64,000 nt of DNA from a bacterium (GTDB lineage Bacteria > Hinthialibacterota > Hinthialibacteria > H5-UNCL2): the NCBI GenBank assembly GCA_015075175.1, contig JABTUV010000008.1, forward strand, positions 126,329 to 190,328. Direction: 5' to 3'. Position numbers and translations under genes: made by a program. Positions 1 to 64,000 of the stretch are shown here, in pieces; position 1 is the first letter of the stretch; every line of letters starts with the position of its first letter. Under the pieces are notes generated by a model. That model saw only the letters and a list, made by a program, of their open reading frames with translations. It did no database searches and had not been told where the DNA came from.

Positions 1-821
1 TGGCCGGTGTCGCGCTTGGCCAGCTCCTCCTTGATGGCCTCCAGGAGATCGTCGGCCTCGTCCTCCTTCAGGTCGAGGTCGCTGTCGCGGGTGACCCGGA
101 AGGGAAAGCAGCCCATCGGCTTCATGCCGGGAAAGAGCTTGTCGATGAAGTTGCTGATGAGGTCTTCCAGGCAGACGAAGTGGCGCTCACCGGGCCGGCC
201 CGCCACGGGCACGAGCCGCGACAACATGCGCGGCGTCTGCACGACCGCGAAGCGGTCCGGCTGGTCGCCACGCCCGCCGGAGCGAAGCAGGATGGCCAGG
301 TTCAGGCTCTTGTTGATGAGATGGGGGAAGGGATGGCCGGGATCCACCGCCAGCGGCGTCAGGATGGGCAGGATGTTGGCGCAGAAGTGGTCCAGGAGGG
401 CCTTGCGCTGCACGCGCGTAAGATCCTCGACCTGGCGGATGCGGATGCCCAGCGCCTCCAGCCCCAACAGCACTTCCTCGCGCAGGCAGCGATACTGCTC
501 GGCCACCATGTCGTGGGTGATTCTGGCGATGCGGGCCAGCGTCTCCTCGGGCGACAGCCCGTCGGGGCCGCGTTCGCACACCCCCGCGCGCACCAACTGC
601 TTGAGCCCGGCCACCCGCACCATGAAATACTCGTCCAGGTTGGAACTGACAATGGCGAGGAACTTGAGGCGTTCGACCAAGGGGACTTCGGGGTCCAGCG
701 CCTCCTCCAGCACGCGCCCGTTGAACGCCAGCCAGGAGATTTCACGGTTGAAGAAGTTCTCGTGCTTCTTCAGCTCTTTTTTCTTGAGCTTGGGTCTTCC
801 CGGCTTCGACTTTACCGCCAT
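1..821 (-). CDS. ppk1: Polyphosphate kinase 1, N-terminal part (cut by window start)
   Basis: Reading the minus strand from an ATG at 821 gives an uninterrupted frame to the window edge (273 codons, no stop), so the C-terminal catalytic half lies outside. The product begins MAVKSKPGRPKLKKKELKKH, then shows the PPK N-domain segments FFNREISWLAFNGRVLEEA, FLAIVSSNLDEYFMVRVAGL and the head-domain stretch ILPILTPLAVDPGHPFPHL. These are hallmark segments of PPK1, which makes polyphosphate reversibly from ATP. The basic N-terminal extension is common in this family. The phospho-histidine region is not in view. It is transcribed away from the rest of the window, and its upstream region holds only repeats. 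Confidence 0.93.
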   Translation of the reverse strand, partial: MAVKSKPGRPKLKKKELKKHENFFNREISWLAFNGRVLEEALDPEVPLVERLKFLAIVSSNLDEYFMVRVAGLKQLVRAGVCERGPDGLSPEETLARIARITHDMVAEQYRCLREEVLLGLEALGIRIRQVEDLTRVQRKALLDHFCANILPILTPLAVDPGHPFPHLINKSLNLAILLRSGGRGDQPDRFAVVQTPRMLSRLVPVAGRPGERHFVCLEDLISNFIDKLFPGMKPMGCFPFRVTRDSDLDLKEDEADDLLEAIKEELAKRDTG

Positions 822-960
822 GACTTGGATGTCCGAGCCTCGTCTCTCTGCGCCGCCGATCTCCTGGCACGGGGCAGGATAGCATGAGCCGGCGGGCGGG
901 GAAAGTCTTTCGCGGAACGGCGCCTGCGTTGGTACGCTCCCTCCACCGGCGTTTGCGCCG

Positions 961-1036
961 ACCTCTCCCTCAAGAGGTTAGTCCCCTCCCTTGGGGAGAG
1001 GGTTAGTGAGGGCGCGGGGCGCGGGGCGCGGGGCGC
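961..1036. repeat. Intergenic palindromic and GC-rich simple repeat
   Basis: A hairpin-forming stretch (CTCCCT...GGGGAGAGGG, followed by TTAGTGAGGGCG) runs into four direct copies of GCGGGGC-type units. It lies between the divergent ppk1 and nicotinamidase genes. A related CTCACC...GAGAGG type sequence recurs at about 3385-3600. Confidence 0.6.
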
Positions 1037-1092
1037 ATTGACACGCCCGACGTCCCCGTCTAGGATGAGACCATCGTCACCGGGAGACGCGC

Positions 1093-1720
1093 ATGAAAGT
1101 CAGCTTCCAGTCTTTGCCGATGCCCTCATCGTGTCGACGTACAGAACGACTTCTGCCCGGCGGCGCGCTGCCCGTCCCTCACGGAGACGACATCATCCCC
1201 AAGATCAACCAACTCTTCCCTGTTCGCGGTCGTGGTTGAACCAGGGACTGGCATCCCGCCGACCACCAATCATTCGCATCCGCGCATCCGGGACGGAGCC
1301 TTTTCCACCATCGAGCCTGGCAGGTCGCAGGCAGACGCTGTGGCCGGACCATTGCGTGCAGGGACACCTGGCGCGGCATTTCATCCCGCCCTCAACCAGG
1401 TCTCCTTCCGACTGATCGTGCGCAAGGGGACCGATCCCAGATCGACTCCTATTCGGCGTTCTGGCTGACAACGACAAGAAGAAGCGCACGGGGCTTCTGG
1501 GGGCGCTGCGCGAGCAGCGCCGCGTATTTTACCGGCCTGGCGACCGACTTCTGCGTCTATTACACCGCCATGGACGCGCGCGAAGCGGGTCTGAAGTCGT
1601 CCTCCTGCACGACGCTTGCCGCCCGCATCGACCTGGGAGGCTCGCTGGAGGCGGCTCGTCGCCTGCAGGGTCAGGGGTGCTCGTCGCCATCTCGCTGATC
1701 TGGCGTGACTGCCCGCACTG
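1093..1720 (+). pseudogene. pncA: Nicotinamidase, multiply frameshifted
   Basis: Conceptual translation that shifts between all three frames recovers a nicotinamidase/isochorismatase-fold protein. Recognisable pieces are VQNDFCPGGALPVPHGD (catalytic Asp and start motif), TRDWHPADHQSFAS (metal-binding D-x-H-x-x-x-H), WPDHCVQGTPGAAFHP, VRKGTDPEIDSYSAF-like text, and TGLATDFCVYYTAMDAREAG, which contains the catalytic Cys. The enzyme would hydrolyse nicotinamide to nicotinate for NAD salvage. The next gene is nicotinate phosphoribosyltransferase, the next step in the same pathway. At least six one-base shifts occur in about 630 bases. Individual shifts look like missing bases in short runs, so this may be poor consensus rather than decay. 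The start at 1093 is the first plausible ATG, and the end is approximate. Confidence 0.72.
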
Positions 1721-1766
1721 CTGGCATCCTGCCGGCGCGGGGGCGGTCCGCAGAGGGCGGAGGAGA

Positions 1767-1940
1767 GAGCAAGAGCAAGAGGGCAAGGTAGAGCAAGGTA
1801 AGAGCAGAGTAAGAGTAAGAGCAAAGTAAGAGCAGAGTAAGAGCAAGAGTAAGAGCAAGAGTAAGAGCAAGAGTAAGAGCAGAGGTAAGAGTGGAGGCAA
1901 GATTAAGATTAAGATTAAGATTAAGAACAAGAACAAAGAA
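1767..1940 (+). repeat. AAGAGC/AAGAGT/AAGATT hexamer tract
   Basis: About 29 purine-rich hexamer-like units (GTAAGA, GCAAGA, then ATTAAG at the 3' end) form an almost C-free plus strand. The tract stops 22 bases before the pncB start. The same type occurs at 6447-6544 (opposite orientation) and 36793-36937 (directly before fliR). Confidence 0.9.
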
Positions 1941-1961
1941 ACGGATACGAGTGAGGATAAT

Positions 1962-3365
1962 ATGAATCGTCTGATGGGGCCTTGCCTGTTGTGGACGGAC
2001 TTCTACGAGCTGACCATGATGGAGGCTTCTTTCGCAGCGGCGTGGCGGAACGACGCGCCGTGTTCGACCTCTTCTTCTGGCGGATTCCGCACGACGGGGC
2101 TACGCGGTGGTCGCGGGCCCGCAGGACGCGCTATGGTTCCTCCTCGATCCACTCTGAGCCGGACGAACTCGAGTACCTCTCCGAGCTGGGGCTGTTTCAC
2201 CTGAGCCTTGTCGACCGCCTGGCGGATTCTCGCTCCACCGGCGACGTTTACGCCCTGCCCGAGGGGACGCCCGCTTCGCTTTACGAGTCGCTCTTGCGGC
2301 TGGAGGGGACGTCCTGAGGCGCACTGGTGAAGCGCGCTGCTGAACCTCATCAACTTCTCCACGCTCATCGCCAGCAAGCCGCGCGGGTAGTGCAGGAGGC
2401 GGGTTACGACAAGGTCGTCGATGTTCCCCGCGGCGCGCGCAGGGACCGGACGGCAGTTTCGGCCACGCGCGCCGCCTACATCGGCGGAGTTGGTGGCGAC
2501 TTCAACACCTTCTGCGGGCGCGCGCCTCAACATCCCCGTGCGTGGGACCCACGCCCACCCTGTGATGGCCTTCCTCGACGAACTCTCCGCCTTCCGCGCC
2601 TATGCCGAAAGCCATCCTGATACCGCATTCTCCTCGTGGATGTTACCTACGACACGCTGGGCAGCGGCGCCCAACGCCATCACCGTGGGCCGTGAGTTGC
2701 GCGCGAGGGGCATGACCTCTACGGCATTCGTCTGGACAGCGGTGACCTGGCCATCTCTCCATCGAGGCGCGGCGCATGTTGACGCGGCCGGTTTCACCTC
2801 CACCTGCATCGTCGCCTCGGCGATCTGGACGAGTGGATCATCCACGATCTCTTGTCGCAAGGCGCGCGCATCGACGTGTGGGGCGTAGGCACGCGGCTGG
2901 TCACCGGCGGCCACGATTCCGCCCTGGGCGGCGTTATAAACTGGCTGCCGTCGAGCGCAACGGACACCTGCTGCTGGCCATGAAGGCTCAGCGACAATCC
3001 CGCCATGAGACGCTGCCCGCTGGCAAGAAGCAGGTCTGGCGCCTCTTCGACGGAACGGGACCATGATGGCGACGGATCGTACTGGCTGACGAGGAGTTGT
3101 CAGAGCGCGACGGCTGCGTGCTGGGCTACAACCTGCATCATGAATATCAGCGCAAGGACTACGCGTACGCGACCGCGCGCCCGCTGCTGGAAAGAGTGAT
3201 GGAACGGGGCGCGTACTCGTCCTGCTGCGTCCGCCTGCAGGTCCGCAAGGAGGCCCGCCGTGCGCTGGAGAGCCTGCATCCACCTCGCGCCGCCTGCTCA
3301 ATCCGCACGTCTACAAGGTGGCATCACTGAGCTGCTGCCTCCTGCGCCGCCAGCCGCGCAACTCG
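1962..3365 (+). pseudogene. pncB: Nicotinate phosphoribosyltransferase, multiply frameshifted
   Basis: Starts at ATG 1962 with MNRLMGPCLLWTDFYELTMM, the typical NAPRTase N-terminus. It then shifts frame about every 100-150 bases. Conserved pieces across frames include ALYALPEGTP-type text (GDVYALPEGTP), NLINFSTLIASKAAR, RAAYIGGV.ATSNT, the RGTHAHAWVM-type segment (GTHAHPVMAFLDEL here), LDSGDLA.LSIEARRMLDAAGF, GVGTRLVTGGHDSALGGVYKL and the C-terminal RVLVLL-like region. The enzyme would convert nicotinate and PRPP to nicotinate mononucleotide. Several shifts are explained by one missing base in a run (for example near 2095, GACGGGG for GACGGGGG). It may be an intact gene with a poor consensus or a recent pseudogene. 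The 3' end is approximate. Confidence 0.8.
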
Positions 3366-3384
3366 TTATGGTTCCGTATTTTGA

Positions 3385-3600
3385 GCGTTCTTCACCCTCC
3401 GAGGGAGGCGCTCTTCACCTTCCCTGAAGGGGCGTTCTTCACCTCTCCTGAGAGAGGTCGTCGCCGTCTGCGGCGACCGGGTGAGGGGAAGCCGCGAGAA
3501 TGCGACGTGGCGGTCGCGTTCCCGGAGCACAAACTTCAGTTTGCCTCCAGACACCGCTCACGAGGTTTCGCCTCACCCGGAGAGGGTGACAGGCCATTTC
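3385..3600. repeat. Mixed intergenic palindromes including a partial ACTTCAGTTTGC element
   Basis: The stretch holds nested inverted repeats of the type CACCCTCCGAGGGAGG, CTTCCCTGAAGGGG, CTCTCCTGAGAGAGG and CGCCGTCTGCGGCG. A fragment of the AAACTTCAGTTTGC family follows at about 3529-3550. I see no gene between pncB and the glycosyltransferase. Confidence 0.6.
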
Positions 3601-3630
3601 AGCTCCAAAGGCGGTCTGGGCGCGACCGGC

Positions 3631-3725
3631 CCGTCCTCTCGATACGCGGGCCGAAGCAACAGCTCGCGTTGATGCACGCAGCTCGTCGGGCCGCTACTCG
3701 AGGACTCGGTACTTTTTTCTTTCGC
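3631..3725 (+). repeat. CTCGATA...CTACTCGAGGAC hairpin element with T-rich tail (copy 1)
   Basis: Imperfect inverted repeat with arms GTCCTCTCGATACGCGGGCC and GGCCGCTACTCGAGGAC, followed by CTCGGTACTTTTTTCTTTCG. The hairpin plus T-run resembles a Rho-independent terminator. Similar copies with the same T-rich tail lie at 35363-35460 and 44163-44256, and an inverted group lies at 56720-56826. Confidence 0.8.
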
Positions 3726-3826
3726 AACCCTGTCCATGCCCGTTTTCGGAACAGGCCGAAGCCTGTACTCGGTTTCCTCTTGCGGCGTACAACCTTCGAT
3801 TTGCATCCGCGTGGAGGGGCCGCCTC

Positions 3827-5436
3827 GTGAGTTTCGTCCGTCCCTCGACTCCCATCCGCCGCGCCCTCCTCGCTGGCCGCGTTGCTCTTGTGGGTTGCTC
3901 GTAAGGGCTTTGGGATCTCTGGGGGCGGACGAGGGCCGCTACGTCCAGGTCGCGCGCGAACTCCTGGAGTCCCGCAATCCCTTCCATCTCACCGTGCACG
4001 GCCAACCCTACGACGAGAAACCGCCGCTGGCCTTCGCCATGTTCGCCGCCATGCTGGGGCTTTGCGGGGGCGAAGTATCGCCCTGGGCGGTGCGCTTGCC
4101 GTCGGTACTCTTTGCCTGGATGACGGTCCTTCTCACGTGGGACCTGGGGCGGCGGCGCCTCTCGCCGCGAGCCGGGCTGTGGGCGGGATGGGTGCTGGCG
4201 ACCGCGCCGCTGTTTTTGACCCAGGCGCCGACCGCGCGGTTGGACATGCTCTACGCGGGTTGGACTCTGCTGGCCTTCTGGGCCTGGCTGGCGCGCGACC
4301 CGGCACGACCCCTGCCCGTGCGCCGCGCCGCGCTCTTCTGGCTGGCTCTCCTGGGCGCCTTCTTCACCAAGGGGCCGGTCGCCCTCCTCATCGTCCTTGC
4401 GACCGTCGTTTTCGCCGCCTGGCGCGAGCGACGCCTCGATCGCGCGCGCGAACTGCGCCCGCTCACGGGCTTCTTCACGCTGATCGCCGCCATCGCCGCC
4501 TGGCTCTGGCTGCAGCGCGTTTGGCAGGGGGAAGCTTTCGTCGAGCATCAACTGGAAGAGCAGACCCTCGACCGTCTGCTTCACGGCAACCACGAGGAGG
4601 CCTTCTACTACTATTTTCCGCGGTTGCTTTTCGACATCTTCTTCCCCTGGTCGCTCTTTCTCCTGGCGGGCTTATGGACGTGGTGGAAGCGGCGGGACCT
4701 GCGCACTCCCATTCTGTCCCTCCTGCTCTTCTGGGGCCTGGCGCCGCTCGCGTTGTTCACGCTTGCGGCGGACAAGCGGCAGATGTACCTCCTGCCGCAG
4801 TTGCCCGCGCTGGCGCTCGTGGTCGGCTGGTATCTGGACGCGGTCTTTCTGGATAAGGCGCTGCATCCGCTGGCCGACAGGTTGCTGGGATGGGGGCTGG
4901 CCGCGCTGGCGGTCGCGGGGGCCGTCGCCTATCCGTTTCTGGATACGAGTTTTCCCGGACGGGAGACGTGGTCGGACGTAGTCGTCTTTTACGCGGGGAT
5001 GGCGGCGTTGGCGGGAGCTGGAATGGTTTCCGTCCGGCGCGCGACCGGCGGGGCGGAGTTTGCGCGGCGACTGCTGGCGACCATGCTCGTCTTGGGGATG
5101 TTGAACCACTTGTGGGTCAACCCGATGCTGAATCCGCGCCGCGGCAGCCGGCAGTTCTCGCGCCAAATCGAGACGCTGCTCTCCGAGCACAACCTGCCCA
5201 TGCGCGTGGGTGGGATCGACAACGGCGCCAAGCCGGAATACCACGTGCATGGCCGCTACCGGGTAGTTCCCGTGCTGGACAGGCCGGAGGCGCTGGAGGG
5301 CGCGCCCGAGGTGCTGGTGTTGCGCGAGAAGACTTGGCAGGCGCTGGAGGCGGCCGCCCGCGCGCGCGGTTACCGCCCCGCCTGGCGCGCTACCGTCTCC
5401 TCCGACCCGCTGGTCGTCGCCGTGCGCGCGCACTGA
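3827..5436 (+). CDS. ArnT/PMT-like membrane glycosyltransferase (GT83-type), one N-terminal frameshift
   Basis: From about 3905 to the stop at 5436 the frame encodes a polytopic membrane protein. Its N-terminal catalytic signature is ADEGRYVQVARELL...HGQPYDEKPPLAF, matching the DEGRY...EKPPL region of ArnT/PMT_2 lipid-linked glycosyltransferases that act in the periplasm. About ten hydrophobic segments follow. A soluble C-terminal part of about 120 residues (from about 5140) ends with VLREKTWQALEAAARARG. The best start is GTG 3827, with GGAGGGG eight bases upstream. It encodes a signal-anchor-like VSFVRPSTPIRRALLAG and must shift by one base near 3900 to join the main frame. An uninterrupted frame also runs back to ATG 3736, but its N-terminus does not look membrane-like. 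The acceptor is unknown (lipid A, glycan or protein). Confidence 0.82.
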
Positions 5437-5630
5437 ATGTCCTCAAGGTGGAGCTGCTGGTCCGCGGCGGTGCATGAGCGTGGGGAAACCACCTGCAACT
5501 CGACGCGCAACCGTCCGTGCGCCTGCACCCAAAACGTCTATCCAGGACCCTTGCAGGATGGTAAAACACATCGGGTCGTTTTCCGTCGAGCACTTGTCGT
5601 GATGCTGGGCAAGACAGGCTGGTTGTTCAA

Positions 5631-6440
5631 GTGGGCGTCTCCATCCTGAACCGCGCCGGCGACCGGCTTCTGGCAGGGCTCCGCCGCGTGTCCGCGTCGC
5701 CGTGCGCCTGCATCATAACGTTGCTCGTCGTGAGCGGCGCCCTCGCCGTTCCCCTGTGCCTGGCCCTCCTCACCCGCATGCAGGGCGTGCTGCTCTTTGG
5801 AGTGCTTGGCGTCCTGATTGTCTACGCTGAGTGGATCGATGGGCGGGCAAGGAACCGGCGGCGCATGTTCTTGCGGGCCGCCTGGCAAGGCGTCGTCCCC
5901 GCGGGGGGAACGCTGGCCGCGGTGGCGCTGGCCTGGATTCAGCTCGGGTACCTGGACAGCAACGGGGGCGCCTTCATGTACACCCAGCTGGCCGACCCCG
6001 CGGCGTTGTTGCCGGCGGCGACGGGCGGTGCGGTTGACGCCACACCCGAGGTGGGCGTCCCAGCCGACGTCGCCGCCGCCATCGAAAACTACAAGAGGGC
6101 CATCGAGCTCCATCCCGACTTTCCCACCGCCTATCGCATGTTGGGTTACGCCTACTTTCAGACCAACCAGTTGGATGCGGCCATCGCGGCCTACGAGAAG
6201 GCGGTGGAGCTGTCGCCCGATTACGTGGACGCGCACAACGGGTTGGCCATGCTGTATTTTCAGAGCGGCCAGTTGGACAAGGCGGCGGCGCAGCAGGAGA
6301 AGGTGAAGGCGCTGGGGGCAGGAGCTTCCGGGCATAGCGTGGAGGGTATGCTCCCTCCGGGCCATCCGCCGATGGGCGCAACCCCCGGCGCGACGGAAAG
6401 ACGTTCGGAATTGCCCGAGGGCCATCCCCCTATCCGGTAG
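5631..6440 (+). CDS. Membrane-anchored TPR protein
   Basis: This 269-residue protein starts at GTG 5631. It has two or three hydrophobic segments (residues about 28-50, 52-66 and 86-103). Two to three tetratricopeptide repeats follow (about residues 140-215), with typical text such as AIENYKRAIELHPDFPTAYRMLGYAYFQTNQLDAAI and AIAAYEKAVELSPDYVDAHNGLAMLYF. The C-terminal tail is rich in Pro/Gly/His and has the repeated phrase PPGHPPMG / PEGHPPIR. TPRs mediate protein contacts and no enzymatic function is visible. It lies about 195 bases after the glycosyltransferase; that gap holds no convincing gene. It may serve in envelope glycoconjugate assembly, but that is guesswork. A hexamer repeat begins immediately after its stop. 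Confidence 0.72.
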   Translation: MGVSILNRAGDRLLAGLRRVSASPCACIITLLVVSGALAVPLCLALLTRMQGVLLFGVLGVLIVYAEWIDGRARNRRRMFLRAAWQGVVPAGGTLAAVALAWIQLGYLDSNGGAFMYTQLADPAALLPAATGGAVDATPEVGVPADVAAAIENYKRAIELHPDFPTAYRMLGYAYFQTNQLDAAIAAYEKAVELSPDYVDAHNGLAMLYFQSGQLDKAAAQQEKVKALGAGASGHSVEGMLPPGHPPMGATPGATERRSELPEGHPPIR

Positions 6441-6446
6441 TCTTTT

Positions 6447-6544
6447 GTCTTAATCTTAATCTTGCTCTTAATCTTGCTTTTGCTCTTGCTCTTAGTCTTG
6501 CTTTTGCTCTTGCTCTTGCTCTTAGTCTTGCTCTTGCTCTTACT
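6447..6544 (-). repeat. Hexamer tract (CTTAAT/CTTGCT/CTTAGT), reverse orientation
   Basis: A pyrimidine-rich run of TTAATC, TTGCTC and TTAGTC units starts seven bases after the TPR gene stop. It is the reverse complement of the tracts at 1767-1940 and 36793-36937. A short piece recurs at about 6707-6725. Confidence 0.88.
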
Positions 6545-6545
6545 A

Positions 6546-6705
6546 CGGCGGCCAGGGAATACCTGGCTTGGGAAGTCGGGCGCAGGCGCAGCACCCCTCG
6601 ATGTGGCCTTCGGCCTATCCTCGGTACGGCCTCTGGCCTACTCGACAAGGCTCAAGCAAGGCGCGGAACCACGGCGTCTCGATGCCAGGTAAAGCGTGGC
6701 CGACG
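6546..6705 (+). repeat. GCCAGG(N)AATACCTGGC element, 'filled' copy
   Basis: Starts with GCGGCCAGGGAATACCTGGC (a palindrome) and continues to GCGCAGCAC. About 75 bases of a CTCGAT...GGCC...CTACTCG insert follow, and the copy resumes with ACGGCGTCTCGATGCCAGGT and ends GTGGCCGACG. The copy at 43391-43490 has the same flanks without the insert. The insert matches the repeats inside fliK. Confidence 0.8.
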
Positions 6706-6785
6706 CAGCAATCTTAATCTTGCTCGTGTTGTCTGAGAGCACACGAGGGTGACTCGGGCATTCTTGCCCGAGTCATGGACGTAGC

Positions 6786-6960
6786 TGTCATTTCGACCGC
6801 CCCTAGCTGTCATTTCTGACCGCCCAGCCGAATCATTTCGACTGAAGGGAGAATCTTCTCCTGCGTACTCGAGCACGGTAGCAGCGGGTAGGATTTCTCC
6901 TTCTGGTCGAAATGACAACGGTTCGCTCAAAATGACAAGGCGCTCTGGTCGAAATGACGC
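6786..6960 (+). repeat. TGTCATTTCGACCG...CGGTCGAAATGACA inverted repeat family (degenerate copy)
   Basis: Contains several TGTCATTT(C)GACC left ends, an ATTTCGACTGAAGGGAG arm, a loop, the right arm GGATTTCTCC..CTGGTCGAAATGACA, and further partial GAAATGAC ends. Cleaner copies are at 15194-15352, 22939-23026, 29390-29600 and 45536-45625. The region 6961-7206 shows no gene I can support. Confidence 0.8.
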
Positions 6961-7206
6961 CTCAGACCTCCGCAACCGCGGCGACCGCTGGAGCAGTTCC
7001 ACGCGATTTGCAGCCGTGAATCATTACGGTTGCACCCCCGATTCGAGGGTAGAGCGAAATGAGGAAGGCCGCAGTAATGGTGGGTGAGGTGAAGGGGAGC
7101 GATTGGGATTCCCCCACAAAGGAGCCGGTGCGGGGACAGAGCACAGCGTTAAGGTATAGCAGCCCTTTTTCCCCGAGGTTACGCAGAGCGGTTTCTGTAC
7201 TCCCAA

Positions 7207-7735
7207 GTGAAGTTGGCCAATTTCATGGGGAAGAAAGGGCGGCTGCATTATGGCTCACCGATCGAGACCAACCTGTTTGATTTTCTGGATGAGCGCGAAT
7301 TGGGAGACCTGAATCGGTTGGTAGCATTGCTGGAATTGCTGCCGGCGGAGTCGTTGTTGGAGGCCATGGAAGCGGACCGGGAGTGTCATAAGTTCCGCTG
7401 CCCGGCCAAGACTTACGGTTGGAATGCCGAGGTTTCAGGAGTGCAACGCAGGTCTGTCGCAAGGGACGGACGGTGCGGGTACCCCGTGAAGGACGCCGGC
7501 GGACGCTGCCGCCGTTGCCGGTCGACTCGCCCGCGGGAACGGATTTACGGAGGACGGACCTCGGTGGAACGGGCGTTCGGACGCTTGAAGGCTGTTGGAT
7601 TGAAGAGTTGCCGGTGCGAAGTAAGGCCGGGGTCACCTTGCGGGCGACGATGGGTCTGTTGGTGTTGGTGGCACTCGCCGTTTGTCGGGTGCGCAGGGCA
7701 GACCCGGAACTTGGGGAAAATACGCGCCGCCTGAG
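7207..7735 (+). pseudogene. Transposase remnant (DDE family, C-terminal part recognisable)
   Basis: The frame from 7207 begins MKLANFMGKKGRLHYGSPIE. After a shift near 7410-7440 it yields KTYGWNAE..., then RERIYGGRTSVERAFGRLK, and in another frame GVTLRATMGLLVLVALAVCRV. The Y..RTSVERAFGRLK text and the following hydrophobic helix match the C-terminal catalytic-Glu region of IS1182/IS4-like DDE transposases. The catalytic Asp residues are not seen, and at least two frameshifts break it, so I regard it as a dead fragment. No terminal inverted repeats or target duplications could be defined by eye. Confidence 0.6.
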
Positions 7736-8014
7736 GGTACGGCCAGCGGGCGGCTTGAACCGCACCCGGGGCCGCACTCTGTCTACCTACCGAAACCCCA
7801 CGCTCAAACTTCATCTTCAGGCTGCTTCTATCCCTCCTGACCAGCCAGCAACCGCGATCTACACCCACCCGCCCTGCTCGGCGGCGCTGCCCGCCGCCCT
7901 CGCCGCTGCCGCCTCTTTCCTAAAACCGGATTTCCTCCACCCTCCTCAACCCCGCTCCAATTGACGCTCCCGACTCGCCCTGTTATGGTCTTCACCTCAA
8001 GGAGTGCGCCGTCC
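7736..8014. other. No recognisable feature
   Basis: The stretch between the transposase remnant and the prepilin-like gene has a C-rich plus strand (many CCCGCC/CACCC words). I see no convincing ORF, RNA or repeat apart from the AAGGAG ribosome-binding site at its end (7999-8004). Confidence 0.5.
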
Positions 8015-8444
8015 ATGACCTGCTCGACTCGCAAGGCCCTCACCTTCGTGGAGATTCTCCTCCTGGCCGCCATCGTCGTCCTGATTCTGGTCATGGCTGT
8101 CCCCAGCCACCGCAACGCCCGTCGCACCCGGCTGGGGACCGAGTGCAATGGCCGGTTGGACAAGATGTACAACGCCTTGGAGACGTACACGTTCAACACC
8201 AACGCCGGCGAGTTGGCGCCTTGGCCGGCTGCCGGCAAGGCCGCCGTGTTCAACCTCTACGGGCAGGGTATCAACCTGCATGACGGCTGCCCGGCCTGGA
8301 GAATACCGGCTGGGAGCGACCGTCACCGACGAGGCGGGCAACATCATCGTCCCCACGTGCAGCTTTGGAGACGGTCGACCGGACGGCCGCGGCGTCATTT
8401 ACCGCTACCGAGGCCTACATCCACGCGCGCTCGTTCCTGAATAA
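8015..8444 (+). CDS. Type IV prepilin/pseudopilin-like protein, one frameshift
   Basis: ATG 8015 is preceded by AAGGAG at a good distance. The product starts MTCSTRKALTFVEILLLAAI, a class III prepilin leader: a basic stretch, then A|LTFVE with the invariant Glu at position +5, followed by about 20 hydrophobic residues (to MAVPSHRNARR). A helical pilin spine follows (ECNGRLDKMYNALETYTFNTN). The frame shifts near 8305 into LGATVTDEAGNIIVPTCSFGDGRPDG, ending at 8444. Such proteins are processed by a prepilin peptidase and assemble in type IV pili or type II secretion pseudopili. The C-terminal part resembles general H-X9-DG-lacking PilE-like pilins. No partner pilus genes are visible nearby. Confidence 0.75.
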
Positions 8445-8584
8445 CCGCGTTCGCAACCCCAACCTCACCTACGCTGACTGACCCCGGTCGCTTCCCTGGA
8501 TACCCGCGACCATTGGCTCCTGCCAGACCCCTTGCGTAACACTATTCGCTCTAACATTTAGCGACATCTACTTCAAAAAAAGCA

Positions 8585-8613
8585 TTGACAAGCGCTATTT
8601 AAGGCTCTATATT
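8585..8613 (+). promoter_or_regulatory. Sigma-70-type promoter
   Basis: TTGACA at 8585-8590, a spacer of exactly 17 bases, then TATATT at 8608-8613, in a locally AT-rich stretch (8530-8640) that stands out from the GC-rich surroundings. It would transcribe toward the HTH gene at 8813 with a leader of about 190 bases. That leader contains an imperfect inverted repeat (CCTCCATGCG...CGCATTGGAGG, 8741-8772) that could be an operator or hairpin. I see no ORF in 8445-8812. Confidence 0.65.
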
Positions 8614-8812
8614 GCAGATGGTTATAGTTCTACCAGTCTATCCGCAACAAGTCCGGCGCAGCCGGTTACCTCACGTCGCGCGGCGCAGGCACTGCGCTTC
8701 ACGCGGGCCAGGCAGAATTTGCCGGGGAGGGTTTCTTTTACCTCCATGCGAGGTAAAATTACGCATTGGAGGCCGTTTTCACGGCGAGATTCTATCACGG
8801 GGAGCATCGCTT

Positions 8813-9001
8813 GTGGACGCTGGTCGCACCGTGTCCGCGGAGGAAGAGGTTTGGACCAGCCGGGAGGCGGCCCGGTTCCTCCAGATCAGCGGGCAAACGC
8901 TTCGCAAGGCGCTCAAGTTCCAGAACTTGCACCCGCACAAGCTGGGCCGCAGATACGTCCTTCTGCGCTAGGAAATCCCGGCGTGGTTGAAGAATCAATG
9001 A
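8813..9001 (+). pseudogene. Excisionase/MerR-type HTH DNA-binding protein with in-frame amber codon
   Basis: GTG 8813 is preceded by GGGGAG. The product, about 62 residues, reads VDAGRTVSAEEEVWTSREAARFL, then a helix-turn-helix with QISGQTLRKALKF and KLGRRYVLLR. A TAG at 8969-8971 follows directly. Beyond the TAG the same frame continues EIPAWLKNQ and stops at 9001. This is exactly the ending expected for HTH_17/excisionase-type domains (…R.R..EI.AWL). The amber codon sits where a Ser/Glu codon is usual, so it is either a point mutation, a base-call error (TCG/TAG) or a slightly short protein. The role is unknown. Confidence 0.6.
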
Positions 9002-9021
9002 ACATGCCCGGCGACTGGGAT

Positions 9022-9042
9022 GGTGCGCGGTGCGCACCCTAC
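9022..9042. repeat. GTGCGCGGTGCGCACCCTAC short repeat
   Basis: A 20-base sequence containing the palindrome GTGCGC...GCGCAC. An identical core recurs at 56841-56862. It lies between the HTH gene and the FlgN-like gene. Confidence 0.7.
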
Positions 9043-9061
9043 ACGAGTGGTTGAAACGGCA

Positions 9062-9544
9062 ATGAAACCGGTGGACGGCGCGGATCAAGACGTTCTGGAC
9101 CAGCTCCTGGCGCACTTGGGCCGGCAGCGGGAAGTGTACCAGCGGCTGGTAGACGAGGCGACGGTGCTACGCAAAGAGGCGGGCAAGTCGCCCGAGGAGG
9201 CGGACGTGACGGCCATTCTGGCTGCGGTCGAGGCGCGCGAGGGCTCGCTGGCGGAGTTGGCCCGGTTGGATGCCGCGTTGGCGCCGCTGCGCCAGCGCTG
9301 GAACGATGTGCGCGACCGCTTCTCCGCCGCGGAACGCCGACCGCTGGGGGAGCTGGTGGAAGAACTGGCCCGGCTCATGCAGTCGGTACTCGCGCTGGAA
9401 GACGAGAACTGCCGACTGGTGGAGCAGCACACGGCCGCCCTGGGCCGCGAGCTGGAGCGCGTGCGCCGCGCCCGTCGCGCCGGCGACGCTTACAAAGAGC
9501 AGGATCGACCGGGAGACCCCCGGTTCTACGACCGCAAGGAATAG
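9062..9544 (+). CDS. FlgN/FliT-like coiled-coil protein (candidate flagellar chaperone)
   Basis: 160 residues from ATG 9062. An in-frame ATG at 9020 lies inside a repeat and is less likely. The protein is almost entirely helical with heptad-like Leu spacing (LLAHLGRQREVYQRLVDEA, LVEELARLMQSVLALEDEN). It ends with a basic segment and GDPRFYDRKE. Small, all-helical proteins with this layout and a final F(I/Y)DRK-type motif are typical of FlgN-like hook-junction chaperones. It directly precedes the kinase/activator pair that probably controls flagellar genes. The assignment rests on architecture and context and no diagnostic motif is decisive. Confidence 0.55.
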   Translation: MKPVDGADQDVLDQLLAHLGRQREVYQRLVDEATVLRKEAGKSPEEADVTAILAAVEAREGSLAELARLDAALAPLRQRWNDVRDRFSAAERRPLGELVEELARLMQSVLALEDENCRLVEQHTAALGRELERVRRARRAGDAYKEQDRPGDPRFYDRKE

Positions 9545-9558
9545 GTTGGCGCTCGATC

Positions 9559-10503
9559 ATGCCGGAGTCCACGCCGCGCACCGCCCCCGAGGCCATCACC
9601 GTCCAGCATCTGGAGGAGCTGGCCGAGGTGTTCGCGCGCTTCAACGCCACCACCGAGAAGCTGGAGGCCGCCCACGCCGCCCTGACCGAGCGCGTCTCGC
9701 AATTGGATGCCGAACTGGAAGAGAAGAACCGCCAACTGGAGGCGGCCAACCGGCAACTGTTGGCCCGCATGGCGCGCATCCGCGCGCTGGAGGAGCAGGC
9801 CCGCCGCAGCGACCGCCTGCGCGCTCTGGGCGAACTGGCCGCCGGCGTCGCCCATGAAATGCGCAATCCCCTGACCACCATCCGCGGCTTCATTCAAATC
9901 CTGCCGGACGAATACGACGATCCGCAGTTCCGCCGCGAGTTCACGTGCAACGTACTGCGCGAGATCGACCGGCTGGTCGACCTGACAGAGAACCTGTTGG
10001 ACTTCGCCCGGCCCACTTCGTCGGAGCGCGCGCGCCTGTCGATGGGCGAATTTTTGGACGAGCTGCTGGCGTTTCTTTCCGAGCGGTTTCGCCGCAATGG
10101 GACGGTTGTCTCCTGGGAGCGGGGAGACGGCGAGCACTTCGTCTCCGCCGACCGGAACCGGCTGCGGCAGGTGTTCCTGAATCTGCTCACCAACGCGGAG
10201 GAAGCCATGCCGGGGGGCGGGCGCATCCAGGTCGCGCTGGCGGCGGCGCGCCGCTCGCTGTCTGCCGACGGCCCGGAGCTGCCCGTGGTGGTCATCGAAG
10301 TCGCCGACGAAGGGCCGGGTGTGCCGCCCGACAAGCTGAGCAGCATCTTCGATCCCTTCGTCTCGACCAAGCATCATGGCGCCGGACTGGGGCTGGCCAT
10401 CAGCCATCGCATCGTGGAGGAACACGGCGGCCTCCTGGAAGTCGAGAACCGGCCGACGGGCGGCGCCCTGTTCCGGGTGGTGCTGCCGGGAGGTGGGGCG
10501 TGA
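9559..10503 (+). CDS. Cytoplasmic sensor histidine kinase (FlrB/FleS/AtoS-like)
   Basis: 314 residues, no membrane segment. Residues 15-85 form a coiled coil. HisKA follows with GELAAGVAHEMRNPLTTIRG (phospho-acceptor His99). HATPase_c then shows the N box (RLRQVFLNLLTNAEEAMPGG), G1 (DEGPGVP), F (IFDPFVSTK) and G2 (GAGLGLAI). It autophosphorylates and passes the phosphate to the NtrC-type regulator that starts at 10500, overlapping its stop by four bases (GTGA). The lack of a transmembrane sensor and the position beside the flagellar cluster match FlrB/FleS or H. pylori FlgS-type kinases. These sense a cytoplasmic checkpoint and drive sigma-54 flagellar promoters. The link to the sigma-54 site at 15486 is inferred. 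Confidence 0.88.
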   Translation: MPESTPRTAPEAITVQHLEELAEVFARFNATTEKLEAAHAALTERVSQLDAELEEKNRQLEAANRQLLARMARIRALEEQARRSDRLRALGELAAGVAHEMRNPLTTIRGFIQILPDEYDDPQFRREFTCNVLREIDRLVDLTENLLDFARPTSSERARLSMGEFLDELLAFLSERFRRNGTVVSWERGDGEHFVSADRNRLRQVFLNLLTNAEEAMPGGGRIQVALAAARRSLSADGPELPVVVIEVADEGPGVPPDKLSSIFDPFVSTKHHGAGLGLAISHRIVEEHGGLLEVENRPTGGALFRVVLPGGGA

Positions 10504-11883
10504 GCGCCTTTCGCATTCTCGTGGTGGATGACGAGGCGGGCATCCGCACGCTCTTGTCGCGCGTGCTGCGCAAACAGGACTATCAGGTGGAGGAAGCCGA
10601 GGACGGCGAGGGCGCGCTCTTGCGCGCCCGCCAGTCCGAACCGCACCTGGTCCTCCTGGACCTCAAGATGCCCGGCATCGACGGGCTGGAAGTGATGGCG
10701 CAGCTGCGCGCGGAAGGCCGCGCCATGCCTGTCATCATGCTCACCGCGCACTCGACCGTCGAGACCGCCGTCGAGGCCATGAAACTGGGCGCCTACGACT
10801 ATCTGCGCAAGCCCTTTGATGTCGAGGATCTCCTGGCGACGGTGCGACGGGCGCTGTCCGTGGTCGAGTTGCAGCGCGAGGTGGTCGAGCTGCGCGCCGA
10901 GGTGGACGGCCGCTTCGCCTTGGATCGCATCGTGGGCCAGGACGCCAAGGTGCTGGCCGTGTGCGAGACCATTCGCACCGTGGCGCCGCAGAAGAGCACC
11001 GTCCTGGTGACGGGCGAGTCGGGCACGGGCAAGGAGCTGATTGCGCGCGCCCTGCATCATCTCTCGCCGCGCGCCCATCGCCGCTTCGTCAAGGTCAACT
11101 GCGCCGCCATCAGCGAGGAACTCCTGGAGAGCGAGCTCTTCGGCCACGAGAAGGGGAGTTTCACCGGCGCGCTCAAGACGACCGAGGGCAAATTCGAGCT
11201 GGCCGACGGCGGCACCATCCTACTGGACGAAATCAGTGAGATGTCGCCCAAACTGCAGGCCAAGCTGTTGCGGGTCATTCAGGAGAAGGAGATCGACCGG
11301 GTGGGCGGGCGCGAGCCGATCCCGGTCGACGTGCGCGTGGTGGCGACCACCAATCGCCATCTGCCGACCGAGGTCGAGGCGGGGCGGTTCCGCGCGGACC
11401 TTTACTATCGCCGGAACGTTGTGCAATTGAGTTTCCTGCCTGCGCGAGCGCCTGGGGATATTCCGCCCTGGCCGAGCATTTTCTGGCGCGTTTGCGGAAG
11501 AGACGGCCAAGCGCGTGTCCGGCATGGCGCCCGACTGCATGGCGCGCCTCGTGCGCTACGCCTGGCCGGGCAATGTGCGCGAGCTGGAGAACGTGATCGA
11601 GCGGCGGTAGTCCTGACGCGCAACGCGGTCCTGCAGCCGGAGGATCTGCCGGCGGAGCTTGAACGGACGAGCCGCGCGCGCCGTGCCCGAGGTGCAAGTC
11701 GGCACGACCCCTGGCGGAGATGCAGAGCAGGCGTTGATCCTGCGCACGCTGGAAGCCGTCGATGGCAACCGCACCCGCGCGGCGGAGATGCTGGGGATTT
11801 CCATTCGCACCATCCGCAACAAGCTGGGGCAATACCAGGCCGAGGGCGTGCCGGTTCCCGCCGGACGCGGCGCGGCCGCCTAG
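10500..11883 (+). CDS. NtrC-family sigma-54-dependent response regulator (FlrC/FleR-like), frameshifted
   Basis: Starts at GTG 10500. The receiver domain has phospho-Asp54 (LVLLDLKMPG) and the switch residues T..KP (LTAHS, LRKPF). The AAA+ domain has Walker A GESGTGKE, the sigma-54-contacting GAFTGA-equivalent loop GSFTGA, and Walker B GGTILLDE. Frame shifts between about 11430 and 11700 interrupt the end of the AAA+ domain, but the expected text is present across frames ([22 protein letters not shown]). A Fis-type HTH ends the protein (NRTRAAEMLGISIRTIRNKL). It should activate sigma-54 promoters when phosphorylated by the kinase encoded just upstream. The shifts look like missing single bases, as elsewhere in the window. 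Confidence 0.9.
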
Positions 11884-11893
11884 GGGAGAGATC

Positions 11894-14800
11894 ATGACCA
11901 CCCCGCTGGAATTGGCGCGGGAACTGGACGTGCGCGTGGAGGCGCTGCTCTCGGCCCTCTCCGAGCTGGGCGCCTCTCCCGTCGACTACGAGGCGCCGCT
12001 CACCGCCGAAGACGAGGAGTATCTACGCCTGCGGTTCGCTCCCTTCCAGAAGCGATCCTTCTGGCGTTCGCTGCTCGGCCGGTTCCGCCGCCGTCCCAGT
12101 CCGGAGCAGTTGGACCGCGAACTCTTCGAGCGGGCGCTGCCGGCCCTTGGGGCCGCTCCGCCCCTTGTCTCCGTTCCGCCGGCGCCCGCGCCTTGGGATG
12201 TCGGCGAGGACCTCTCGGCGGCCCTGGCCGCCGCCGATACGCTCTCTCTCCCCAGAACCACCGGGGAAAGGGAGACCTCCCCCCCCTTGACAAGGGACGA
12301 AGGGGGGCATCCGCCCGCGGTGGCCGGTGGGGAAGCGGGGATGGAATCCCCGCCCGAGTCTCTCTCCACCGACGTGCTCGGCGACATCGACCCGTCAGCT
12401 CTGCTGGGGGCGACCGACCTACCGACGGCGGAATCGACGCAGCCTGGTGGTCCAGAGGAGGGCGACATCGACCTCTCCGAGCTCTGGGCGTCGCCGAGCC
12501 TCCCATGGCGGCGTCGGCCGTGGAATCAACTCCGACGCCGGAAGAGATGCTGGCCTCCGCTTTGAGAGCGAAGAAGGCGAGGACGACTTTGACTTGCAGG
12601 CGCTCCTGGAAAGCAGCGTGGCGGAGCCGGAAGCGGCGCCGGCCTCGAAAGCCGGGGGCAAGGCTAACGAGGAGCCGCCGGCCGTTGCAAATCGACGCCG
12701 GTTCCCACGACGGCTCCGGCGACGGCCTCGGCGACCGCTCCCCTCTCGCGTTGGCAGAAAGTCTGGGTCGGAGCCGCGGCGGCCATCATGCTGGCACTGG
12801 CCGCATTCGTCGGACGCTACTCCTGGGTCTATTATCAAGAGCATCGGCCCGGCGGGGACCAGCGGCCTACGACCGCTGGGCGTGGCCCACCTGGACGAGG
12901 GCTTACACAAAGCCGCCGCCGCCTGAGCACGCTGATCCAGAACTATCCCGACAGCTCGCTGTCCGAGTTGGCGTTCTTCAAATACGGCGAGGCGCTGTTC
13001 GGCCAGGGCAAGTATCCCGCCGCCATCAGCACCTATCGCCGCGCGCTGGCTTTCCAGGAACAGCGCGTCAAGGCCACGGAGGCGATGGACTATCCCGACA
13101 TCTTGCGGCGGCAGGAGGCGCAGTGCAGATCGCCCGCGGCATGGGCCCGTCGGGCAACTACGAGGACGCGGTGCACGAATACCGTCAACTGCTGGAGCTG
13201 TATCGCAACGACGAAATCGAGCGCGAGCTGAAAGTGGAGTTGGCCGAGCTGTACTCGCGCTGGGGGACGGCGCGGGGCGAAGCGCGGCCCTTGGAGATGG
13301 CCATCGGCCTGTATCAGATCGCGGCGGCGGAGCATCCCGACGCGCAGGAGACGGTCGGTTGGACGACGCGGCCGGACAGGGCGGCCGCGGCCCTGGCGCA
13401 GCTTGGTTCCGGCCTCCGCGAAGAGTAATAGGCGGACGCGCGCGAGGCGCTGGAGACCGCCCTGGCCGCGGGCGATCGGCTGGGATTCCTCCCTGGAGAG
13501 GAGGCGATGCTTCTGTCGCGGCTGGGGCGGGTTGCGGAGGCGCTGGGGGACGATGCGCGCACCGCCGCCGCCTACCGGCGGCTGCTCTCGGCCAGCCCGG
13601 AGTTGCCCGAGGAGGCCCAGGCGTATACCGGGCTGGCGTAGATCGAGATGCGCCGTGCAGAATGGCACCGGCAGGAGGCTATGCGTATCCTGCGGCGCCT
13701 GAGGCGCGCGGATGGCCGTCGCCGTCCAACTCCGCCGCCGGCGCGTTGGGCGACGAGACGCAGTGGATGAGAAGTTCTAGGCGCTGGCGGCGGCCCCTGA
13801 CGGCTGGCTGACGGCACGGGCGCGGCGGAAGTGCGTGAATCCGCGCGCGCCGGCCTGGCCGAACTGGAGAAAGAGCGAAGCGCCTATGCCGCCGCCCTCC
13901 AGTACGCCGATCACGTGGCCGAAGGGGCCGAAAAGGACGAGCAGAAGGCGATCGGTTTTTACATTCGCGGCGACGTGGCTTGGCAGGAGGGGCGCCTGGG
14001 CGACATGGTGCGACAATATCAGGAGGCCATGCAGCTTCCCGCCAACCTGCCGGAACTGGAGCAGCGCGCCCACCTGCGCATCATCAATTATCTCTACGTC
14101 GTGCGTAAAGACTACAAAGAAGCCCTGGAGCGCATCGGCGAAGTCCTCCTGCGCTATCCCAACGACCGTTACTCGTACTACGCGCGCTATCTGGAGGGGC
14201 AGTGTCACGAGGCGCTGGGGGCCTGGGAAAAGGCGGCGGACTCCTACGCGCAGGTGGTGTTGAGTTTCCCGGAGAGCCGCTTCGCCGATCGCAAGCTCCT
14301 GCGGGACGCGCTGTACCGGCTGCCGGCGGCGTTGGAGCGCGCGGGCGAGAGCGCGCGCGCGGTGCAGGCATACATTTCGGCGATGGAGAAAGCGCCCGAC
14401 GATGCCCGCGCCCCCGCCGCCCGCCTGCATCTGGCCGAATGCCATCGCAAGACGGGCGACCTGGACCGCGCGGTCGGCGTGTATCGGATTTTTCTTGAGA
14501 ACTTCCCCGACCATCCTGAGGTGATCGACGCCCGCTTGGCGCTGGCGGAGTGCTACTTGCAGTATTACGACTTCGACAGCGCGCGCAGCCAGTTGCGTTT
14601 GGCGGCTTCCAGCGCGATCGGCACGGAGTCGGAGGCGGCAGCGCTGTCGCGCATCGCCGCCTCCTACGTGGCCGAGGCCGAAACCGCGCCGGCGACCGAG
14701 GCGGCCGCCTTGCGCCTGGAGGCGGAGTCCCACTATCGCGTGCTGGCGCAGATGTTCCCCCGGTACCAGGAGGCCTATCTGCGGCTGGCCGAGTTGGCCG

Positions 14801-15174
14801 AGATGCGGCGCGACTGGGGCGAGGCCTATCGAAATCTTTCGGAGTACGTCAAGGCGGCCAGCGAGGCGGCGGACGACCCCGCGCTGGCGCTGCGCCGGGC
14901 GGAGCTGGCCGGTCGCCGGTCGCAGTGGGGCGAGGTGCTCTTGTGCCTGCCGGGGCCGGTGCCCGAGACGCTGGCCGGCGGGGAGCGCGCGCGCTGGGAC
15001 TTTTACCGCGCCGAGGCGTTGCGCGGCGAGAACCGTCTTGAGGAGGCGGTGGCTGCCTACCGCCAGGCTCAGCGCTCCGCGACTCCCAGGTCCCGACTGG
15101 CGGACGAAATCGACCGTAAGCTGCGCGACTTGGACTATCGCCGGCGCGTGGCGGCGTTTTCCCAGGCGCCGTGA
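11894..15174 (+). CDS. Large membrane TPR protein with IF2-N-like N-terminus, many frameshifts
   Basis: ATG 11894, ten bases after the regulator, begins MTTPLELARELDVRVEALLS. This resembles the small three-helix IF2-N fold (ELARELDV...LLSALSELGA) and the following LTAEDEEYLRLRF. A long Pro/Ser/Asp-rich, disordered segment follows. It contains a (CC)CCCCTTGACAAGGGACGAAGGGGG repeat at 12277-12308. Across shifted frames a single transmembrane helix comes next (VWVGAAAAIMLALAAFVGRY at about 12770). About ten TPR-like repeats then run to 15174 (GQGKYPAAISTYRRAL, DYKEALERIGEVLLRYPNDR, RKTGDLDRAVGVYRIFLENFPDHP). At least six frame changes plus in-frame stops around 12500-13830 break it, while 13831-15174 is one clean frame of 447 codons. 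I read it as one gene of about 1,090 codons. Two genes (N-terminal/TM and TPR) cannot be excluded. Confidence 0.6.
12277..12308. repeat. CCCCCCTTG(A)CAAGGG..GGGGGG repeat inside a coding region
   Basis: The palindrome of C and G runs around TTGACAAGG is read in frame as TSPPLTRDEGGHPP within the disordered linker of the TPR protein. It belongs to the same family as the in-frame copies in fliK (23451-23490, 24633-24735) and the intergenic copies at 62553-62580 and about 62686. Confidence 0.75.
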
Positions 15175-15193
15175 TCGCCTGGGCGCCTCGCGC

Positions 15194-15352
15194 CTGTCGT
15201 TTCGACCGTAGGGAGAACCGTGGCGGCGGAGGCAGGGGTGGGTGGGAATGAGATTTCTCCCTTCGGTCGAAATGACAAGGAAGGTCGAAATGACAAGGAA
15301 GGTCGAAATGACAGGGAAGGTCGAAATGACAGGGAAGGTCGAAATGACAGGG
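15194..15352 (+). repeat. TGTCATTTCGACCG...CGGTCGAAATGACA inverted repeat with tandem right ends
   Basis: One left arm (TGTCGTTTCGACCGTAGGGAG) is followed by a loop and right arm (GATTTCTCCCTTCGGTCGAAATGACA). Four further direct copies of an 18-base unit, GGAAGGTCGAAATGACA, then follow. It lies between the TPR gene and the flgB promoter. Confidence 0.92.
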
Positions 15353-15485
15353 AGCGGCTTGGTGGACGGTGGGAGGGGAACTTTCTTGCCGGAGTGGGCA
15401 AAGTTTGCCGACCTGGTCGAGGACAGGTGCTCGAGGATGTTAGACAACTCATTGGTTATGAAGGACTTAGAGAGGTTTAACGGGA

Positions 15486-15501
15486 TGGCATAGGGATTGC
15501 T
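15486..15501 (+). promoter_or_regulatory. Sigma-54 promoter upstream of flgB
   Basis: TGGCATAGGGATTGCT has the invariant GG (15487-15488) and GC (15499-15500) separated by exactly ten bases. It fits the TGGCA-N(6-7)-TTGC consensus of -24/-12 promoters. Transcription would start near 15512, about 35 bases before the flgB ATG. The nearest upstream regulator genes encode an NtrC-family activator and its kinase, which is the required partner type. No upstream activator site was defined. Confidence 0.78.
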
Positions 15502-15546
15502 GGTTGCAGTCCGGGCCCATCCCGTCGATGAGGGAGCGATCGTCGC

Positions 15547-15930
15547 ATGATCCGGAGCCTTTTTGAACAGAGTCCGTTGCCGGTCCTCGCCAAGGGCATG
15601 GAGGGGCTGTCGCTGCGCCTGACGGCCATCACGGACAACCTGGCCAACGCCTCGACTCCCGGCTACAAGCGCAAGGAGGTGCGGTTCGAGGAGGCTTTGG
15701 CGGCGGCGATCGCGGGCCAGCCGCGGGGTTTGGCCGAGCGCGTCGCGGGCGTCAAGCCCGTGCTCTCCGCCGATTTCCGCTCGCGGCTGCGCGCCGACGG
15801 CAATAACGTCGATTTCGACCAGGAGATGGTCGCCGCCGCCCAGGCGACCGGCCGGAGCATGGCCGTCTCCGAACTTCTGGCCCGCAACTACGGCATGTTG
15901 GAGACGGCGATTCGTGAGCGCATGAGGTAA
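15547..15930 (+). CDS. flgB: Flagellar proximal rod protein FlgB
   Basis: 127 residues, normal for FlgB. It has the rod-family N-terminal motif ITDNLANASTPGYKRKEV (consensus NIANA.TPGYK) and a C-terminal helical segment (FDQEMVAAAQATGRSMAVSELLARNY). FlgB forms the first part of the periplasmic rod, exported through the flagellar type III apparatus. It is the first gene after the sigma-54 promoter and heads the flgB-flgC-fliE-fliF order usual in many phyla. A GAGGGAG-type ribosome site lies about ten bases upstream. Confidence 0.95.
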   Translation: MIRSLFEQSPLPVLAKGMEGLSLRLTAITDNLANASTPGYKRKEVRFEEALAAAIAGQPRGLAERVAGVKPVLSADFRSRLRADGNNVDFDQEMVAAAQATGRSMAVSELLARNYGMLETAIRERMR

Positions 15931-15935
15931 CCGGC

Positions 15936-16394
15936 ATGATCCGCAGGATGGACTACGACTCGGCGTTTCAGATGGCGGCCTCGGGCATGAGCGCGCAGCG
16001 GATGCGCATGAACGTGATCGCCAACAACATCGCCAACGCGGATTCGACCGTGTCGGCCGGCGGCGGTCCGTACCGGCGGCGGTCGGTCGTGTTCGAGGCC
16101 GTCGGCCGGGCGCCGCGCAACCCGGTGCGACTGGACGGCGGGCGCGCCGTGGGCGGCGGGGTGCGCGTGGCCGGCGTGGTCGAGGAGCGGAACGACGAGA
16201 AGGCCTTTACCCTGGTCTATGATCCGGGTCATCCGCAGGCCAACGCCGACGGCTGGGTGCTCAAGCCCAACATCCAGGTGATGGCCGAGATGGTGAATCT
16301 GTTGGACGCCACGCGGGCCTTTGACGCCAACGTGACCATGCTGAACAACCTGCGCCAGATCGCCGCCAAGGCGCTGGAGATCGGGCGCTTGTAG
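15936..16394 (+). CDS. flgC: Flagellar proximal rod protein FlgC
   Basis: 152 residues from ATG 15936, five bases after flgB, with GAGGTAA as ribosome site. An ATG at 15948 (MDYDSAF) is an alternative and matches the common FlgC N-terminus. Rod signature: ASGMSAQRMRMNVIANNIAN, followed by a variable middle (VVFEAV...DPGHPQANADGWV, the DP.HP.A...GYV motif of FlgC). The C-terminal helix is EMVNLLDATRAFDANVTMLNN. It polymerises with FlgB in the rod. Confidence 0.96.
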   Translation: MIRRMDYDSAFQMAASGMSAQRMRMNVIANNIANADSTVSAGGGPYRRRSVVFEAVGRAPRNPVRLDGGRAVGGGVRVAGVVEERNDEKAFTLVYDPGHPQANADGWVLKPNIQVMAEMVNLLDATRAFDANVTMLNNLRQIAAKALEIGRL

Positions 16395-16401
16395 CTTGTG
16401 G

Positions 16402-16490
16402 ACTGCGGCGGCTTGCTGCCGCGCATGTACGAACATGGAGTCCGGCAGCTTGCTACCGCAACGGCAGCAAGCTGCCGCACTCCAGAACAA
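16402..16490. repeat. GGC(A/G)GCTTGCTGCCGC palindrome family
   Basis: Two hairpin units (GCGGCGGCTTGCTGCCGC and CCGGCAGCTTGCTACCG..CGGCAGCAAGCTGCCG), joined through GTACGAACATGGAGT, fill the gap between flgC and fliE. Related units occur at 62580-62625 and 62705-62735. Confidence 0.82.
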
Positions 16491-16507
16491 GAGTTGGAGA
16501 CGCAAAC

Positions 16508-16816
16508 ATGGTCGATCCGATTCGCATTCCGCCGATTTCACCCCTGCCGGGAACCGAGCCGTCCGGCGGGCCGACCGCGCCCAGGGCGCCCGCCGGCCCC
16601 TCTTTCGCCGAGATTCTCAAGAAGTCCCTGGACGAAGTGAACCAGATGCAGAACCGAGCCGGCGAGATGCAGGTCAAGTACGTCACCGGCGAGATCAATA
16701 ATCTGCACGACGTCATGATCGCCGTCGAGGAGGCCAACCTGGCCTTCCAGGCGACCATGCAAATCCGCAACAAGATTCTGGAGGCGTATCAGGAGCTGAT
16801 GCGGATGCAGGTCTAG
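16508..16816 (+). CDS. fliE: Flagellar hook-basal body protein FliE
   Basis: 102 residues, standard length. It has a Pro-rich N-terminus and the typical FliE core FAEILKKSLDEVNQMQNRA, then VTGEINNLHDVMIAVEEANLAFQ and the C-terminus IRNKILEAYQELMRMQV. FliE connects the MS-ring to the rod. Spacing to flgC is enlarged by a palindromic repeat. Confidence 0.96.
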   Translation: MVDPIRIPPISPLPGTEPSGGPTAPRAPAGPSFAEILKKSLDEVNQMQNRAGEMQVKYVTGEINNLHDVMIAVEEANLAFQATMQIRNKILEAYQELMRMQV

Positions 16817-16832
16817 GCTCGGAGAACACACT

Positions 16833-16882
16833 GGAGTACAAGCTTCAGCTTGTCGGAACGCAAACTGAAGTTTGTACTCCGG
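16833..16882. repeat. GGAGTACAAACTTCAGTTTG inverted repeat (single copy)
   Basis: Arms GGAGTACAAGCTTCAGCTTG and CAAACTGAAGTTTGTACTCC are nearly perfect inverted repeats around a ten-base loop. It lies between fliE and fliF. Other members are at 29961-30223 (five tandem copies), 34602-34712 (in fliO) and 60061-60158. Confidence 0.92.
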
Positions 16883-16952
16883 GGAGTATTCCAGAACGCG
16901 GGGGGAAATGCGAGCGCGAGCGAAGGGGGAGAACGCGGAAGCGGGGTAGCGT

Positions 16953-18594
16953 ATGATCTTCGAAAACGTGGTGCGGGAGTCGCGGCAGTTCTGGGGCAAC
17001 CTGGCGGTGCGCGATCGGCGCATCGTCATGGGCTTCGCCGTGGGGGTGCTGGTGGTCTTTGTGGGTTTGATGTTCCTGGTGACGCTGCAGGAGCCTTACG
17101 AAGCCGCCATCAACGTGGACCCGAACCGATTGGCGGAGGTGCGGCGGGCGCTGGCCAAGGCGGGCGTGGAGGCGCGCTATCCTTCGCCGGGAGTGGTGTC
17201 GGTGCGACCCAGCCAGGCGGACGAGGCCCGCTGGGCCATCGCCCAGGTGATGGCCCTGCCGCCGCAGCAACTGGGCATGGAGCGCTTCGACGGCGAGACC
17301 TTTGGGCTCACAAAAGACGTGCGCGACGCCCAGTTGCGGCTGGCCCGCGAGGTGCAACTCAAACGGATGTTGGAGCACAATCCGGCCATCGCCTACGCCG
17401 AGGTCACCATCACCCCGGCGGAAAAGCGGCTCTGGCCGACCAGAGCAGCGCGCCGCCGCCTCGGTGCTGGTGGACGTGAAGGAGGAGCTTTCGCCCGCGC
17501 AGGTGCGCGGGATCGAGAATATCGTCTTGGGCTACGTGCCGCTGCTCAAGCGCGAGAACATCGCCATCGTGGACCAGCACTTCAACCAGCTCAACGTGCC
17601 CTTGGGCGGCGCGCCCGAGGACCAGATGCGCAGCCGCCAGCAGGCGGAAGTTGCCAAGCAGGAGTTCGCGCTGGAAGCCGCCGCCCGGCACCTCCTGGAA
17701 CCCTACGTGGGACCCAACAACTTCCGCGTGGCGGCGGTCGTCGAGATGGACTTCAAGGACCTCTCGCGCGAGACCACCGAGTACGGAACCGAACCCAAGC
17801 TTTCCGAAGAGGAGATCAGCGAGCGCAGCAGCACGTCCACCACGCCGGGCGGCGGGCAACCGGGCGTGAACGCCAACATTCCCGACCTGGGCGTGACCGC
17901 CGGCCCGCAGGGCGCGGTGCTGTCGAAGGAGACGGACAACACCTCCAGCACCAAGAACATCTACGACACGACGCATGAAGTCTCCAAGCAGAACGTGGCC
18001 AAGGTGTTGAAGAAGACGTTGGCGGTGACGCTGGACAGCGCGGCGGTGCGGCGCATGGCGCGGGACCGCATGAGCTCGGGCGAGGTCGCCGCGGCCTCGC
18101 CGGCCGCCGCCACGGCCGAGGAGGCGGCCACCGCGGCCGTGCTGGGCGACGTGGAGCGGCTCCTGGCTGGGCTGGGACTTTCGAGCGCGCGCGACGTCCT
18201 GACGGTGGTGCAGTTGCCGCTGGACCGCACGCCGGAACTGGAGCGCGCCCGCTACGTGCGCCAGAAATGGCTGCAGGAGCAGATTCGGCTGTGGGTCCCC
18301 GTCGCCGCCATCGTGATGGTGATGGTGCTGTTGGGGGCGGCGTTTTATTATCTGCGGCGGCGCAAGCTGGTCGAGATTACCGCCCCCATCGAGGAGATGG
18401 AGCGCGCCATGGTCGAACCCAAGCGCGAGTTGTCGCTGTATGAACTGGGCATCCAGGACATGAGCGACATCGCCAGTCTGCCGCCGGAGGAGCAGCGCCG
18501 CGTGCTCCTGCGCCGCGAGGTCGAGGAGTTCGCCATGAAGCGCCGCGAGGAGGCCGCCGCCATCATCAAGGGATGGCTGTCGGAGGGGCAATAA
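16953..18594 (+). CDS. fliF: Flagellar MS-ring protein FliF, one frameshift
   Basis: About 547 residues. The N-terminal TM (FAVGVLVVFVGLMFLVTL, residues about 27-45) is followed by YscJ/FliF ring-building motifs (LAKAGVEARY, EVQLKRMLEHNPAIAYAEV). Later comes VDVKEELSPAQVRGIENIVLGYVPLLKRENIAIVD. The C-terminal TM lies at about 18295-18355, and the cytoplasmic tail ends REEAAAIIKGWLSEGQ, the FliG-binding end. The frame changes near 17433: one extra C (CTCCTGG for CTCTGG) restores AEKRLLADQSSAAASVLVDV. FliF is essential for the basal body and the rest is intact, so a consensus error is the simplest reading. The fliE-fliF gap holds a palindromic repeat. Confidence 0.93.
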
Positions 18595-18615
18595 TGGGCG
18601 GGGGCGGAGGGCACC

Positions 18616-19656
18616 ATGGCTGAACAGAGTTCAACTCCCAAGAGCGGCGGCACGCGCAATCGCATCTCCGGCCTGCGCAAGGCCGCCATCCTGATGGTCG
18701 CCCTGGGGCCCGAAATCGCCTCGGAAATCTACCGCTTCCTCTCCGACGAGGAGATCGAGCAGATCACCGTCGAGGTCGCCACCCTCGGCAACGTCTCCGA
18801 CCAGGACACGCGCGAAGTGATCGAGGAGTTCTACACCACCGCCCTGGCCAAGCAGTACATCAGCCAGGGCGGCATCTCCATCGCCAAGGACATCCTGGAG
18901 CGGGCGGTCGGCAAGGAGCGCGCGCTGGAGGTGATCGAGCGCCTGCAGGGGGCGCTCCAGGTGGGCGCTTTCGACTTTATGAAAAAAGTCGACAGCCAAC
19001 ATCTCTTCAGCTTCATCCAGGGCGAGCATCCCCAGACCATCGCCCTCATCCTGGCGCATCTGGATTACGAGCAGAGCGCCACCATCATGGGTTCGCTTTC
19101 CCCGGAACTGCAGGCCGACGTGGCCATGCGCATCGCCACCATGGACCAGACCGCCCCCGAGATCGTCAGCGAGGTGGGGCGCGTCTTGGAGCGCAAGATC
19201 GCCACCGTGCTCTCCCAGGAGTTCACCGCCGTGGGCGGCGTCGAGGCCCTGGCGGAAATCCTCAACCGCGTCGATCGCACCACCGAGAAGGGCATCCTGG
19301 AGGCGTTGGAGGAGGAAAACCAGGCGCTCACCGATGAAGTCAAGAAACTCATGTTCACCTTCGACGACATCATCCTCCTGCAGGATCGCGCCATTCAGAA
19401 GGTGCTGAAGGAGATCGACCAGAAGGAGCTGGCGATGGCCTTGAAGGGGGCCTCCGACGAGGTCAAGGACAAGGTCTTCGCCAACATGAGCACGCGCGCC
19501 GCCGACTTCATCAAGGAGGAGATGGAGTACATGGGGCCGGTGCGGCTGAAGAGCGTGGAAGAGGCGCAGCAGCGGATCGTGGGCGTGATCCGGCGGCTGG
19601 AGGAGGCGGGCGAGATCTTCATCTCGCGGGGCGGAGAGGAGGACATGGTTGTCTAG
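18616..19656 (+). CDS. fliG: Flagellar motor switch protein FliG
   Basis: 346 residues, intact. N-terminal domain binds FliF (SGLRKAAILMVALGPEIASEIYRFL). The middle domain has the EHPQTIAL motif (IQGEHPQTIALILAHLDYEQ). The C-terminal torque domain holds the charged helix LLQDRAIQKVLKEIDQKELAMALK and ends RIVGVIRRLEEAGEIFISRGGEED. It forms the C-ring surface that contacts the stator MotA and reverses rotation. Separated from fliF by 21 bases, and its 3' end overlaps the fliH start. Confidence 0.97.
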   Translation: MAEQSSTPKSGGTRNRISGLRKAAILMVALGPEIASEIYRFLSDEEIEQITVEVATLGNVSDQDTREVIEEFYTTALAKQYISQGGISIAKDILERAVGKERALEVIERLQGALQVGAFDFMKKVDSQHLFSFIQGEHPQTIALILAHLDYEQSATIMGSLSPELQADVAMRIATMDQTAPEIVSEVGRVLERKIATVLSQEFTAVGGVEALAEILNRVDRTTEKGILEALEEENQALTDEVKKLMFTFDDIILLQDRAIQKVLKEIDQKELAMALKGASDEVKDKVFANMSTRAADFIKEEMEYMGPVRLKSVEEAQQRIVGVIRRLEEAGEIFISRGGEEDMVV

Positions 19657-20369
19657 AGTGGTGAAGGCGGCGCAGGTGGAAGTGGAGCCGGTCGTCATCC
19701 GGGACGCCGTGGTCTACCAGCGGCGCATGGAGCAGCGGATCGAGGAGACGCTGGCGGAGGCGGAGAACCGGGCGGCGGCGATGCTGGCGGAAGCCGAGCG
19801 GCAGGCGCGCGACATCGTGGCCGCCGCCGAGGCTGAGGCGCTGCGGGTACGCGCGGACGCCGAAGCCGGCAAGGCCGCGCTCGTGGCGGCCGCCCGCCAG
19901 GCCGGCCATCGCGAGGGCCTTGCCCTGGGCCGCGCCGAAGCCAAGAAGGAAGTCGAGGCGCTCCTCGCGCAACTTTCCGCCATCATCGCCGACGCCCGAC
20001 CACATCGCCGCCGAAATCCTCGCCGACCGGCCCCAGATCCTCGACTTGGCGGTCAAGATCGCCGAGGAGATCATCCTGGACCATCTTGAGCGCGACGGCG
20101 AGATGATCGCCCGCGTGGTGGATCACGCCCTGGCCAAGGCGGTGGACCGGGGGACGCTCACCATTCGCCTGCATCCCGAGGACGTGGCCGCCCTGGAGGC
20201 GCGCGGTGTGCCCGTCACCGATCGCCGCGACGCGACCCGCAAGCTGGTGTTCGTCGCCGATCCCGCGGTGCGGCGCGGCGGCTGCCTGGTCGAGGCTGAA
20301 CACGGCGCCATCGACGCGCGGCTGGAGAGACGGCTCTCCGTGCTGCGCGAAGCGCTGCTTTACGAGTAA
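19649..20369 (+). CDS. fliH: Flagellar assembly protein FliH, one frameshift
   Basis: About 239 residues. A TTG start at 19649 overlaps fliG and has GGAGAGGAGGA just upstream. GTG 19658 or 19661 are alternatives. The N-terminal half is Ala/Glu-rich coiled coil (AAMLAEAERQARDIVAAAEAEALRV), with GxxxG-like spacing weak. After a missing C near 19997 the C-terminal FliH/YscL domain follows (LAVKIAEEIILDHLERD, TIRLHPEDVAALE, ERRLSVLREALLYE). It regulates the export ATPase FliI, whose gene starts six bases later. Confidence 0.9.
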
Positions 20370-20374
20370 ACCCC

Positions 20375-21703
20375 ATGAACAGACGTCTCGCCATCGACTG
20401 GAGTTATCACGCCGGGAAAGTGGACGCGGTGGAGACGGTGCGGCACAGCGGGCGGCTGGTGCGGATGGTGGGGCTGGTGGCCGAGTCGCGCGGTCCTCTG
20501 GGCGAGATCGGCGAGCTGTGCCTGATCTCGCCGCCGGCGGGGGGCGCGCCGGTGCCGGCGCAGATTGTGGGCTTCCGCGACGGCAACGTGCTGGTGATGC
20601 CGATGGGAGACGCCAACGGACTGGCGCCGGGCGCGGAGGCTGGTCGGTACGGGCCGTCCACTGGCGCCGGTGGGTGAGGCGCTCCTGGGCCGCATCATCG
20701 ACGGCCTGGGCCGTCCCATCGACGGCGGGCCTCCTCTTACCCTGCGCGACCGCCAGGTGATCGACGCTCCCGCGCCCGCTCCCTGGCCCGCCGTCGCATC
20801 CGCCAGCCTCTGCCCACCAGCGTGCGCGCCATCGACGGTCTTTTGACCCTGGGCAAGGGCCAGCGCATGGGCATCTTCTCCGGCAGCGGCGTCGGCAAGA
20901 GCACGCTCCTGGGCATGATCGCCCGCTATTGCACCGCCGACGTCAACGTGATCGGGCTGGTGGGCGAACGCGGGCGCGAGGTCAAGGATTTCATCGAGCG
21001 CGATCTGGGGCCGGAGGGGTTGGCGCGCAGCATCGTGGTCGTGGCCACCAGCGACCAGCCCGCGCTCGTGCGCATCGCCGGCGCCAAACTGGCCATGACG
21101 CTGGCCGAATACTTCCGCGACCTGGGCAAGGACGTGATCCTGATGGTGGACAACCTGACGCGCATGGCCGTGGCGCAGCGGGAGGTAGGGTTGTCCGCCG
21201 GCGAGCCGCCCACCACGCGCGGCTACACCCCCTCCGTCTTCGCCATGCTTCCCCGCTACCTGGAGCGCGCCGGCATCCTGGCGGAGGGCGGCTCGATTAC
21301 CGGCCTGTTTGCGGTTCTGGTCGAAGCCGACGACATGAACGAGCCGGTCGCCGACGCGGTCCGCGCCATCCTGGACGGGCACGTGGTGCTCTCGCGCGAG
21401 CTGGCCAACCGCAACCACTATCCCTGCGTAGACGTGCTGGCCAGCGTGTCGCGCGTGATGATGGACGTGGTTTCGCCCGAGGTCTTCGCCGCCGCCCAAC
21501 GCGTGCGCGCGGTACTGGCTACCTATCGGCAGGCCGAGGATCTCATCAACATCGGCGCCTACAGCCGCGGCAACAGTCCCGCCATCGACCATGCGATCGC
21601 GCATCATGGCAGGATCACCGAGTTTCTGCGGCAGGGCATGTTCGAGCACGAGAACCTGGACAGCACCCTGGAACGTCTGGAAGGGCTGGTGCGGGAGGGT
21701 TAA
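20375..21703 (+). CDS. fliI: Flagellum-specific export ATPase FliI, two frameshifts
   Basis: About 443 residues. The N-terminal beta domain reads GRLVRMVGLVAESRGPLGEIGELC. Walker A is GSGVGKSTLLG, with GLVGERGREVKDFIE next, then Walker B and DNLTRMAVAQREVGLSAGEPP. The C-terminal part matches FliI (GAYSRGNSPAIDHAI). Two missing bases (near 20640, and in CTCCCTGG near 20783) split it, while 20822-21703 is clean. FliI forms a hexamer at the export gate with FliH and FliJ and couples ATP hydrolysis to substrate export. Four bases separate it from the FliJ-MotE gene. Confidence 0.93.
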
Positions 21704-21706
21704 GTC

Positions 21707-22930
21707 ATGCGGCGCTTTCGCTTCTCTTTGGAGACACTTCTCTCCGTGCGACGGCACCGGCAGGAGGCGTGCGAGATGAAGGTCGCCGAGATCGAGCGGC
21801 AGCGGCGGCAAGTCGCCGAGGAGCGCGAGCGCATCGGGGGTGAACTGACGGAAGTCTATCAGCGCGAGCGGGAGAAGTCCGCCGGGCCGCTCAACCTGGA
21901 GTCCCTGCGCGCGGTCTCGCAGTACGTGCGGACGCTGTGCGCCCGCGGACGCGCCGCCGACCTGCATCTGGGCAAGATCGCCAAAAAGAAGGAGGCCGCG
22001 TTGGCCGAGCTGGTCGAGGCCAACCGCAACGTGAAACTGCTGGAAAACGTGCGCGAGGACCGTGTGGAGGCGTGGAGGAACGAGGTGGCGCGCGAGGACC
22101 AGGCCTTTCTGGACGAATTGGGCGTGGGCGGTTTTCGCCGCCGGCGCGGGGGCGTCGTGCGCGTCGCGTTCTTTCTCATCCTGGCGCTGGCGCTCGTGGG
22201 CGGCGGAGTCTTTGCCTACAAGAAGGGTTACCTGAGCAAGGACTATTGGCGGCAGTTGCCGGAAGTGCAGCTGAACAAGGTCGCCTCCAGTACCGCGCCC
22301 TCGGGAGCGGCGATCAGCGGCGGGATCAGCGCCCCCGCCGCCTCCGCTACCCAGGAAGCGTCGTCGCTGCCGCCCGACGTGATCTACGATCCCACGGAGG
22401 AGGTTTTCTATTTCGCCAGCGAGTTGGGCAAGAACCTGCGCGTTTCGTCCGTCCTCAAGCAACTGGACGAGCAGAAGGCGCGCATCCGCGAGAAGGAGGA
22501 GGCGCTGGCGCGGCGCGAGGAGGACCTCCTGCGGCGCGAGCGCGACCTTCTGGCCCGCGAGGACGAAGTCGAAGCCAAGTGGAAGGACGCCCTGGCCGCG
22601 CTGGAGGCCAACCAGAAGATCATCGCCGCCCAGGACAGCCGCGAGGCCCGTGAGCGCCGCGAGATGATCGCCCGCCTGGCCAAGAACATCGGCAGCGCCC
22701 GGCCCGCCAACGGCGCCGAACTCATCCAGCACGTGGACGAGTCCATCCTCCCCGAGGTACTCAAGGAGATCACGGACGCCAAACTCTCCAAGATTCTAGA
22801 GCAGCTGGGAACCCAGGCCGCGGAGCAGAACCGGTCCGCCGCCGAGCGGCTCAAGCTCATCATGAACATCATGGGCAAGGTCGAAGAGGCGACGGGCGAG
22901 GCCAAGTCCGCCAGCGCCGCCCGCCTCTGA
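21707..22930 (+). CDS. FliJ-MotE fusion protein (export stalk plus MgtE-N-like periplasmic part)
   Basis: One uninterrupted frame of 407 codons. Residues 1-140 are FliJ-like: MRRFRFSLETLLSVRRHRQE, then two long helices with FLDELGVGGFRRRRG. A single transmembrane helix follows (about 148-168, VRVAFFLILALALVGGGVFAY). A Ser/Ala linker and strong coiled coil come next (about 245-310, KEEALARREEDLLRRERDLL). The C-terminal segment about 330-385 (LAKNIGSARPANGAELIQHVDE, ILPEVLKEITDAKLSKILEQL) is like the MgtE-N-type domain of MotE. MotE normally is a separate gene after fliJ. The predicted topology (FliJ in the cytoplasm, MotE part outside) is coherent. An internal GTG start before the TM could also yield free MotE. 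Confidence 0.82.
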   Translation: MRRFRFSLETLLSVRRHRQEACEMKVAEIERQRRQVAEERERIGGELTEVYQREREKSAGPLNLESLRAVSQYVRTLCARGRAADLHLGKIAKKKEAALAELVEANRNVKLLENVREDRVEAWRNEVAREDQAFLDELGVGGFRRRRGGVVRVAFFLILALALVGGGVFAYKKGYLSKDYWRQLPEVQLNKVASSTAPSGAAISGGISAPAASATQEASSLPPDVIYDPTEEVFYFASELGKNLRVSSVLKQLDEQKARIREKEEALARREEDLLRRERDLLAREDEVEAKWKDALAALEANQKIIAAQDSREARERREMIARLAKNIGSARPANGAELIQHVDESILPEVLKEITDAKLSKILEQLGTQAAEQNRSAAERLKLIMNIMGKVEEATGEAKSASAARL

Positions 22931-22938
22931 CCCCCCGT

Positions 22939-23026
22939 GTCATTTCGACCGCAGGGAGAAATCTCGCGGTTGACGCTCGGGTCCGCGCTGGGGCGAGGAA
23001 GATTTCTCCCTGCGGTCGAAATGACA
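22939..23026 (+). repeat. TGTCATTTCGACCG...CGGTCGAAATGACA inverted repeat (clean copy)
   Basis: A left arm TGTCATTTCGACCGCAGGGA plus GAAATCT is matched by AGATTTC and TCCCTGCGGTCGAAATGACA on the right, a perfect 27-base inverted repeat. The loop is about 33 bases. It lies between the FliJ-MotE gene and fliK. Confidence 0.95.
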
Positions 23027-23086
23027 GACGGGTTCGGTCGAAGGACTGAGCAACGAATATTCTACAAGGAAAGGAGGTGAAACAAG

Positions 23087-25585
23087 ATGAATGCGTTTAC
23101 TTTACCCGTTGGTTTTCCGGGTTTGGGGACGACTATGATGGAAGGTGGACCTGGAGAAGTTCCCGTATCTGCTGTCTCTCATAGCAACGGAAGCTTTCTG
23201 GGGCTTCTTTCAGGACTGGCGCCTCCGCCGGCGCCGGCGCCGGAGTTTGATGCGTTCGTGTGGCGGCCGATGCCGTTTTACGACGGGGACGCTCTTGAGG
23301 CGTCTCCCGTGGTATTGGCGCGGACGCCCGTGGACTTGCTCTTCGGCGACGCCGAGGGCGAGCCGCCGCGCTGGCGCCTTTCGACGGTGGATACTGGGGG
23401 GCGGCCCATGCGGGTCAGGATCGAGTTGCCGGTTTTCGCCGCGCAAAATTCCCCCCAACCCCCCTTGTTAAGGGGGGAGCATACGTCTCATGCGTCCCAT
23501 GAGTCCCATTCCCCTGGCGGTCTGTCGCCGCCTTTGCAAGAGGGGGTCGCCGGCGCCGTGCAACCGTCGGCTGAGGGGCGCGTATGGGCGCTGCCCGCCG
23601 TGCAACGCGACGGCGCGCTGTTTGTGCAACTGCCTTTGACCCTGGACGCGGCGCCCACCGACACGCCGCCGAAGCCTGCAAGCGAACCGGCTGGTCCGTG
23701 GCTGGCCTTCACGCCCGCATCGATGGGTGCGGTCGAGGTCCAACTGATTTCGACCTTGCCTCCGCTTTCGCCGCAGGATGCGAGGCCGGTGGACAAACCC
23801 ATGGGCGCCATGCCCGAGCGGTCGTCGGCTCCGACCGCCAAACCGATCACGCTTCCTCTGCCGGGCAAACCGGAGGGAGGTCTGGTCGCCCGCTTGCAGC
23901 TGGCGCCTGCGGAGGGTGAACCGCCCAAGACTGGCTCTTCGGGGACGCCCGTCATGCCCGAGGCGGCGCGCGCCAAACAGGCCGACCTCGTTCGGTCGGG
24001 AGTGCCCGCGCTTCCCAAACATGGTCCACCGCCGGCGGATCTACCGAACCCGGTGGCGCCGCCGGTCGTGCGCGAAATTCCGATCCTCGTTCCTTCGGTT
24101 CCGCCGAAGGAGGGGATCGAATTCTCGCCGGTCGTACCCGAAGCGACAGGAGCTCGGCCCGCGGTCGAACCGGCGGCTTTGCCGTCGCGTCCTGCCGATG
24201 CGGCGCCAGTGCAAACGCCGCCGACGGTGGAGCAACCCGCCGTTGCGGTCGTCAAACTGGTGGACGTGCGGCAGGCGACCCCGGAACGCTTGCAGGTGGA
24301 ACTGGCCGTGGAACCGGTCAAGCCGGAGCGACCCGCTCCTCGACCTCCGGTCTTCCCACGTTTGCCGGAACTGTCTCCCGCCGTGCGCCTGCGCATCGAA
24401 TCGGCGCCCGTAGTTGCGCAGCGCCTTGCCCCGAGTAGGCCGGAGGCTGTATCGAGGGGTGCTGCGCCTGCAATTGACCCTGCGCAACGTAATGCACCGG
24501 AGATTGTAGTTGCGCAGCGCCTTGCCCCGACTAGGCCGGAGGCTGTATCGAGGGGTGCTGCGCCTTTGTCGCATGTTGAACCGGATACGGACTCGGCTGC
24601 GTTCGAGTTCATGTCCAAACCGGCTGCGCGGGGGAGTTATCCCCCCCGACCCCCCTTGTTAAGGGGGGAGTTTGAGGCGCCCGTAATAAGGGGGGAGTTG
24701 TATCCCTCCCAACCCTCCTTGGTAAGGGGGGAGGTTGAGGTGCAGGGCAAGACCGACTCGTACGTGGTCCAGGCGGGAGGGCAGACCACCCGCGTGTGGT
24801 CGGATACGGCCATGGCGGAGCGCATCAACGCCTCGCCGCTGCCGAACCTGCAACCGCCGCTGGAGAGGCCTGCCGAACGCGCCAACGGCCAGCCCAAGTT
24901 GGCGGCGGACGCGTTCGCCCAGGTCAAACCGGCGGAGGGCAGGGAGGCCCCTGTACCCAATCGTCCGATTGGGGAACGCACGGTCCAACCGGCCGAGTTT
25001 CGCGTGATCGCCACGACGACGGAGCGTCCGGCGACGGCGGGCGAGCGCATCGTGACCACGCCGGTGGCGGCTGCGGTTGAAGGGACTTCGCCCGCGCGCG
25101 CGGTCGAGTCCCCCACTGTTCTTGCGCCGACGGCTTCCAACGGCGGCACGCCGCTGGAGACGGACGCGCTGGACCAGGTCGTCCGCAACGCCCGCTTGAT
25201 GTCGGAATCCGGCCGGAGCACGTTGCGCGTGCAACTGGTTCCCGAGCAGTTGGGACGGCTGGACATCAGCCTGGTGGCCGAGGGGGAGCGCGTGACCCTG
25301 CAGATCGTGGCGGGGCAGGCTCGCACCGAATCGCTTCTCTCGCGCAATTTCGACCAACTGCATCGCATGTTGGAGAGCGCGGGTCTGCGCGTGCAGCAGG
25401 TGGCGGTCCTGTCGGCTGCGCCGGCGCCGCCGGTCGTCTCCAATCCGGAGCCGACGCCGCTGGAACGCCACGCTGCGCACGACCAGCCCCGGCAGAACGG
25501 CCACGAGCACGCCGGCCACGGCCGGCACGAGCGGCGCGACGGTCGCGCCGCACACGATTGGCAGGAACAGGAATGGTGGGGTTGA
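23087..25585 (+). CDS. fliK: Flagellar hook-length control protein FliK, repeat-expanded
   Basis: 832 residues, longer than most FliK proteins. The start ATG 23087 has a near-ideal ribosome site AAAGGAGGTGA. The first about 690 residues are Pro/Ala-rich and disordered. They contain in-frame DNA repeats: NSPQPPLLRGEHTSHASHES (23451-23515), two 32-codon repeats with VVAQRLAP(S/T)RPEAVSRGAAP (24410-24565), and YPPRPPLLRGEFEAPVIRGE with a further LVRGEVEV unit (24633-24735). The conserved Flg_hook domain is at the C-terminus (STLRVQLVPEQLGRLDISL, ESLLSRNFDQLHRMLESAGL), ending with a His-rich tail. FliK acts as the export-substrate switch with FlhB and as a ruler. Its variable linker is expected to tolerate insertions. 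Confidence 0.9.
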   Translation: MNAFTLPVGFPGLGTTMMEGGPGEVPVSAVSHSNGSFLGLLSGLAPPPAPAPEFDAFVWRPMPFYDGDALEASPVVLARTPVDLLFGDAEGEPPRWRLSTVDTGGRPMRVRIELPVFAAQNSPQPPLLRGEHTSHASHESHSPGGLSPPLQEGVAGAVQPSAEGRVWALPAVQRDGALFVQLPLTLDAAPTDTPPKPASEPAGPWLAFTPASMGAVEVQLISTLPPLSPQDARPVDKPMGAMPERSSAPTAKPITLPLPGKPEGGLVARLQLAPAEGEPPKTGSSGTPVMPEAARAKQADLVRSGVPALPKHGPPPADLPNPVAPPVVREIPILVPSVPPKEGIEFSPVVPEATGARPAVEPAALPSRPADAAPVQTPPTVEQPAVAVVKLVDVRQATPERLQVELAVEPVKPERPAPRPPVFPRLPELSPAVRLRIESAPVVAQRLAPSRPEAVSRGAAPAIDPAQRNAPEIVVAQRLAPTRPEAVSRGAAPLSHVEPDTDSAAFEFMSKPAARGSYPPRPPLLRGEFEAPVIRGELYPSQPSLVRGEVEVQGKTDSYVVQAGGQTTRVWSDTAMAERINASPLPNLQPPLERPAERANGQPKLAADAFAQVKPAEGREAPVPNRPIGERTVQPAEFRVIATTTERPATAGERIVTTPVAAAVEGTSPARAVESPTVLAPTASNGGTPLETDALDQVVRNARLMSESGRSTLRVQLVPEQLGRLDISLVAEGERVTLQIVAGQARTESLLSRNFDQLHRMLESAGLRVQQVAVLSAAPAPPVVSNPEPTPLERHAAHDQPRQNGHEHAGHGRHERRDGRAAHDWQEQEWWG
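23451..23515. repeat. CCCCCCTTGTTAAGGGGGGA plus CCCATG(A/G)GTCCCAT repeats in fliK
   Basis: The palindrome CCCCCCTTGTTAAGGGGGGA is immediately followed by ACGTCTCATGCGTCCCATGA-GTCCCATTC. Both belong to families seen in intergenic DNA (62553-62580; 57502-57541, 58739-58780, 45462-45513). Both are read in frame in the disordered part of FliK. Confidence 0.85.
24410..24565 (-). repeat. Two tandem 96-base repeats inside fliK (hairpin element)
   Basis: TAGTTGCGCAGCGCCTTGCC...CTAGGCCGGAGGCTGTATCGAGGGGTGCTGCGCC occurs at 24411 and again at 24507, almost identical. The period is exactly 32 codons. On the minus strand this reads GCGCAGCACCCCTCGATA...GGCCTACTCGGGGCAAGGCGCTGCGCAACTAC, matching the insert at 6590-6665 and its flanks in the element at 43391-43490. 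Confidence 0.9.
24633..24735. repeat. Run of TTAAGGGGGGAG-type repeats inside fliK
   Basis: Contains CCCCCCTTGTTAAGGGGGGA at 24650-24670, a half unit AATAAGGGGGGAG at about 24684, and CCTCCTTGGTAAGGGGGGAG at about 24711-24733. All are read in frame (LLRGE, VIRGE, LVRGE). Confidence 0.85.
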
Positions 25586-25621
25586 TCCCACCGCAACTTT
25601 AAAAGAAAGGAGGTGAGCTCG

Positions 25622-26281
25622 ATGCAGATGAGCGGTGTCAGTCCGGCCAGCATCACGACCACGAGCGGCAGCTCGGGCAACGGCATCCTGGGCAAGGACG
25701 ACTTCCTGCGGCTCCTGGTAGCCCAAATCCGGCATCAGGATCCGCTGTCGCCCCTCTCCAACGAGGAATACGTCAGTCAATTGACGCAGTTCTCGATGCT
25801 GGAGCAGTTGCAGAACATGAACAGCGCGTTCAGTTCGCAATTGGCCATGCAGCAGTCGGTTCTCAACAGTCAGGCGCTGGAGCTTCTGGGCCTTCGGGTC
25901 ACGGCCGCCACGAGTGCGATTCGCCACGAAGCGGGCGAGGAGCATGAGTTCAGCGTGCGCGTGGACACCGTCGGGGACCTGGAAGTCCGCATCCGGGACA
26001 ACCGGGGCAACCTGGTGTACAGCCGGCGGCTGGAAGATCGCAAGGGCGACGTGACCATTGCCTGGGACGGCAAGAAGAGCGACGGCGGCAACCTGGCCCC
26101 GGGAACCTACAGCGTTGAAGTGGTGCGCGTCAACGAGGCCGGCGCGGCGGTGGAGAACTTCACCGTCTTCGAGTCCGGCGTGGTCGAGGGCGTGGACTTC
26201 TCGCAGGGTTACGCCATGTTGCGCGTGGCGGGCCAGGACGTCCCGATCAGTTCCGTGGTGCGCATCGAGCGGGAGCGCTGA
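25622..26281 (+). CDS. flgD: Flagellar hook cap/scaffold protein FlgD
   Basis: 219 residues from ATG 25622. A perfect AAAGGAGGTGA at 25604-25614 decides this start over an upstream in-frame GTG at 25613. N-terminal FlgD motif: LGKDDFLRLLVAQIRHQDPLSP, then QLTQFSMLEQLQNMN. The Ig/tudor-like C-terminal part is VRIRDNRGNLVYSRRLEDRK with DGGNLAPGTYSVEVV. FlgD caps the growing hook so that FlgE can assemble. The stop overlaps the next start by one base (TGATG). Confidence 0.96.
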   Translation: MQMSGVSPASITTTSGSSGNGILGKDDFLRLLVAQIRHQDPLSPLSNEEYVSQLTQFSMLEQLQNMNSAFSSQLAMQQSVLNSQALELLGLRVTAATSAIRHEAGEEHEFSVRVDTVGDLEVRIRDNRGNLVYSRRLEDRKGDVTIAWDGKKSDGGNLAPGTYSVEVVRVNEAGAAVENFTVFESGVVEGVDFSQGYAMLRVAGQDVPISSVVRIERER

Positions 26282-26676
26282 TGGTGCGGGAGGTTCGCAT
26301 CCCACCGCAAGGATTCATTCCGCCGGTCAGTCCGGCGACGGATCCCTCGCGGACGGGGCACACGCCCCGGGTGGTAGGCCCCTCGTTCTCGGAAGTGCTG
26401 CTCTCGCAAGTGGCAGCGCGGAACCGGATCGGTTTCTCGGCGCACGCGCAACAGCGGCTGGCCGAACGCAACATCGAACTTTCGCCCGATGACGTGGACC
26501 GCATCGCGGCCGGCGTCAACCGGGCGGAGAAGAAGGGCGCCCGCGACAGTCTCCTCGTGCTGCGCGACACGGCCTTTGTGGTCTCCATCCGGAACCGCAC
26601 GGTCGTGACCGCAGTGGACGGAAACAGTCTGCGGGACAACGTGTTCACCAACATCGACAGCGCGGTGTTCGTGTAA
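26281..26676 (+). CDS. Flagellar operon protein (TIGR02530 type)
   Basis: 131 residues. Core text FSAHAQQRLAERNIELSPDDVDRI and LVLRDTAFVVSIRNRTVVTAVDG, followed by NVFTNIDSAVFV, is the signature of the TIGR02530 family. That family is typically found between flgD and flgE in Firmicutes, spirochaetes and other groups. Its exact function is not established to my knowledge. It is translationally coupled to flgD by a one-base overlap. Good confidence in family, none in mechanism. Confidence 0.88.
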   Translation: MVREVRIPPQGFIPPVSPATDPSRTGHTPRVVGPSFSEVLLSQVAARNRIGFSAHAQQRLAERNIELSPDDVDRIAAGVNRAEKKGARDSLLVLRDTAFVVSIRNRTVVTAVDGNSLRDNVFTNIDSAVFV

Positions 26677-26838
26677 GACGACGCCGCGCACGGGCCGGAC
26701 CCGTTTTGGGAGGCCCGCGCTCCCCCGACCGACTGACGGGGAGCCTGGACGAAGGCGGACCTGCAAGAAGAGTGAAAGGGAAATGGGGAGGTCTGCCTGG
26801 AGGCATCACGCGCCGTTGAGCGGGATGGCGGTTCCAAG

Positions 26839-27046
26839 CCGCCCTTCGACTCGGCCCTTCGGGCCGGCTCAGGGACTCGGTCTTGTAGTATTCGACGCCT
26901 TGCCGGGTGCAAAGAATAACAAGCCGTCAGCCCTGAGCAGGCTCCGAGGGAGCTGTGGGGCAAGACAGCTATGAGGCAAAAGAGTCGGTTACATCATTCC
27001 GACAGCCCTGAGCGAAGCCCGAAGGGCGGAGTCGAAGGGCGGGCGG
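26839..27046. repeat. CCCTTCGACTC...CAGGG-type repeats (three copies)
   Basis: Copies at 26839-26880, about 26927-26962 and 26998-27045 share CCCTGAGC(G)AAGCCCGAAGGGCGGAGTCGAAGGGC in one or other orientation. They fill most of the 444-base gap between the TIGR02530 gene and flgE. No ORF in this gap is convincing. A similar copy is at about 62617-62660. Confidence 0.8.
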
Positions 27047-27120
27047 GAACGCGGCAAGCACCGCAAAATGACGCGTGAACGAGCTAGCAGTTCAAAACCC
27101 AAAAGTGAGGTCATTGCATC

Positions 27121-29262
27121 ATGACGCTTCGTTCACTCTTCTCGGGGGTCTCGGGCCTGCGGGGCCTGCAGACCGCCATCGACGTGATCGGCAACAACAT
27201 CGCCAACGTCAACACCACCGGCTTCAAGGCGGGTCGGGTGACGTTCGCGGACCTGTTTTCGCAGACGGTTTCGGGCGCCGCGGGGGCGGCGGCGGGCCGC
27301 GGCGGCATCAACCCCAAGCAGATCGGCCTGGGGACGCGCGTCGCCTCGGTCGATAACATCTTCACCCAAGGCTCGCTGCAGACGACCGGCCGGCTCCTGG
27401 ACCTGGCCATCCAGGGCAACGGCTTCTTCGCCCTGACCGACGGCAAGGGCGGACAGTTCTACACCCGCGCCGGCAATTTCAGCCTGGATGAGCAGGGCTT
27501 CATCACCAACCCCGCCAATGGGTATCGCCTGATGGGACTGTTGGCGGACGAGTCGGGCACGATCAACACGGCGACCACGCCGTCGTCGATCAAGATCGAT
27601 TTCGGCCAGCAGGTTCCGGCGGCGGTGACCACGCTGGCGACCTTCGGCGGCAATCTCTCGACCAACACGGTTCCGCGCACGGCCACGGGGCTTTCGACCC
27701 TGACCGGGCTGTTCGACAGCCAGGGCCGCGCTCTCAACCTGCGCGCCGGAGAGGTGATTGAGTTCGAGGCCGGCATCTGGCAGGACATCTCGCTCACCGT
27801 CTCCGGTCCCACCGTCAACCTGGCCGGGCTGGACATCCTGACCATCACCGAGAGCAGCAACCTCTTGGACCTGCAGGCGGCTCTGGAGGACGCGCTCCGC
27901 GCCGCCACCGGCTCCACCACGCTGCAGGTGAACATGTCCAACGGCGCCTTCACCATCATCACCGGCAGCGGCGAGCAGATCGCCGACCTGCGGGTGAACG
28001 TGGCCGGGCCCCGCAACAACCGCGTGCTGGCGGACATCTTCACCGACGCCGACCTGACCCAGCGCGACATCGACATCGGGGCCAATTCCTCCGCCACCAC
28101 GCGCGCCTTCCGGCAGGCCGACGTGACCACCAGCATCGACGCCTACGACAGACAGGGCAATCCGCGCACGGTGACCACGGCGTTCGCGCGCGACACCTCG
28201 CGCACGCCCGCCGCGGCCGGCACGCTGCTGACCGCGTTGACCACGTCCTTCGGCGATGCGGTGGGACTTCTCGACGGTGACATCATCACCTTCCTGGGCG
28301 GGACCGTCGGCGCGACCGATGTGACCAGCACGGCCACGTTCAACTTCCGGCTCACGGTCTCGGCGGGGACCACGCTGGAAGAGCTGCGCCTGGCCATTGA
28401 GAACGCGCTCAAGGTCTCCGACTCGGCCATCACCGTGACCGTCAACAATGACGGCAGCCTGGCCATTAACACCGGCACGGACGCCATCGCCGACTTGCGC
28501 GTGGGTACGGTGGGCGGCAATGCCCAGCTCGCGTCCATCTTCGACAACACGGCTGAAGGCGCGGGCGGCGGCATCGACGTGGCGGCCAACTCCACCGCCA
28601 GCAGCTACGGCATCGGCGGCGGCAACCCCTTGCGCAACGTCTGGAACTGGCAGGCCATCGTGCCCCATACCGCCATCGACCTGCCCAGCAACGACGCCGG
28701 GCGGTTGATCTTCGACTCCAACGGCCTCTTCCAGATGTACGGCGACGGGACGACCGGCAACCCGATTCTGGTCTTCGATCCGGACGATCTGGATCGGGAG
28801 AATGGTGGCGTGGACGCCTTGGCCATCGAGCTGGACTTCTCGCGGCTGACCCAGAACGCCGCCGCCAACACGGCGGCGCTGGAGTCGCAGAACGGCAGCG
28901 CGGTGGGTGAGCTGGACACCATCACCATCGACCCCGACGGCGTGATCCGCGGCATCTTCTCCAACGGCGTGACCCGCGACATCGCGCAGGTGCTTTTGGC
29001 GTCGGTCGCCAATGAGGGCGGCCTTTTGAAGGTGGGCGACACCCTCTTCATCGAGTCCGCCTACTCCGGTCTACAGGTGCTGGGCATGGCCAACACCCGC
29101 GGCCGCGGCGCCATTGCCAACGGCACGTTGGAGTTGTCCAACGTCGATCTGGCGCAGGAGTTCACCAACCTGATCATCAACCAGCGGGCCTTCCAGGCCA
29201 ACTCGCGCATCATCACCACGGGCGACCAGATCCTGAACGAGATTGTCAATCTCATCAGGTAA
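27121..29262 (+). CDS. flgE: Flagellar hook protein FlgE, long form with internal duplication
   Basis: 713 residues compared with about 400 in enterobacteria. N-terminal rod/hook motif: SGLRGLQTAIDVIGNNIANV-NTTGFKAGR. The FlgE core follows (LLDLAIQGNGFFALTD, YTRAGNFSLDEQGFI). The C-terminal helix is NVDLAQEFTNLIINQRAFQA-NSR..TTGDQILNEIVNLIR. The central region contains two related segments of about 115-120 residues (about 208-330 and 384-496). Each has a L.DLQ/EELR-ALEDAL helix, the IADLRV motif, LA(D/S)IF and a DI(G/V)A(N)NS(S/T)A ending. These would enlarge the surface domain of the hook. The start ATG 27121 follows AGTGAGG. Confidence 0.96.
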   Translation: MTLRSLFSGVSGLRGLQTAIDVIGNNIANVNTTGFKAGRVTFADLFSQTVSGAAGAAAGRGGINPKQIGLGTRVASVDNIFTQGSLQTTGRLLDLAIQGNGFFALTDGKGGQFYTRAGNFSLDEQGFITNPANGYRLMGLLADESGTINTATTPSSIKIDFGQQVPAAVTTLATFGGNLSTNTVPRTATGLSTLTGLFDSQGRALNLRAGEVIEFEAGIWQDISLTVSGPTVNLAGLDILTITESSNLLDLQAALEDALRAATGSTTLQVNMSNGAFTIITGSGEQIADLRVNVAGPRNNRVLADIFTDADLTQRDIDIGANSSATTRAFRQADVTTSIDAYDRQGNPRTVTTAFARDTSRTPAAAGTLLTALTTSFGDAVGLLDGDIITFLGGTVGATDVTSTATFNFRLTVSAGTTLEELRLAIENALKVSDSAITVTVNNDGSLAINTGTDAIADLRVGTVGGNAQLASIFDNTAEGAGGGIDVAANSTASSYGIGGGNPLRNVWNWQAIVPHTAIDLPSNDAGRLIFDSNGLFQMYGDGTTGNPILVFDPDDLDRENGGVDALAIELDFSRLTQNAAANTAALESQNGSAVGELDTITIDPDGVIRGIFSNGVTRDIAQVLLASVANEGGLLKVGDTLFIESAYSGLQVLGMANTRGRGAIANGTLELSNVDLAQEFTNLIINQRAFQANSRIITTGDQILNEIVNLIR

Positions 29263-29389
29263 GGTTTATAGTCGGGATGCATGGTTGACGACTGTGTTCA
29301 GGGTGCTCGATCTCCCAACGGGATCGAACGCTAACAAGGGGGACATGATTTCCCCTGACAAGGGGCCAGGGGATCGTTCCCCATGACAA

Positions 29390-29600
29390 ACGCGGACCGT
29401 CATTGACAGACGCGGACTGTCATTGACAGGCGCGGACTGTCATTGACAGGCGCGGACTGTCATTTCGACCGAAGGGAGAATCTTCGGTCGTAGCCCAGGC
29501 GGACCGTGCGGGCGGGGGAGATTTCTCCCTTCGGTCGAAATGACAGCTTTGATGTTGGGTTCGAAATGACAGCTTTGATGCTGGGTTCGAAATGACAGCT
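29390..29600 (+). repeat. Tandem CGCGGACTGTCATTGACAG units fused to a TGTCATTTCGACC element
   Basis: Three to four 21-base units (GGCGCGGACTGTCATTGACA) lead into a full inverted repeat: TGTCATTTCGACCGAAGGGA left arm and CTCCCTTCGGTCGAAATGACA right arm. Two more GGGTTCGAAATGACAGC(T) units follow. The stretch 29263-29709 between flgE and flbD holds only these repeats. Confidence 0.9.
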
Positions 29601-29709
29601 GCCCGTGGGCGGGGTTGAGTGAAGGGGAGGCGTTCGAGAGGGGCGGCGCAACTGGTCGTCGTGAACTCCTTGCCGCCCCCCTCGCTAGCACCATGGAGGC
29701 GACCGTGGT

Positions 29710-29952
29710 ATGATAGAATTGTCGCGGCTGGACGGAAGCAAGTTTTACATCAACGCGATCCACATCGAGACGGTGGAAGCCACGCCCGACACGGTCATAA
29801 CCTTGTTTTCGGGCAAGAAATTCGTGGTGCGGGAGAAACCCGCGCAGGTGGTGGGCGAGGTAGTCGCCTACCAGCGGGAGATCGCGGCCACGGCGCCGGT
29901 GCCTTTGCCGGGGGCGGGTGGGCACGCGGAGCCGCCCACGCCAGCGCGTTAG
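29710..29952 (+). CDS. flbD: Flagellar protein FlbD
   Basis: 80 residues. The FlbD family core is MIELSRLDGSKFYINAIHIE, then VEATPDTVITLFSGKKFVVR and EKPAQVVGEVVAYQR. FlbD (not the Caulobacter regulator of that name) is a small beta-rich protein usually encoded between flgE and motA, of uncertain role in motor assembly. The Pro/Gly-rich tail after residue 60 is unlike the family and lies next to a repeat array. Confidence 0.92.
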   Translation: MIELSRLDGSKFYINAIHIETVEATPDTVITLFSGKKFVVREKPAQVVGEVVAYQREIAATAPVPLPGAGGHAEPPTPAR

Positions 29953-29960
29953 CACGCGAC

Positions 29961-30223
29961 CGGAGTACGAACTTCAGTTTGCGGGCAGGCTGAAGCCTGA
30001 ACTCCGCGAGCGACCGGAGTACGAACTTCAGTTTGCGGGCAGGCTGAAGCCCGAACTCCGCGAGCGACCGGAGTACAAACTTCAGTTTGCGAGCAGGCTG
30101 AAGCCTGAACTCCGTGAGCGACCGGAGTACAAACTTCAGTTTGCGGGCAGGCTGAAGCCTGAACTCCGCGAGCGACCGGAGTACAAACTTCAGTTTGCGA
30201 GCAGGCTGAAGCCCGTACTCCGG
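29961..30223 (+). repeat. Five tandem 54-base copies of the GGAGTACAAACTTCAGTTTGC element
   Basis: Units start at 29961, 30015, 30069, 30123 and 30177, an exact 54-base period. Each has GGAGTAC(A/G)AACTTCAGTTTGC, a short loop, and GCAGGCTGAAGCC(T/C)GAACTCCG, so each unit can fold as a hairpin. The junction is CGAGCGAC. The period is a multiple of three, so long open frames run through it on both strands, but these are not genes. Confidence 0.96.
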
Positions 30224-30304
30224 ATTATGAGTACAAGTATCTGTCATCGCTCCTGAGCGGGAGTTCGGCGTGGTTGGGATGCCGGACGGCGGGGAGGGGT
30301 CAAG

Positions 30305-31069
30305 TTGGACATTGCAACCTTTATCGGCATCACCTTCGGCATTACCATGGTGTTTCTCGCCATCCTCATGGGCGGGAACATGGCGCTGTACATCGACCTG
30401 CCGTCGTTCATCCTGGTCGCGGGGGGGACGATCGCCGCCACGCTGATCAGTTTTCCGCTGGTGAAAGTGCGGGGCGTCTTCGGAGTCGTCAAGAACGCCT
30501 TCTCCTGGAAGAGCGCCTCGCCCTTGGAGACCATCCAGACGCTGGTGGAGTTCTCCGAGCGCGCCCGCCGCGAGGGCATCCTGGCCCTGGAGAACTCGCT
30601 GGAGGAGATCGACGACAAATTCCTGCGCTCCGGCATCCGCCTGGCCGTGGATGGCGTTGAACCCGACCTCATCAAGGACATCCTGGATACCGAGCTGGCC
30701 TTCATCGAGGATCGCCACAAAGAAGGGCAGCAGATTCTTCTCACCATGGGCAACTACGCCCCCGCCTTCGGCATGATCGGGACACTGATCGGCCTCGTGG
30801 GCATGTTGGCCAACCTCAATGACGTGAAAAGCATCGGACCGCAGATGGCGTTGGCCATTCTCACCACCCTTTACGGCGCGTTGGCCGCCAACCTGATCTT
30901 CAACCCGCTGGCCGACAAGTTGAAGAACCGCACGGCCGAGGAAGTCCTGGTCAAGGAAGTGACCATCGATGGGATCATGTCGATCCAGTCGGGGGACAAT
31001 CCGCGCATCGCCGAGCATCGCCTGATGGCGTTCTTGGCGCCGCGGGACCGGCCCAAGAGCGAGGCGTAA
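30305..31069 (+). CDS. motA: Flagellar stator protein MotA
   Basis: 254 residues from TTG 30305 (GGGGAGGGG upstream). Four TM helices: two N-terminal (ATFIGITFGITMVFLAILMG; FILVAGGTIAATLISFPL), then the large cytoplasmic loop (KNAFSWKSASPLETIQTLVE), and two more (APAFGMIGTLIGLVGMLANL, ALAILTTLYGALAANLIFNP). It contains the conserved Pro residues near the last two helices (APAFGMIG; NPLADKL). With MotB it forms the ion-driven stator. It is preceded by a five-unit repeat array. Confidence 0.97.
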   Translation: MDIATFIGITFGITMVFLAILMGGNMALYIDLPSFILVAGGTIAATLISFPLVKVRGVFGVVKNAFSWKSASPLETIQTLVEFSERARREGILALENSLEEIDDKFLRSGIRLAVDGVEPDLIKDILDTELAFIEDRHKEGQQILLTMGNYAPAFGMIGTLIGLVGMLANLNDVKSIGPQMALAILTTLYGALAANLIFNPLADKLKNRTAEEVLVKEVTIDGIMSIQSGDNPRIAEHRLMAFLAPRDRPKSEA

Positions 31070-31072
31070 GCC

Positions 31073-31879
31073 GTGGCGCGCAAACGCAAGGAGGACGCCG
31101 GTCGCGGTGTGCCGCCGTGGATCATCACCTTCTCCGACATGATGAGTCTCCTTCTCACCTTCTTCATCATGCTGGTCGCCCTCTCCAGTCTGGACAACCG
31201 CAAGGTGAAAGAGGCCATCTCCAGCCTGCACGGCGCCTTCGGCGTCATGCAGACCAGCCAGTACTCGCCCCGCGACAAGCCCATCCCCTCGCGTGCCGTG
31301 GCCATGGACGCCTCCAAGCGCAAGCCCGAGGGCAAATTGGTCAAGAGCCAGATGGAAGGGGTGGCCCGCGCCCTCATCCAGGAAGTGGATCAACTCAAGG
31401 CCCGCGAGGCGGTGGACGTGGAGGTGCTGGAGGACGGCCTGCACCTGCGCCTGAAGAACGACGTGCTCTTTGCACCCGGGTCCGCCGACCTGGTTCCCGA
31501 AGGGTTGCGCCTCCTGGACTCCTTGGCCAAGCAGCTGGAGCCTTACTCCAACGTGATCGAAATCCAGGGCCACTCCGACAGTACCCGCACCACTTCCGGT
31601 CGCTTTCCCACCAACTGGCATCTCTCGTTCGCGCGCGCCTATGCGGTGATGCAGCATTACGTGGTCGAGCGGGGCATGGAGCGCAGCCGCTTCAAGTTGG
31701 CGGCCCTGGCCGACACGCAACCCCTGGCCGACAACGATACCGAGGCCGGCCGCGCCCGGAATCGCCGCGTCGAACTGGTCCTGCGCGCCGCCGAAGAGGA
31801 CCTGGCCATGTTCGACAACCCCATGTTCAAACCGCTTCTGCCCATGAAAGACATCCAGATCGAACCGTATCCGTATTGA
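31073..31879 (+). CDS. motB: Flagellar stator protein MotB
   Basis: 268 residues from GTG 31073, three bases after motA. The single TM helix carries the ion-binding Asp22 (PPWIITFSDMMSLLLTFFIM). A plug/linker follows, then the OmpA-type peptidoglycan-binding domain (VIEIQGHSDSTRT; LSFARAYAVMQHYV; RARNRRVELVLR). The wording TFSDMMSLLLTFF is common to many MotB/PomB proteins and does not by itself decide H+ versus Na+. Confidence 0.96.
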   Translation: MARKRKEDAGRGVPPWIITFSDMMSLLLTFFIMLVALSSLDNRKVKEAISSLHGAFGVMQTSQYSPRDKPIPSRAVAMDASKRKPEGKLVKSQMEGVARALIQEVDQLKAREAVDVEVLEDGLHLRLKNDVLFAPGSADLVPEGLRLLDSLAKQLEPYSNVIEIQGHSDSTRTTSGRFPTNWHLSFARAYAVMQHYVVERGMERSRFKLAALADTQPLADNDTEAGRARNRRVELVLRAAEEDLAMFDNPMFKPLLPMKDIQIEPYPY

Positions 31880-31945
31880 CCTTTCTTCCCCAGAAATGTC
31901 ATTATTGCAAAATCCGTCATAGCCCAACATAACCTTAAATCCTTC

Positions 31946-31974
31946 TTGACTTGGATCTGGCCGTCCATAATAAT
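31946..31974 (+). promoter_or_regulatory. Possible sigma-70-type promoter before fliL
   Basis: TTGACT (31946-31951) and AATAAT (31969-31974) are 17 bases apart inside a 140-base AT-rich gap between motB and fliL, unlike the tight spacing of other motility genes here. It could start a separate fliL-fliM-fliN transcript. A sigma-54-like TGGCAATTT nearby (31975) has wrong spacing. Confidence 0.4.
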
Positions 31975-32022
31975 GTGGCAATTTCATTAAGCTTGAGGCA
32001 TATCTCTTAAAGGAGAGTCGCA

Positions 32023-32559
32023 ATGGCGGAAGCTGAGGAACCCAAGTCGCCTCCGGCTGCCAAGAAGTCCATGTTCCCACTGCTCATGCTGGTGGGGGTC
32101 GTGGTGTTTGTGGGCTTGGCGGTAGGCGTGTTCCTGCTGTTGCGCGACGGCGGCGGGGACGAGCCTGTCCTGGCCGATCCCAAGAGCGGCGCCGGTCCGG
32201 TCGAAACCGCCTTCCGCTTTCCCGGCGACGATGCGCCCCTCAAGGTGCAAACCAACTTGATGGGCGGCCACACCTTCATTCAGGCCGACCTCTGGTTGGA
32301 ACTCAACGTGGAGCGCAACCCTTCCGACAAGAAGGAACGCGACCGCAAGAAGAAACTCGAAGACGAGCTGAAGAGCAAGATTCCCAAAATCCAGGAGGCG
32401 GTCACCGAAGTCTTCAACACCACCTCGGCGGAGACGCTGGAGTCGGTGCAGGCGCGCGACGGCCTGAAGGACAAGATCAAGTCGCGCATCAACCGCTTCC
32501 TGGTCAACGGACAGATCCAGGACATCATCATGACCCAGATTACCCAGCCGGTGGACTAG
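32023..32559 (+). CDS. fliL: Flagellar basal body-associated protein FliL
   Basis: 178 residues. The start ATG 32023 has AAAGGAGAG ahead. A single N-terminal TM (residues about 16-38, FPLLMLVGVVVFVGLAVGVFL) is followed by a periplasmic domain typical of FliL (LKVQTNLMGGHTFIQADLWL, VTEVFNTTSAETLESVQARD). It ends with LKDKIKSRINRFLVNGQIQD-IIMTQ, close to the family consensus INK.L..G.V..VYFT. FliL surrounds the stator and supports high-load rotation. Confidence 0.92.
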   Translation: MAEAEEPKSPPAAKKSMFPLLMLVGVVVFVGLAVGVFLLLRDGGGDEPVLADPKSGAGPVETAFRFPGDDAPLKVQTNLMGGHTFIQADLWLELNVERNPSDKKERDRKKKLEDELKSKIPKIQEAVTEVFNTTSAETLESVQARDGLKDKIKSRINRFLVNGQIQDIIMTQITQPVD

Positions 32560-32577
32560 TGGGGGCGGCAGAGGCGC

Positions 32578-33564
32578 ATGGGCGACATACTCTCGCAGGC
32601 CGAGATCGATTCGCTTCTGTCCGCGCTTTCGCGGGGCGAGATCACCGCGGAGCCGGAAAAGGAGGAAGAGCGCAAGGTCAAGACCTACGACTTCCTGCAT
32701 CCCGACCGCTTCTCGAAAGACCAGACGCGCGCCCTGCAGATGCTGCACGAGCATTTCGCGCGCCTCTTTTCCACCTCGCTGTCGGCCTTTTTGCGCTCGC
32801 TCGTGGACGTGGCGCTGGTTTCGGTGGATCAGCTCTCCTACGACGAGTTCATCCGCTCCGTGCCCAATCCCACCTGCATCAACATCATCAACGCCCGGCC
32901 CCTCTCCGGCCAGGCCATCATCGAGATTTCGCCCGCGCTCAGCTTCGCCATCGTGGACCGGCTGATGGGCGGACGGGGTCAGGAGTTCTCCAAGAACCGC
33001 GAGCTGACCGAGATCGAACAGGTGCTGATCGAGCGCATCCTCTCGCGCGCCTTCGACTGCATGCAGGAGGCCTGGGCGGGCGTTTACAAGCTCTCCTTTT
33101 CCCTGGAGACGACCGACACCAACCCGCAGCTCTTCATGCAGTTGTTCCTGCCCTCGGAGATGGTGATCCTGACCACGCTGGAGATCTCGCTGGGCGACAG
33201 CGTGGGGACCATGAGCATCTGCTTCCCCTACGTGGTGCTGGAGCCGATTGCGCAACTCTTGTCCGCGCGGTCTTGGTTCACCAGCGGGCGCAAGCCGGTG
33301 GACAGCCCGGACCGGCAGGTCCTGCAGGATCGGTTGAAGCGGGTGGAGATGCCGGTGGTGGCGTACCTGGGCGAGGCCTCGGTGAAGGTCAGCGAGCTGC
33401 TCCGGCTTTCCGTAGGCGACGTGATCATCACCCGCACCGGCCGCGACCGACCGGCATGGGTGTTGGTGGGCGATGAAGTCAAGTACCAGGGCGTGCCGGG
33501 AACGGTACGGGGCAAGCGGGCCGTCCGCATCACGCGGATCATCAAACCGGGGGATATCGTCTGA
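32578..33564 (+). CDS. fliM: Flagellar motor switch protein FliM
   Basis: 328 residues, intact. The N-terminal CheY-binding peptide [13 protein letters not shown] (residues 5-17) is well conserved, which implies response to phospho-CheY. The middle domain has the GGxG loop ([12 protein letters not shown]). It has [21 protein letters not shown], and the SpoA C-terminal domain is [20 protein letters not shown]. Its stop overlaps the fliN start by one base. Confidence 0.97.
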
Positions 33565-34577
33565 TGACGCCGGAATCACTTTCGCAGGAAGAGATCAATG
33601 CGCTACTGAAGGGCGGCCTGGGCGGGGAGGCCGAAGTCAAGCTGGAGGCGGAGGAGCGCCGGGCGCTGTTGGAGTTCGCGCGCCGGCAGGGCGAGGCTTT
33701 CTCGCGCGCCCTCACCGAGCAGTTGGGCGTCGAGACCACCATCGAGCTGGGCGAGATCGTGGCCTGCGACGCGGAGACCGCCGGTTCGCACGTCCCCAAG
33801 CGGCTGGTTGCGGCGGTCGCCGAATACACCCAGGGACTTTCGGGCCGGCTCACCAGCTACTTCGCCGAGGACGAGGCGGGCGTCCTGTGCGGCCGTCTGA
33901 CCGGCGCCGAGGAGTTGGGCCCCGCCCAGCAGACGGCGCTGGCGGGCCTCATGAACCAGACACTGGAGCGCGCCAACGAGGCCCTCTCGCAGGCGACTTC
34001 CATGGCCATCGCCGCCGGCCCGCCCTCCGTCTCGCTGGTCAAGTCGGGCACGCCCGAGTTCAAGATGTCCCTGCCCTCGACTTCCGAGCGGCTGGCCCTC
34101 ATCGGCTACGCCTACTTCGCCGACGAGAAGCTGCAGGGGACGTTCTACCAGGCAGTACCGGGAACGATGATCGAGCTGCTCGTCGCGGCGCGGCCCGCGG
34201 CTGCAGCCGCGGCCAAGCCCATGGAAGCGCCCAAGACTCCCACCGCCCCGCCCCGCGAGGGGCCCCGCGCCCGCCCCGTCGTCTTCGATGAACTGACCGC
34301 CACGCCGCCCGTCGATACGACCAATCTCGAGCTGATCCTGGATATCGGTCTCTCCATCCGCGTCGAACTGGGGCGCACCTCCATGAAGGTGCGCGACATC
34401 CTCGAACTGGGACCGGGGTCGGTCGTCGAGCTGGACAAGCTGGCGGGCGAGCCGGTCGAGCTCCTGGTCAACGACAAGCTTTTCGCCAAGGGCGAGGTGG
34501 TCGTGATCGACGAGAACTTCGGCGTGCGTATTACCGACATTCTCAGCATCCGCGACCGCATCGAGTCGCTGAGGTAA
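33564..34577 (+). CDS. fliN: Flagellar switch protein, FliY-type FliN with N-terminal CheC-like domain
   Basis: 337 residues, far longer than E. coli FliN (about 137). The N-terminal 12 residues ([18 protein letters not shown]) mimic the FliM CheY-binding peptide. Residues about 40-215 resemble the CheC/FliY phosphatase fold ([32 protein letters not shown]). A Pro/Ala linker comes next. The C-terminal SpoA domain is typical FliN ([41 protein letters not shown]). In the helix that should hold E-x-x-N of CheC enzymes I read G-L-M-N, so the Glu is missing and phosphatase activity is doubtful. Confidence 0.88.
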
Positions 34578-34580
34578 GCG

Positions 34581-35333
34581 ATGATGGACGCTCTGATCGT
34601 CCGGAGTACAAACTTCAGTTTCGTCAGGGACAAGCTAAAGCTTGTACTCCGAGAGCGTATCCGGAGTACAAACTTCAGTTTGGTCTTGGACAAGCTAAAG
34701 CTTGTACTCCGGGGGGTGATTCTCATCGTTGCGTGGTCGGTGGTCGCGCCGGTGGGAGCGTACGGCGTAAACGCGGCGAGCGAGGAGACGGTCGCGGCCA
34801 GCGACGCGGTCGCCTTGCGCAACGCCGAGGTCTTGCGCGGCATAAAGGAGGCGCAGACGCGGCAGGCGCAGGGGCTGGCCCGCCAGGCCACCGCCGGGCC
34901 GGTCGCCCCCGCCCGCAGCCCTTCGCTCTGGGGTCTCTTCTGGAACGTCTGCCTCTCGCTGGCCGTCGTCTTGGGGCTTTTGTACGGCATCTTGCGCCTC
35001 CTGCGGCGCAACCTGACGCTGGCCGGCCGGCACGCGCCCGACCGCGTGCGCGTGGTCTCGCGCACCGCCCTGTCCAACCGCAGCTCGCTCTACATCGTCG
35101 AGGTGGCGGCGCGCACGCTCTTGGTAGGCGAATCGCAGAACGGCGGCGTGCGGCTCGTGTGCGATCTGGGGCTGTCGCGCGAGGAGATGGAAGCGACCGC
35201 GGGACGCGAGGCCATGGACGAGGTCTTCGCCGACCGCGCGCTGTCGGAGTCGCCGCTCTCCTTCTCGCGTGAACTGAAAGCCTGCCTGCGCTTTCTGCGC
35301 AGCGTGGGCAAACGCAGCGAGAGGGAAGAATAG
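34581..35333 (+). CDS. fliO: Flagellar biosynthesis protein FliO with repeat insertion in its leader
   Basis: The core (residues about 110-200) has a TM helix (NVCLSLAVVLGLLYGILRLL), followed by RVRVVSRTALSNRSSLYIVE and LLVGESQNGGVRLV, typical of FliO. An ATG at 34581 sits three bases after the fliN stop and gives MMDALIV. Two copies of the ACTTCAGTTT palindrome (34602-34712, exactly 37 codons) are then read in frame, with a signal-like VILIVAWSVVAPVGAYG next. Alternatively, translation begins at GTG 34716 immediately after the repeats. FliO helps assemble the FliP/FliQ/FliR gate. Removing the 111 bases would leave a perfect leader, so the insertion looks secondary. Confidence 0.85.
   Translation: MMDALIVRSTNFSFVRDKLKLVLRERIRSTNFSLVLDKLKLVLRGVILIVAWSVVAPVGAYGVNAASEETVAASDAVALRNAEVLRGIKEAQTRQAQGLARQATAGPVAPARSPSLWGLFWNVCLSLAVVLGLLYGILRLLRRNLTLAGRHAPDRVRVVSRTALSNRSSLYIVEVAARTLLVGESQNGGVRLVCDLGLSREEMEATAGREAMDEVFADRALSESPLSFSRELKACLRFLRSVGKRSEREE
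34602..34712 (+). repeat. Two GGAGTACAAACTTCAGTTT palindromes in the fliO leader
   Basis: Units at 34602 and 34662 (60-base period). Each has GGAGTACAAACTTCAGTTT and CAAGCTAAAGCTTGTACTCC arms. The whole insert is 111 bases, divisible by three. It belongs to the same family as 16833, 29961 and 60061. Confidence 0.93.
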
Positions 35334-35362
35334 AGCCGTTTTGGGGTAGAAGTGCAAGAATC

Positions 35363-35460
35363 CGGCCGTCCTCTCGATATGCGGCCCGAAGTACCATCAC
35401 GGCCCGATGGAAGGAATGCATCGGGCCGCTACTCGAGGACTCGGACTTGCTTCTTTCGCA
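35363..35460 (+). repeat. CTCGATA...CTACTCGAGGAC hairpin element (copy 2)
   Basis: Arms GTCCTCTCGATATGCGGCCCGA and TCGGGCCGCTACTCGAGGAC, then CTCGGACTTGCTTCTTTCGCA. It separates fliO and fliP and may act as a partial terminator. Confidence 0.9.
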
Positions 35461-35526
35461 CGCGTTCTTGAGTCAACGGCGTTGGAACAGGGCGGAGGGG
35501 TTTCCGCCGGGGGGGGTAGACAGGGG

Positions 35527-36378
35527 ATGATGGGCGACTTGGGCCGGCATCGCCGGAACTGGTGCATTGGGGCGGCCATGGCCGGCCTTGCGGCCGCGCT
35601 CTGGCTGGCTCCCGTCGCCCATGCCCAGGCGACCGGCGGGCCTTCCGTCACCTTCGACCTCTCCTCGGCGGAGCAGCCCCGCGACGTCGCCGTGGTCCTG
35701 CAAATCCTCTTTCTCCTCACCGTCCTCTCGCTGGCGCCCGCCATCCTCATGCTCACGACCTGCTTCACGCGCATCGTCATCGTGCTCTCCTTCCTGCGCC
35801 GCGCCCTGGGGACCAACCAGACCCCCTCCAACCAGATCATCGTGGGGCTTTCTTTGTTCCTGACCTTCTTCATCATGGCGCCGACCTGGAAGGAAGTGCA
35901 CGAGCGGGCCATCCGCCCCTACCTGGCGGGCGAGTTCCAGCCCATCCAGCGCAGCGTGGCGCGGGACGGCGAGACCGCCAGCGAGACCGTCACGCCCTTC
36001 CAGCAGGCCGTCGAGGCCGCGCTCTCCCCCATGCGCAACTTCATGTTCGCCCAACTGGGCGACAAGGGCGAAAGCAACGTGGTGCTTTTTCTCGGCATGT
36101 CCGGCCGGCCCACAGAGGTGCAGACGCTGGACGACATCCCCACCTACGTGCTCGTGCCCGCGTTCGTGGTCGCCGAACTGCACCGCGCCTTCATCATCAG
36201 CTTTCTCTTGTTTCTACCTTTCATGGTCATAGACATCGTGACCAGCTCCATCCTCATGTCGATGGGCATGATCATGCTGCCGCCGGTGCTGATTTCGCTG
36301 CCTTTCAAGCTGCTCCTGTTCGTGATGGTGGACGGATGGACGCTGCTGGTGGACAACCTGGGACGAGGATTCGCATAA
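35527..36378 (+). CDS. fliP: Flagellar export gate protein FliP
   Basis: About 283 residues from ATG 35527 (ATG 35530 is equally possible). A cleavable signal peptide ends VAHA (RNWCIGAAMAGLAAALWLAP). Core motifs: LSLAPAILMLTTCFTRIVIV, SFLRRALGTNQTPSNQIIVG, PTYVLVPAFVVAELHRAFII and the end LISLPFKLLLFVMVDGW. FliP5-FliQ4-FliR1 form the export gate in the MS-ring. An in-frame extension back to 35407 reads through a repeat and is rejected. Confidence 0.96.
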   Translation: MMGDLGRHRRNWCIGAAMAGLAAALWLAPVAHAQATGGPSVTFDLSSAEQPRDVAVVLQILFLLTVLSLAPAILMLTTCFTRIVIVLSFLRRALGTNQTPSNQIIVGLSLFLTFFIMAPTWKEVHERAIRPYLAGEFQPIQRSVARDGETASETVTPFQQAVEAALSPMRNFMFAQLGDKGESNVVLFLGMSGRPTEVQTLDDIPTYVLVPAFVVAELHRAFIISFLLFLPFMVIDIVTSSILMSMGMIMLPPVLISLPFKLLLFVMVDGWTLLVDNLGRGFA

Positions 36379-36388
36379 GGAGGATGAC

Positions 36389-36661
36389 ATGCCCGATGGA
36401 GTCGTGGTAACCATCGCGCGCGACATGCTGGTGACCTCGCTGATTTTGGCCCTGCCGCCGCTGGGATTCGGCCTCGTGGTGGGGCTCGTGGTCTCCGTCT
36501 TTCAGGCGCTGACGCAGATTCACGACCAGACGCTGGTGTTTGTGCCCAAGATCATCGCCGTGGCGGTCGTGCTGATCCTGTTCATGCCCTTCATGCTCAA
36601 GGTGATGCTGGATTACACCAACGAACTGTTCGCCGCGTTCAATTACTTCGCGGCGTTTTAG
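36389..36661 (+). CDS. fliQ: Flagellar export gate protein FliQ
   Basis: 90 residues, standard. Two TM helices form a hairpin (ALPPLGFGLVVGLVVSVFQA; IIAVAVVLILFMPFMLKVML). It has FQALTQIHDQTLVFVPKI, the FliQ signature. AAGGAGGATGAC precedes ATG 36389. Ten bases after fliP. Confidence 0.97.
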   Translation: MPDGVVVTIARDMLVTSLILALPPLGFGLVVGLVVSVFQALTQIHDQTLVFVPKIIAVAVVLILFMPFMLKVMLDYTNELFAAFNYFAAF

Positions 36662-36792
36662 TCATGGGACCGTCGCCGATTTCCCACGACTGCCCGCATG
36701 GAGCCGGCCGGCCGCCGGCCAGTCGGCGCCTGGCCCTTGCGCTGGACGGGGGCAGCCCAGGTTCTTGGGCCGGCCGGAGCTTCGCCGATCGG

Positions 36793-36937
36793 GATTAAGA
36801 GTAAGATTAAGAGCAAGAGTAAGATCAAGAGCAGAGTAGATCAAGAGCAAGAGTAAGATCAAGAGCAAGAGTAAGATCAAGAGCAAGAGTAAGATCAAGA
36901 GCAAGAGTAAGATTAAGATTAAGATTAAGATTAAGAG
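36793..36937 (+). repeat. AAGAGC/AAGAGT/AAGATC/AAGATT hexamer tract before fliR
   Basis: About 24 purine-rich hexamer units. The third-to-last units change to ATTAAG, as in the 1767 tract. It ends nine bases before the fliR ATG, so it occupies the ribosome-binding region (AAGAGACGGGGCG). The preceding 36662-36790 is a GC-rich palindromic stretch (GCCGGCCGGCCGCCGGCC) without a gene. Confidence 0.93.
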
Positions 36938-36945
36938 ACGGGGCG

Positions 36946-37728
36946 ATGGCCGAATTCCTCAACTGGCAGCTTGCGCGATTCATCGTCTTCCTCATGTTAT
37001 TCGTGAGGGTGCTGGCGGTGTTTTCAGTGGCGCCGGTGGTCGGCAGCCGGGCGGTGCCCTTTCCTCTGCGGGGGGCGCTGGCGCTGGGTCTGGCGCTGAT
37101 TCTCACCGTCGGAATGCCCCACGTCGCGGTCCAATACACCACCGGCATGGGCCTTCTCTGGGCCGCCATCCAGGAGGCGCTGTTGGGCGTCGCCATCGGC
37201 TTCATCGCGCTCCTGCTCTTCGAGGCGCTGCAGGTCGCCGGCGAGGTGATGGGCATGCAGATCGGCTTCGCCCTCGCCGACATCGTCGATCCCATTACCA
37301 GCGAGAATACTTCGCTGGTGGGGCAGATTTACTATCTCCTGGCCACGCTGGTCTTCGTTCTGATCGACGGCCCCATGATGATCGTCACCAGTCTCCACGG
37401 CAGTTTCGCGCACGTGCCGCCGGGGACCGCGTTGGCCTCCGCCGATTCCGGCCGCGCCATCGTCGAGCTCTTCTCGGTGGTGCTCCTGGCGGCGGTGCAG
37501 TTCGCCGCGCCCATCGTTGTCAGCATGTTGCTGGTTTCCATCGCCATGGGCGTCATCGGTCGCACCGTGCCCCAGTTCAACATCCTCTTCGTGGGCATTC
37601 CCGTGCGCACCCTGATCGGACTGGCCGTCATGGTGCTGGCGCTGCAATACACCGTCTACCGGCTGGTGGGCCTGATCGAGCTTCTGCCTGGGGAGATCGA
37701 GACCGTGGTCGCCGGCTTTGCCGGTTAA
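36946..37728 (+). CDS. fliR: Flagellar export gate protein FliR
   Basis: 260 residues with about six hydrophobic segments. Family text: RFIVFLMLFVRVLAVFSVAP, QIGFALADIVDPITSENTSL and GVIGRTVPQFNILFVGIPVR. The ribosome site overlaps the hexamer repeat; ATG 36946 begins MAEFLNWQLARF. Next gene flhB starts 15 bases later. Confidence 0.95.
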   Translation: MAEFLNWQLARFIVFLMLFVRVLAVFSVAPVVGSRAVPFPLRGALALGLALILTVGMPHVAVQYTTGMGLLWAAIQEALLGVAIGFIALLLFEALQVAGEVMGMQIGFALADIVDPITSENTSLVGQIYYLLATLVFVLIDGPMMIVTSLHGSFAHVPPGTALASADSGRAIVELFSVVLLAAVQFAAPIVVSMLLVSIAMGVIGRTVPQFNILFVGIPVRTLIGLAVMVLALQYTVYRLVGLIELLPGEIETVVAGFAG

Positions 37729-37743
37729 GGGGGGTGAGGCGCT

Positions 37744-38834
37744 TTGCCTGAAAGCGAAACCGGACAGGAACGCACCATTCCCCTCACGCCGCGCCGCCGC
37801 CAGCAGCTGCGCCAGGAGGGAAACGTCGCCAAGAGCCAGGAAGTCAACACCGTGGCGGTGCTGTTCGTGGGCCTCCTGGTCTTCTATTTCCTCGTGGGCG
37901 CCACCATGAAGGACTTCGGGCGGTTGATCGTCGCCACGCTGGATCGCATCAACGACTGGACGCTCAACGAGGAGGAGACGTTTCTCCTGATGGTCGAGAT
38001 GATCAAGGACAGCCTGTGGATCGCGCTGCCGTACCTGGTATTCCTGGCGCTGGCGGCGGCGCTGGCCAACTTCATGCAGGTGGGAGTGATCCTCTCCGGC
38101 AAGCCGATCACGCCCCGCCTGGACCGCATCAGCCCGCTCTCCGGCTGGCGGCGCATCTTCTCCTGGCGCGGAACCGCCGAGATGATCAAGTCCATGGTCA
38201 AGATCGGCGTGGTGGGTTACATCGCCTACCTCGTGATCGACTGGAGCCTGCCCTACCTGGCGCAGACGGTGGCCTTTTCGCTGCGCGAACAACTGGCCTT
38301 CGCCGGCGGTCTCTCGCTGCGGCTGGTGTTCTACACCACCCTGGCCCTATTGGCATTGGCCATCGCCGATTTCGGCTTCCAGCGTTGGCAGTACGAGCGC
38401 GAGCATCGCCTCACCCCCGAGGAGCTGAAGCGCGAGCTGCGCGAGACCGAGGGCGACCCGCAAATCCGCGCCCGGGTGCGACAGATCCAGCGCGAGATGG
38501 CCCGCCGCCGCATGATGGCCGAAGTCCCCGCGCCACCGTGGTGGTCACCAACCCCACCCAGTTCGCCGTCGCCCTCCGCTACCACAGCCGCGAGTGCGAG
38601 GCGCCCGTGGTGCTGGCCAAGGGGCGCGGCTTCCTGGCCGCCCGCATCCGCGAGATCGCCGTGGAGCACGACATCCCCATCGTCGAGAATCCCCCCCTCG
38701 CGCAGGCCCTCTACAAGGCCACCCGACCGGGCATGGAAATCCCCGAGCATCTCTACACCGCCGTGGCCGAGGTGCTCGCCTACGTGCACAAAATGGGACA
38801 ACTCAGCGCCGAAGTCGTCGGCGCCCCGGCATGA
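37744..38834 (+). CDS. flhB: Flagellar export switch protein FlhB, one frameshift, NPTQ cleavage-site variant
   Basis: About 364 residues from TTG 37744. N-terminal signature: [24 protein letters not shown]. Four TM helices and the linker [20 protein letters not shown] precede [25 protein letters not shown] missing C near 38529 shifts the frame; beyond it the cytoplasmic FlhB-C domain continues ([48 protein letters not shown]). The autocleavage motif, normally NPTH, is NPTQ here. Asn-Pro is kept, so cleavage may still occur. The change lies 30-40 bases from the frameshift and could be a base error. Confidence 0.92.
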
Positions 38835-38842
38835 GATAGCCC

Positions 38843-40981
38843 ATGGCCAACGAGACACGCGCCGGCTTCTGGACACGGATTCAATGGACGGACCTCCTGG
38901 CCCCCGCCCTCATGGTGGTGGTGCTGGGCATCATGCTCATCCGCATCCCGCCCAACCTCCTGGATTTTCTGCTCGTCATCGACATCGCCGGTTCCCTGGT
39001 GGTGCTCCTGGTCGGCTTCTACATCATCAAGCCGCTGGAGTTCTCGACCTTCCCGGCGATTCTGCTGGTGGCCACGCTCTACCGGCTGTCGCTCAACGTC
39101 GCCAGCACCAAGCTGATCCTGTCGGAGACGACGCTGGCCTCGCCGCAGGACAAGGCGGGCAACCTGATCAAGTTTTTCGGGCGCTACGTGGCGGGGGACG
39201 ATCCGGTGGTGGGCATCGTGATCTTCGCCATTCTGGTTTTGATCATGTTCGTGGTGATCACGCGGGGCGCGGGGCGCATCGCCGAAGTGGCGGCGCGTTT
39301 CACCCTGGACGCCATGCCGGGCAAGCAGATGGCCATTGACGCGGACCTAAACTCGGGGTTGATCTCCGAAGCAGACGCGCGCCGCCGCCGCGCCGAGATC
39401 GCCCGCGAGGCCGACTTCTACGGCGCCATGGACGGCGCTTCCAAGTTCGTGCGCGGCGACGCCATCGCCGGCCTTTTCATCACCCTCATCAATATCCTGG
39501 GCGGCATCGTGATCGGCCTTCTGCGCGACAACCTGCCTTTCGGCGAAGTGGTGCGAAACTACACCATCCTGACCATCGGCGACGGGCTGGTGACGCAGAT
39601 ACCCGCGTTGCTCGTGGCCACCGCCGCGGGCATCGTCACCACCCGCGCGGCGGGCGAGACCACGCTGGGCAAGAACCTCTTCCAGCAGATTTTCGCGCAG
39701 TCGGCGGCGCTGGGCATCGCCTCGGGGACCATGGCGGTGCTGGGTTTGTTCGGCCTCTTTGACGCGCAGTCGCGCGGCATCGCCCTGCCTTCGCTGGTGA
39801 TTGCGGGACTCTTGGCCTACGGAGCCTGGCGCATCCGCCGCGAGGGCGAGGAGCGCGTGGCGCGCGAGAAGACCGAGGCCGCCGCCGCCGCCGCCACCGC
39901 CGCCGCCCGCGAACCCGAAAAAGTCGAGGCCCTGCTCACCGTCGATCCCATGGAAATTCGCATCGGCTACGCCCTCATCCCCATCGTGGACGCCGCCCAG
40001 GGAGGGGACCTGCTGGATCGCGTCAAGGAGATTCGCCGCAAGATGGCCATGGAGCTGGGCATCGTGGTCCCGCCCATCCGCATCTGCGACGACATGCATC
40101 TGGATCCGCGCGTCTACAGCATTCGCATCCGCGGCGTCCAGGTGGGTCACGGCGATCTGTCGCCCGACGGCTTCCTCGTGATGAGTCCGGACAGCGATTT
40201 GTCCGCCGTGCCCGGCACGCGCACGACCGAGCCGGCCTTCGGCCTGCCCGCCAAGTGGATTGAGAAGGACCAGCGCCGCCGCGCCGAGATGGCCGGCTAC
40301 AACGTGATCGAGCCGGCCGCCGTGCTGGCCACGCATCTGACGGAAGTCATCCGCGGCCACGCCGCGCAACTGCTGGGCCGCCAGGAGGTGCAACAACTGC
40401 TCGACAACCTGCGCGAGGCCCAGCCGGTAGTCGTGCGGGAACTGTTGGAGGTCGCCCAGGTCAAGCTGGGCACGGTGCAAAAGACGCTTCAGAACCTCCT
40501 GCGCGAGCGCGTACCCATCCGCAACCTGGCCACCATTTTGGAGACCATCGCCGATTACGCCGACCGCACCAACCACAATCCCGAGCTTCTGGCCGAGTAC
40601 GCGCGCATGGCGCTGGCGCGTTCGATCGTGGATCGGCATCTGGGGCCGGACCGGCGGCTGGGCGTGATCACGCTGGATCCCGAGTTGGAGCAGGCGCTGG
40701 TGGAAGGCATCTCGCGGGGCGGCGAGCCGGGCTACGGCGCGGTGGATCCGCGCCTGACCGACGCCCTGGTGCGCGCGGTCGAGGAGGAAGCGGCGCGCCG
40801 CTCGGCGGCGGGCGCCGAAGCCATCCTCTTGGTCAATCCGCAGGTGCGACTCTTCGTGCGCCGGGTGCTGGAGCGGACCCTGCCCGGCGTCACGGTTCTC
40901 AGCTACAACGAAATCACACCCGACGTGCGCGTGGAGCGGGTGGGAACGGTGAGGTCTCCCGGTGCGAGTCAAGAAGTTTAG
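38843..40981 (+). CDS. flhA: Flagellar export gate protein FlhA
   Basis: 712 residues, intact. Seven to eight N-terminal TM helices have the FHIPEP-family loop FTLDAMPGKQMAIDADLNSG-LISEADARRRRAEI. The cytoplasmic domain from residue about 350 includes MAMELGIVVPPIRICDDMHL and RELLEVAQVKLGTVQKTLQN-LLRERVPIRNLATILE. A notable Ala-rich stretch joins the two parts (about 39870-39910). FlhA docks export substrates and chaperones. It overlaps the flhF start by 20 bases. Confidence 0.97.
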   Translation: MANETRAGFWTRIQWTDLLAPALMVVVLGIMLIRIPPNLLDFLLVIDIAGSLVVLLVGFYIIKPLEFSTFPAILLVATLYRLSLNVASTKLILSETTLASPQDKAGNLIKFFGRYVAGDDPVVGIVIFAILVLIMFVVITRGAGRIAEVAARFTLDAMPGKQMAIDADLNSGLISEADARRRRAEIAREADFYGAMDGASKFVRGDAIAGLFITLINILGGIVIGLLRDNLPFGEVVRNYTILTIGDGLVTQIPALLVATAAGIVTTRAAGETTLGKNLFQQIFAQSAALGIASGTMAVLGLFGLFDAQSRGIALPSLVIAGLLAYGAWRIRREGEERVAREKTEAAAAAATAAAREPEKVEALLTVDPMEIRIGYALIPIVDAAQGGDLLDRVKEIRRKMAMELGIVVPPIRICDDMHLDPRVYSIRIRGVQVGHGDLSPDGFLVMSPDSDLSAVPGTRTTEPAFGLPAKWIEKDQRRRAEMAGYNVIEPAAVLATHLTEVIRGHAAQLLGRQEVQQLLDNLREAQPVVVRELLEVAQVKLGTVQKTLQNLLRERVPIRNLATILETIADYADRTNHNPELLAEYARMALARSIVDRHLGPDRRLGVITLDPELEQALVEGISRGGEPGYGAVDPRLTDALVRAVEEEAARRSAAGAEAILLVNPQVRLFVRRVLERTLPGVTVLSYNEITPDVRVERVGTVRSPGASQEV

Positions 40982-42398
40982 AGCCAGCAGCGTGGCGGCG
41001 GCCATGAGCATGGTCAAAGCCGAGTTCGGCGAGGACGCCGTGATCCTGGACAGCCGGCGCATCCAACGTCGCTTCTTTGGTCTCCTGGGACGGGAAGCGG
41101 TGGAGGTGACGGCGGCCTTGGACGTGCGCAAGCGGGGGCGCGAGGAGAAGACGCGGGTGGCGGTCGCGCCGCTGGTCCCGCGGGCGTCCATCGACGTGCG
41201 CCAGGAGGCGATTCTGCCCAGCGGGCGCGCGCCGGAAGGCGGCGCCTCCGCCACGGCGGTGGCGCGCGCGCTGCAAATCTCGCGCGCCGAGCGCGCCGAC
41301 GACCTGCGCCTGAAGAGCCTGGAGGGGCAGATCGCCCAGATCTCCTCGCTCCTGGAGACGCTCGTCTCGCAGCGCGCCGCGCGCGAAGAGAGCGACGCCC
41401 TCTTCGGCGGCGCCGTCGCCGATCTCTACCATGCCCTTCTGGCTTCCGACGTGGACGCCTCGCTTGCCCAGGACCTCTGCGCCGAACTGGTCAAGCACGG
41501 CTGGTCCGAGCTCTCCGCCCTCTACGCGCACCTGCGGGAGCTGCTCATCGCCCGTCCCTTTACCACCGGTCCGCTTTACGCCGCCCAGCCGCCGTCCGAG
41601 TCGCCGTCGCCCGCCGGTCCCCGCATCGTCGTGCTGGTCGGGCCGACCGGCGTCGGCAAGACCACGACTCTCGCCAAGATTTCCGCCGACCTGATCGTCT
41701 ACAACGAGCAGCCGGTCGCCTACATCACGCAGGACACCTACCGCCTGGCGGCCAGCGAGCAGTTGGAGAAATACGCCAATATCCTGGGTGTGCCGCTGAC
41801 GGTCGTGTATGAACCCGACGACTTCCGCGCCGCCGTCGAGCGGCAGAAGCACTGCCGTTACATCTTCGTGGACACGGCCGGCCGCAGCCAGCACAACGAG
41901 GGGCAGATGGTCGAGCTGGAGCGGCTGCTGGCGACCGCTCCCGAGGCCGAGGCCCATCTCGTGCTCTCGGCGGGAACCAAGAACCGCGAGCTCTACGACA
42001 CCGTAGAGCAGTTCTCGCGCATTCCCATCCGCAGTCTGATCTTCACCAAGCTGGACGAGGCGTTGACCTGCGGGTCGCTCTATTCCACCGCCTGGCGCAG
42101 CGGACTGCCCGTCTCCTATTGCACCAACGGGCAGAACGTGCCGGAAGACTTCTTCCCCGCGGACGGCGAGCGGCTGGCGGACCTGCTCCTGGAGAACGGG
42201 CGCGGCGTGATGCTGCGTGAGGCGGTCGGCGCCGCCTCAGGCGATGCCGCCAAAGGTGCGGCGGGATTGGGGGGCGCAGGGTCGGGCGGGGCGGAACCGG
42301 GTGGCCCAGGTCTCCAGACCTGTGACGCCCTCAGGCAGGAAGGCCCGAGCTACCCAGCCTGTAGCCGCCCATCCCAGATGGAGGCGCGTCAGCCATGA
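40962..42398 (+). CDS. flhF: Flagellar placement GTPase FlhF
   Basis: 478 residues from GTG 40962, overlapping flhA. N-terminal B domain: KKFRASSVAAAMSMVKAEFG-EDAVIL. The SRP-type GTPase domain has G1 GPTGVGKTTTLAKI, ITQDTYRLAASEQLEKYANI, G3 DTAGRSQ and G4 TKLD. FlhF with FlhG sets flagellar number and polar location. The last about 50 residues (after LLLENGRGVM) are Gly/Ala/Pro-rich and include the palindrome CAGGTCTCCAGACCTG (42309-42324). That tail appears repeat-derived rather than conserved. Confidence 0.94.
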   Translation: MRVKKFRASSVAAAMSMVKAEFGEDAVILDSRRIQRRFFGLLGREAVEVTAALDVRKRGREEKTRVAVAPLVPRASIDVRQEAILPSGRAPEGGASATAVARALQISRAERADDLRLKSLEGQIAQISSLLETLVSQRAAREESDALFGGAVADLYHALLASDVDASLAQDLCAELVKHGWSELSALYAHLRELLIARPFTTGPLYAAQPPSESPSPAGPRIVVLVGPTGVGKTTTLAKISADLIVYNEQPVAYITQDTYRLAASEQLEKYANILGVPLTVVYEPDDFRAAVERQKHCRYIFVDTAGRSQHNEGQMVELERLLATAPEAEAHLVLSAGTKNRELYDTVEQFSRIPIRSLIFTKLDEALTCGSLYSTAWRSGLPVSYCTNGQNVPEDFFPADGERLADLLLENGRGVMLREAVGAASGDAAKGAAGLGGAGSGGAEPGGPGLQTCDALRQEGPSYPACSRPSQMEARQP

Positions 42399-43353
42399 CG
42401 ATGCGGGAAGAGACCCCGGAACGCCGCGAGGGGCAGATCGACCAGGCGCTGGGCCTGCGGGAACTGGTCGCCAAGCGGGGCGATCCATTGCTGGAGGCGA
42501 GTGGGCGGATCATGCCCGCGCCGCGGCTGGTCGCGGACGGCGCCGCCCGCGTCATCACCATTACCAGCGGCAAGGGCGGCGTGGGCAAGACCAATGTGGT
42601 CGTCAATCTGGCCCTATGCCTGGCCGCCAAGGCAAGAAGGTGCTGATCTTCGACGCCGACCTCTCGCTGGCCAACGTCGACGTGCTCCTGGACCTGAAGC
42701 CCCGCTATACGCTGGAGGACGTGATCGCCGGCGAGCGCGCCCTGCCGGACGTGATCGTGTCCGCCGGCGAGCGCGTGCGCGTGATTCCCGCCGGCTCGGG
42801 CAGCGAACCCCTCGCCAACATCACGCCGGAGAACCTGGATCGATTGCTCTCCGGCCTGGAGACCGTTTCCGACGACGCGGACTTCCTGCTCGTCGATACG
42901 GGCGCGGGCGTCTCTGACAGCGTCTTGCGTTTCGCGGAGGCCGCCGACGAGACCATCGTCGTCACCACCGCGGAGCCGACCGCCAACCTGGATGCCTATT
43001 CCACCATCAAGATGCTGGTGCGGCGCAACCCGGAGACCAACCTGGGCCTCCTGGTGAACATGGCGCGGGACCGGCGCGAGGCGGCCGAGGCGCTGCGCAC
43101 GGTCATGCTGGTGACGCGCCAGTTCATGCGCGTGGAGGTCCGCAACCTGGGTTACATTCTGCGCGACGCCAACGTGCTCTCCGCGGTGCGCCGGCAGCAG
43201 CCGGTCGTGGCGTACAGCCCGCACTGCTCCGCCAGCAAGTGCTTCGCGCAGTTGGCCGACCGGTTCCTGGAGAGCGGCGCGCCGCGCCGCGCCGGCGGCG
43301 GGCTCCGCCGCTTCATGCAGCGACTGGCGGGGACGCTGCGGGGCAGGGAGTAA
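42395..43353 (+). CDS. flhG: Flagellar number regulator FlhG (MinD-like ATPase), one frameshift
   Basis: About 319 residues. ATG 42395 overlaps the flhF stop (ATGA). A short N-terminal helix carries QIDQALGLRELVAKRG. The deviant Walker A is SGKGGVGKTNVVVNLA. A missing G near 42631 (AAGGC for AAGGGC) shifts the frame before VLIFDADLSLANVDVLLDL. The remainder (LVDTGAGVSDSVLRFAEAAD, TTAEPTANLDAYSTIK) is typical FlhG/YlxH/FleN. It ends with a basic amphipathic C-terminal helix (LRRFMQRLAGTLRGRE), possibly a membrane-targeting sequence. Confidence 0.92.
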
Positions 43354-43390
43354 GATAACGAACGAGATCGCCAGTACGATCAGAATTACT

Positions 43391-43490
43391 ATGCCGGCCA
43401 GGAAATACCTGGCTTGGGACGGCGGGCGCACGCGCAGCACGCTGCGCAACTACGGCGTCTCAATGCCGGGTAGAGTGTGGCCGACGTAAT
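43391..43490 (+). repeat. GCCAGG(N)AATACCTGGC element, 'empty' copy
   Basis: Has the same ends as 6546-6705 (GGCCAGGAAATACCTGGCTT ... GGCGTCTCAATGCCGGGTAG, TGTGGCCGACG), but GCGCAGCAC joins directly to GCTGCGCAACTACGGCG. It occupies the flhG to 43513 gap. Confidence 0.85.
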
Positions 43491-43512
43491 AACGGCGTGA
43501 GGTCAGCGGACC

Positions 43513-44079
43513 ATGCATCCCAGCATCGACCTTGACGAAGACGAGCGACGCGAGATGATGCAGGTGAAGATCGCCGAGAAGCGGTTTCGGGCGGCTTTGG
43601 TCAACAACCGCGACCGCATCGCTTTTTTCTTCGGCGCGGTCGCCTTTGTCTGGATTCTCTTCCTGTGCGTGATGGCGGGCAAGTCCCCCCTCTCGGCGTT
43701 CGTCTACTCGATGCTGGCGATGCTGGTGATGGGGGTGCTGGGATTTGCGTGCGGCACGCTCCTGTTGCGCTGCACGTTCACGGAGGAGTTCGCGCGGCAG
43801 CACATGCGCAAGGCGGGGCCGCGCACGCGGCGGGTGCGCATGACGGTGCGGGCGGACCGGGCGCAGCCGGGCATGATCCTGGAGCGCGCCGCTCTGGCGG
43901 CCGACGGCCGCCAGGTCCTGCTGTCGGGCACGCGCCTGACCGCCGAGGACATTCTCAAGTTGCGCCAGGCCGGCGCGCGGGAAATCTCCGTGATTACCGA
44001 GATTCAGGACGTCGAGGAGTCGGAAACGGGCGAGGCCGGCGCCCCCCAGTCCCCGCCGCAGAACGCGAAATCGCAGTAG
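43513..44079 (+). CDS. Two-TM protein with an HD-GYP-preceding-type 'PGM...G' domain
   Basis: 188 residues. Two TM helices (about 36-56 and 63-86: FFFGAVAFVWILFLCVMAG; FVYSMLAMLVMGVLGFACGT). A soluble domain of about 60 residues follows (RADRAQPGMILERAALAADG, then QVLLSGTRLTAEDILKLRQAG, REISVI). This matches the small ELRPGM.L..D..DGR.LL..GT.LT...I..L...G...V.V module usually found before HD-GYP or in PilZ-linked proteins. No catalytic HD-GYP is present. It sits between flhG and fliA, so a role in motility regulation is plausible but unproven. Confidence 0.72.
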   Translation: MHPSIDLDEDERREMMQVKIAEKRFRAALVNNRDRIAFFFGAVAFVWILFLCVMAGKSPLSAFVYSMLAMLVMGVLGFACGTLLLRCTFTEEFARQHMRKAGPRTRRVRMTVRADRAQPGMILERAALAADGRQVLLSGTRLTAEDILKLRQAGAREISVITEIQDVEESETGEAGAPQSPPQNAKSQ

Positions 44080-44162
44080 TGCCCGCGGGATTTGGGGAGT
44101 AACATGATGAAGCGGCCGGACAGGGAGGGCCGTGTCGTTTCAAGAAGGGCGGCAGTGAACAA

Positions 44163-44256
44163 GCCGTCCTCTCGATATGCGGCGCGACGTGACCGCGCGC
44201 ACTTTGCGCGGGCAAACAAGCGCGTCGCTACTCGAGGACTCGGTCATTCTTTTCCG
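44163..44256 (+). repeat. CTCGATA...CTACTCGAGGAC hairpin element (copy 3)
   Basis: GCCGTCCTCTCGATATGCGG arm, an inner stem (GCGCGCACTTTGCGCGGGC), then GTCGCTACTCGAGGACTCGG and TCATTCTTTTCCGG. It separates the membrane protein gene from fliA. Confidence 0.88.
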
Positions 44257-44294
44257 GCGGGTGTTCTTACGGACATGGCAATGAGGTCGGCGTT

Positions 44295-45101
44295 GTGGCG
44301 GTAATGGAGTCCAGAATCGGTCGGTTTGACGAGCCCGCGCTCTGGAAGGCGCTGCGCTCGGGCGCGGACCCCGCCGCCCGCGAGCAGATCGCCCTGCACT
44401 ACGTCCATCTCGTCAAGTACGTCATCAACCGCCTCACCGCCCTCTCGCAGTTGGAGACCGAGGTGGTGGATTACGACGACCTTTATTCCACCGGCATTCT
44501 GGGGCTTCTGTCGGCCATCGACCACTTCGATCCCGGGCGCGAGGTGAAGTTCATCACCTACGCCGTGCCGCGCATCCGGGGCGCCATCATCGATTCGCTG
44601 CGGGCCATGGACTGGCTGCCGCGCTCGCTGCGGCAGGAGGTGAGCCGGCTGCGCGAGGCGCAGGCCAGGCTGGAGATGCGCCTGGGCCGCGCCCCCGACG
44701 AGGAGGAACTGGCCGCCGAGCTGGGCGCCGGCATCGACGAGGTCCGCCGCGCTTTGTTGGCCGCCAGCCGCTCCGCCGTACTCTCCCTGGACGAGGATCA
44801 GAGCTTCTCCGAAGACGGTTCCACCACCCTGGCCGGCATCACCCCCGCTCGCCGAGACGATCCCCGAGACGACCTGCATCGCCAGCAGGTGGTGCGCATC
44901 CTGGAGGACTCCATTCGCAACCTGCCCGACAAGGAGCGCGACGTCGTGGTCATGTACTACCACCGCGAGATGACCTTCCGCGAGATCGGCATGGTGCTGG
45001 ACGTGACCGAGTCGCGCGTGTGCCAGTTGCACGGCAAGGCCATGCTCCGGCTGAAGAACCGTCTGGCGCAGATCGCCTCCGATCTGACCAGCCTGGAGTG
45101 A
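44295..45101 (+). CDS. fliA: RNA polymerase sigma factor for flagellar genes (sigma-28, FliA)
   Basis: 268 residues from GTG 44295 (ATG 44304 is possible). Region 2: LVKYVINRLTALSQLETEVV-DYDDLYSTGILGLLSAIDHF, with ITYAVPRIRGAIIDSLRAMD. Region 3: LPRSLRQEVSRL. Region 4: LPDKERDVVVMYYHREMTFR-EIGMVLDVTESRVCQLH. It directs late flagellar transcription (flagellin and chemotaxis). The late genes and the anti-sigma factor FlgM are not in this window. Confidence 0.96.
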   Translation: MAVMESRIGRFDEPALWKALRSGADPAAREQIALHYVHLVKYVINRLTALSQLETEVVDYDDLYSTGILGLLSAIDHFDPGREVKFITYAVPRIRGAIIDSLRAMDWLPRSLRQEVSRLREAQARLEMRLGRAPDEEELAAELGAGIDEVRRALLAASRSAVLSLDEDQSFSEDGSTTLAGITPARRDDPRDDLHRQQVVRILEDSIRNLPDKERDVVVMYYHREMTFREIGMVLDVTESRVCQLHGKAMLRLKNRLAQIASDLTSLE

Positions 45102-45107
45102 GCGACC

Positions 45108-45446
45108 ATGGCGATGCGACCGGTGGACTTGCAGAACCTGGTAGCCAACGCGGCCAGTTTGCAGCGGGTATTGCAGGCGGGACGCGAGGCGCAGCAGGCG
45201 GCCGAGGCCGCCCAGGCCCAGGAGGCCCAGCGCGCCGCCGACCGCAAGTCCGAGGAGGTCGATCAACCCGATCCCACCAAGGATCGCATCATCGAGGAGC
45301 ATCGCCAGTCGCGCCAGGATCGCTATGAGCCTTCCGGCGAACGCGAGGAGAAGGAGGAGGAGGAAACGCCGCCGGCGGAGATGAAATCCAGGAAGCGCCC
45401 TCTCAGCCCCGAGCAGGAAGGCCGGATCATTGACGTGGAGGCGTAA
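45108..45446 (+). CDS. Small charged conserved hypothetical protein of flagellar cluster
   Basis: 112 residues, seven bases after fliA. It starts MAMRPVDLQNLVANAASLQR. A short hydrophobic/amphipathic N-terminal helix of 35 residues is followed by highly charged, disordered sequence (EEHRQSRQDRYEP, EREEKEEEETPP) ending GRIIDVEA. Similar small proteins with PVDLQ......A..LQ.VQ.. N-termini and a G..IDV end are found near sigma-28 in several phyla, often unnamed. Function unknown. Confidence 0.7.
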   Translation: MAMRPVDLQNLVANAASLQRVLQAGREAQQAAEAAQAQEAQRAADRKSEEVDQPDPTKDRIIEEHRQSRQDRYEPSGEREEKEEEETPPAEMKSRKRPLSPEQEGRIIDVEA

Positions 45447-45461
45447 CGCCGCCGACGGATG

Positions 45462-45513
45462 GCATACGTGAGGGCATGGGACGAATAGCACGTATGGGAC
45501 CTATGGGAGGGAG
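45462..45513 (+). repeat. CGTATGGGACCTATGGGA-type repeat
   Basis: GGCATACGTGAGGGCATGGG, then ACGAATAGCACGTATGGGAC and CTATGGGAGG, consists of diverged GTATGGGACNNATGGGA units. It is the reverse of CCCATNGGTCCCATACG at 58739-58780 and 57502-57541. Confidence 0.7.
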
Positions 45514-45535
45514 AAAGTCGCCGGCGAGGTGCAAT

Positions 45536-45625
45536 TGTCATTTCGACCGCAGGGAGAAATCTTCCCTCGCCTCCTCCATTACCTGCGCGTGAAGGACGAG
45601 ATTGCTCCCTGCGGTCGAAATGACA
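45536..45625 (+). repeat. TGTCATTTCGACCG...CGGTCGAAATGACA inverted repeat (clean copy)
   Basis: Left arm TGTCATTTCGACCGCAGGGA with GAAATCTTC; right arm GATTGCTCCCTGCGGTCGAA-ATGACA; loop about 40 bases. Confidence 0.94.
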
Positions 45626-45690
45626 GTTACGGGGGCCACGACCAATAGCGCGCGCGCAGTGCGGCCAGTCGTGCTTGAAAGGATACGCGC

Positions 45691-46170
45691 ATGATGGAGA
45701 CGTTGCAGTGGCTGGGGATCGTGCTGGTAGCGGTCGCAGTGTGGTGGCGGCTGCGGACGGACGAGGCGCCGGACCCGCGACGGTCCGAGCTGCGCGAGGT
45801 CGAGGAGCGGCTGACGCTGCTCTTGGCGGCCATCCGCGAGGAGCTGGCGCGCGACCTGGCGGTGCTGGAGGAAATGCGGCAGGCTTCTTCTGCTCCCGCG
45901 CAGCCTTTTGAGTACAAAAGGGTGGCGCCCGAACGTTTGCAGGAGGGACCAAGCGACCATGGGCGCCCTTTTGAGTACAAGAGGGCGGCGCCCGAGGGAT
46001 CGACGGCCGGGTCTGCGGCGCGGCGGGAATGGACGGCGGAGCAATCGGAAGTCCTGGAACTCCTGCACGCCGGATGCGAACCGGAGGAAGTTGCGCGCCG
46101 GTTGCGCAAGAGTCCCCATGAAATTCGTCTGCTGGCGCGGCTGGCCGGCGGCGTCCAAAAGCCCGCTTGA
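45691..46170 (+). CDS. DUF2802/DUF6115-like membrane-anchored HTH protein with inserted repeats
   Basis: 159 residues. An N-terminal TM (METLQWLGIVLVAVAVWWRL) is followed by a coiled coil (ELREVEERLTLLLAAIREEL) and a variable linker. A C-terminal helix-turn-helix-like segment closes it (VLELLHAGCEPEEVARRLRK-SPHEIRLLARL). This order (TM, coiled coil, EV..L...G....IA..L....GEV.LLL.L) is that of the DUF2802/DUF6115 proteins encoded near flagellar/chemotaxis genes. The linker contains two copies of PFEYKR.APE derived from a DNA palindrome (45903-45998). Role unknown. Confidence 0.72.
   Translation: MMETLQWLGIVLVAVAVWWRLRTDEAPDPRRSELREVEERLTLLLAAIREELARDLAVLEEMRQASSAPAQPFEYKRVAPERLQEGPSDHGRPFEYKRAAPEGSTAGSAARREWTAEQSEVLELLHAGCEPEEVARRLRKSPHEIRLLARLAGGVQKPA
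45903..45998. repeat. Two CCTTTTGAGTACAAAAGG-type palindromes inside a gene
   Basis: Units CCTTTTGAGTACAAAAGGGT(GGCGCCCGAA) and CCCTTTTGAGTACAAGAGGG(CGGCGCCCGA) are separated by 36 bases and read in the same frame (PFEYKRVAPE / PFEYKRAAPE). A 63-base period keeps the frame. Confidence 0.85.
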
Positions 46171-46264
46171 CGGTCTCGGGTCGGCTCTGTAAGCTCCGGT
46201 CCGTCCATGAGAGGGACGGAAGAACGGTCGCGTCGCGCGCGCGCCGAGAGAGACGAAAGAGCGC

Positions 46265-47547
46265 ATGATTCCTCGATACACCCGCCCGGCCATGGGCCGC
46301 CTGTGGAGCGAGACGGCCAAGTACGAGACCTGGCTGGAGATCGAGCTGGCCGCCTGTGAGGCGATGGCGGCGCGGGGGGAAATCCCCGCCGCCGCCACGA
46401 CGGCCATCCGGGAGAAGGCGCGCATCGACCTGGCCCGCATCGAGGAAATCGAGGCCGTGCGCAAGCACGACGTGATCGCCTTCGTCTCGGCCGTGGCCGA
46501 GACCGTCGGAGCGGAAGGGCGTTGGATTCACAAGGGCCTGACCAGCAACGACGTGGTCGACACGGCGCAATGCCTGCGCATGGTGCGCTCGGCTGACCAG
46601 CTTCTGGCCGAGTTGGACCGCCTGCGCGGCATCCTGGCGCGGCGCGCGCTCGAGTTCAAGCACACCCCCATGGTCGGTCGCACCCACGGCGTGCACGCCG
46701 AACCCGTGACCTTCGGCCCCGCGGCGCTCTGGTATTGCGATACCGCGCGCTGCCGGCAGCGCCTTCTCTGCGCGCGCGAAACCATTCGCGTGGCAGTCTC
46801 CGGCGCCGTGGGGACCTACTCAACATCGACCCCGCCGTCGAGGCCGAAGTCTGCCGCCGGCTGGGTTTGGAGGTCGCGCCGGTCACCAACCAGGTGATTC
46901 AGCGCGACCGCCACGCCGAGTTTCTCGCCGCGCTGGCCATTCTCGGCGCGTGTCTGGAGAAGATCGCCACGGAAATCCGGGCGCTGCAACGCACCGACAT
47001 TCGCGAAGTGGAAGAGCCGTTCGGGGAGGGCCAGCGCGGTTCGTCGGCCATGCCGCACAAGAAGAACCCGGAGATTTCCGAGCGCGTCTGCGGCCTGGCG
47101 CGCCTTTTGCGCGGCCATCTTGTCCCCGCGCTGGAAAACATCGCGCTCTGGCACGAACGCGACATCTCGCATTCCTCGGTCGAACGCGTCATCATCCCCG
47201 ACAGCTGCATCACGCTGGATTATATGCTGGACAAGATGTGCTGGGTATTGGACGGACTGCGGGTGTTCCCCGAACGCATGAAGAAAAACCTGGCCGCCAC
47301 GCGCGGCCTGGTCTTTTCGCAGACCGTCTTGACTGCACTGGTCGAAAAGGGCATGGAGCGCGAGGCGGCTTATCCCCTGGTGCAAAAGAACTGCATGAAG
47401 GTGTGGGAGGATTCCAGCGAGCTCTTGGATCTTCTTTTGTGCGACACGGACGTGAGGACGTTCTTGTCGGAGGAAATCCGCGCCTGCTCTGATCTGGCAC
47501 CGCTGCTCTCGCATATGGACACGATCTTTGCGAGGGCCGGATTGTGA
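46265..47547 (+). CDS. purB: Adenylosuccinate lyase PurB, one frameshift
   Basis: About 427 residues. It starts MIPRYTRPAMGRLWSETAKY, followed by IHKGLTSNDVVDTAQCLRM and MVGRTHGVHAEPVTFG (catalytic His). The fumarase/aspartase signature GSSAMPHKKNPEISERV carries the catalytic Ser loop. HSSVERVIIPDSCITLDYML is also typical. A missing C near 46819 (CTACTC for CTACCTC) breaks the frame; both sides are intact. The enzyme works at two steps of purine synthesis (SAICAR and adenylosuccinate cleavage). It overlaps purF by four bases (GTGA). Confidence 0.95.
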
Positions 47548-48992
47548 ACCGTTACGACGACAAGCCGGCGCACGAGTGCGGGGTCTTCGGGATCATCAAC
47601 CATCCCGAGGCGGCGCGGCTTACCTACCTGGGGCTTTACGCCCTGCAGCATCGCGGCCAGGAGAGCGCGGGCATCGTCAGCTCCGACGGCGACCGCCATT
47701 ATCGCCACAAGGGCATGGGGCTGGTCGCCGACGTGTTCCACGAGGCGGAGCTGAATCGGCTGGCCGGCAGCGCGGCGGTCGGGCACGTGCGCTATTCGAC
47801 CACCGGCAGCAGCAGCCTCTCCAACGCGCAGCCGATCGCCGGCGATCTGACCATGGGCCCGGTGGCGGTCGCGCACAACGGCAACCTGGTCAATGCGCTG
47901 GAGTTGCGCGAGGATCTCCTGCGCCAGGGGTCCGTGTTCTCGTCCACGTCCGACACGGAAGTCCTGTTGCACCTGATCGCCAGCACGTTCGCGGACACGC
48001 TGGAGGACGCTTTGGGCGCGGCCATGCGCCGCGTCTCCGGCGCCTACTCGATGGCCGTACTCTACCGCGAGCGGCTCTTCGGCATCCGCGATCCCAGGGG
48101 ATTCCGCCCCTTCTGCATCGGCAGGTTCCGGGACAGCTGGATTCTCTCCTCGGAGACCTGCGCCCTGGACATCATCGACGCCGAGTACGTGCGCGACGTG
48201 GAGCCGGGTGAGATCGTCGAGCTGTCGTCCGCGGGCATCAAGTCCTATCGCTTCGCCGAGCGCCAGCCGCTGGCCCAGTGCATCTTCGAGTACATCTACT
48301 TCGCCAAGCCCGACAGCCTCATCTACGGCCATCCGGTCTACGCCGTGCGCAAGCGCATCGGCGAGCAGTTGGCGCTGGAGAGTCCGGTGGATGCGGACAT
48401 GGTCATCCCCATCCCCGACAGCAGCAACGTGGCCGCGCTGGGTTACTCCAAGGCCTCCGGCCTCCCCTATGAAATCGGCATCATCCGCAATCACTACGTG
48501 GGCCGCACCTTCATCGAGCCGCAGCAGACCATCCGCGACTTCGGAGCCAAGATCAAGCACAACCCCCTGCCGGGCCTCCTGGAGGGTAAGCGGCTGGTAG
48601 TCGTGGACGACTCGATCGTGCGGGGCACGACCACGCGCAAGATCGTCAAGATGCTGCGGCGGGCGGGCGCGCGCGAGATCCACCTGCGCATCTCCTCGCC
48701 CATGGTCATGAATCCGTGTTTCTACGGCATCGACATTCCCACCCGCACCGAGCTGATCGCCGCCAACAGCACGCTGGAGGAAATCCGCCGCCACCTGCGC
48801 GTGGACACGCTGCATTTTCTCTCCATCGAGGGGTTGCGCAAAGCGGCGGGAGGCGTGCCGGGAGGCTTCTGCGACGCCTGTTTTTCGGGCGTCTATCCGG
48901 TCAAGTTCGCAAAGGTGGGAAAGGACCTCCTGGAGGAGTCGGCGCGCCAGCCGTCGCTGTTGGAATCGTTGAGCAGGATGGAAGCCCGATGA
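47544..48992 (+). CDS. purF: Amidophosphoribosyltransferase PurF
   Basis: 482 residues from GTG 47544. An 11-residue propeptide ends before the nucleophile Cys12 (HE|CGVFGI), as in Bacillus-type PurF. Glutaminase motifs: ALQHRGQESAGI, GHVRYSTTGSS, AHNGNLVNA. The PRPP-binding loop is VVVDDSIVRGTTT. Cys residues C358-like and FCDACFSGVYP near the end (CFYG, CDACF), with further Cys residues, fit the Fe-S-cluster form of the enzyme. It commits PRPP to purine synthesis and overlaps purM by four bases (ATGA). Confidence 0.97.
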   Translation: MNRYDDKPAHECGVFGIINHPEAARLTYLGLYALQHRGQESAGIVSSDGDRHYRHKGMGLVADVFHEAELNRLAGSAAVGHVRYSTTGSSSLSNAQPIAGDLTMGPVAVAHNGNLVNALELREDLLRQGSVFSSTSDTEVLLHLIASTFADTLEDALGAAMRRVSGAYSMAVLYRERLFGIRDPRGFRPFCIGRFRDSWILSSETCALDIIDAEYVRDVEPGEIVELSSAGIKSYRFAERQPLAQCIFEYIYFAKPDSLIYGHPVYAVRKRIGEQLALESPVDADMVIPIPDSSNVAALGYSKASGLPYEIGIIRNHYVGRTFIEPQQTIRDFGAKIKHNPLPGLLEGKRLVVVDDSIVRGTTTRKIVKMLRRAGAREIHLRISSPMVMNPCFYGIDIPTRTELIAANSTLEEIRRHLRVDTLHFLSIEGLRKAAGGVPGGFCDACFSGVYPVKFAKVGKDLLEESARQPSLLESLSRMEAR

Positions 48993-50011
48993 CGAGCGCC
49001 GCGGATCGCTATGCGCGGGCCGGCGTCAACCTGGCCGTCGCCGACTCCCTGAAGGTGAAGATCGGCGAGCTGGTCGAATCCACGCGCGGCCCGCAGGTGC
49101 TCTCCAACCGCGGCGGCTTCGGCGGTCTCTTCGACGTCGCGGCGCTGCCTGAGAAGAATCCCGTGCTGGTCGCCAGTACCGACGGGGTGGGGACCAAGCT
49201 CAAGCTGGCGGTTGCGGTCGGGCGTTATCGCGGCGTGGGCCACGACATCGTCAACCACTGCGTCAACGACATTTTGGTGTGCGGGGCGCGTCCGCTCTTC
49301 TTTCTGGATTACCTGGGCTTCGGGCGACTGGACCCGGTCGTGGCGCCGGAAGTGGTCGCGGGCATCGCGGAGGCCTGCCGGGTGGCGGGCTGCGCGCTCT
49401 TGGGCGGCGAGACGGCGGAAATGCCCGGCGTATACTCCGAGGGCGACTTCGACTTGGTGGGAACGATCGTGGGTGTGGTCGCGCGCGAGAGCATCCTGGA
49501 CGGGCGTCGCGTACGGCCCGGCCAGACCCTGCTCGGACTGCCCTCCTCGGGATTGCATACCAACGGTTACAGCCTGGCGCGACGGATCGTGGCCGAGGCG
49601 GGGCTGTCGTTGGACGAGCCGATTGCCGGCGACGCGCGCCCGCTGGCCGAGATTCTCCTGGCGCCGCATCGCTCCTATCTGGGAGAGTTGCGGCCGCTCC
49701 TGCAGGAGCATCGCGTGTGCGCCCTGGCGCACATCACCGGCGGGGGCTTTGAAGGCAACGTCTCCCGCGTGTTGCCGTCGGGCGTGGGAGTCGACATCGA
49801 CGCGGCCAGTTGGACGCCCCCGCCCATCTTCGCGCTGTTGGCGCGCCTGGGCGGCGTTTCGCAGGCTGAGATGCATCGCGTCTTCAACATGGGCGTCGGG
49901 ATGGTCGTGATCGTGGAGGAGAGCGAGGCGGCGCGCTGCCTGGCGGCCCTTCCCGGCAGCCGGGTGATTGGGCACACCAACGCGGACGGCGGCGTCCGCG
50001 TGCGATTTTAG
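48989..50011 (+). CDS. purM: Phosphoribosylformylglycinamidine cyclo-ligase (AIR synthetase) PurM
   Basis: 340 residues from ATG 48989. Motifs: STDGVGTKLKLAVAVG, DIVNHCVNDILVCGARPLFF-LDYL, GGETAEMPGVY, PSSGLHTNGYSLAR and HITGGGFEGNVSRVLP. It closes the imidazole ring in purine synthesis. Translational coupling purB-purF-purM is clear. The other pur genes are not in the window. Confidence 0.97.
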   Translation: MTSAADRYARAGVNLAVADSLKVKIGELVESTRGPQVLSNRGGFGGLFDVAALPEKNPVLVASTDGVGTKLKLAVAVGRYRGVGHDIVNHCVNDILVCGARPLFFLDYLGFGRLDPVVAPEVVAGIAEACRVAGCALLGGETAEMPGVYSEGDFDLVGTIVGVVARESILDGRRVRPGQTLLGLPSSGLHTNGYSLARRIVAEAGLSLDEPIAGDARPLAEILLAPHRSYLGELRPLLQEHRVCALAHITGGGFEGNVSRVLPSGVGVDIDAASWTPPPIFALLARLGGVSQAEMHRVFNMGVGMVVIVEESEAARCLAALPGSRVIGHTNADGGVRVRF

Positions 50012-50034
50012 GGACCGTGGCGATCGGCCGTAGC

Positions 50035-50079
50035 GCCGGCATCCTGCCGGCTCGCGTGGGGGCATCCTGCCCCCACGCT
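50035..50079 (+). terminator. Two adjacent GC hairpins after purM (terminator or repeat)
   Basis: GCCGGCATCCTGCCGGC and GTGGGGGCATCCTGCCCCCAC are perfect stems around a CATCCTG loop, 24 bases after the purM stop. No T-run follows, so either they are Rho-dependent/attenuating structures or copies of a GGCATCCTGCC repeat (a similar GGCATCCTGCCGGC is at about 1722). Confidence 0.5.
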
Positions 50080-50137
50080 TCGGCGGCGAAAACCTCACGC
50101 CCGGTCCACGGTACGATTCTGATGCGGGGAGGGCCTC

Positions 50138-50527
50138 ATGGCCGGAGAGCGCGTACTGGTCGTGGATGACGAGCGGCACATCGTCAAAATCCTCGAATTC
50201 AACCTGAAGAAGCGCGGCTACCAGGTGGAGTGCGCCGGCAACGGCCGCGAGGCGCTCGAGAAAGTCGCCGCCTTCCAGCCCGGCTTGGTCCTCCTGGACT
50301 GGATGATGCCCGAGATGGACGGCCTGGAGACCTGCCGCCGGCTGCGGGACAATCCCGACACCCGCGCCATCCCCATCATCATGCTGACCGCCAAGGGCCA
50401 GGAGATCGACCGGGAAAAGGGCGTCTCCGGCGGGGTCACGCATTATGTGACCAAGCCCTTCAGCCCTAAAGAACTGCTGCAATTGGTCGAGAAAACGCTT
50501 ATGGAATCCCGGCCCCAAGAGACCTGA
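50138..50527 (+). CDS. Single-domain response regulator (CheY/PilH-like)
   Basis: 129 residues, receiver domain only. Acidic pocket VVDDE (Asp10-Asp11), phospho-Asp54 (LVLLDWMMPEM), Thr in IIMLTAKG, and Lys in TKPFSPKEL. It has no output domain, so it works by binding a partner. It is followed 47 bases later by a PP2C-type phosphatase gene that begins a tight chain of signalling genes. Confidence 0.92.
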   Translation: MAGERVLVVDDERHIVKILEFNLKKRGYQVECAGNGREALEKVAAFQPGLVLLDWMMPEMDGLETCRRLRDNPDTRAIPIIMLTAKGQEIDREKGVSGGVTHYVTKPFSPKELLQLVEKTLMESRPQET

Positions 50528-50574
50528 GCAGGGCTTTTTACTGCCCCGTCCGCCGGACCATCAGGGGAGCCGTC

Positions 50575-51966
50575 ATGCCCAAACCGCCGTCGTCGGCCTC
50601 GAAAAGCGAGCAGGAACTCCTGCGGGAAAACCAGCGCCTCGTCGAAGCGCTGGCCCGCGCGGAGGCGGAAATCGAAGCCGGCCTGGCCAGCGTCACCGAA
50701 CTCTACGAGGAGCTGGCCACCCTCTATCGCCTGGGCGAGACCTTCGCGCACACTACCGACCGCGACAAGATCATCGGACAGATTCTCACCCTGGCGGCGG
50801 ATACCATCGGATGCGACGGCGCGGTGGCGCTGCTGGCGCCGCCCGCACGGGAGGAGGACGAGGGTGCGGCGCGCTTCGTGGCCGGGCCGTGCCGGGGCGT
50901 CCCGGTTCCCTCCGAGCCGGTCATTCTGGGTGCGGAGGACACGCTCCTGTCGCGCGCCCTGGGGCAGGCGCCGGCGCTGATCGTCAACGACTGGAGCGAG
51001 GATGAGCGGCTCAACTGCCCGCTGTGCCGGAGCCTGGGCATGGAGCGCGTCTTGGTGGCCCGCTTCGGCGACGCCTCCGCCCCAGGCCTCTTCATCCTGG
51101 GCCGCCGCGCGGGCGCCGACATCTTCACCGCCGGCAACGCCAAACTCCTCACCTCACTGGCCGGCGCGCTCAGCAACGTGCTGGAAAACGACCGACTGCG
51201 CCGCCAGGAACTGGAACAGCAGCGCACCGAGCAGCAACTGGAAATCGCCCGCAACATGCAAATGATGCTGTTGCCCAAGTCGGCGCCCGCGCATCCCCTG
51301 CTCCACGCCGCCGGCACGAGTACCATGGCCCGCCACGTGGGCGGCGATTACTATCACTTTCACACCTTCCCCGATGGGCGCTACGGTCTGATGATCGCCG
51401 ACGTTTCCGGCAAGGGCGTGCCCGCCGCTCTTCTGATGACCATGCTGAAAGGCGTCCTGACCGGCCTGCCGCTCGATTTCCTCTCTCCGGGCGAGACGCT
51501 TTCCCGCTTGAACTCGGTCATGTATCGGGAGGGGCTTTCCGACCGGTTCGTGACCAGGGCTTATGTAATTTGTGATGCAGACCGTCAACAGATAGTATAC
51601 GCTTCCGCCGGACATGAACCGATTCTGCATCTGGCGGCGAAAACGGGAAAGGTCCGCGGCCTTAAGTCCGCCGATTTTCCCCTGGGACTGGTTCCCGATC
51701 TGGACCCGGTGGACCAGAAAGGGCCGTTTCGCCCCGGCGACAGCCTGGTGCTTTACACCGACGGGGTGATCGAGGCGCGCAACGCGGCCGCCGAGTTCTT
51801 CGAGATGTCGCGGCTGCTGGCCCTTCTGGAGCATCCGCCGGACCGCTCGGCGCCGGGGTTGATCGCCGCCATCCAGGGCGCCGTCGCCGAGTTTGTGGGC
51901 GACGAGGAGCAATTTGACGATCTGACCATCGTGGCCTTGCATTTCGCGGCCGGGGAGAAGGCATGA
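50575..51966 (+). CDS. GAF-domain PP2C/SpoIIE-type serine phosphatase (RsbU-like)
   Basis: 463 residues. N-terminal coiled coil (residues 8-50). GAF domain about 55-210 (TTDRDKIIGQILTLAADTIG; contains CPLCRSLG). The PP2C_SIG domain from about 225 shows IARNMQMMLLPKS, HVGGDYYHFH and DVSGKGVPAALLMTM, with metal Asp residues, then LVLYTDGVIEARN and DDLTIVAL. Such enzymes dephosphorylate anti-sigma-antagonist (STAS) proteins, but no STAS or anti-sigma gene is visible here. It overlaps the HDOD gene by four bases (ATGA). Confidence 0.9.
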   Translation: MPKPPSSASKSEQELLRENQRLVEALARAEAEIEAGLASVTELYEELATLYRLGETFAHTTDRDKIIGQILTLAADTIGCDGAVALLAPPAREEDEGAARFVAGPCRGVPVPSEPVILGAEDTLLSRALGQAPALIVNDWSEDERLNCPLCRSLGMERVLVARFGDASAPGLFILGRRAGADIFTAGNAKLLTSLAGALSNVLENDRLRRQELEQQRTEQQLEIARNMQMMLLPKSAPAHPLLHAAGTSTMARHVGGDYYHFHTFPDGRYGLMIADVSGKGVPAALLMTMLKGVLTGLPLDFLSPGETLSRLNSVMYREGLSDRFVTRAYVICDADRQQIVYASAGHEPILHLAAKTGKVRGLKSADFPLGLVPDLDPVDQKGPFRPGDSLVLYTDGVIEARNAAAEFFEMSRLLALLEHPPDRSAPGLIAAIQGAVAEFVGDEEQFDDLTIVALHFAAGEKA

Positions 51967-52829
51967 GCTCCAAGTTCACCAACAAAGTCAGCTTGATGCG
52001 GGCGGTCAAGCAGATCGAGAATCTGCCCACCCTGCCCACCGTGGTCACGCAGATTCTCACCGCGCTGGAGAATCCCAAGACCTCCGCCGAGCAGGTCAAC
52101 CGAATCATCGTGACCGACCAGGCGCTGACGGCCAAGGTGCTCAAGTTGGTCAACAGCGCGTTTTTCGGCTTTCCGCGCGAGATCACCAGCGTCACCCACG
52201 CGGTGGTAGTGCTGGGATTCTCGACCGTGCGCAACGTGGCGATCACCGCCTCGGTGTTCTCCTCGCTTCCCGGTAAGGGAAGGGCGACGTTCGACCGCGA
52301 GGCCTTCTGGCGCCACTCCATCGGGGTCGGGGTGATCTCGCGCCTGGTGGCGCGCCTGTGCAAGGCCTCCGACGCCGAGGACGCCTTCGTGGCGGGACTT
52401 CTGCACGACATCGGCAAGGTCATCATGGACGAGCATTTCCACGATCTGTTCCTGGAGTGCCTTTCCACCGCGCGTCGCGAGCACGCCAGCCTCTTGGACA
52501 CCGAGATGCGGCTGCTGGACACAGGCCACCATCGCGTCGGCTACTGGCTGGCGGACCGCTGGAATCTGCCGCGGGTGCTGGTGGAGGCGGTGGGATTCCA
52601 TCACGATCCGGCGGCGGCGCCGCACCATCCCCAGATGGCGGCCATCGTGCCAGTGGCCGACGCCCTCTGCCGCATCCAGAAGATCGGCTACAGCGGCGAG
52701 GAGGCGTCCCCCTCCATCCGCAAGGAGGTGTTCGAGATTCTTCCCCTCAAACCGGAGCAACTGGCCCAAGTGGTGCCGCTGATCGAGCCGGAAATGAGCA
52801 AGGCGGAAATCCTCTTGGAGCTTCGCTGA
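51963..52829 (+). CDS. HDOD-domain signalling protein
   Basis: 288 residues. HDOD core: IENLPTLPTVVTQILTALEN, LVNSAFFGFPREITSVTHAV, VLGFSTVRNVAITASVFSSL, GLLHDIGKVIMD and HHRVGYWLADRWNLPRVLVE-AVGFHHDP. The HD-like pair (LLHDIGK) is kept in the loop, although most HDOD proteins are non-enzymatic regulators of motility, type IV pili or stress. Coupled to the preceding phosphatase (ATGA). Confidence 0.92.
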   Translation: MSSKFTNKVSLMRAVKQIENLPTLPTVVTQILTALENPKTSAEQVNRIIVTDQALTAKVLKLVNSAFFGFPREITSVTHAVVVLGFSTVRNVAITASVFSSLPGKGRATFDREAFWRHSIGVGVISRLVARLCKASDAEDAFVAGLLHDIGKVIMDEHFHDLFLECLSTARREHASLLDTEMRLLDTGHHRVGYWLADRWNLPRVLVEAVGFHHDPAAAPHHPQMAAIVPVADALCRIQKIGYSGEEASPSIRKEVFEILPLKPEQLAQVVPLIEPEMSKAEILLELR

Positions 52830-52841
52830 CGGGTGACGTGC

Positions 52842-54479
52842 ATGGCCGAGGCAGAACCGCTGGTCGCGCCGCAGATTGAGGAGTACGAGCGCAGGATCGC
52901 CGATCTGCGCGCCGCCAACGAGGGCCTGCGCGACGCCATCGCCCAGATCGCCGCTTTCCAGCGCCTCTCCAACGTCATCTCCACCACCCTCGAACACGAA
53001 AAGATCGTCGGCCTGCTTCTGGACCTGACCTCGGAGATCGTCGAGTATCGCCGCTGCGTGCTGCTCCTCTACGATGCGGCCAGCAACGTCTTTCGCGCCG
53101 ACATCGGCCGCAACACCGATCCCGCCTGGCTGGAGGACATCCGCAGCGAGGAGGAGGAGGGCATCCTGGCCTGGGTGCTGGCCAAGGGGACGCCGGCGAT
53201 TCTCCCCAACCTGCGCGGCGAAGGCGGGGGAAGCCTCTTGGTACCCCTCTCGGTGGGCGGACAGGGCGTGGGCGTCCTGTATCTGGCCACGGCCTACGGC
53301 GGCAGCGACTACGTGGCCCAACATTTCGAGATGCTGTCGCTTCTGGCCAACCAGGCCGCCGCCGCCATCCTGAATGCGCGGCTGATGAAGTCCGCGGAAG
53401 CCTTCGGCCAGTTCTTGCACAACTGCCTGGACTCCATGCAGGACGGCGTGTTCGTCTTGTCGGGCGGGGACCGCCTGTCGGTGTTGAACCGGCAGGCGCG
53501 CAGCATGCTGGGACTGCCCGACGCGGTGAGGGAGGGCGCCTCGCTTTCCGAGGCGCTGCCGGAGACACTGGTTCAGCAGCTGGAGCCGCAAATCGTGGAC
53601 ACGGTCGTGGGCGGCCAGCCCACCGTGCGCGAGTGCGAGATCCCCGTGGGCGGCCGTTCCCTGCCGCTCTTGGTCACCCTGACCAGTCTCCACAATCCCG
53701 AGGGACGCCGCGACGGCTTCATCGGCGTGCTGCGCGACCTCACCCAGACCCGCGAGCTGGCCCAGTTGCGTGAATTGGACGAGGTCAAGAACGAATTCGT
53801 CTCCAACGTCTCGCACGAACTGCGCACCCCGCTCACGTCCATCAAGGCGTACACCGAAACCCTCCTGGACAGCGTGGGCGCCGACGACGTTGAAACCCGG
53901 CGCGAGTTCCTCTCCATCATCAACGAGGAGTGCGACCGCCTTACGCGGCTGATCGGCGACTTGCTCAGTCTCTCGCGCATCCAGCGGGGCAAACTGGAGT
54001 TTCACATGGCCGAGCACGATCTGCTGGCCCTGGCGCGGCGCGTGATGGACGCCTGCGCCGTGGATGCTCCCAGACACCGCCTCACCCTCAGCGCGCCGGA
54101 CTCGCTGCCCCCCATGCGCTTTGACGCCGACAAGATGTCGCAGGTTTTCTACAACCTGGTCGGCAACGCCATCAAGTATTCGCCCGCCGGGGGCAAGGTG
54201 GAAGTCGAAATCGTGCCCCGCGAGGACGGAATTGAAGTGGTGGTCGCCGACGAGGGCATCGGACTGGCCCCGCACGACCTGGAAAAGGTGTTTGACAAGT
54301 TTTATCGCGTCAACTCGACGAGTACGGCGACCATCGGCGGCACGGGGTTGGGACTCTCGATTACGCGCTTCATCGTGGAGGCGCACGGCGGGCGCATTTG
54401 GGCGGAGAGTGAACTGGGGAAGGGCAGCCGCTTCAGATTCGTGCTCCCCTTGGCCGGGGCGCGCGCGGGAGGACGATGA
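52842..54479 (+). CDS. GAF-PAS sensor histidine kinase
   Basis: 545 residues from ATG 52842 (in-frame GTG at 52833 is possible). N-terminal coiled coil, GAF domain about 35-175, and PAS about 190-305 ([20 protein letters not shown]). HisKA carries His325 ([20 protein letters not shown]). HATPase_c has [31 protein letters not shown] and GTGLGLSI. No TM, so cytoplasmic. It probably phosphorylates the stand-alone receiver 2.3 kb upstream, inferred only from proximity. The next gene starts immediately (ATG 54481). Confidence 0.93.
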
Positions 54480-54480
54480 G

Positions 54481-56439
54481 ATGGCGCCCGCGCCCCCCGC
54501 GTCGTCAAACCTGCGCGAGGAACGGATGTCGCGGGAGGACAAGGTCCGCCTGATCGCGGACAACCTGTTCCATCCCGAGGTGGAGCGGCGCCTGGCCGCC
54601 ATCCGCAGCGTCGGCGGCTCGCGCGATCCCTGGCTGTGCCGGCTGCTCTTGTACAAGACGGCGGACGCGGAGCGCGCGGTCGCCAAGGAAGCGGAGGCGG
54701 CGTTGCGCGAGCGCGGCGCCGACCTGACGGCGCTCTACCTGGCCGAGATGCACAGCCCGCACGTGGACGTGCGCGCCGCCGCGGTGCGGCTCCTGGGCCA
54801 GGTGGCCGAGCTGGAGCATCTCCCCCAACTGTGCCGCCGCCTCTTTGACTATCACGTCAGCGTGCGCGACGCCGCCCGTACCGCCCTGCGGCGCGTGGTC
54901 GAGCGCAATCGCCGCACCGCCGACGACCCCGCCGCCCGCCGCCTCGTGGCCCGCGCGCTCGCCCTCTTCGGCGACCTCTGCGGCAGCCTGGACATGGGCG
55001 CCCGCCATCTCGCCCTCGACCTCATGCTCCAGTTCGGACGCTTCTTCCCCGACCAGTTCTGGGACATCTATCTCAGGCTGGACGAACGCCGCCGCAAGCT
55101 GCTCCATCTCGAGCTGTTGCGCCACAAGACGGTCGAATCCACCGCCCTCATCTATCGCGGCATGTGTCATTCCCATCCCGAGATCGCCGCCGCCATGGCC
55201 CGATTGATCTTCAACAACATGGACCAGGAGGACTTCAACGTGCATCTGGAGGTGGCGGCGGGCCTGCCCGCGGAGGAGCAACGGCGCGTGGCCGAACTCT
55301 ACCGCGAGCATCAGATTCTGCCCAAACTCCTGCGCATCGCCGGCTGGCTGCGCCAGAACGCCCGCCTCATGCTCATCCGCCTCCTCGGATACCTGGAGGC
55401 GATGCAGTTCCGCGACTTCTTCGTGGACTGCCTCAACCTGACCGACCGCGAGACCCGCCTGGCCATCCTGCGCATCGGCGAGCAGTATCCGCTGGAGATT
55501 CCGCGCGAAAAGCTCCTGCAACTGCTGAGAGAGGGGGACAGCGAGCTGACCGTGGGCGTGTGCGCCTACCTGGAGGCGCGGGGCACCTTCGAGATGGTGC
55601 GGGACGTCACGCCGTTCTTTTCGTCCGACGAGGAGCGGGTGCGGCGGGCGGCGCTGGCCGCCGTGTTCCGCATCAGCCGAGACTATCTCCTGGACCGCTA
55701 CGACCGCTTGAAACCGTCGGCGCGCGCGGACCTGGCGCGTTTTCTGCTCAAGATGAACGAGCGCTTCGCCGAGGAGCTGGTCGCCCGCTTGGACGCGATG
55801 GAGGAGGATGAGCGGCTGCGCAACGTGGAGATCGTCACGCTCATTGCCGACGAGCCGCGCGTGCGCCGCGTGCTGGAGGCGCTCCTGGCGCATCCCGATG
55901 AGAAAGTGCGCGCCACCGCGACCGCGGCGCTGGCCAACCTTGTGGGCGACGACAAGCTGGCGGTCTTGCGGCCGCTTCTCTCCGACCCGGACAGCCGCGT
56001 GCGCGCCAACGCCATCCAGGAGCTGCCCGACGACGCGGCGGACGCCGAGATTCGCGCGCTCCTGGCCGAATCGGCCCGCAGCGAGCACAACCGCGAGCGC
56101 GCCAACGCCATCAGCAAGCTCCTGGCGATGGGCGCGCGCGAGCATGAAAGCGATCTCCTGGAGATGCTGGAATCGCCCGATCCGTGGGTGCGCGCGAGCG
56201 GGCTGTGGGCGCTGTCGCGCAGCCGGGCGCCGGACCTTCTCTCCCATGCGCGCGCCGGCCTCTCCGATCCCAGCCCCGCCGTGCGCCGCATGGCGCTTCT
56301 GGCTCTCGGCGTCCATGCCCCCGTCGACGAAGTGCGCGGCTTCACGCACTATCTGGCCGACGGGGACGCCTCCGTGCGGCGCGCCGCCCGCGACGTCTTG
56401 CGCGACCGCCTCAAGATCGACTACGAAGTCGCCCCATGA
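54481..56439 (+). CDS. HEAT-repeat scaffold protein
   Basis: 652 residues, soluble. Helical HEAT-like repeats cover most of the protein, with clear examples: ERRLAAIRSVGGSRDP, HVDVRAAAVRLLGQVAELEH, EERVRRAALAAVFRISRDYL, DEKVRATATAALANLVGDDK, DSRVRANAIQELPDDAADAE, DPWVRASGLWALSRSRAPDL and SPAVRRMALLALGV. The N-terminal about 40 residues are a leader without repeats. No enzymatic motif. Such proteins act as binding scaffolds. It is translationally coupled on both sides (kinase before, FlhB-C-like after, ATGA overlap), suggesting it links the kinase module to the export/motility apparatus. Confidence 0.85.
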   Translation: MAPAPPASSNLREERMSREDKVRLIADNLFHPEVERRLAAIRSVGGSRDPWLCRLLLYKTADAERAVAKEAEAALRERGADLTALYLAEMHSPHVDVRAAAVRLLGQVAELEHLPQLCRRLFDYHVSVRDAARTALRRVVERNRRTADDPAARRLVARALALFGDLCGSLDMGARHLALDLMLQFGRFFPDQFWDIYLRLDERRRKLLHLELLRHKTVESTALIYRGMCHSHPEIAAAMARLIFNNMDQEDFNVHLEVAAGLPAEEQRRVAELYREHQILPKLLRIAGWLRQNARLMLIRLLGYLEAMQFRDFFVDCLNLTDRETRLAILRIGEQYPLEIPREKLLQLLREGDSELTVGVCAYLEARGTFEMVRDVTPFFSSDEERVRRAALAAVFRISRDYLLDRYDRLKPSARADLARFLLKMNERFAEELVARLDAMEEDERLRNVEIVTLIADEPRVRRVLEALLAHPDEKVRATATAALANLVGDDKLAVLRPLLSDPDSRVRANAIQELPDDAADAEIRALLAESARSEHNRERANAISKLLAMGAREHESDLLEMLESPDPWVRASGLWALSRSRAPDLLSHARAGLSDPSPAVRRMALLALGVHAPVDEVRGFTHYLADGDASVRRAARDVLRDRLKIDYEVAP

Positions 56440-56735
56440 AAGAGCCCTCCCGTCCCGCCGCCGTGGCCCTGCGTTACGACCAGGAGAAGGACCGCGCCCC
56501 CAGGGTCGTGGCCTCCGGTCGCGGTGAGGTCGCCCGCCGCATCCTGGAACTGGCCCGCCTGCACAACGTCCCCATCCGCGAGGACGCCGATCTATTGGAA
56601 CTGCTCCTGGCGCTCAACCTGGGCGCGGAAATCCCCGAGAAACTCTACGTCGCCGTGGCGGAGGTATTGGCGTTTGTCTATCGGCTGAACCAAGTTACAG
56701 GCCTGCCCGGAACAGACAGCCGAACTGTCGAGTAG
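56436..56735 (+). CDS. Stand-alone FlhB C-terminal-domain homologue (FlhX/YlqH-like)
   Basis: 99 residues. AAVALRYDQEKDRAPRVVAS-GRGEVARRILELARLHNVPI, then LNLGAEIPEKLYVAVAEVLA-FVYRLN, matches the half of FlhB after the cleavage site (VALRY....APRV.A.G...A..I...A....VPI). It lacks the TM part and the NPTH Asn. In other bacteria such proteins (FlhX, YlqH) can supplement FlhB-C. The last 12 residues (after RLNQ) read into a repeat. It overlaps the HEAT gene by four bases (ATGA), so it belongs to the signalling cluster rather than to the flagellar cluster. Function here unknown. Confidence 0.85.
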   Translation: MKEPSRPAAVALRYDQEKDRAPRVVASGRGEVARRILELARLHNVPIREDADLLELLLALNLGAEIPEKLYVAVAEVLAFVYRLNQVTGLPGTDSRTVE

Positions 56736-56826
56736 CAATAAGAGAAAACCCGAGTTCTCGAGTAGGCTTAAGAAGAAAACCCGAGTTCTCGAGTAGGCCC
56801 TCTGCGGCCGTATCGAGAGAACGGCG
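56720..56826 (-). repeat. CTCGATA...CTACTCGAGGAC hairpin element, reverse orientation
   Basis: On the minus strand it reads GTTCTCTCGATACGGCCGCA, then GAGGGCCTACTCGAGAACTC, GGGTTTTCTTCTTA. Further partial CTACTCGAGAACTCGGGTTT copies at 56740-56775 follow. It lies between the convergent ends of the FlhB-C-like and PEBP-like genes. A GTGCGCGGTGCGCACCCTAC repeat is next (56841-56862). Confidence 0.85.
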
Positions 56827-56858
56827 TGGCCGCGGGCTCCCGGTGCGCGGTGCGCACC

Positions 56859-57431
56859 CTACCGCTGGTACGTGCCCATCACTTCGGCTTCGTCCAGAAG
56901 TTTGCCCTTGATGGCCGCCAGAAGTTCCTCCTTGGACGCGCCCGCCTTCAGCTTGAGCGGCTCCGACAGCGCATAGAGCTTGAAGTAGTAGCGATGCCGG
57001 CCGTGTCCGGGCGGCGGCATAGGCCCGTTGTAACCCAGCTTGCCCCAGCTGTTCTTGCCCAACTGCGCGCCCGGCAGCTTGGAGATGGCCGCGGGCGAGC
57101 CGATCCCCTCGGACAGTCCGGTCGCCGACGCGGGAATATTATAGACCACCCAGTGCACCCAGGGGTCGGCCCGCGGCGCGTCGGGATCGTCGCAGATGAG
57201 CGCCAGCTCCTTCGTGTCGGCGGGCAGTCCCTTCCACTCCAGCGCGGGCGAGACGTCGGCCCCGTCCCCCGTGTACTTTTTCGGAATCGGTCCACCCGGC
57301 GCAAATGCGCTGCTGGTAATCTGCATGGCTCCGGCCTCCTTCTTGCCTTCTCCGCCGTACGGCGAGTTTATGAGGATGAGTGAGAAGAACGCGAGTGACA
57401 GAATCGGCGTGGCGATGCGTGTCCCGTGCAT
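56859..57431 (-). CDS. PEBP/YbhB-YbcL family protein, exported
   Basis: 190 residues from an ATG at 57431. Signal peptide about 1-27 (ATPILSLAFFSLILINSPYG). Mature part: ITSSAFAPGGPIPKKYTGDG-ADVSPALEW, CDDPDAPRADPWVHWVVYNI-P and GYNGPMPPPGHGRHRYYFKL-YALS. These contain the ligand-site DPDAP, HWV.(Y/W)NIP and GP.PP.G.H.Y motifs of phosphatidylethanolamine-binding-like proteins. An internal Met at residue 36 could start a cytoplasmic form. Bacterial members have no well established substrate. Confidence 0.92.
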   Translation of the reverse strand: MHGTRIATPILSLAFFSLILINSPYGGEGKKEAGAMQITSSAFAPGGPIPKKYTGDGADVSPALEWKGLPADTKELALICDDPDAPRADPWVHWVVYNIPASATGLSEGIGSPAAISKLPGAQLGKNSWGKLGYNGPMPPPGHGRHRYYFKLYALSEPLKLKAGASKEELLAAIKGKLLDEAEVMGTYQR

Positions 57432-57501
57432 TGGACGCCTCCCATCGAGAGGTACGCCATTCTCCCGCCGCGAGCGGCCCCTGTCAAGGGTCCGAGTCGC
57501 A

Positions 57502-57541
57502 TTCGTCCCCTGGGTCTCATACGTTCCCTAGGTCCCATTCT
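57502..57541 (-). repeat. CCCATNGGTCCCATACG-type repeat
   Basis: CGTCCCCTGGGTCTCATACG, then TTCCCTAGGTCCCATTC, lies directly downstream of the glycosyl-phosphate transferase gene. Similar copies are at 58739-58780 (directly downstream of the first oxidoreductase gene) and inside fliK. Confidence 0.72.
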
Positions 57542-57545
57542 CCCT

Positions 57546-58661
57546 CTACCGCACCTTCGCCTCGATGAACTCGAGCACGTAACTGGCCAAAACCGTCGCA
57601 ATCACAAAGTTGACGATGAGGAGTAGCGTGTAGCGGGGATGCAGCTGCGCGGCGATGATGGCCGACAGGCCCAGCACCAGGCTGACGCCGTAGAACACCC
57701 ACACCACGGTGCGATAGGAGAAGCCGAGGTCCAGCAGCCGGTGGTGGAGATGGCTGCGGTCGGCGCGCATCATCGAGCGGCCGGCGCTCCTCCTGCGAAA
57801 GACGGCGGAGAAGACGTCGAAGATGGGCAGTCCCACGGGCAGGAGCAGCGCCAGGAAAGTGGTCCCCTTGCTCGTGCCCACGATGGCGGCGACCGCCAGC
57901 ATGAAGCCGAGAAACATGCTGCCGCAATCGCCCATGAAGATGCGCGCGGGATGGAAGTTGTAGCCCAGAAATCCCAGCGAGGCGGCGAGGATGATGGTGT
58001 AGAGGAGGCTGGCCGCGTGGTCGCCGCCGGCCAGCGAGATGACGAGCAGCGATCCCGCGGCGACCGCGCACACCCCCGCCGCCAGTCCGTCCAACCCGTC
58101 CATGAAGTTGATGGCGTTCGTCAGTCCCACGATCCAGGCGACGGTGACCAGGTACGACAAGAGCGCGGGCAGCGGCAGCACGTCGGTCGCCAGGCCGGTG
58201 ATCTGCGTGATGCGGAATCCGCCCAGATAGACGAGGCTGGCGGCGAGCACTTGCAGGACCAGTTTGACGCGCGCCCGCAGGTTGAAGGCGTCGTCGTAGA
58301 GTCCCGCCCCCGCGAGGATCATCAAGGCGACGAGCAGGTACGAGAACATGCGCGAGAGGTAGCGCAGTCCCGGCTCAGGACCGAGGTCGAGCACGGTCGC
58401 GGCGCCGGGCAGCGAGAAACCCGCGGGGCGCAAGAGATAAAATACTAACAGGCCGGCCGCCAGCGCCACGTAGAAGGTCACGCCGCCGGAGGTCGGCGTC
58501 GCCCGCGCGTGCACCTTGCGCGCCGCCGGCCGATCCACGAGTCCGTGCCGCAACGCGACCGCCCGCACGATCGGCACGCCCACGGCGACCACCGCCAGCG
58601 CGACCAGGAAGACCACCCCCAGACAAGCGGTAAAGGCCACGCGAAAGCCGCCTTCCAGCAA
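57546..58661 (-). CDS. WecA/TagO-type undecaprenyl-phosphate sugar-1-phosphate transferase
   Basis: 371 residues with about ten to eleven TM helices. Family motifs: GLVDRPAARKVHARATPTSG-G at the N-terminus, AGLYDDAFNLRARVKL (DD motif), TNAINFMDGLDGLAAG, FMGDCGSMFLGF and MMRADRSHLHHRLLDLG (HIHH-like loop). These mark the WecA/TagO/WbpL branch rather than MraY. The enzyme starts O-antigen, teichoic-acid-like or other lipid-linked glycans by moving a sugar-1-phosphate (often GlcNAc) from UDP-sugar to undecaprenyl phosphate in the inner membrane. Confidence 0.93.
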   Translation of the reverse strand: MLEGGFRVAFTACLGVVFLVALAVVAVGVPIVRAVALRHGLVDRPAARKVHARATPTSGGVTFYVALAAGLLVFYLLRPAGFSLPGAATVLDLGPEPGLRYLSRMFSYLLVALMILAGAGLYDDAFNLRARVKLVLQVLAASLVYLGGFRITQITGLATDVLPLPALLSYLVTVAWIVGLTNAINFMDGLDGLAAGVCAVAAGSLLVISLAGGDHAASLLYTIILAASLGFLGYNFHPARIFMGDCGSMFLGFMLAVAAIVGTSKGTTFLALLLPVGLPIFDVFSAVFRRRSAGRSMMRADRSHLHHRLLDLGFSYRTVVWVFYGVSLVLGLSAIIAAQLHPRYTLLLIVNFVIATVLASYVLEFIEAKVR

Positions 58662-58738
58662 AGAGTCCCGGCGAAAGCACTATAGCAGTTGCGGGAAGCG
58701 TGTAAAGCGAGGTCAGCGTCGCAGGTTCCGGTGTTCGG

Positions 58739-58780
58739 TTCCCATCGGTCCCATGGGTCCCATACGTCCCATCGCTCTTC
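58739..58780 (-). repeat. CCCATCGGTCCCATGGGTCCCATACG repeat
   Basis: Four CCCAT units (CCCATCGGT, CCCATGGGT, CCCATACGT, CCCATCG) abut the 3' end of the oxidoreductase gene at 58781. Confidence 0.85.
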
Positions 58781-60034
58781 CTATGCGTAGCGGAGTTCCT
58801 CTCCCTCCAGGTAAACCGTGCGGCCGCTCCAGCAGGCTTCCTGGGCGAGCGCGATCGCCGCCATGCCGCGATAGGCCGTCTCGATGTCGCAACTTGTCTT
58901 CTTGCGGCTGCGCATACACTCCATCCACTCGGCCATGTGCAGAATGGTCGAATCCTCGCGGTCGGGCGGCGGTTCCACTTCACGCTGGCGAAAATCGGGC
59001 GAGGCGAAGGCGTGCTGCGGCACGAGGCGCACGCTCCCACGTCCCCCGCCGACCCACAAGTCTCCGCGATGGCAGCGGACCAGCGTAGGCAAGGGCGTGG
59101 CGTTGGCCGTCGTGCTCCACAAGAGCATCAAGTAGTCGCCGTAGTGTATGGATGCCAGCGTGCTGTCGGGCACGGTGCGATCGGGATGGGCGAAGATGCC
59201 GGCCGCGCACGACGCGCTCCTCGGCACGTCCGGCCCGCCCATGGCGTGCGTAATGTACTGAATCACGTGCGCCAACAAATCGGAGATGGGCCCGGCGGAA
59301 AACTGCCGGAACTTGCGCCAGCGGAAGAAATACTCGGGATTGTACTCGGTATAGGGTACCGGCCCCAGAAACGCGCGCCAATCCAGGTTCTCGCCGGGCC
59401 GGGCGTTCCGGTCGATGCCGTAGTTCCACTCGCCCTCGCGGCTGTTGCGGCAGGCGGAAGTCTGCGCCAGGATGCGCGGCCCCAGCGCCTCCCGATGCGC
59501 GAGATACAGCTCGCGCGCCGTTTGCATCCCCGTCGTCTGCACGCCCTGCGTGCCCAGCTGAAACACGCGATCGGATGCTCTGAAGGCGTGATACACCTCG
59601 CGCGCCTGCGCATAGGTCTGCGTCATCGGCTTCTGGCAGTAGACGTCCAGGCCGCAGGCCAGGGCGTCCAGCGCCATGCGGCTGTGCCAATGCTCGGGAG
59701 TCGTAATAATCACGCCGTCCGCCAGCCCGGAGGTGAGAAGCTCCTGGTAGTTCGCAAAGGGCTTGCCGCCGGAGATGCTCGCGGCCTGGTCCAGGCGGGG
59801 TTGGTACACGTCGCAAACGGCCGACACTTCGCAGTTGCAGCGACGGGCCAGGTCGGCCTCGCCCACGATGAAGCGAATCTGCGCCGTGCCCATGCCGCCG
59901 GTCCCAAGGACCCCGATGCGCAGGCGCTGGTTGGCCCCCACGATCCGCCGGTAGCTCCGGGCCGCCATCGGCGGCGGATTCCAGGCAGGCTCCGACTCTC
60001 CGGTCAAGAGCTGGCGACGCGTGGACTTGCGCAT
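58781..60034 (-). CDS. Gfo/Idh/MocA-family oxidoreductase (first copy)
   Basis: 417 residues from ATG 60034 (GGAGGAAT precedes it). The N-terminus MRKSTRRQLLTG has an RR but a weak hydrophobic core, so export is uncertain. The NAD(P)-binding motif is RIGVLGTGGMGTAQIR. TTPEHWHSRMALDALACGLD-VYCQKPMTQT contains the EKP-like catalytic CQKP. The middle part (NSREGEWNYGIDRNARPGEN-LDWRAFLGPVPYTEYNPEYF) is typical of the Planctomycetes/Verrucomicrobia-type subgroup. The substrate, probably a sugar or sugar derivative, is unknown. It shares about half of its residues with the next gene on this strand, so both arose by duplication. Confidence 0.9.
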   Translation of the reverse strand: MRKSTRRQLLTGESEPAWNPPPMAARSYRRIVGANQRLRIGVLGTGGMGTAQIRFIVGEADLARRCNCEVSAVCDVYQPRLDQAASISGGKPFANYQELLTSGLADGVIITTPEHWHSRMALDALACGLDVYCQKPMTQTYAQAREVYHAFRASDRVFQLGTQGVQTTGMQTARELYLAHREALGPRILAQTSACRNSREGEWNYGIDRNARPGENLDWRAFLGPVPYTEYNPEYFFRWRKFRQFSAGPISDLLAHVIQYITHAMGGPDVPRSASCAAGIFAHPDRTVPDSTLASIHYGDYLMLLWSTTANATPLPTLVRCHRGDLWVGGGRGSVRLVPQHAFASPDFRQREVEPPPDREDSTILHMAEWMECMRSRKKTSCDIETAYRGMAAIALAQEACWSGRTVYLEGEELRYA

Positions 60035-60060
60035 TATTCCTCCTCGGGGCGGAACACGCG

Positions 60061-60158
60061 CGGAGTTCAATCTCTAGCTTGCGCGCGGGCAAACTGAAGT
60101 TTGTACTCCGGAGTTCAATCTTTGGCTTGCGCGCGGGCAAACCGACGTTTGGGCTCCG
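60061..60158 (-). repeat. Two GGAGTTCAA...ACTCCG elements between the oxidoreductase genes
   Basis: CGGAGTTCAATCTCTAGCTT and AAACTGAAGTTTGTACTCCG form one unit. A second, more diverged copy follows at 60109-60158. The family is that of 16833, 29961 and 34602. Confidence 0.88.
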
Positions 60159-60159
60159 A

Positions 60160-61504
60160 CTACGCCAGTTGGCCGTCCTTCAGGTACACCGTGCGGCCCG
60201 TGTTGTACGACTCCTGCGCCATGGCGATGGCCGTCATCACGTTGTAGGACGGCTCGATGTGCCAGGTCGGCTTCTTGCGATTACGCATGCAGTCGAACCA
60301 CTCCTGCATGTGGATGACGGTCCCGTCGCGCTCGGGCCGCGGCGTCTCCTCGTTGATCTGCCGGAAGTCCGTCTCCGCTACCCCGCGCTGGGGCGTGATC
60401 TTGATGATCCCCCGCCCGATATCCATCCACAGGTCGCCCTCGTGGCAGCGGATCATGGTGTCCATGAAGGTCGCATTTGCCGTGGAGGTGAAGAGCATCA
60501 TGGTATACGTGCCGTAGTCAATGGAGACCAGCGCCGTGTCAGGCACGGTCCGGTCGTCCATCGGCCCGAAGATGCCGCCCGTGCAGGAGACGCTCTTGGG
60601 AAGCTCGGTCGCCCCCATCACGTAGCAGATGGCGTGCATCTTGTGGGGCAGAAGGTCCGAGATGGGGCCGGCGGAAAACTCCTTGAATTTGCGCCAGCGG
60701 AAGAAGTACTCGGGATTATACTCGATAAAGGGGAGCGGCCCCAGGAACGCCCGCCAGTCCAGATTCTCGCCCGGCTTGGCGTTGGCATCGATCGGGTACT
60801 GCCACTCGCCCTCGCGGCTGTTGCGGCTGTAGCCGGTAGTCACGAGGATGCGCCGCCGCAGCTTCCCCGTCCACCAGCTTCTGATATATCTCGTGCGCCC
60901 GCCAGTAGACCGGCGTCTGCATGTACTGCGTGCCCAGTTGAAAGACGCACTTGGACTTGGAGAAGCGCTCATACATGCGGCGGCAGTCGGCGAAGTCGTG
61001 CGTCATCGGCTTCTGGCAGTAAACGTCCAACCCGCAGGCCTCCGCGTCCAGCGACATCTGGGCGTGCCAGTGCTCGGGACTGGCGATGATGACACCGTCC
61101 ACGAGGCCCGAGGCCAGCAGGTCCTGGTAGTTGTGAAACGGCTTGCCGCCGGAAATCTCCGCCGCCCGCTCCAGCCGCGGCTGGTAAATGTCGCACACGG
61201 CGGTCACCGCGCAGTTAGCCTCCTTGTCCAGGCCGTCGCGCACGATCATGCGAATCTGCGCCGTGCCCATCCCGCCGGTTCCGATCGAACCTACGCGGAT
61301 GCGGTCGTTGGCGCCCAGGATGCGGCTGTACGACTGCGCCGTCATGGGCTTGACCTTCAGCGCCGCGCTGCGCCCGCCCGCCGTCGTGCACCCCGACAGC
61401 GCCGCCCCCGCCAAAAGCGTCCCCGACACCGTCATGAAATCCCGCCGACTGGTTTTCCCCGTCCCCTCCGGCGCCGTAGCCTGGTTCTTGCCCTGCTCGT
61501 CCAT
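60160..61504 (-). CDS. Gfo/Idh/MocA-family oxidoreductase (second copy), twin-arginine signal, one frameshift
   Basis: About 448 residues from ATG 61504 (AGAAGGGA upstream; ATG 61525 possible). A twin-arginine signal TSRRDFMTVSGTLLAGAALS ends in a GC, suggesting a Tat-exported lipoprotein. NAD motif: RVGSIGTGGMGTAQIRM. Catalytic region: SPEHWHAQMSLDAEACGLDV-YCQKPMTHD. A missing base near 60868 shifts the frame, after which VTTGYSRNSREGEWQYPIDA and LDWRAFLGPLPFIEYNPEYF continue. It ends RTVYLKDGQLA, like the first copy (RTVYLEGEELRYA). Tat export of folded, cofactor-bearing oxidoreductases is usual in this subgroup. Confidence 0.88.
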
Positions 61505-61521
61505 TGAAAATCCCTTCTTTC

Positions 61522-62442
61522 TCATGCGTTCTGGAGGCGCAGCAGGAGGTCCCGGCAGGCCCGGATGCCCTCCCGCTCCGAGAGCTTGTTCCCTTCATAT
61601 TCGATTCCGATGTTCCCGTGGTAACGGTGCTTGTCCACGACGATGGAAATCATCCTCGCGTAGTTCGTCTCGACGCAGTTGCCCTCTTCGTCGAAGTCAT
61701 GGCACTTGGCCGAGACCGCCTTGGCGTAGGGCATCAGCTTGTCCACGGCGTCGTAGCGGTCCACGCTGGCGGGGAAGTTGCCGAAATCCGGCAAGGTGCC
61801 GAAGTGGGACGAGTCCACGGCCTTCATCAAGCGTACCAGGGGGTCGGGATGTGAGGAAATCCCGCCGTGGTTCTCGATGATGACGGAGACGCCGTTCTTC
61901 TGTCCGAAATCCACCAGCCTGCGGTAGGTCTCGGCGCTGCGCCGGATGTGTTCCTCCAATTGGGCGGCGTCTTGGAGCAGACTCTCAGGGGCGCCGCCCC
62001 AGTTGACCCGGATCGAATGACATCCCAGGTCGGCGGCGATATAAACCCATTTTTCATGGTTGCGCACGGCCCGGGCGCGCCGTTCGGCGTCGGGATGGCC
62101 CAGTTCGCCCTCGCCGTCGATCATGATCAGGGGAATCTTGACGTTGAACTTGTTGGCCTCGGTCAACAGCCGATTGACGTAGGCCGCGGTAGGAACCTCC
62201 AGCATGGTGTTAACCAGCTCGAACGCGCCGATGTCGAACTCCTCGCGCGTGAGCCGGAAAAGCTCCAGCTGCTTCTTGCCGTTCTGAAATACTTCCCGGT
62301 GCAAGGACCAGCCGGCCAGGGAGATGCCGAACTCGCGTTTTTTCACGGCCTCCTGCGAGAGAGTGGAGGGCGCGGCGGCCAAGGCGACGCCCGCGGCCAA
62401 CGACGTGGTGACAAACTGCCGGCGCGACGTGGGGTGGGACAT
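61522..62442 (-). CDS. Sugar phosphate isomerase/epimerase-like TIM-barrel protein, Tat signal
   Basis: 306 residues. Twin-arginine leader SRRQFVTTSLAAGVALAAAP-S. The barrel has FGISLAGWSLHREVFQNGK, FDIGAFELVNTML, MIDGEGELGHPDAERR, VSVIIENHGGISSHPDPLV (metal-site Glu), DFGNFPASVDRYDAV, SAKCHDFDEEGNCVETNYAR and GIEYEGNKLSEREGIRACRD. This is an AP-endonuclease-2/IolE-like xylose isomerase-fold protein. It is the first gene of the minus-strand cluster and is followed 17 bases later by the second oxidoreductase, so both probably act on the same sugar-like substrate outside the cytoplasm. Confidence 0.9.
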   Translation of the reverse strand: MSHPTSRRQFVTTSLAAGVALAAAPSTLSQEAVKKREFGISLAGWSLHREVFQNGKKQLELFRLTREEFDIGAFELVNTMLEVPTAAYVNRLLTEANKFNVKIPLIMIDGEGELGHPDAERRARAVRNHEKWVYIAADLGCHSIRVNWGGAPESLLQDAAQLEEHIRRSAETYRRLVDFGQKNGVSVIIENHGGISSHPDPLVRLMKAVDSSHFGTLPDFGNFPASVDRYDAVDKLMPYAKAVSAKCHDFDEEGNCVETNYARMISIVVDKHRYHGNIGIEYEGNKLSEREGIRACRDLLLRLQNA

Positions 62443-62552
62443 GGGGAGCCTCCTCCGTGCAAACTCGGGCCGAGGGGGACAGCCGGAACTCCTCTGAAAT
62501 CACGGACGGACACTCTACACTATCAAATGCCGCGTGAGATGGTCAAGGGTGC

Positions 62553-62745
62553 GAATCCTCCCCCTTGTTAAGGGGGGAGTGCGGCTGCTTGCTGCCGCGC
62601 GCAGCCGGCAAGCCGCCCCTGACAGCCCCTGAGCGAAGCCCGAAGTCGAGGGGCGGCCTTGGGCGCAGGACGCTCGCGTCGCGACGATCCCCCTCGTCAA
62701 GGGGAGACGCGGACACGGCAAGCAGCCGCACTCACACGGGGAACT
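62553..62745. repeat. Composite intergenic repeats between divergent genes
   Basis: In order: CCCCCTTGTTAAGGGGGG (62559), GGCTGCTTGCTGCCGCGC, CCCTGAGCGAAGCCCGAAGT-CGAGGGGCGG (about 62625), CCCCTCGTCAAGGGGAG (62691), and GGCAAGCAGCCGC. The outer GCGGCTGCTTGCTGCCG and CGGCAAGCAGCCGC parts form a larger inverted repeat that encloses the others. The gap (62443-62880) holds no gene I can support, but the promoters of both neighbours must lie here. Confidence 0.82.
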
Positions 62746-62880
62746 TTCATCTATTGACCTCGCGCGCCCGTTTGGCCTATGTTTGCCTCCAGGCAGTCTT
62801 TTCCCGTGGTTCAATCCTGATAGGTTGGTCATACGTCCCGCGTCCGCCCAGGCGGCCGTTCACGAGGAGGGAATTGCACC

Positions 62881-64000
62881 ATGTCTCTCACTACCCGCAT
62901 CCAGCTCAGCATCATGATGTTTCTGGAGTTCTTCATCTGGGGGGCCTGCGCGGTGACGCTGGCGACCTATCTGGGAAAGCACCTCCAGTTCAGCGACGTG
63001 GCCATCGGCGGCGCCTATAGCACCTGGAACTGGGCCGCCATCGTTTCGCCCTTCTTCATCGGCATGGTCGCGGACCGCTTCTTTCCCGCACAGGTCGTGC
63101 TGGGTATCCTGCACCTCCTGGGCGCCGTGCTGATGTATTGGGCCTCGCAGGTCTCCGAACCCGGACCGTTCTTCTGGGTTCTCTTGGCGTACACGCTCAC
63201 CTACATGCCGACGCTGGCGCTGGTCAACGCCATCTCCTTCCACCAGATGACGGACGTGGCCAAGCAGTTCCCCGGCATCCGGGTGATGGGCACGATCGGC
63301 TGGATCGTGGCCGGACTGGCCATTTCCTACGTGGTGGGGCCGATCTTCAGGAGTCGGCTGGGCGCGACTCCGGTGGACGCGACCCGGCTGCCGCTGTATC
63401 TGAGCGCCGCGGCATCCCTGGCGCTGGGACTCTATTCCTTCACGCTGCCCCATACGCCCCCCAAGGGCAAGGGCAGGAAGGTGACCGTCAGCGACGTGCT
63501 CAGCCTGCGCGCGCTGGCCCTCATGAAGGACCTTTCCTTCAGCGTGTTCGTGATCGGTTCGCTGCTCATCTGCATCCCGCTGGCGTTTTATTACACCTTC
63601 ACCAATCCCTTCCTGAACGAGGCCGGCATGAAAGACGTGGCCGGCAAGATGACGATGGGGCAGATGTCGGAGGTGCTCTTCATGCTGGTGATGCCGTTCT
63701 TCTTTGTGAGGTTGGGGGTGAAGCGGATGCTCCTCATCGGCATGGCCGCCTGGGCGATCCGTTACCTCTGCTTCGCATTCGGAACGGCGGCCATGCCGTC
63801 GGTCTTGCTGCTGTACCTGGGCATCATCCTTCATGGCATCTGTTACGACTTCTTCTTCGTCACGGGGCAAATCTACGTGGACAAGAAAGCGCCCGAGGAG
63901 GTCCGCGCGGCGGCGCAGGGCTTCATCGCCCTTGTCACCTACGGGGCGGGCATGGTGATCGGGAACTTCATCGCCGGCATCATCGTTCATGCCCACGTCA
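62881..64000 (+). CDS. Nucleoside:H+ symporter-type MFS permease (cut by window end)
   Basis: 373 codons visible from ATG 62881 with no stop. N-terminal text LSIMMFLEFFIWGACAVTLA-TYL, then YSTWNWAAIVSPFFIGMVAD-RFF and VRVMGTIGWIVAGL-like VMGTIGWIVAGLAISYVVG is typical of NupG/XapB and related nucleoside symporters (NHS family). About eleven TM helices are visible. A cytoplasmic middle loop (PHTPPKGKGRKVTVSDVLSL) and LHGICYDFFFVTGQIYVDKK-AP are also conserved in the family. It is divergent from the isomerase/oxidoreductase cluster and may import its substrate. The real substrate is not decided by sequence. Confidence 0.9.
   Translation, partial: MSLTTRIQLSIMMFLEFFIWGACAVTLATYLGKHLQFSDVAIGGAYSTWNWAAIVSPFFIGMVADRFFPAQVVLGILHLLGAVLMYWASQVSEPGPFFWVLLAYTLTYMPTLALVNAISFHQMTDVAKQFPGIRVMGTIGWIVAGLAISYVVGPIFRSRLGATPVDATRLPLYLSAAASLALGLYSFTLPHTPPKGKGRKVTVSDVLSLRALALMKDLSFSVFVIGSLLICIPLAFYYTFTNPFLNEAGMKDVAGKMTMGQMSEVLFMLVMPFFFVRLGVKRMLLIGMAAWAIRYLCFAFGTAAMPSVLLLYLGIILHGICYDFFFVTGQIYVDKKAPEEVRAAAQGFIALVTYGAGMVIGNFIAGIIVHAHV

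Follow-up and report, generated by a model that had tools for sequence, protein, structure and literature searches.

A probable GTAG-type REP family lying in frame within fliK and other genes of a bacterium from a little-studied phylum

The closest described systems are the GTAG-type REPs. In the published families (Di Nocera et al. 2013, PMC3733652; Nunvar et al. 2010, PMC2817692), an unpaired GTAG lies 5′ of a short GC-rich stem, hundreds of copies are found mostly outside genes near their 3′ ends, and some families have longer self-complementary loops. These REPs often give the TAG stop of a gene, and they also sit inside genes, sometimes twice (PMC3733652). TnpA_REP recognises the GTAG and the hairpin; in the systems studied the GTAG has a role in recognition and guidance, and the cut is made at CT (PMC8266576). 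REPs without a cognate RAYT in the genome are often seen (PMC3686654).

The repeat described here, which we followed from a fliK gene in a stretch of 64,000 nt (the window, meaning the whole stretch of DNA that was analysed), has a similar layout: a 5′ unpaired GTAG, a short GC-rich stem, hundreds of copies that are mostly extragenic near 3′ ends with TAG as the stop, and in-frame intragenic copies, including a double one. Given the GTAG foot, the hairpin, the copy number and the placement after genes, we assign it to the GTAG-type REPs, and we consider it very probable that such a REP occurs in coding sequences (fliK twice, a GH29 fucosidase and glycosyltransferase-like genes) and is read there as codons. 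It differs from the published families in its sequence, which was not matched to any of them on their text descriptions; in a 36-nt hairpin nested in the loop, whereas tabulated loops are 2–20 nt and at most 27 nt (Bradyrhizobium GTAG-14 type); and in its body lengths of 18 and 54 nt, which are multiples of three. That GTAG REPs overlap stops and sit inside genes is already known (PMC3733652). The present family adds the nested-hairpin form and records in-frame REPs in a phylum that has been little studied.

The initial annotation had likened the fliK repeat to Rickettsia palindromic elements. As an analogy this is fair, both being palindromes in frame within unrelated genes whose frames are open, but GTAG-type REPs come closer. 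RPE-4 and RPE-6 are CGTC REPs (PMC3733652), whereas the present family has no CGTC foot, belongs to an unrelated host and is mostly intergenic, and is set apart by description. A Rickettsia-type element was rejected as an identification: the analogy is its one support, the foot is GTAG and not CGTC, and the kin of this bacterium, judged by FliG, are Candidatus Hinthialibacteria-type MAGs (nearest named FliG matches, at 67–69% identity: MAG RI_285, an 'Omnitrophota' MAG and Candidatus Hinthialibacteria OLB16), a group to which it probably belongs itself.

Copy number, anatomy and distribution of the repeat

The genome comprises 4.98 Mb in 49 contigs and is 84% complete. The sample consisted of 0.8 Mb of contig 1 (C1) and of selected stretches picked for holding copies; genes were called with a home-made caller, which splits frameshifted genes, and 98 sampled copies were placed relative to genes with blastn. 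In the genome, the core of the fliK repeat gave 41 matches of 56–96 nt at 84–100% identity, the fliK copies included. The pattern GTAGTTGCGCAGC has 192 exact genomic copies and its reversed control 0, and the bare 22-bp REP GTAGTTGCGCAGCGTGCTGCGC, allowing up to 2 mismatches, has 233 copies, again with 0 for the control. With hundreds of copies against none in the reversed controls, the REP is dispersed far beyond chance. The initial annotation had proposed that an intergenic hairpin family entered a coding sequence with the frame kept, and had named a lack of further genomic copies as one of two results that would tell against it; the search with the core returned hundreds instead, and these, together with the open fliK frame, bear the proposal out.

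The bare form, GTAG-TT-GCGCAGCGTGCTGCGC, measures 22 bp (GTAG plus 18 nt) with a 6-bp stem, which falls within the 20–40 bp stem-loops of GTAG-type REPs. The filled form, at least 40 copies of which exist, is longer at 58 bp (GTAG plus 54 nt), and its loop holds the additional 36-nt second hairpin. When 37 filled and 58 bare copies were aligned, both ends were sharp, 5′ GTAG and 3′ GCGC, conservation fell outside them, and C was the preferred base just before GTAG. The GTAG is exact in 37 of the 43 confident copies in the 0.8 Mb. In the predicted fold, the GTAG foot is unpaired and is followed by TT and then by the stem. Over 30 filled copies, 97.5% of the pairs are standard; doubly changed pairs number three, all in the inner helix, and the outer helix is mostly near-invariant and hence little informative for pairing. 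These comparisons support a putative hairpin in the filled copies. GTAG-type REPs frequently occur as head-head or tail-tail dimers; here some copies form close or overlapping inverted pairs, as at C1:934975/934990 and at 6680/6755 of locus L086, which are examples and not a systematic count.

Copies lie mostly between genes, on both strands, and follow genes near their 3′ ends. Among relatives in the class, a variant, GTAGGGGCGCAGCGTGCTGCGC, is present in one of 13 genomes, with 7 copies; the filled REP was not found in 40 relatives, and a scan of a genome-contig collection, which may omit the window's own genome, gave no match to the filled-core pattern. Nor was a RAYT flanked by the present REP found among the three Y1_Tnp genes of the 84% complete genome. 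All three stand beside other repeats. Two of them, at 4315–4974 of L086 (contig C5) and at 5765–6430 of L087 (contig C46), are IS200-like, one amid GGAGT(A/T)CAAxCTTxAGxTTG hairpins and one between AAAATTAGGGTCAGCGCCTAATTTT ends (AATTAGG...); these genes are possibly cognate to the neighbouring repeat families.

Copies within fliK and other coding sequences

The fliK open reading frame (23087–25585, forward strand) spans 832 codons, the start being 23087 or a downstream position such as 23270. It carries the C-terminal Flg_hook domain of FliK (PF02120) at 25187–25414, residues 701–776, with a score over the curated cut-off. Two filled REP copies of 58 bp each lie head-to-tail on the same strand: copy 1, at 24410–24467, codes for VVAQRLAPSRPEAVSRGAA(P), residues 442–461, and copy 2, at 24506–24563, codes for VVAQRLAPTRPEAVSRGAA(P), residues 474–493. 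Their nested inner hairpins are at 24429–24459 and 24525–24555, and CT stands directly 3′ of each copy. Both are in the same frame, giving the peptide VVAQRLAP(S/T)RPEAVSRGAAP, and the REP-coded stretch includes VVAQRLAPSRPEAVSR. A filled fliK copy is free of stops in four of the six reading frames. Translation of the REPs as FliK residues is thus putative, read from the open frame.

The initial annotation had described two almost identical in-frame units of 96 nt. The two units stand, but their length does not: the copies agree over 60 nt (24410–24469 and 24506–24565, one mismatch, 98% identity), of which 58 bp are conserved in the family. Because a 36-nt spacer (24470–24505) follows copy 1 and a different sequence follows copy 2, the 96-nt stretch is not repeated in tandem, and the REP contributes 2 × 20 residues rather than the 64 codons once supposed to be inserted. 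A duplication that kept the frame had also been claimed; the frame is indeed intact, and we regard duplication in situ as likely, given that the variant GGCTGTATCG is common to both fliK copies and otherwise occurs in one sampled copy only (L028). The same variant tells against two independent insertions, a reading to which we give a little under an even chance: it would explain why neither the spacer nor the downstream flank is repeated, and copy 1 differs by one mismatch from a copy on contig C5, which is equally close to it as copy 2.

In FliK proteins, the middle region shows little conservation and can be repetitive. This, with the 98% identity of the two copies, might suggest a native tandem repeat of the FliK ruler, the other genomic copies being derived from fliK or chance likenesses. 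We give this reading next to no credence, in view of the more than 230 copies elsewhere, which have identical ends, are mostly intergenic and lie on both strands; moreover, the same peptide is found in an unrelated fucosidase and not in the homologues of that fucosidase. The native repeat was rejected as contradicted by the genomic copies and by the fucosidase copy. The peptide was not found in FliK of the class relatives searched either, and the second result that would have told against the initial annotation, its conservation in fliK of distant relatives, thus did not arise, but since these proteins align over the C-terminal Flg_hook domain only, this absence is weak evidence and an empty site in fliK is not readable.

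Besides those in fliK, the 98 sampled copies include eight that are in frame within coding sequence, two of them doubtful. Some bare in-gene calls with 3 mismatches (C1:524030 and C1:629098) may be chance. The clearest in-gene copy lies in an alpha-L-fucosidase gene (GH29, PF01120; C45:139276–141114), as LPPMP-VVAQRLAPSRPQAVSRGAAAP-IKIVS, where the REP-coded stretch includes VVAQRLAPSRPQAVSR. Its frame is that of the fliK REPs, and the fucosidase reading frame is intact with the insert. All 14 of the 14 aligned class homologues, at 37–57% identity, show a gap of 21 residues at this place; therefore, independently of fliK, the REP DNA is an insertion in an open gene. Two membrane glycosyltransferase-like proteins likewise have extra REP-coded residues, read from the opposite strand and in different frames. 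This homologue evidence for the fucosidase insertion is new, as is the finding of one repeat-encoded peptide in two unrelated proteins, FliK and the GH29 fucosidase.

Another palindrome, unrelated to the REP and absent from the initial annotation, is also in frame in fliK. Its three copies, of the form CCCCCC-TTGTTAA-GGGGGGA, are on the forward strand at 23459–23478 (coding PPLLRGE), 24650–24669 and 24713–24732, and they bring the total in fliK to five palindromes from two families. No copies of it were found at the fliK loci of relatives. In fliI, which lies upstream in the fliK operon, there is a short frameshifted stretch at about 20660–20820, after which the frame is regained; this frameshift could reflect assembly indels or operon decay. 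The gathering of five palindromes in one gene and the break in fliI are what a decaying fliK or operon would offer, with hairpins accumulating in a pseudogene and the open frame an accident. We consider such decay improbable. The 832-codon frame of fliK is unbroken and its Flg_hook domain scores above the curated cut-off, both fliG and flgD are intact, the fucosidase is intact despite its insert, and the fliI break, being short with the frame restored, resembles assembly indels as much as decay.

The reading of the fliK REPs as codons of a working gene bears on hook length, FliK being a molecular ruler. In Salmonella, insertions in FliK lengthen the hook and deletions shorten it, the linker belonging to the ruler (PMC6972891). 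The fliK REPs lie before the C-terminal switch domain, in a stretch that is poorly conserved and presumably disordered, and extra length is likely to be tolerated in this middle region. If the protein is made, the 40 REP-coded residues would be expected to lengthen the ruler, and hook length in nanometres could serve to measure the effect of the insert.

Overlap with gene stops and frame survival

In 20 of the 98 sampled copies, the TAG of the element is the stop of the upstream gene. Of 20 same-strand cases in the 0.8 Mb, 11 have the TAG precisely on the stop (offset 0), and the offsets of the others scatter from 18 to 342. Such overlap alone could mean truncation, since an open reading frame always ends at its first stop. 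However, the C-termini are complete, or nearly so to within a few residues, in the genes that could be checked. L14 with a REP-overlapped stop matches over 122 of 122 residues, to the last one, and RpoD ends at its usual place; the aligned residues are 183 of 183 in a peptidyl-tRNA hydrolase, 193 of 194 in an Fe-ADH, 368 of 370 in a PilB-type T2SSE protein and 110 of 110 in a molybdopterin-binding domain. From this the stop seems to be the gene's own, with the element joined directly behind it. Intact C-termini at REP-overlapping stops are, like the fucosidase gap, a new element of the picture.

The 11 exact overlaps out of 20, taken with the canonical C-termini of RpoD, L14 and the peptidyl-tRNA hydrolase, suggest that the GTAG is part of the target and that the body is a multiple of three nucleotides. 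We propose, tentatively and with clearly less than even confidence, that the family is frame-neutral, joining 3′ of a GTAG in the target and adding 18 or 54 nt, so that its members would be in-frame protein-lengthening elements, acting in this case on the FliK ruler. In the main reading, the REP is a short non-autonomous element of a kind attributed to IS200-like tyrosine transposases (RAYT/TnpA_REP), and would join beside a GTAG that pre-exists in the target. A net addition of 18 or 54 nt, in each case a multiple of three, is the likely reason that the frame survives; the stop-free frames of the filled fliK copy would help as well. Insertion right behind a TAG stop would leave the protein whole, insertion inside a gene would lengthen it by 6 or 18 codons and leave the frame as it was, and swapping of the 36-nt loop would likewise be frame-neutral. 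The exact overlap with native stops leads in this way to a simple testable rule, namely GTAG-adjacent insertion of 3n bases.

Alternatively, REPs may carry their own GTAG and insert anywhere, selection keeping those insertions that preserve the frame or supply a stop. The literature is worded in this sense, REP termini being said to 'provide' the TAG stop (PMC3733652), and copies inside genes are few beside those lying between genes, which matches the expectation under selection. The fucosidase points the same way: its element is 61 bp long and the gap of 63 nt fits the whole element plus 2 nt, not the element minus GTAG (57 nt). These lengths, together with the published guide role of GTAG, which is not known as a target, and the cleavage at CT (PMC8266576), weaken the case for GTAG as target. 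However, random insertion would not be expected to hit the native stop exactly in 11 of 20 cases while the others scatter from 18 to 342, and the C-termini are complete in RpoD, L14 and several others. We take insertion with an own GTAG to be a possible account, and lean against it. Two more families of GTAG hairpins in this genome, GTAGGGTGCGCAYCGCGCACC and GTAGGGTGGGTTTTACCCACC, likewise overlap TAG stops (contig C1, loci L043–L082). On contig C1, a G precedes the stop in 87 of 138 genes ending in TAG and in 64 of 105 ending in TAA.

Carrier elements and other palindromes

REPs are also found within longer inverted-repeat elements, which we call carriers. One in the window, at 43386–43492 on the reverse strand, is a hairpin of 107 bp with terminal inverted repeats of about 30 bp (TTACTACGnCGGCCA...) and a bare REP in its middle (43432–43453, reverse strand). 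Another, a degenerate member at 6540–6711 on the reverse strand, holds a degenerate filled REP with a GTGG foot and a doubled inner hairpin. Both do hold the reverse complement of the fliK core, as had been noticed at the outset. A bare REP is also carried at L093, and filled REPs at L002, L100, L101, C1:119983 and C1:283772. The bare and filled REPs occupy one position in the carrier, with a difference of exactly 36 nt between them. No REP-free carrier was seen among the copies sampled, and therefore no empty site. With its terminal inverted repeats of about 30 bp and its several copies, the carrier at 43386–43492 resembles MITEs and the elements of TIR-associated tyrosine transposases; unlike MITEs, every carrier copy seen contains a REP, and a transposase with matching ends was not found.

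More generally, small palindromes belonging to several families abound in this genome. The palindrome CCCCCCTTGTTAAGGGGGGA, present three times in fliK as PPLLRGE-type peptides, occurs also at 62559–62578 of the window, and it has 29 matches in the 0.8 Mb of contig 1, including 9 within predicted genes. A hairpin of the type GGAGTGCGGCAGCTTGCTGCCGC adjoins several REP copies (flanks of L022 and L025). Finally, the predicted N-terminus of an open reading frame (34581–34720 of the window; MMDALIVRSTNFSFVRDKLKLVLRERIRSTNFSLVLDKLKLVLRG) resembles the translation of hairpins of yet another family in tandem, and its start is probably wrong.
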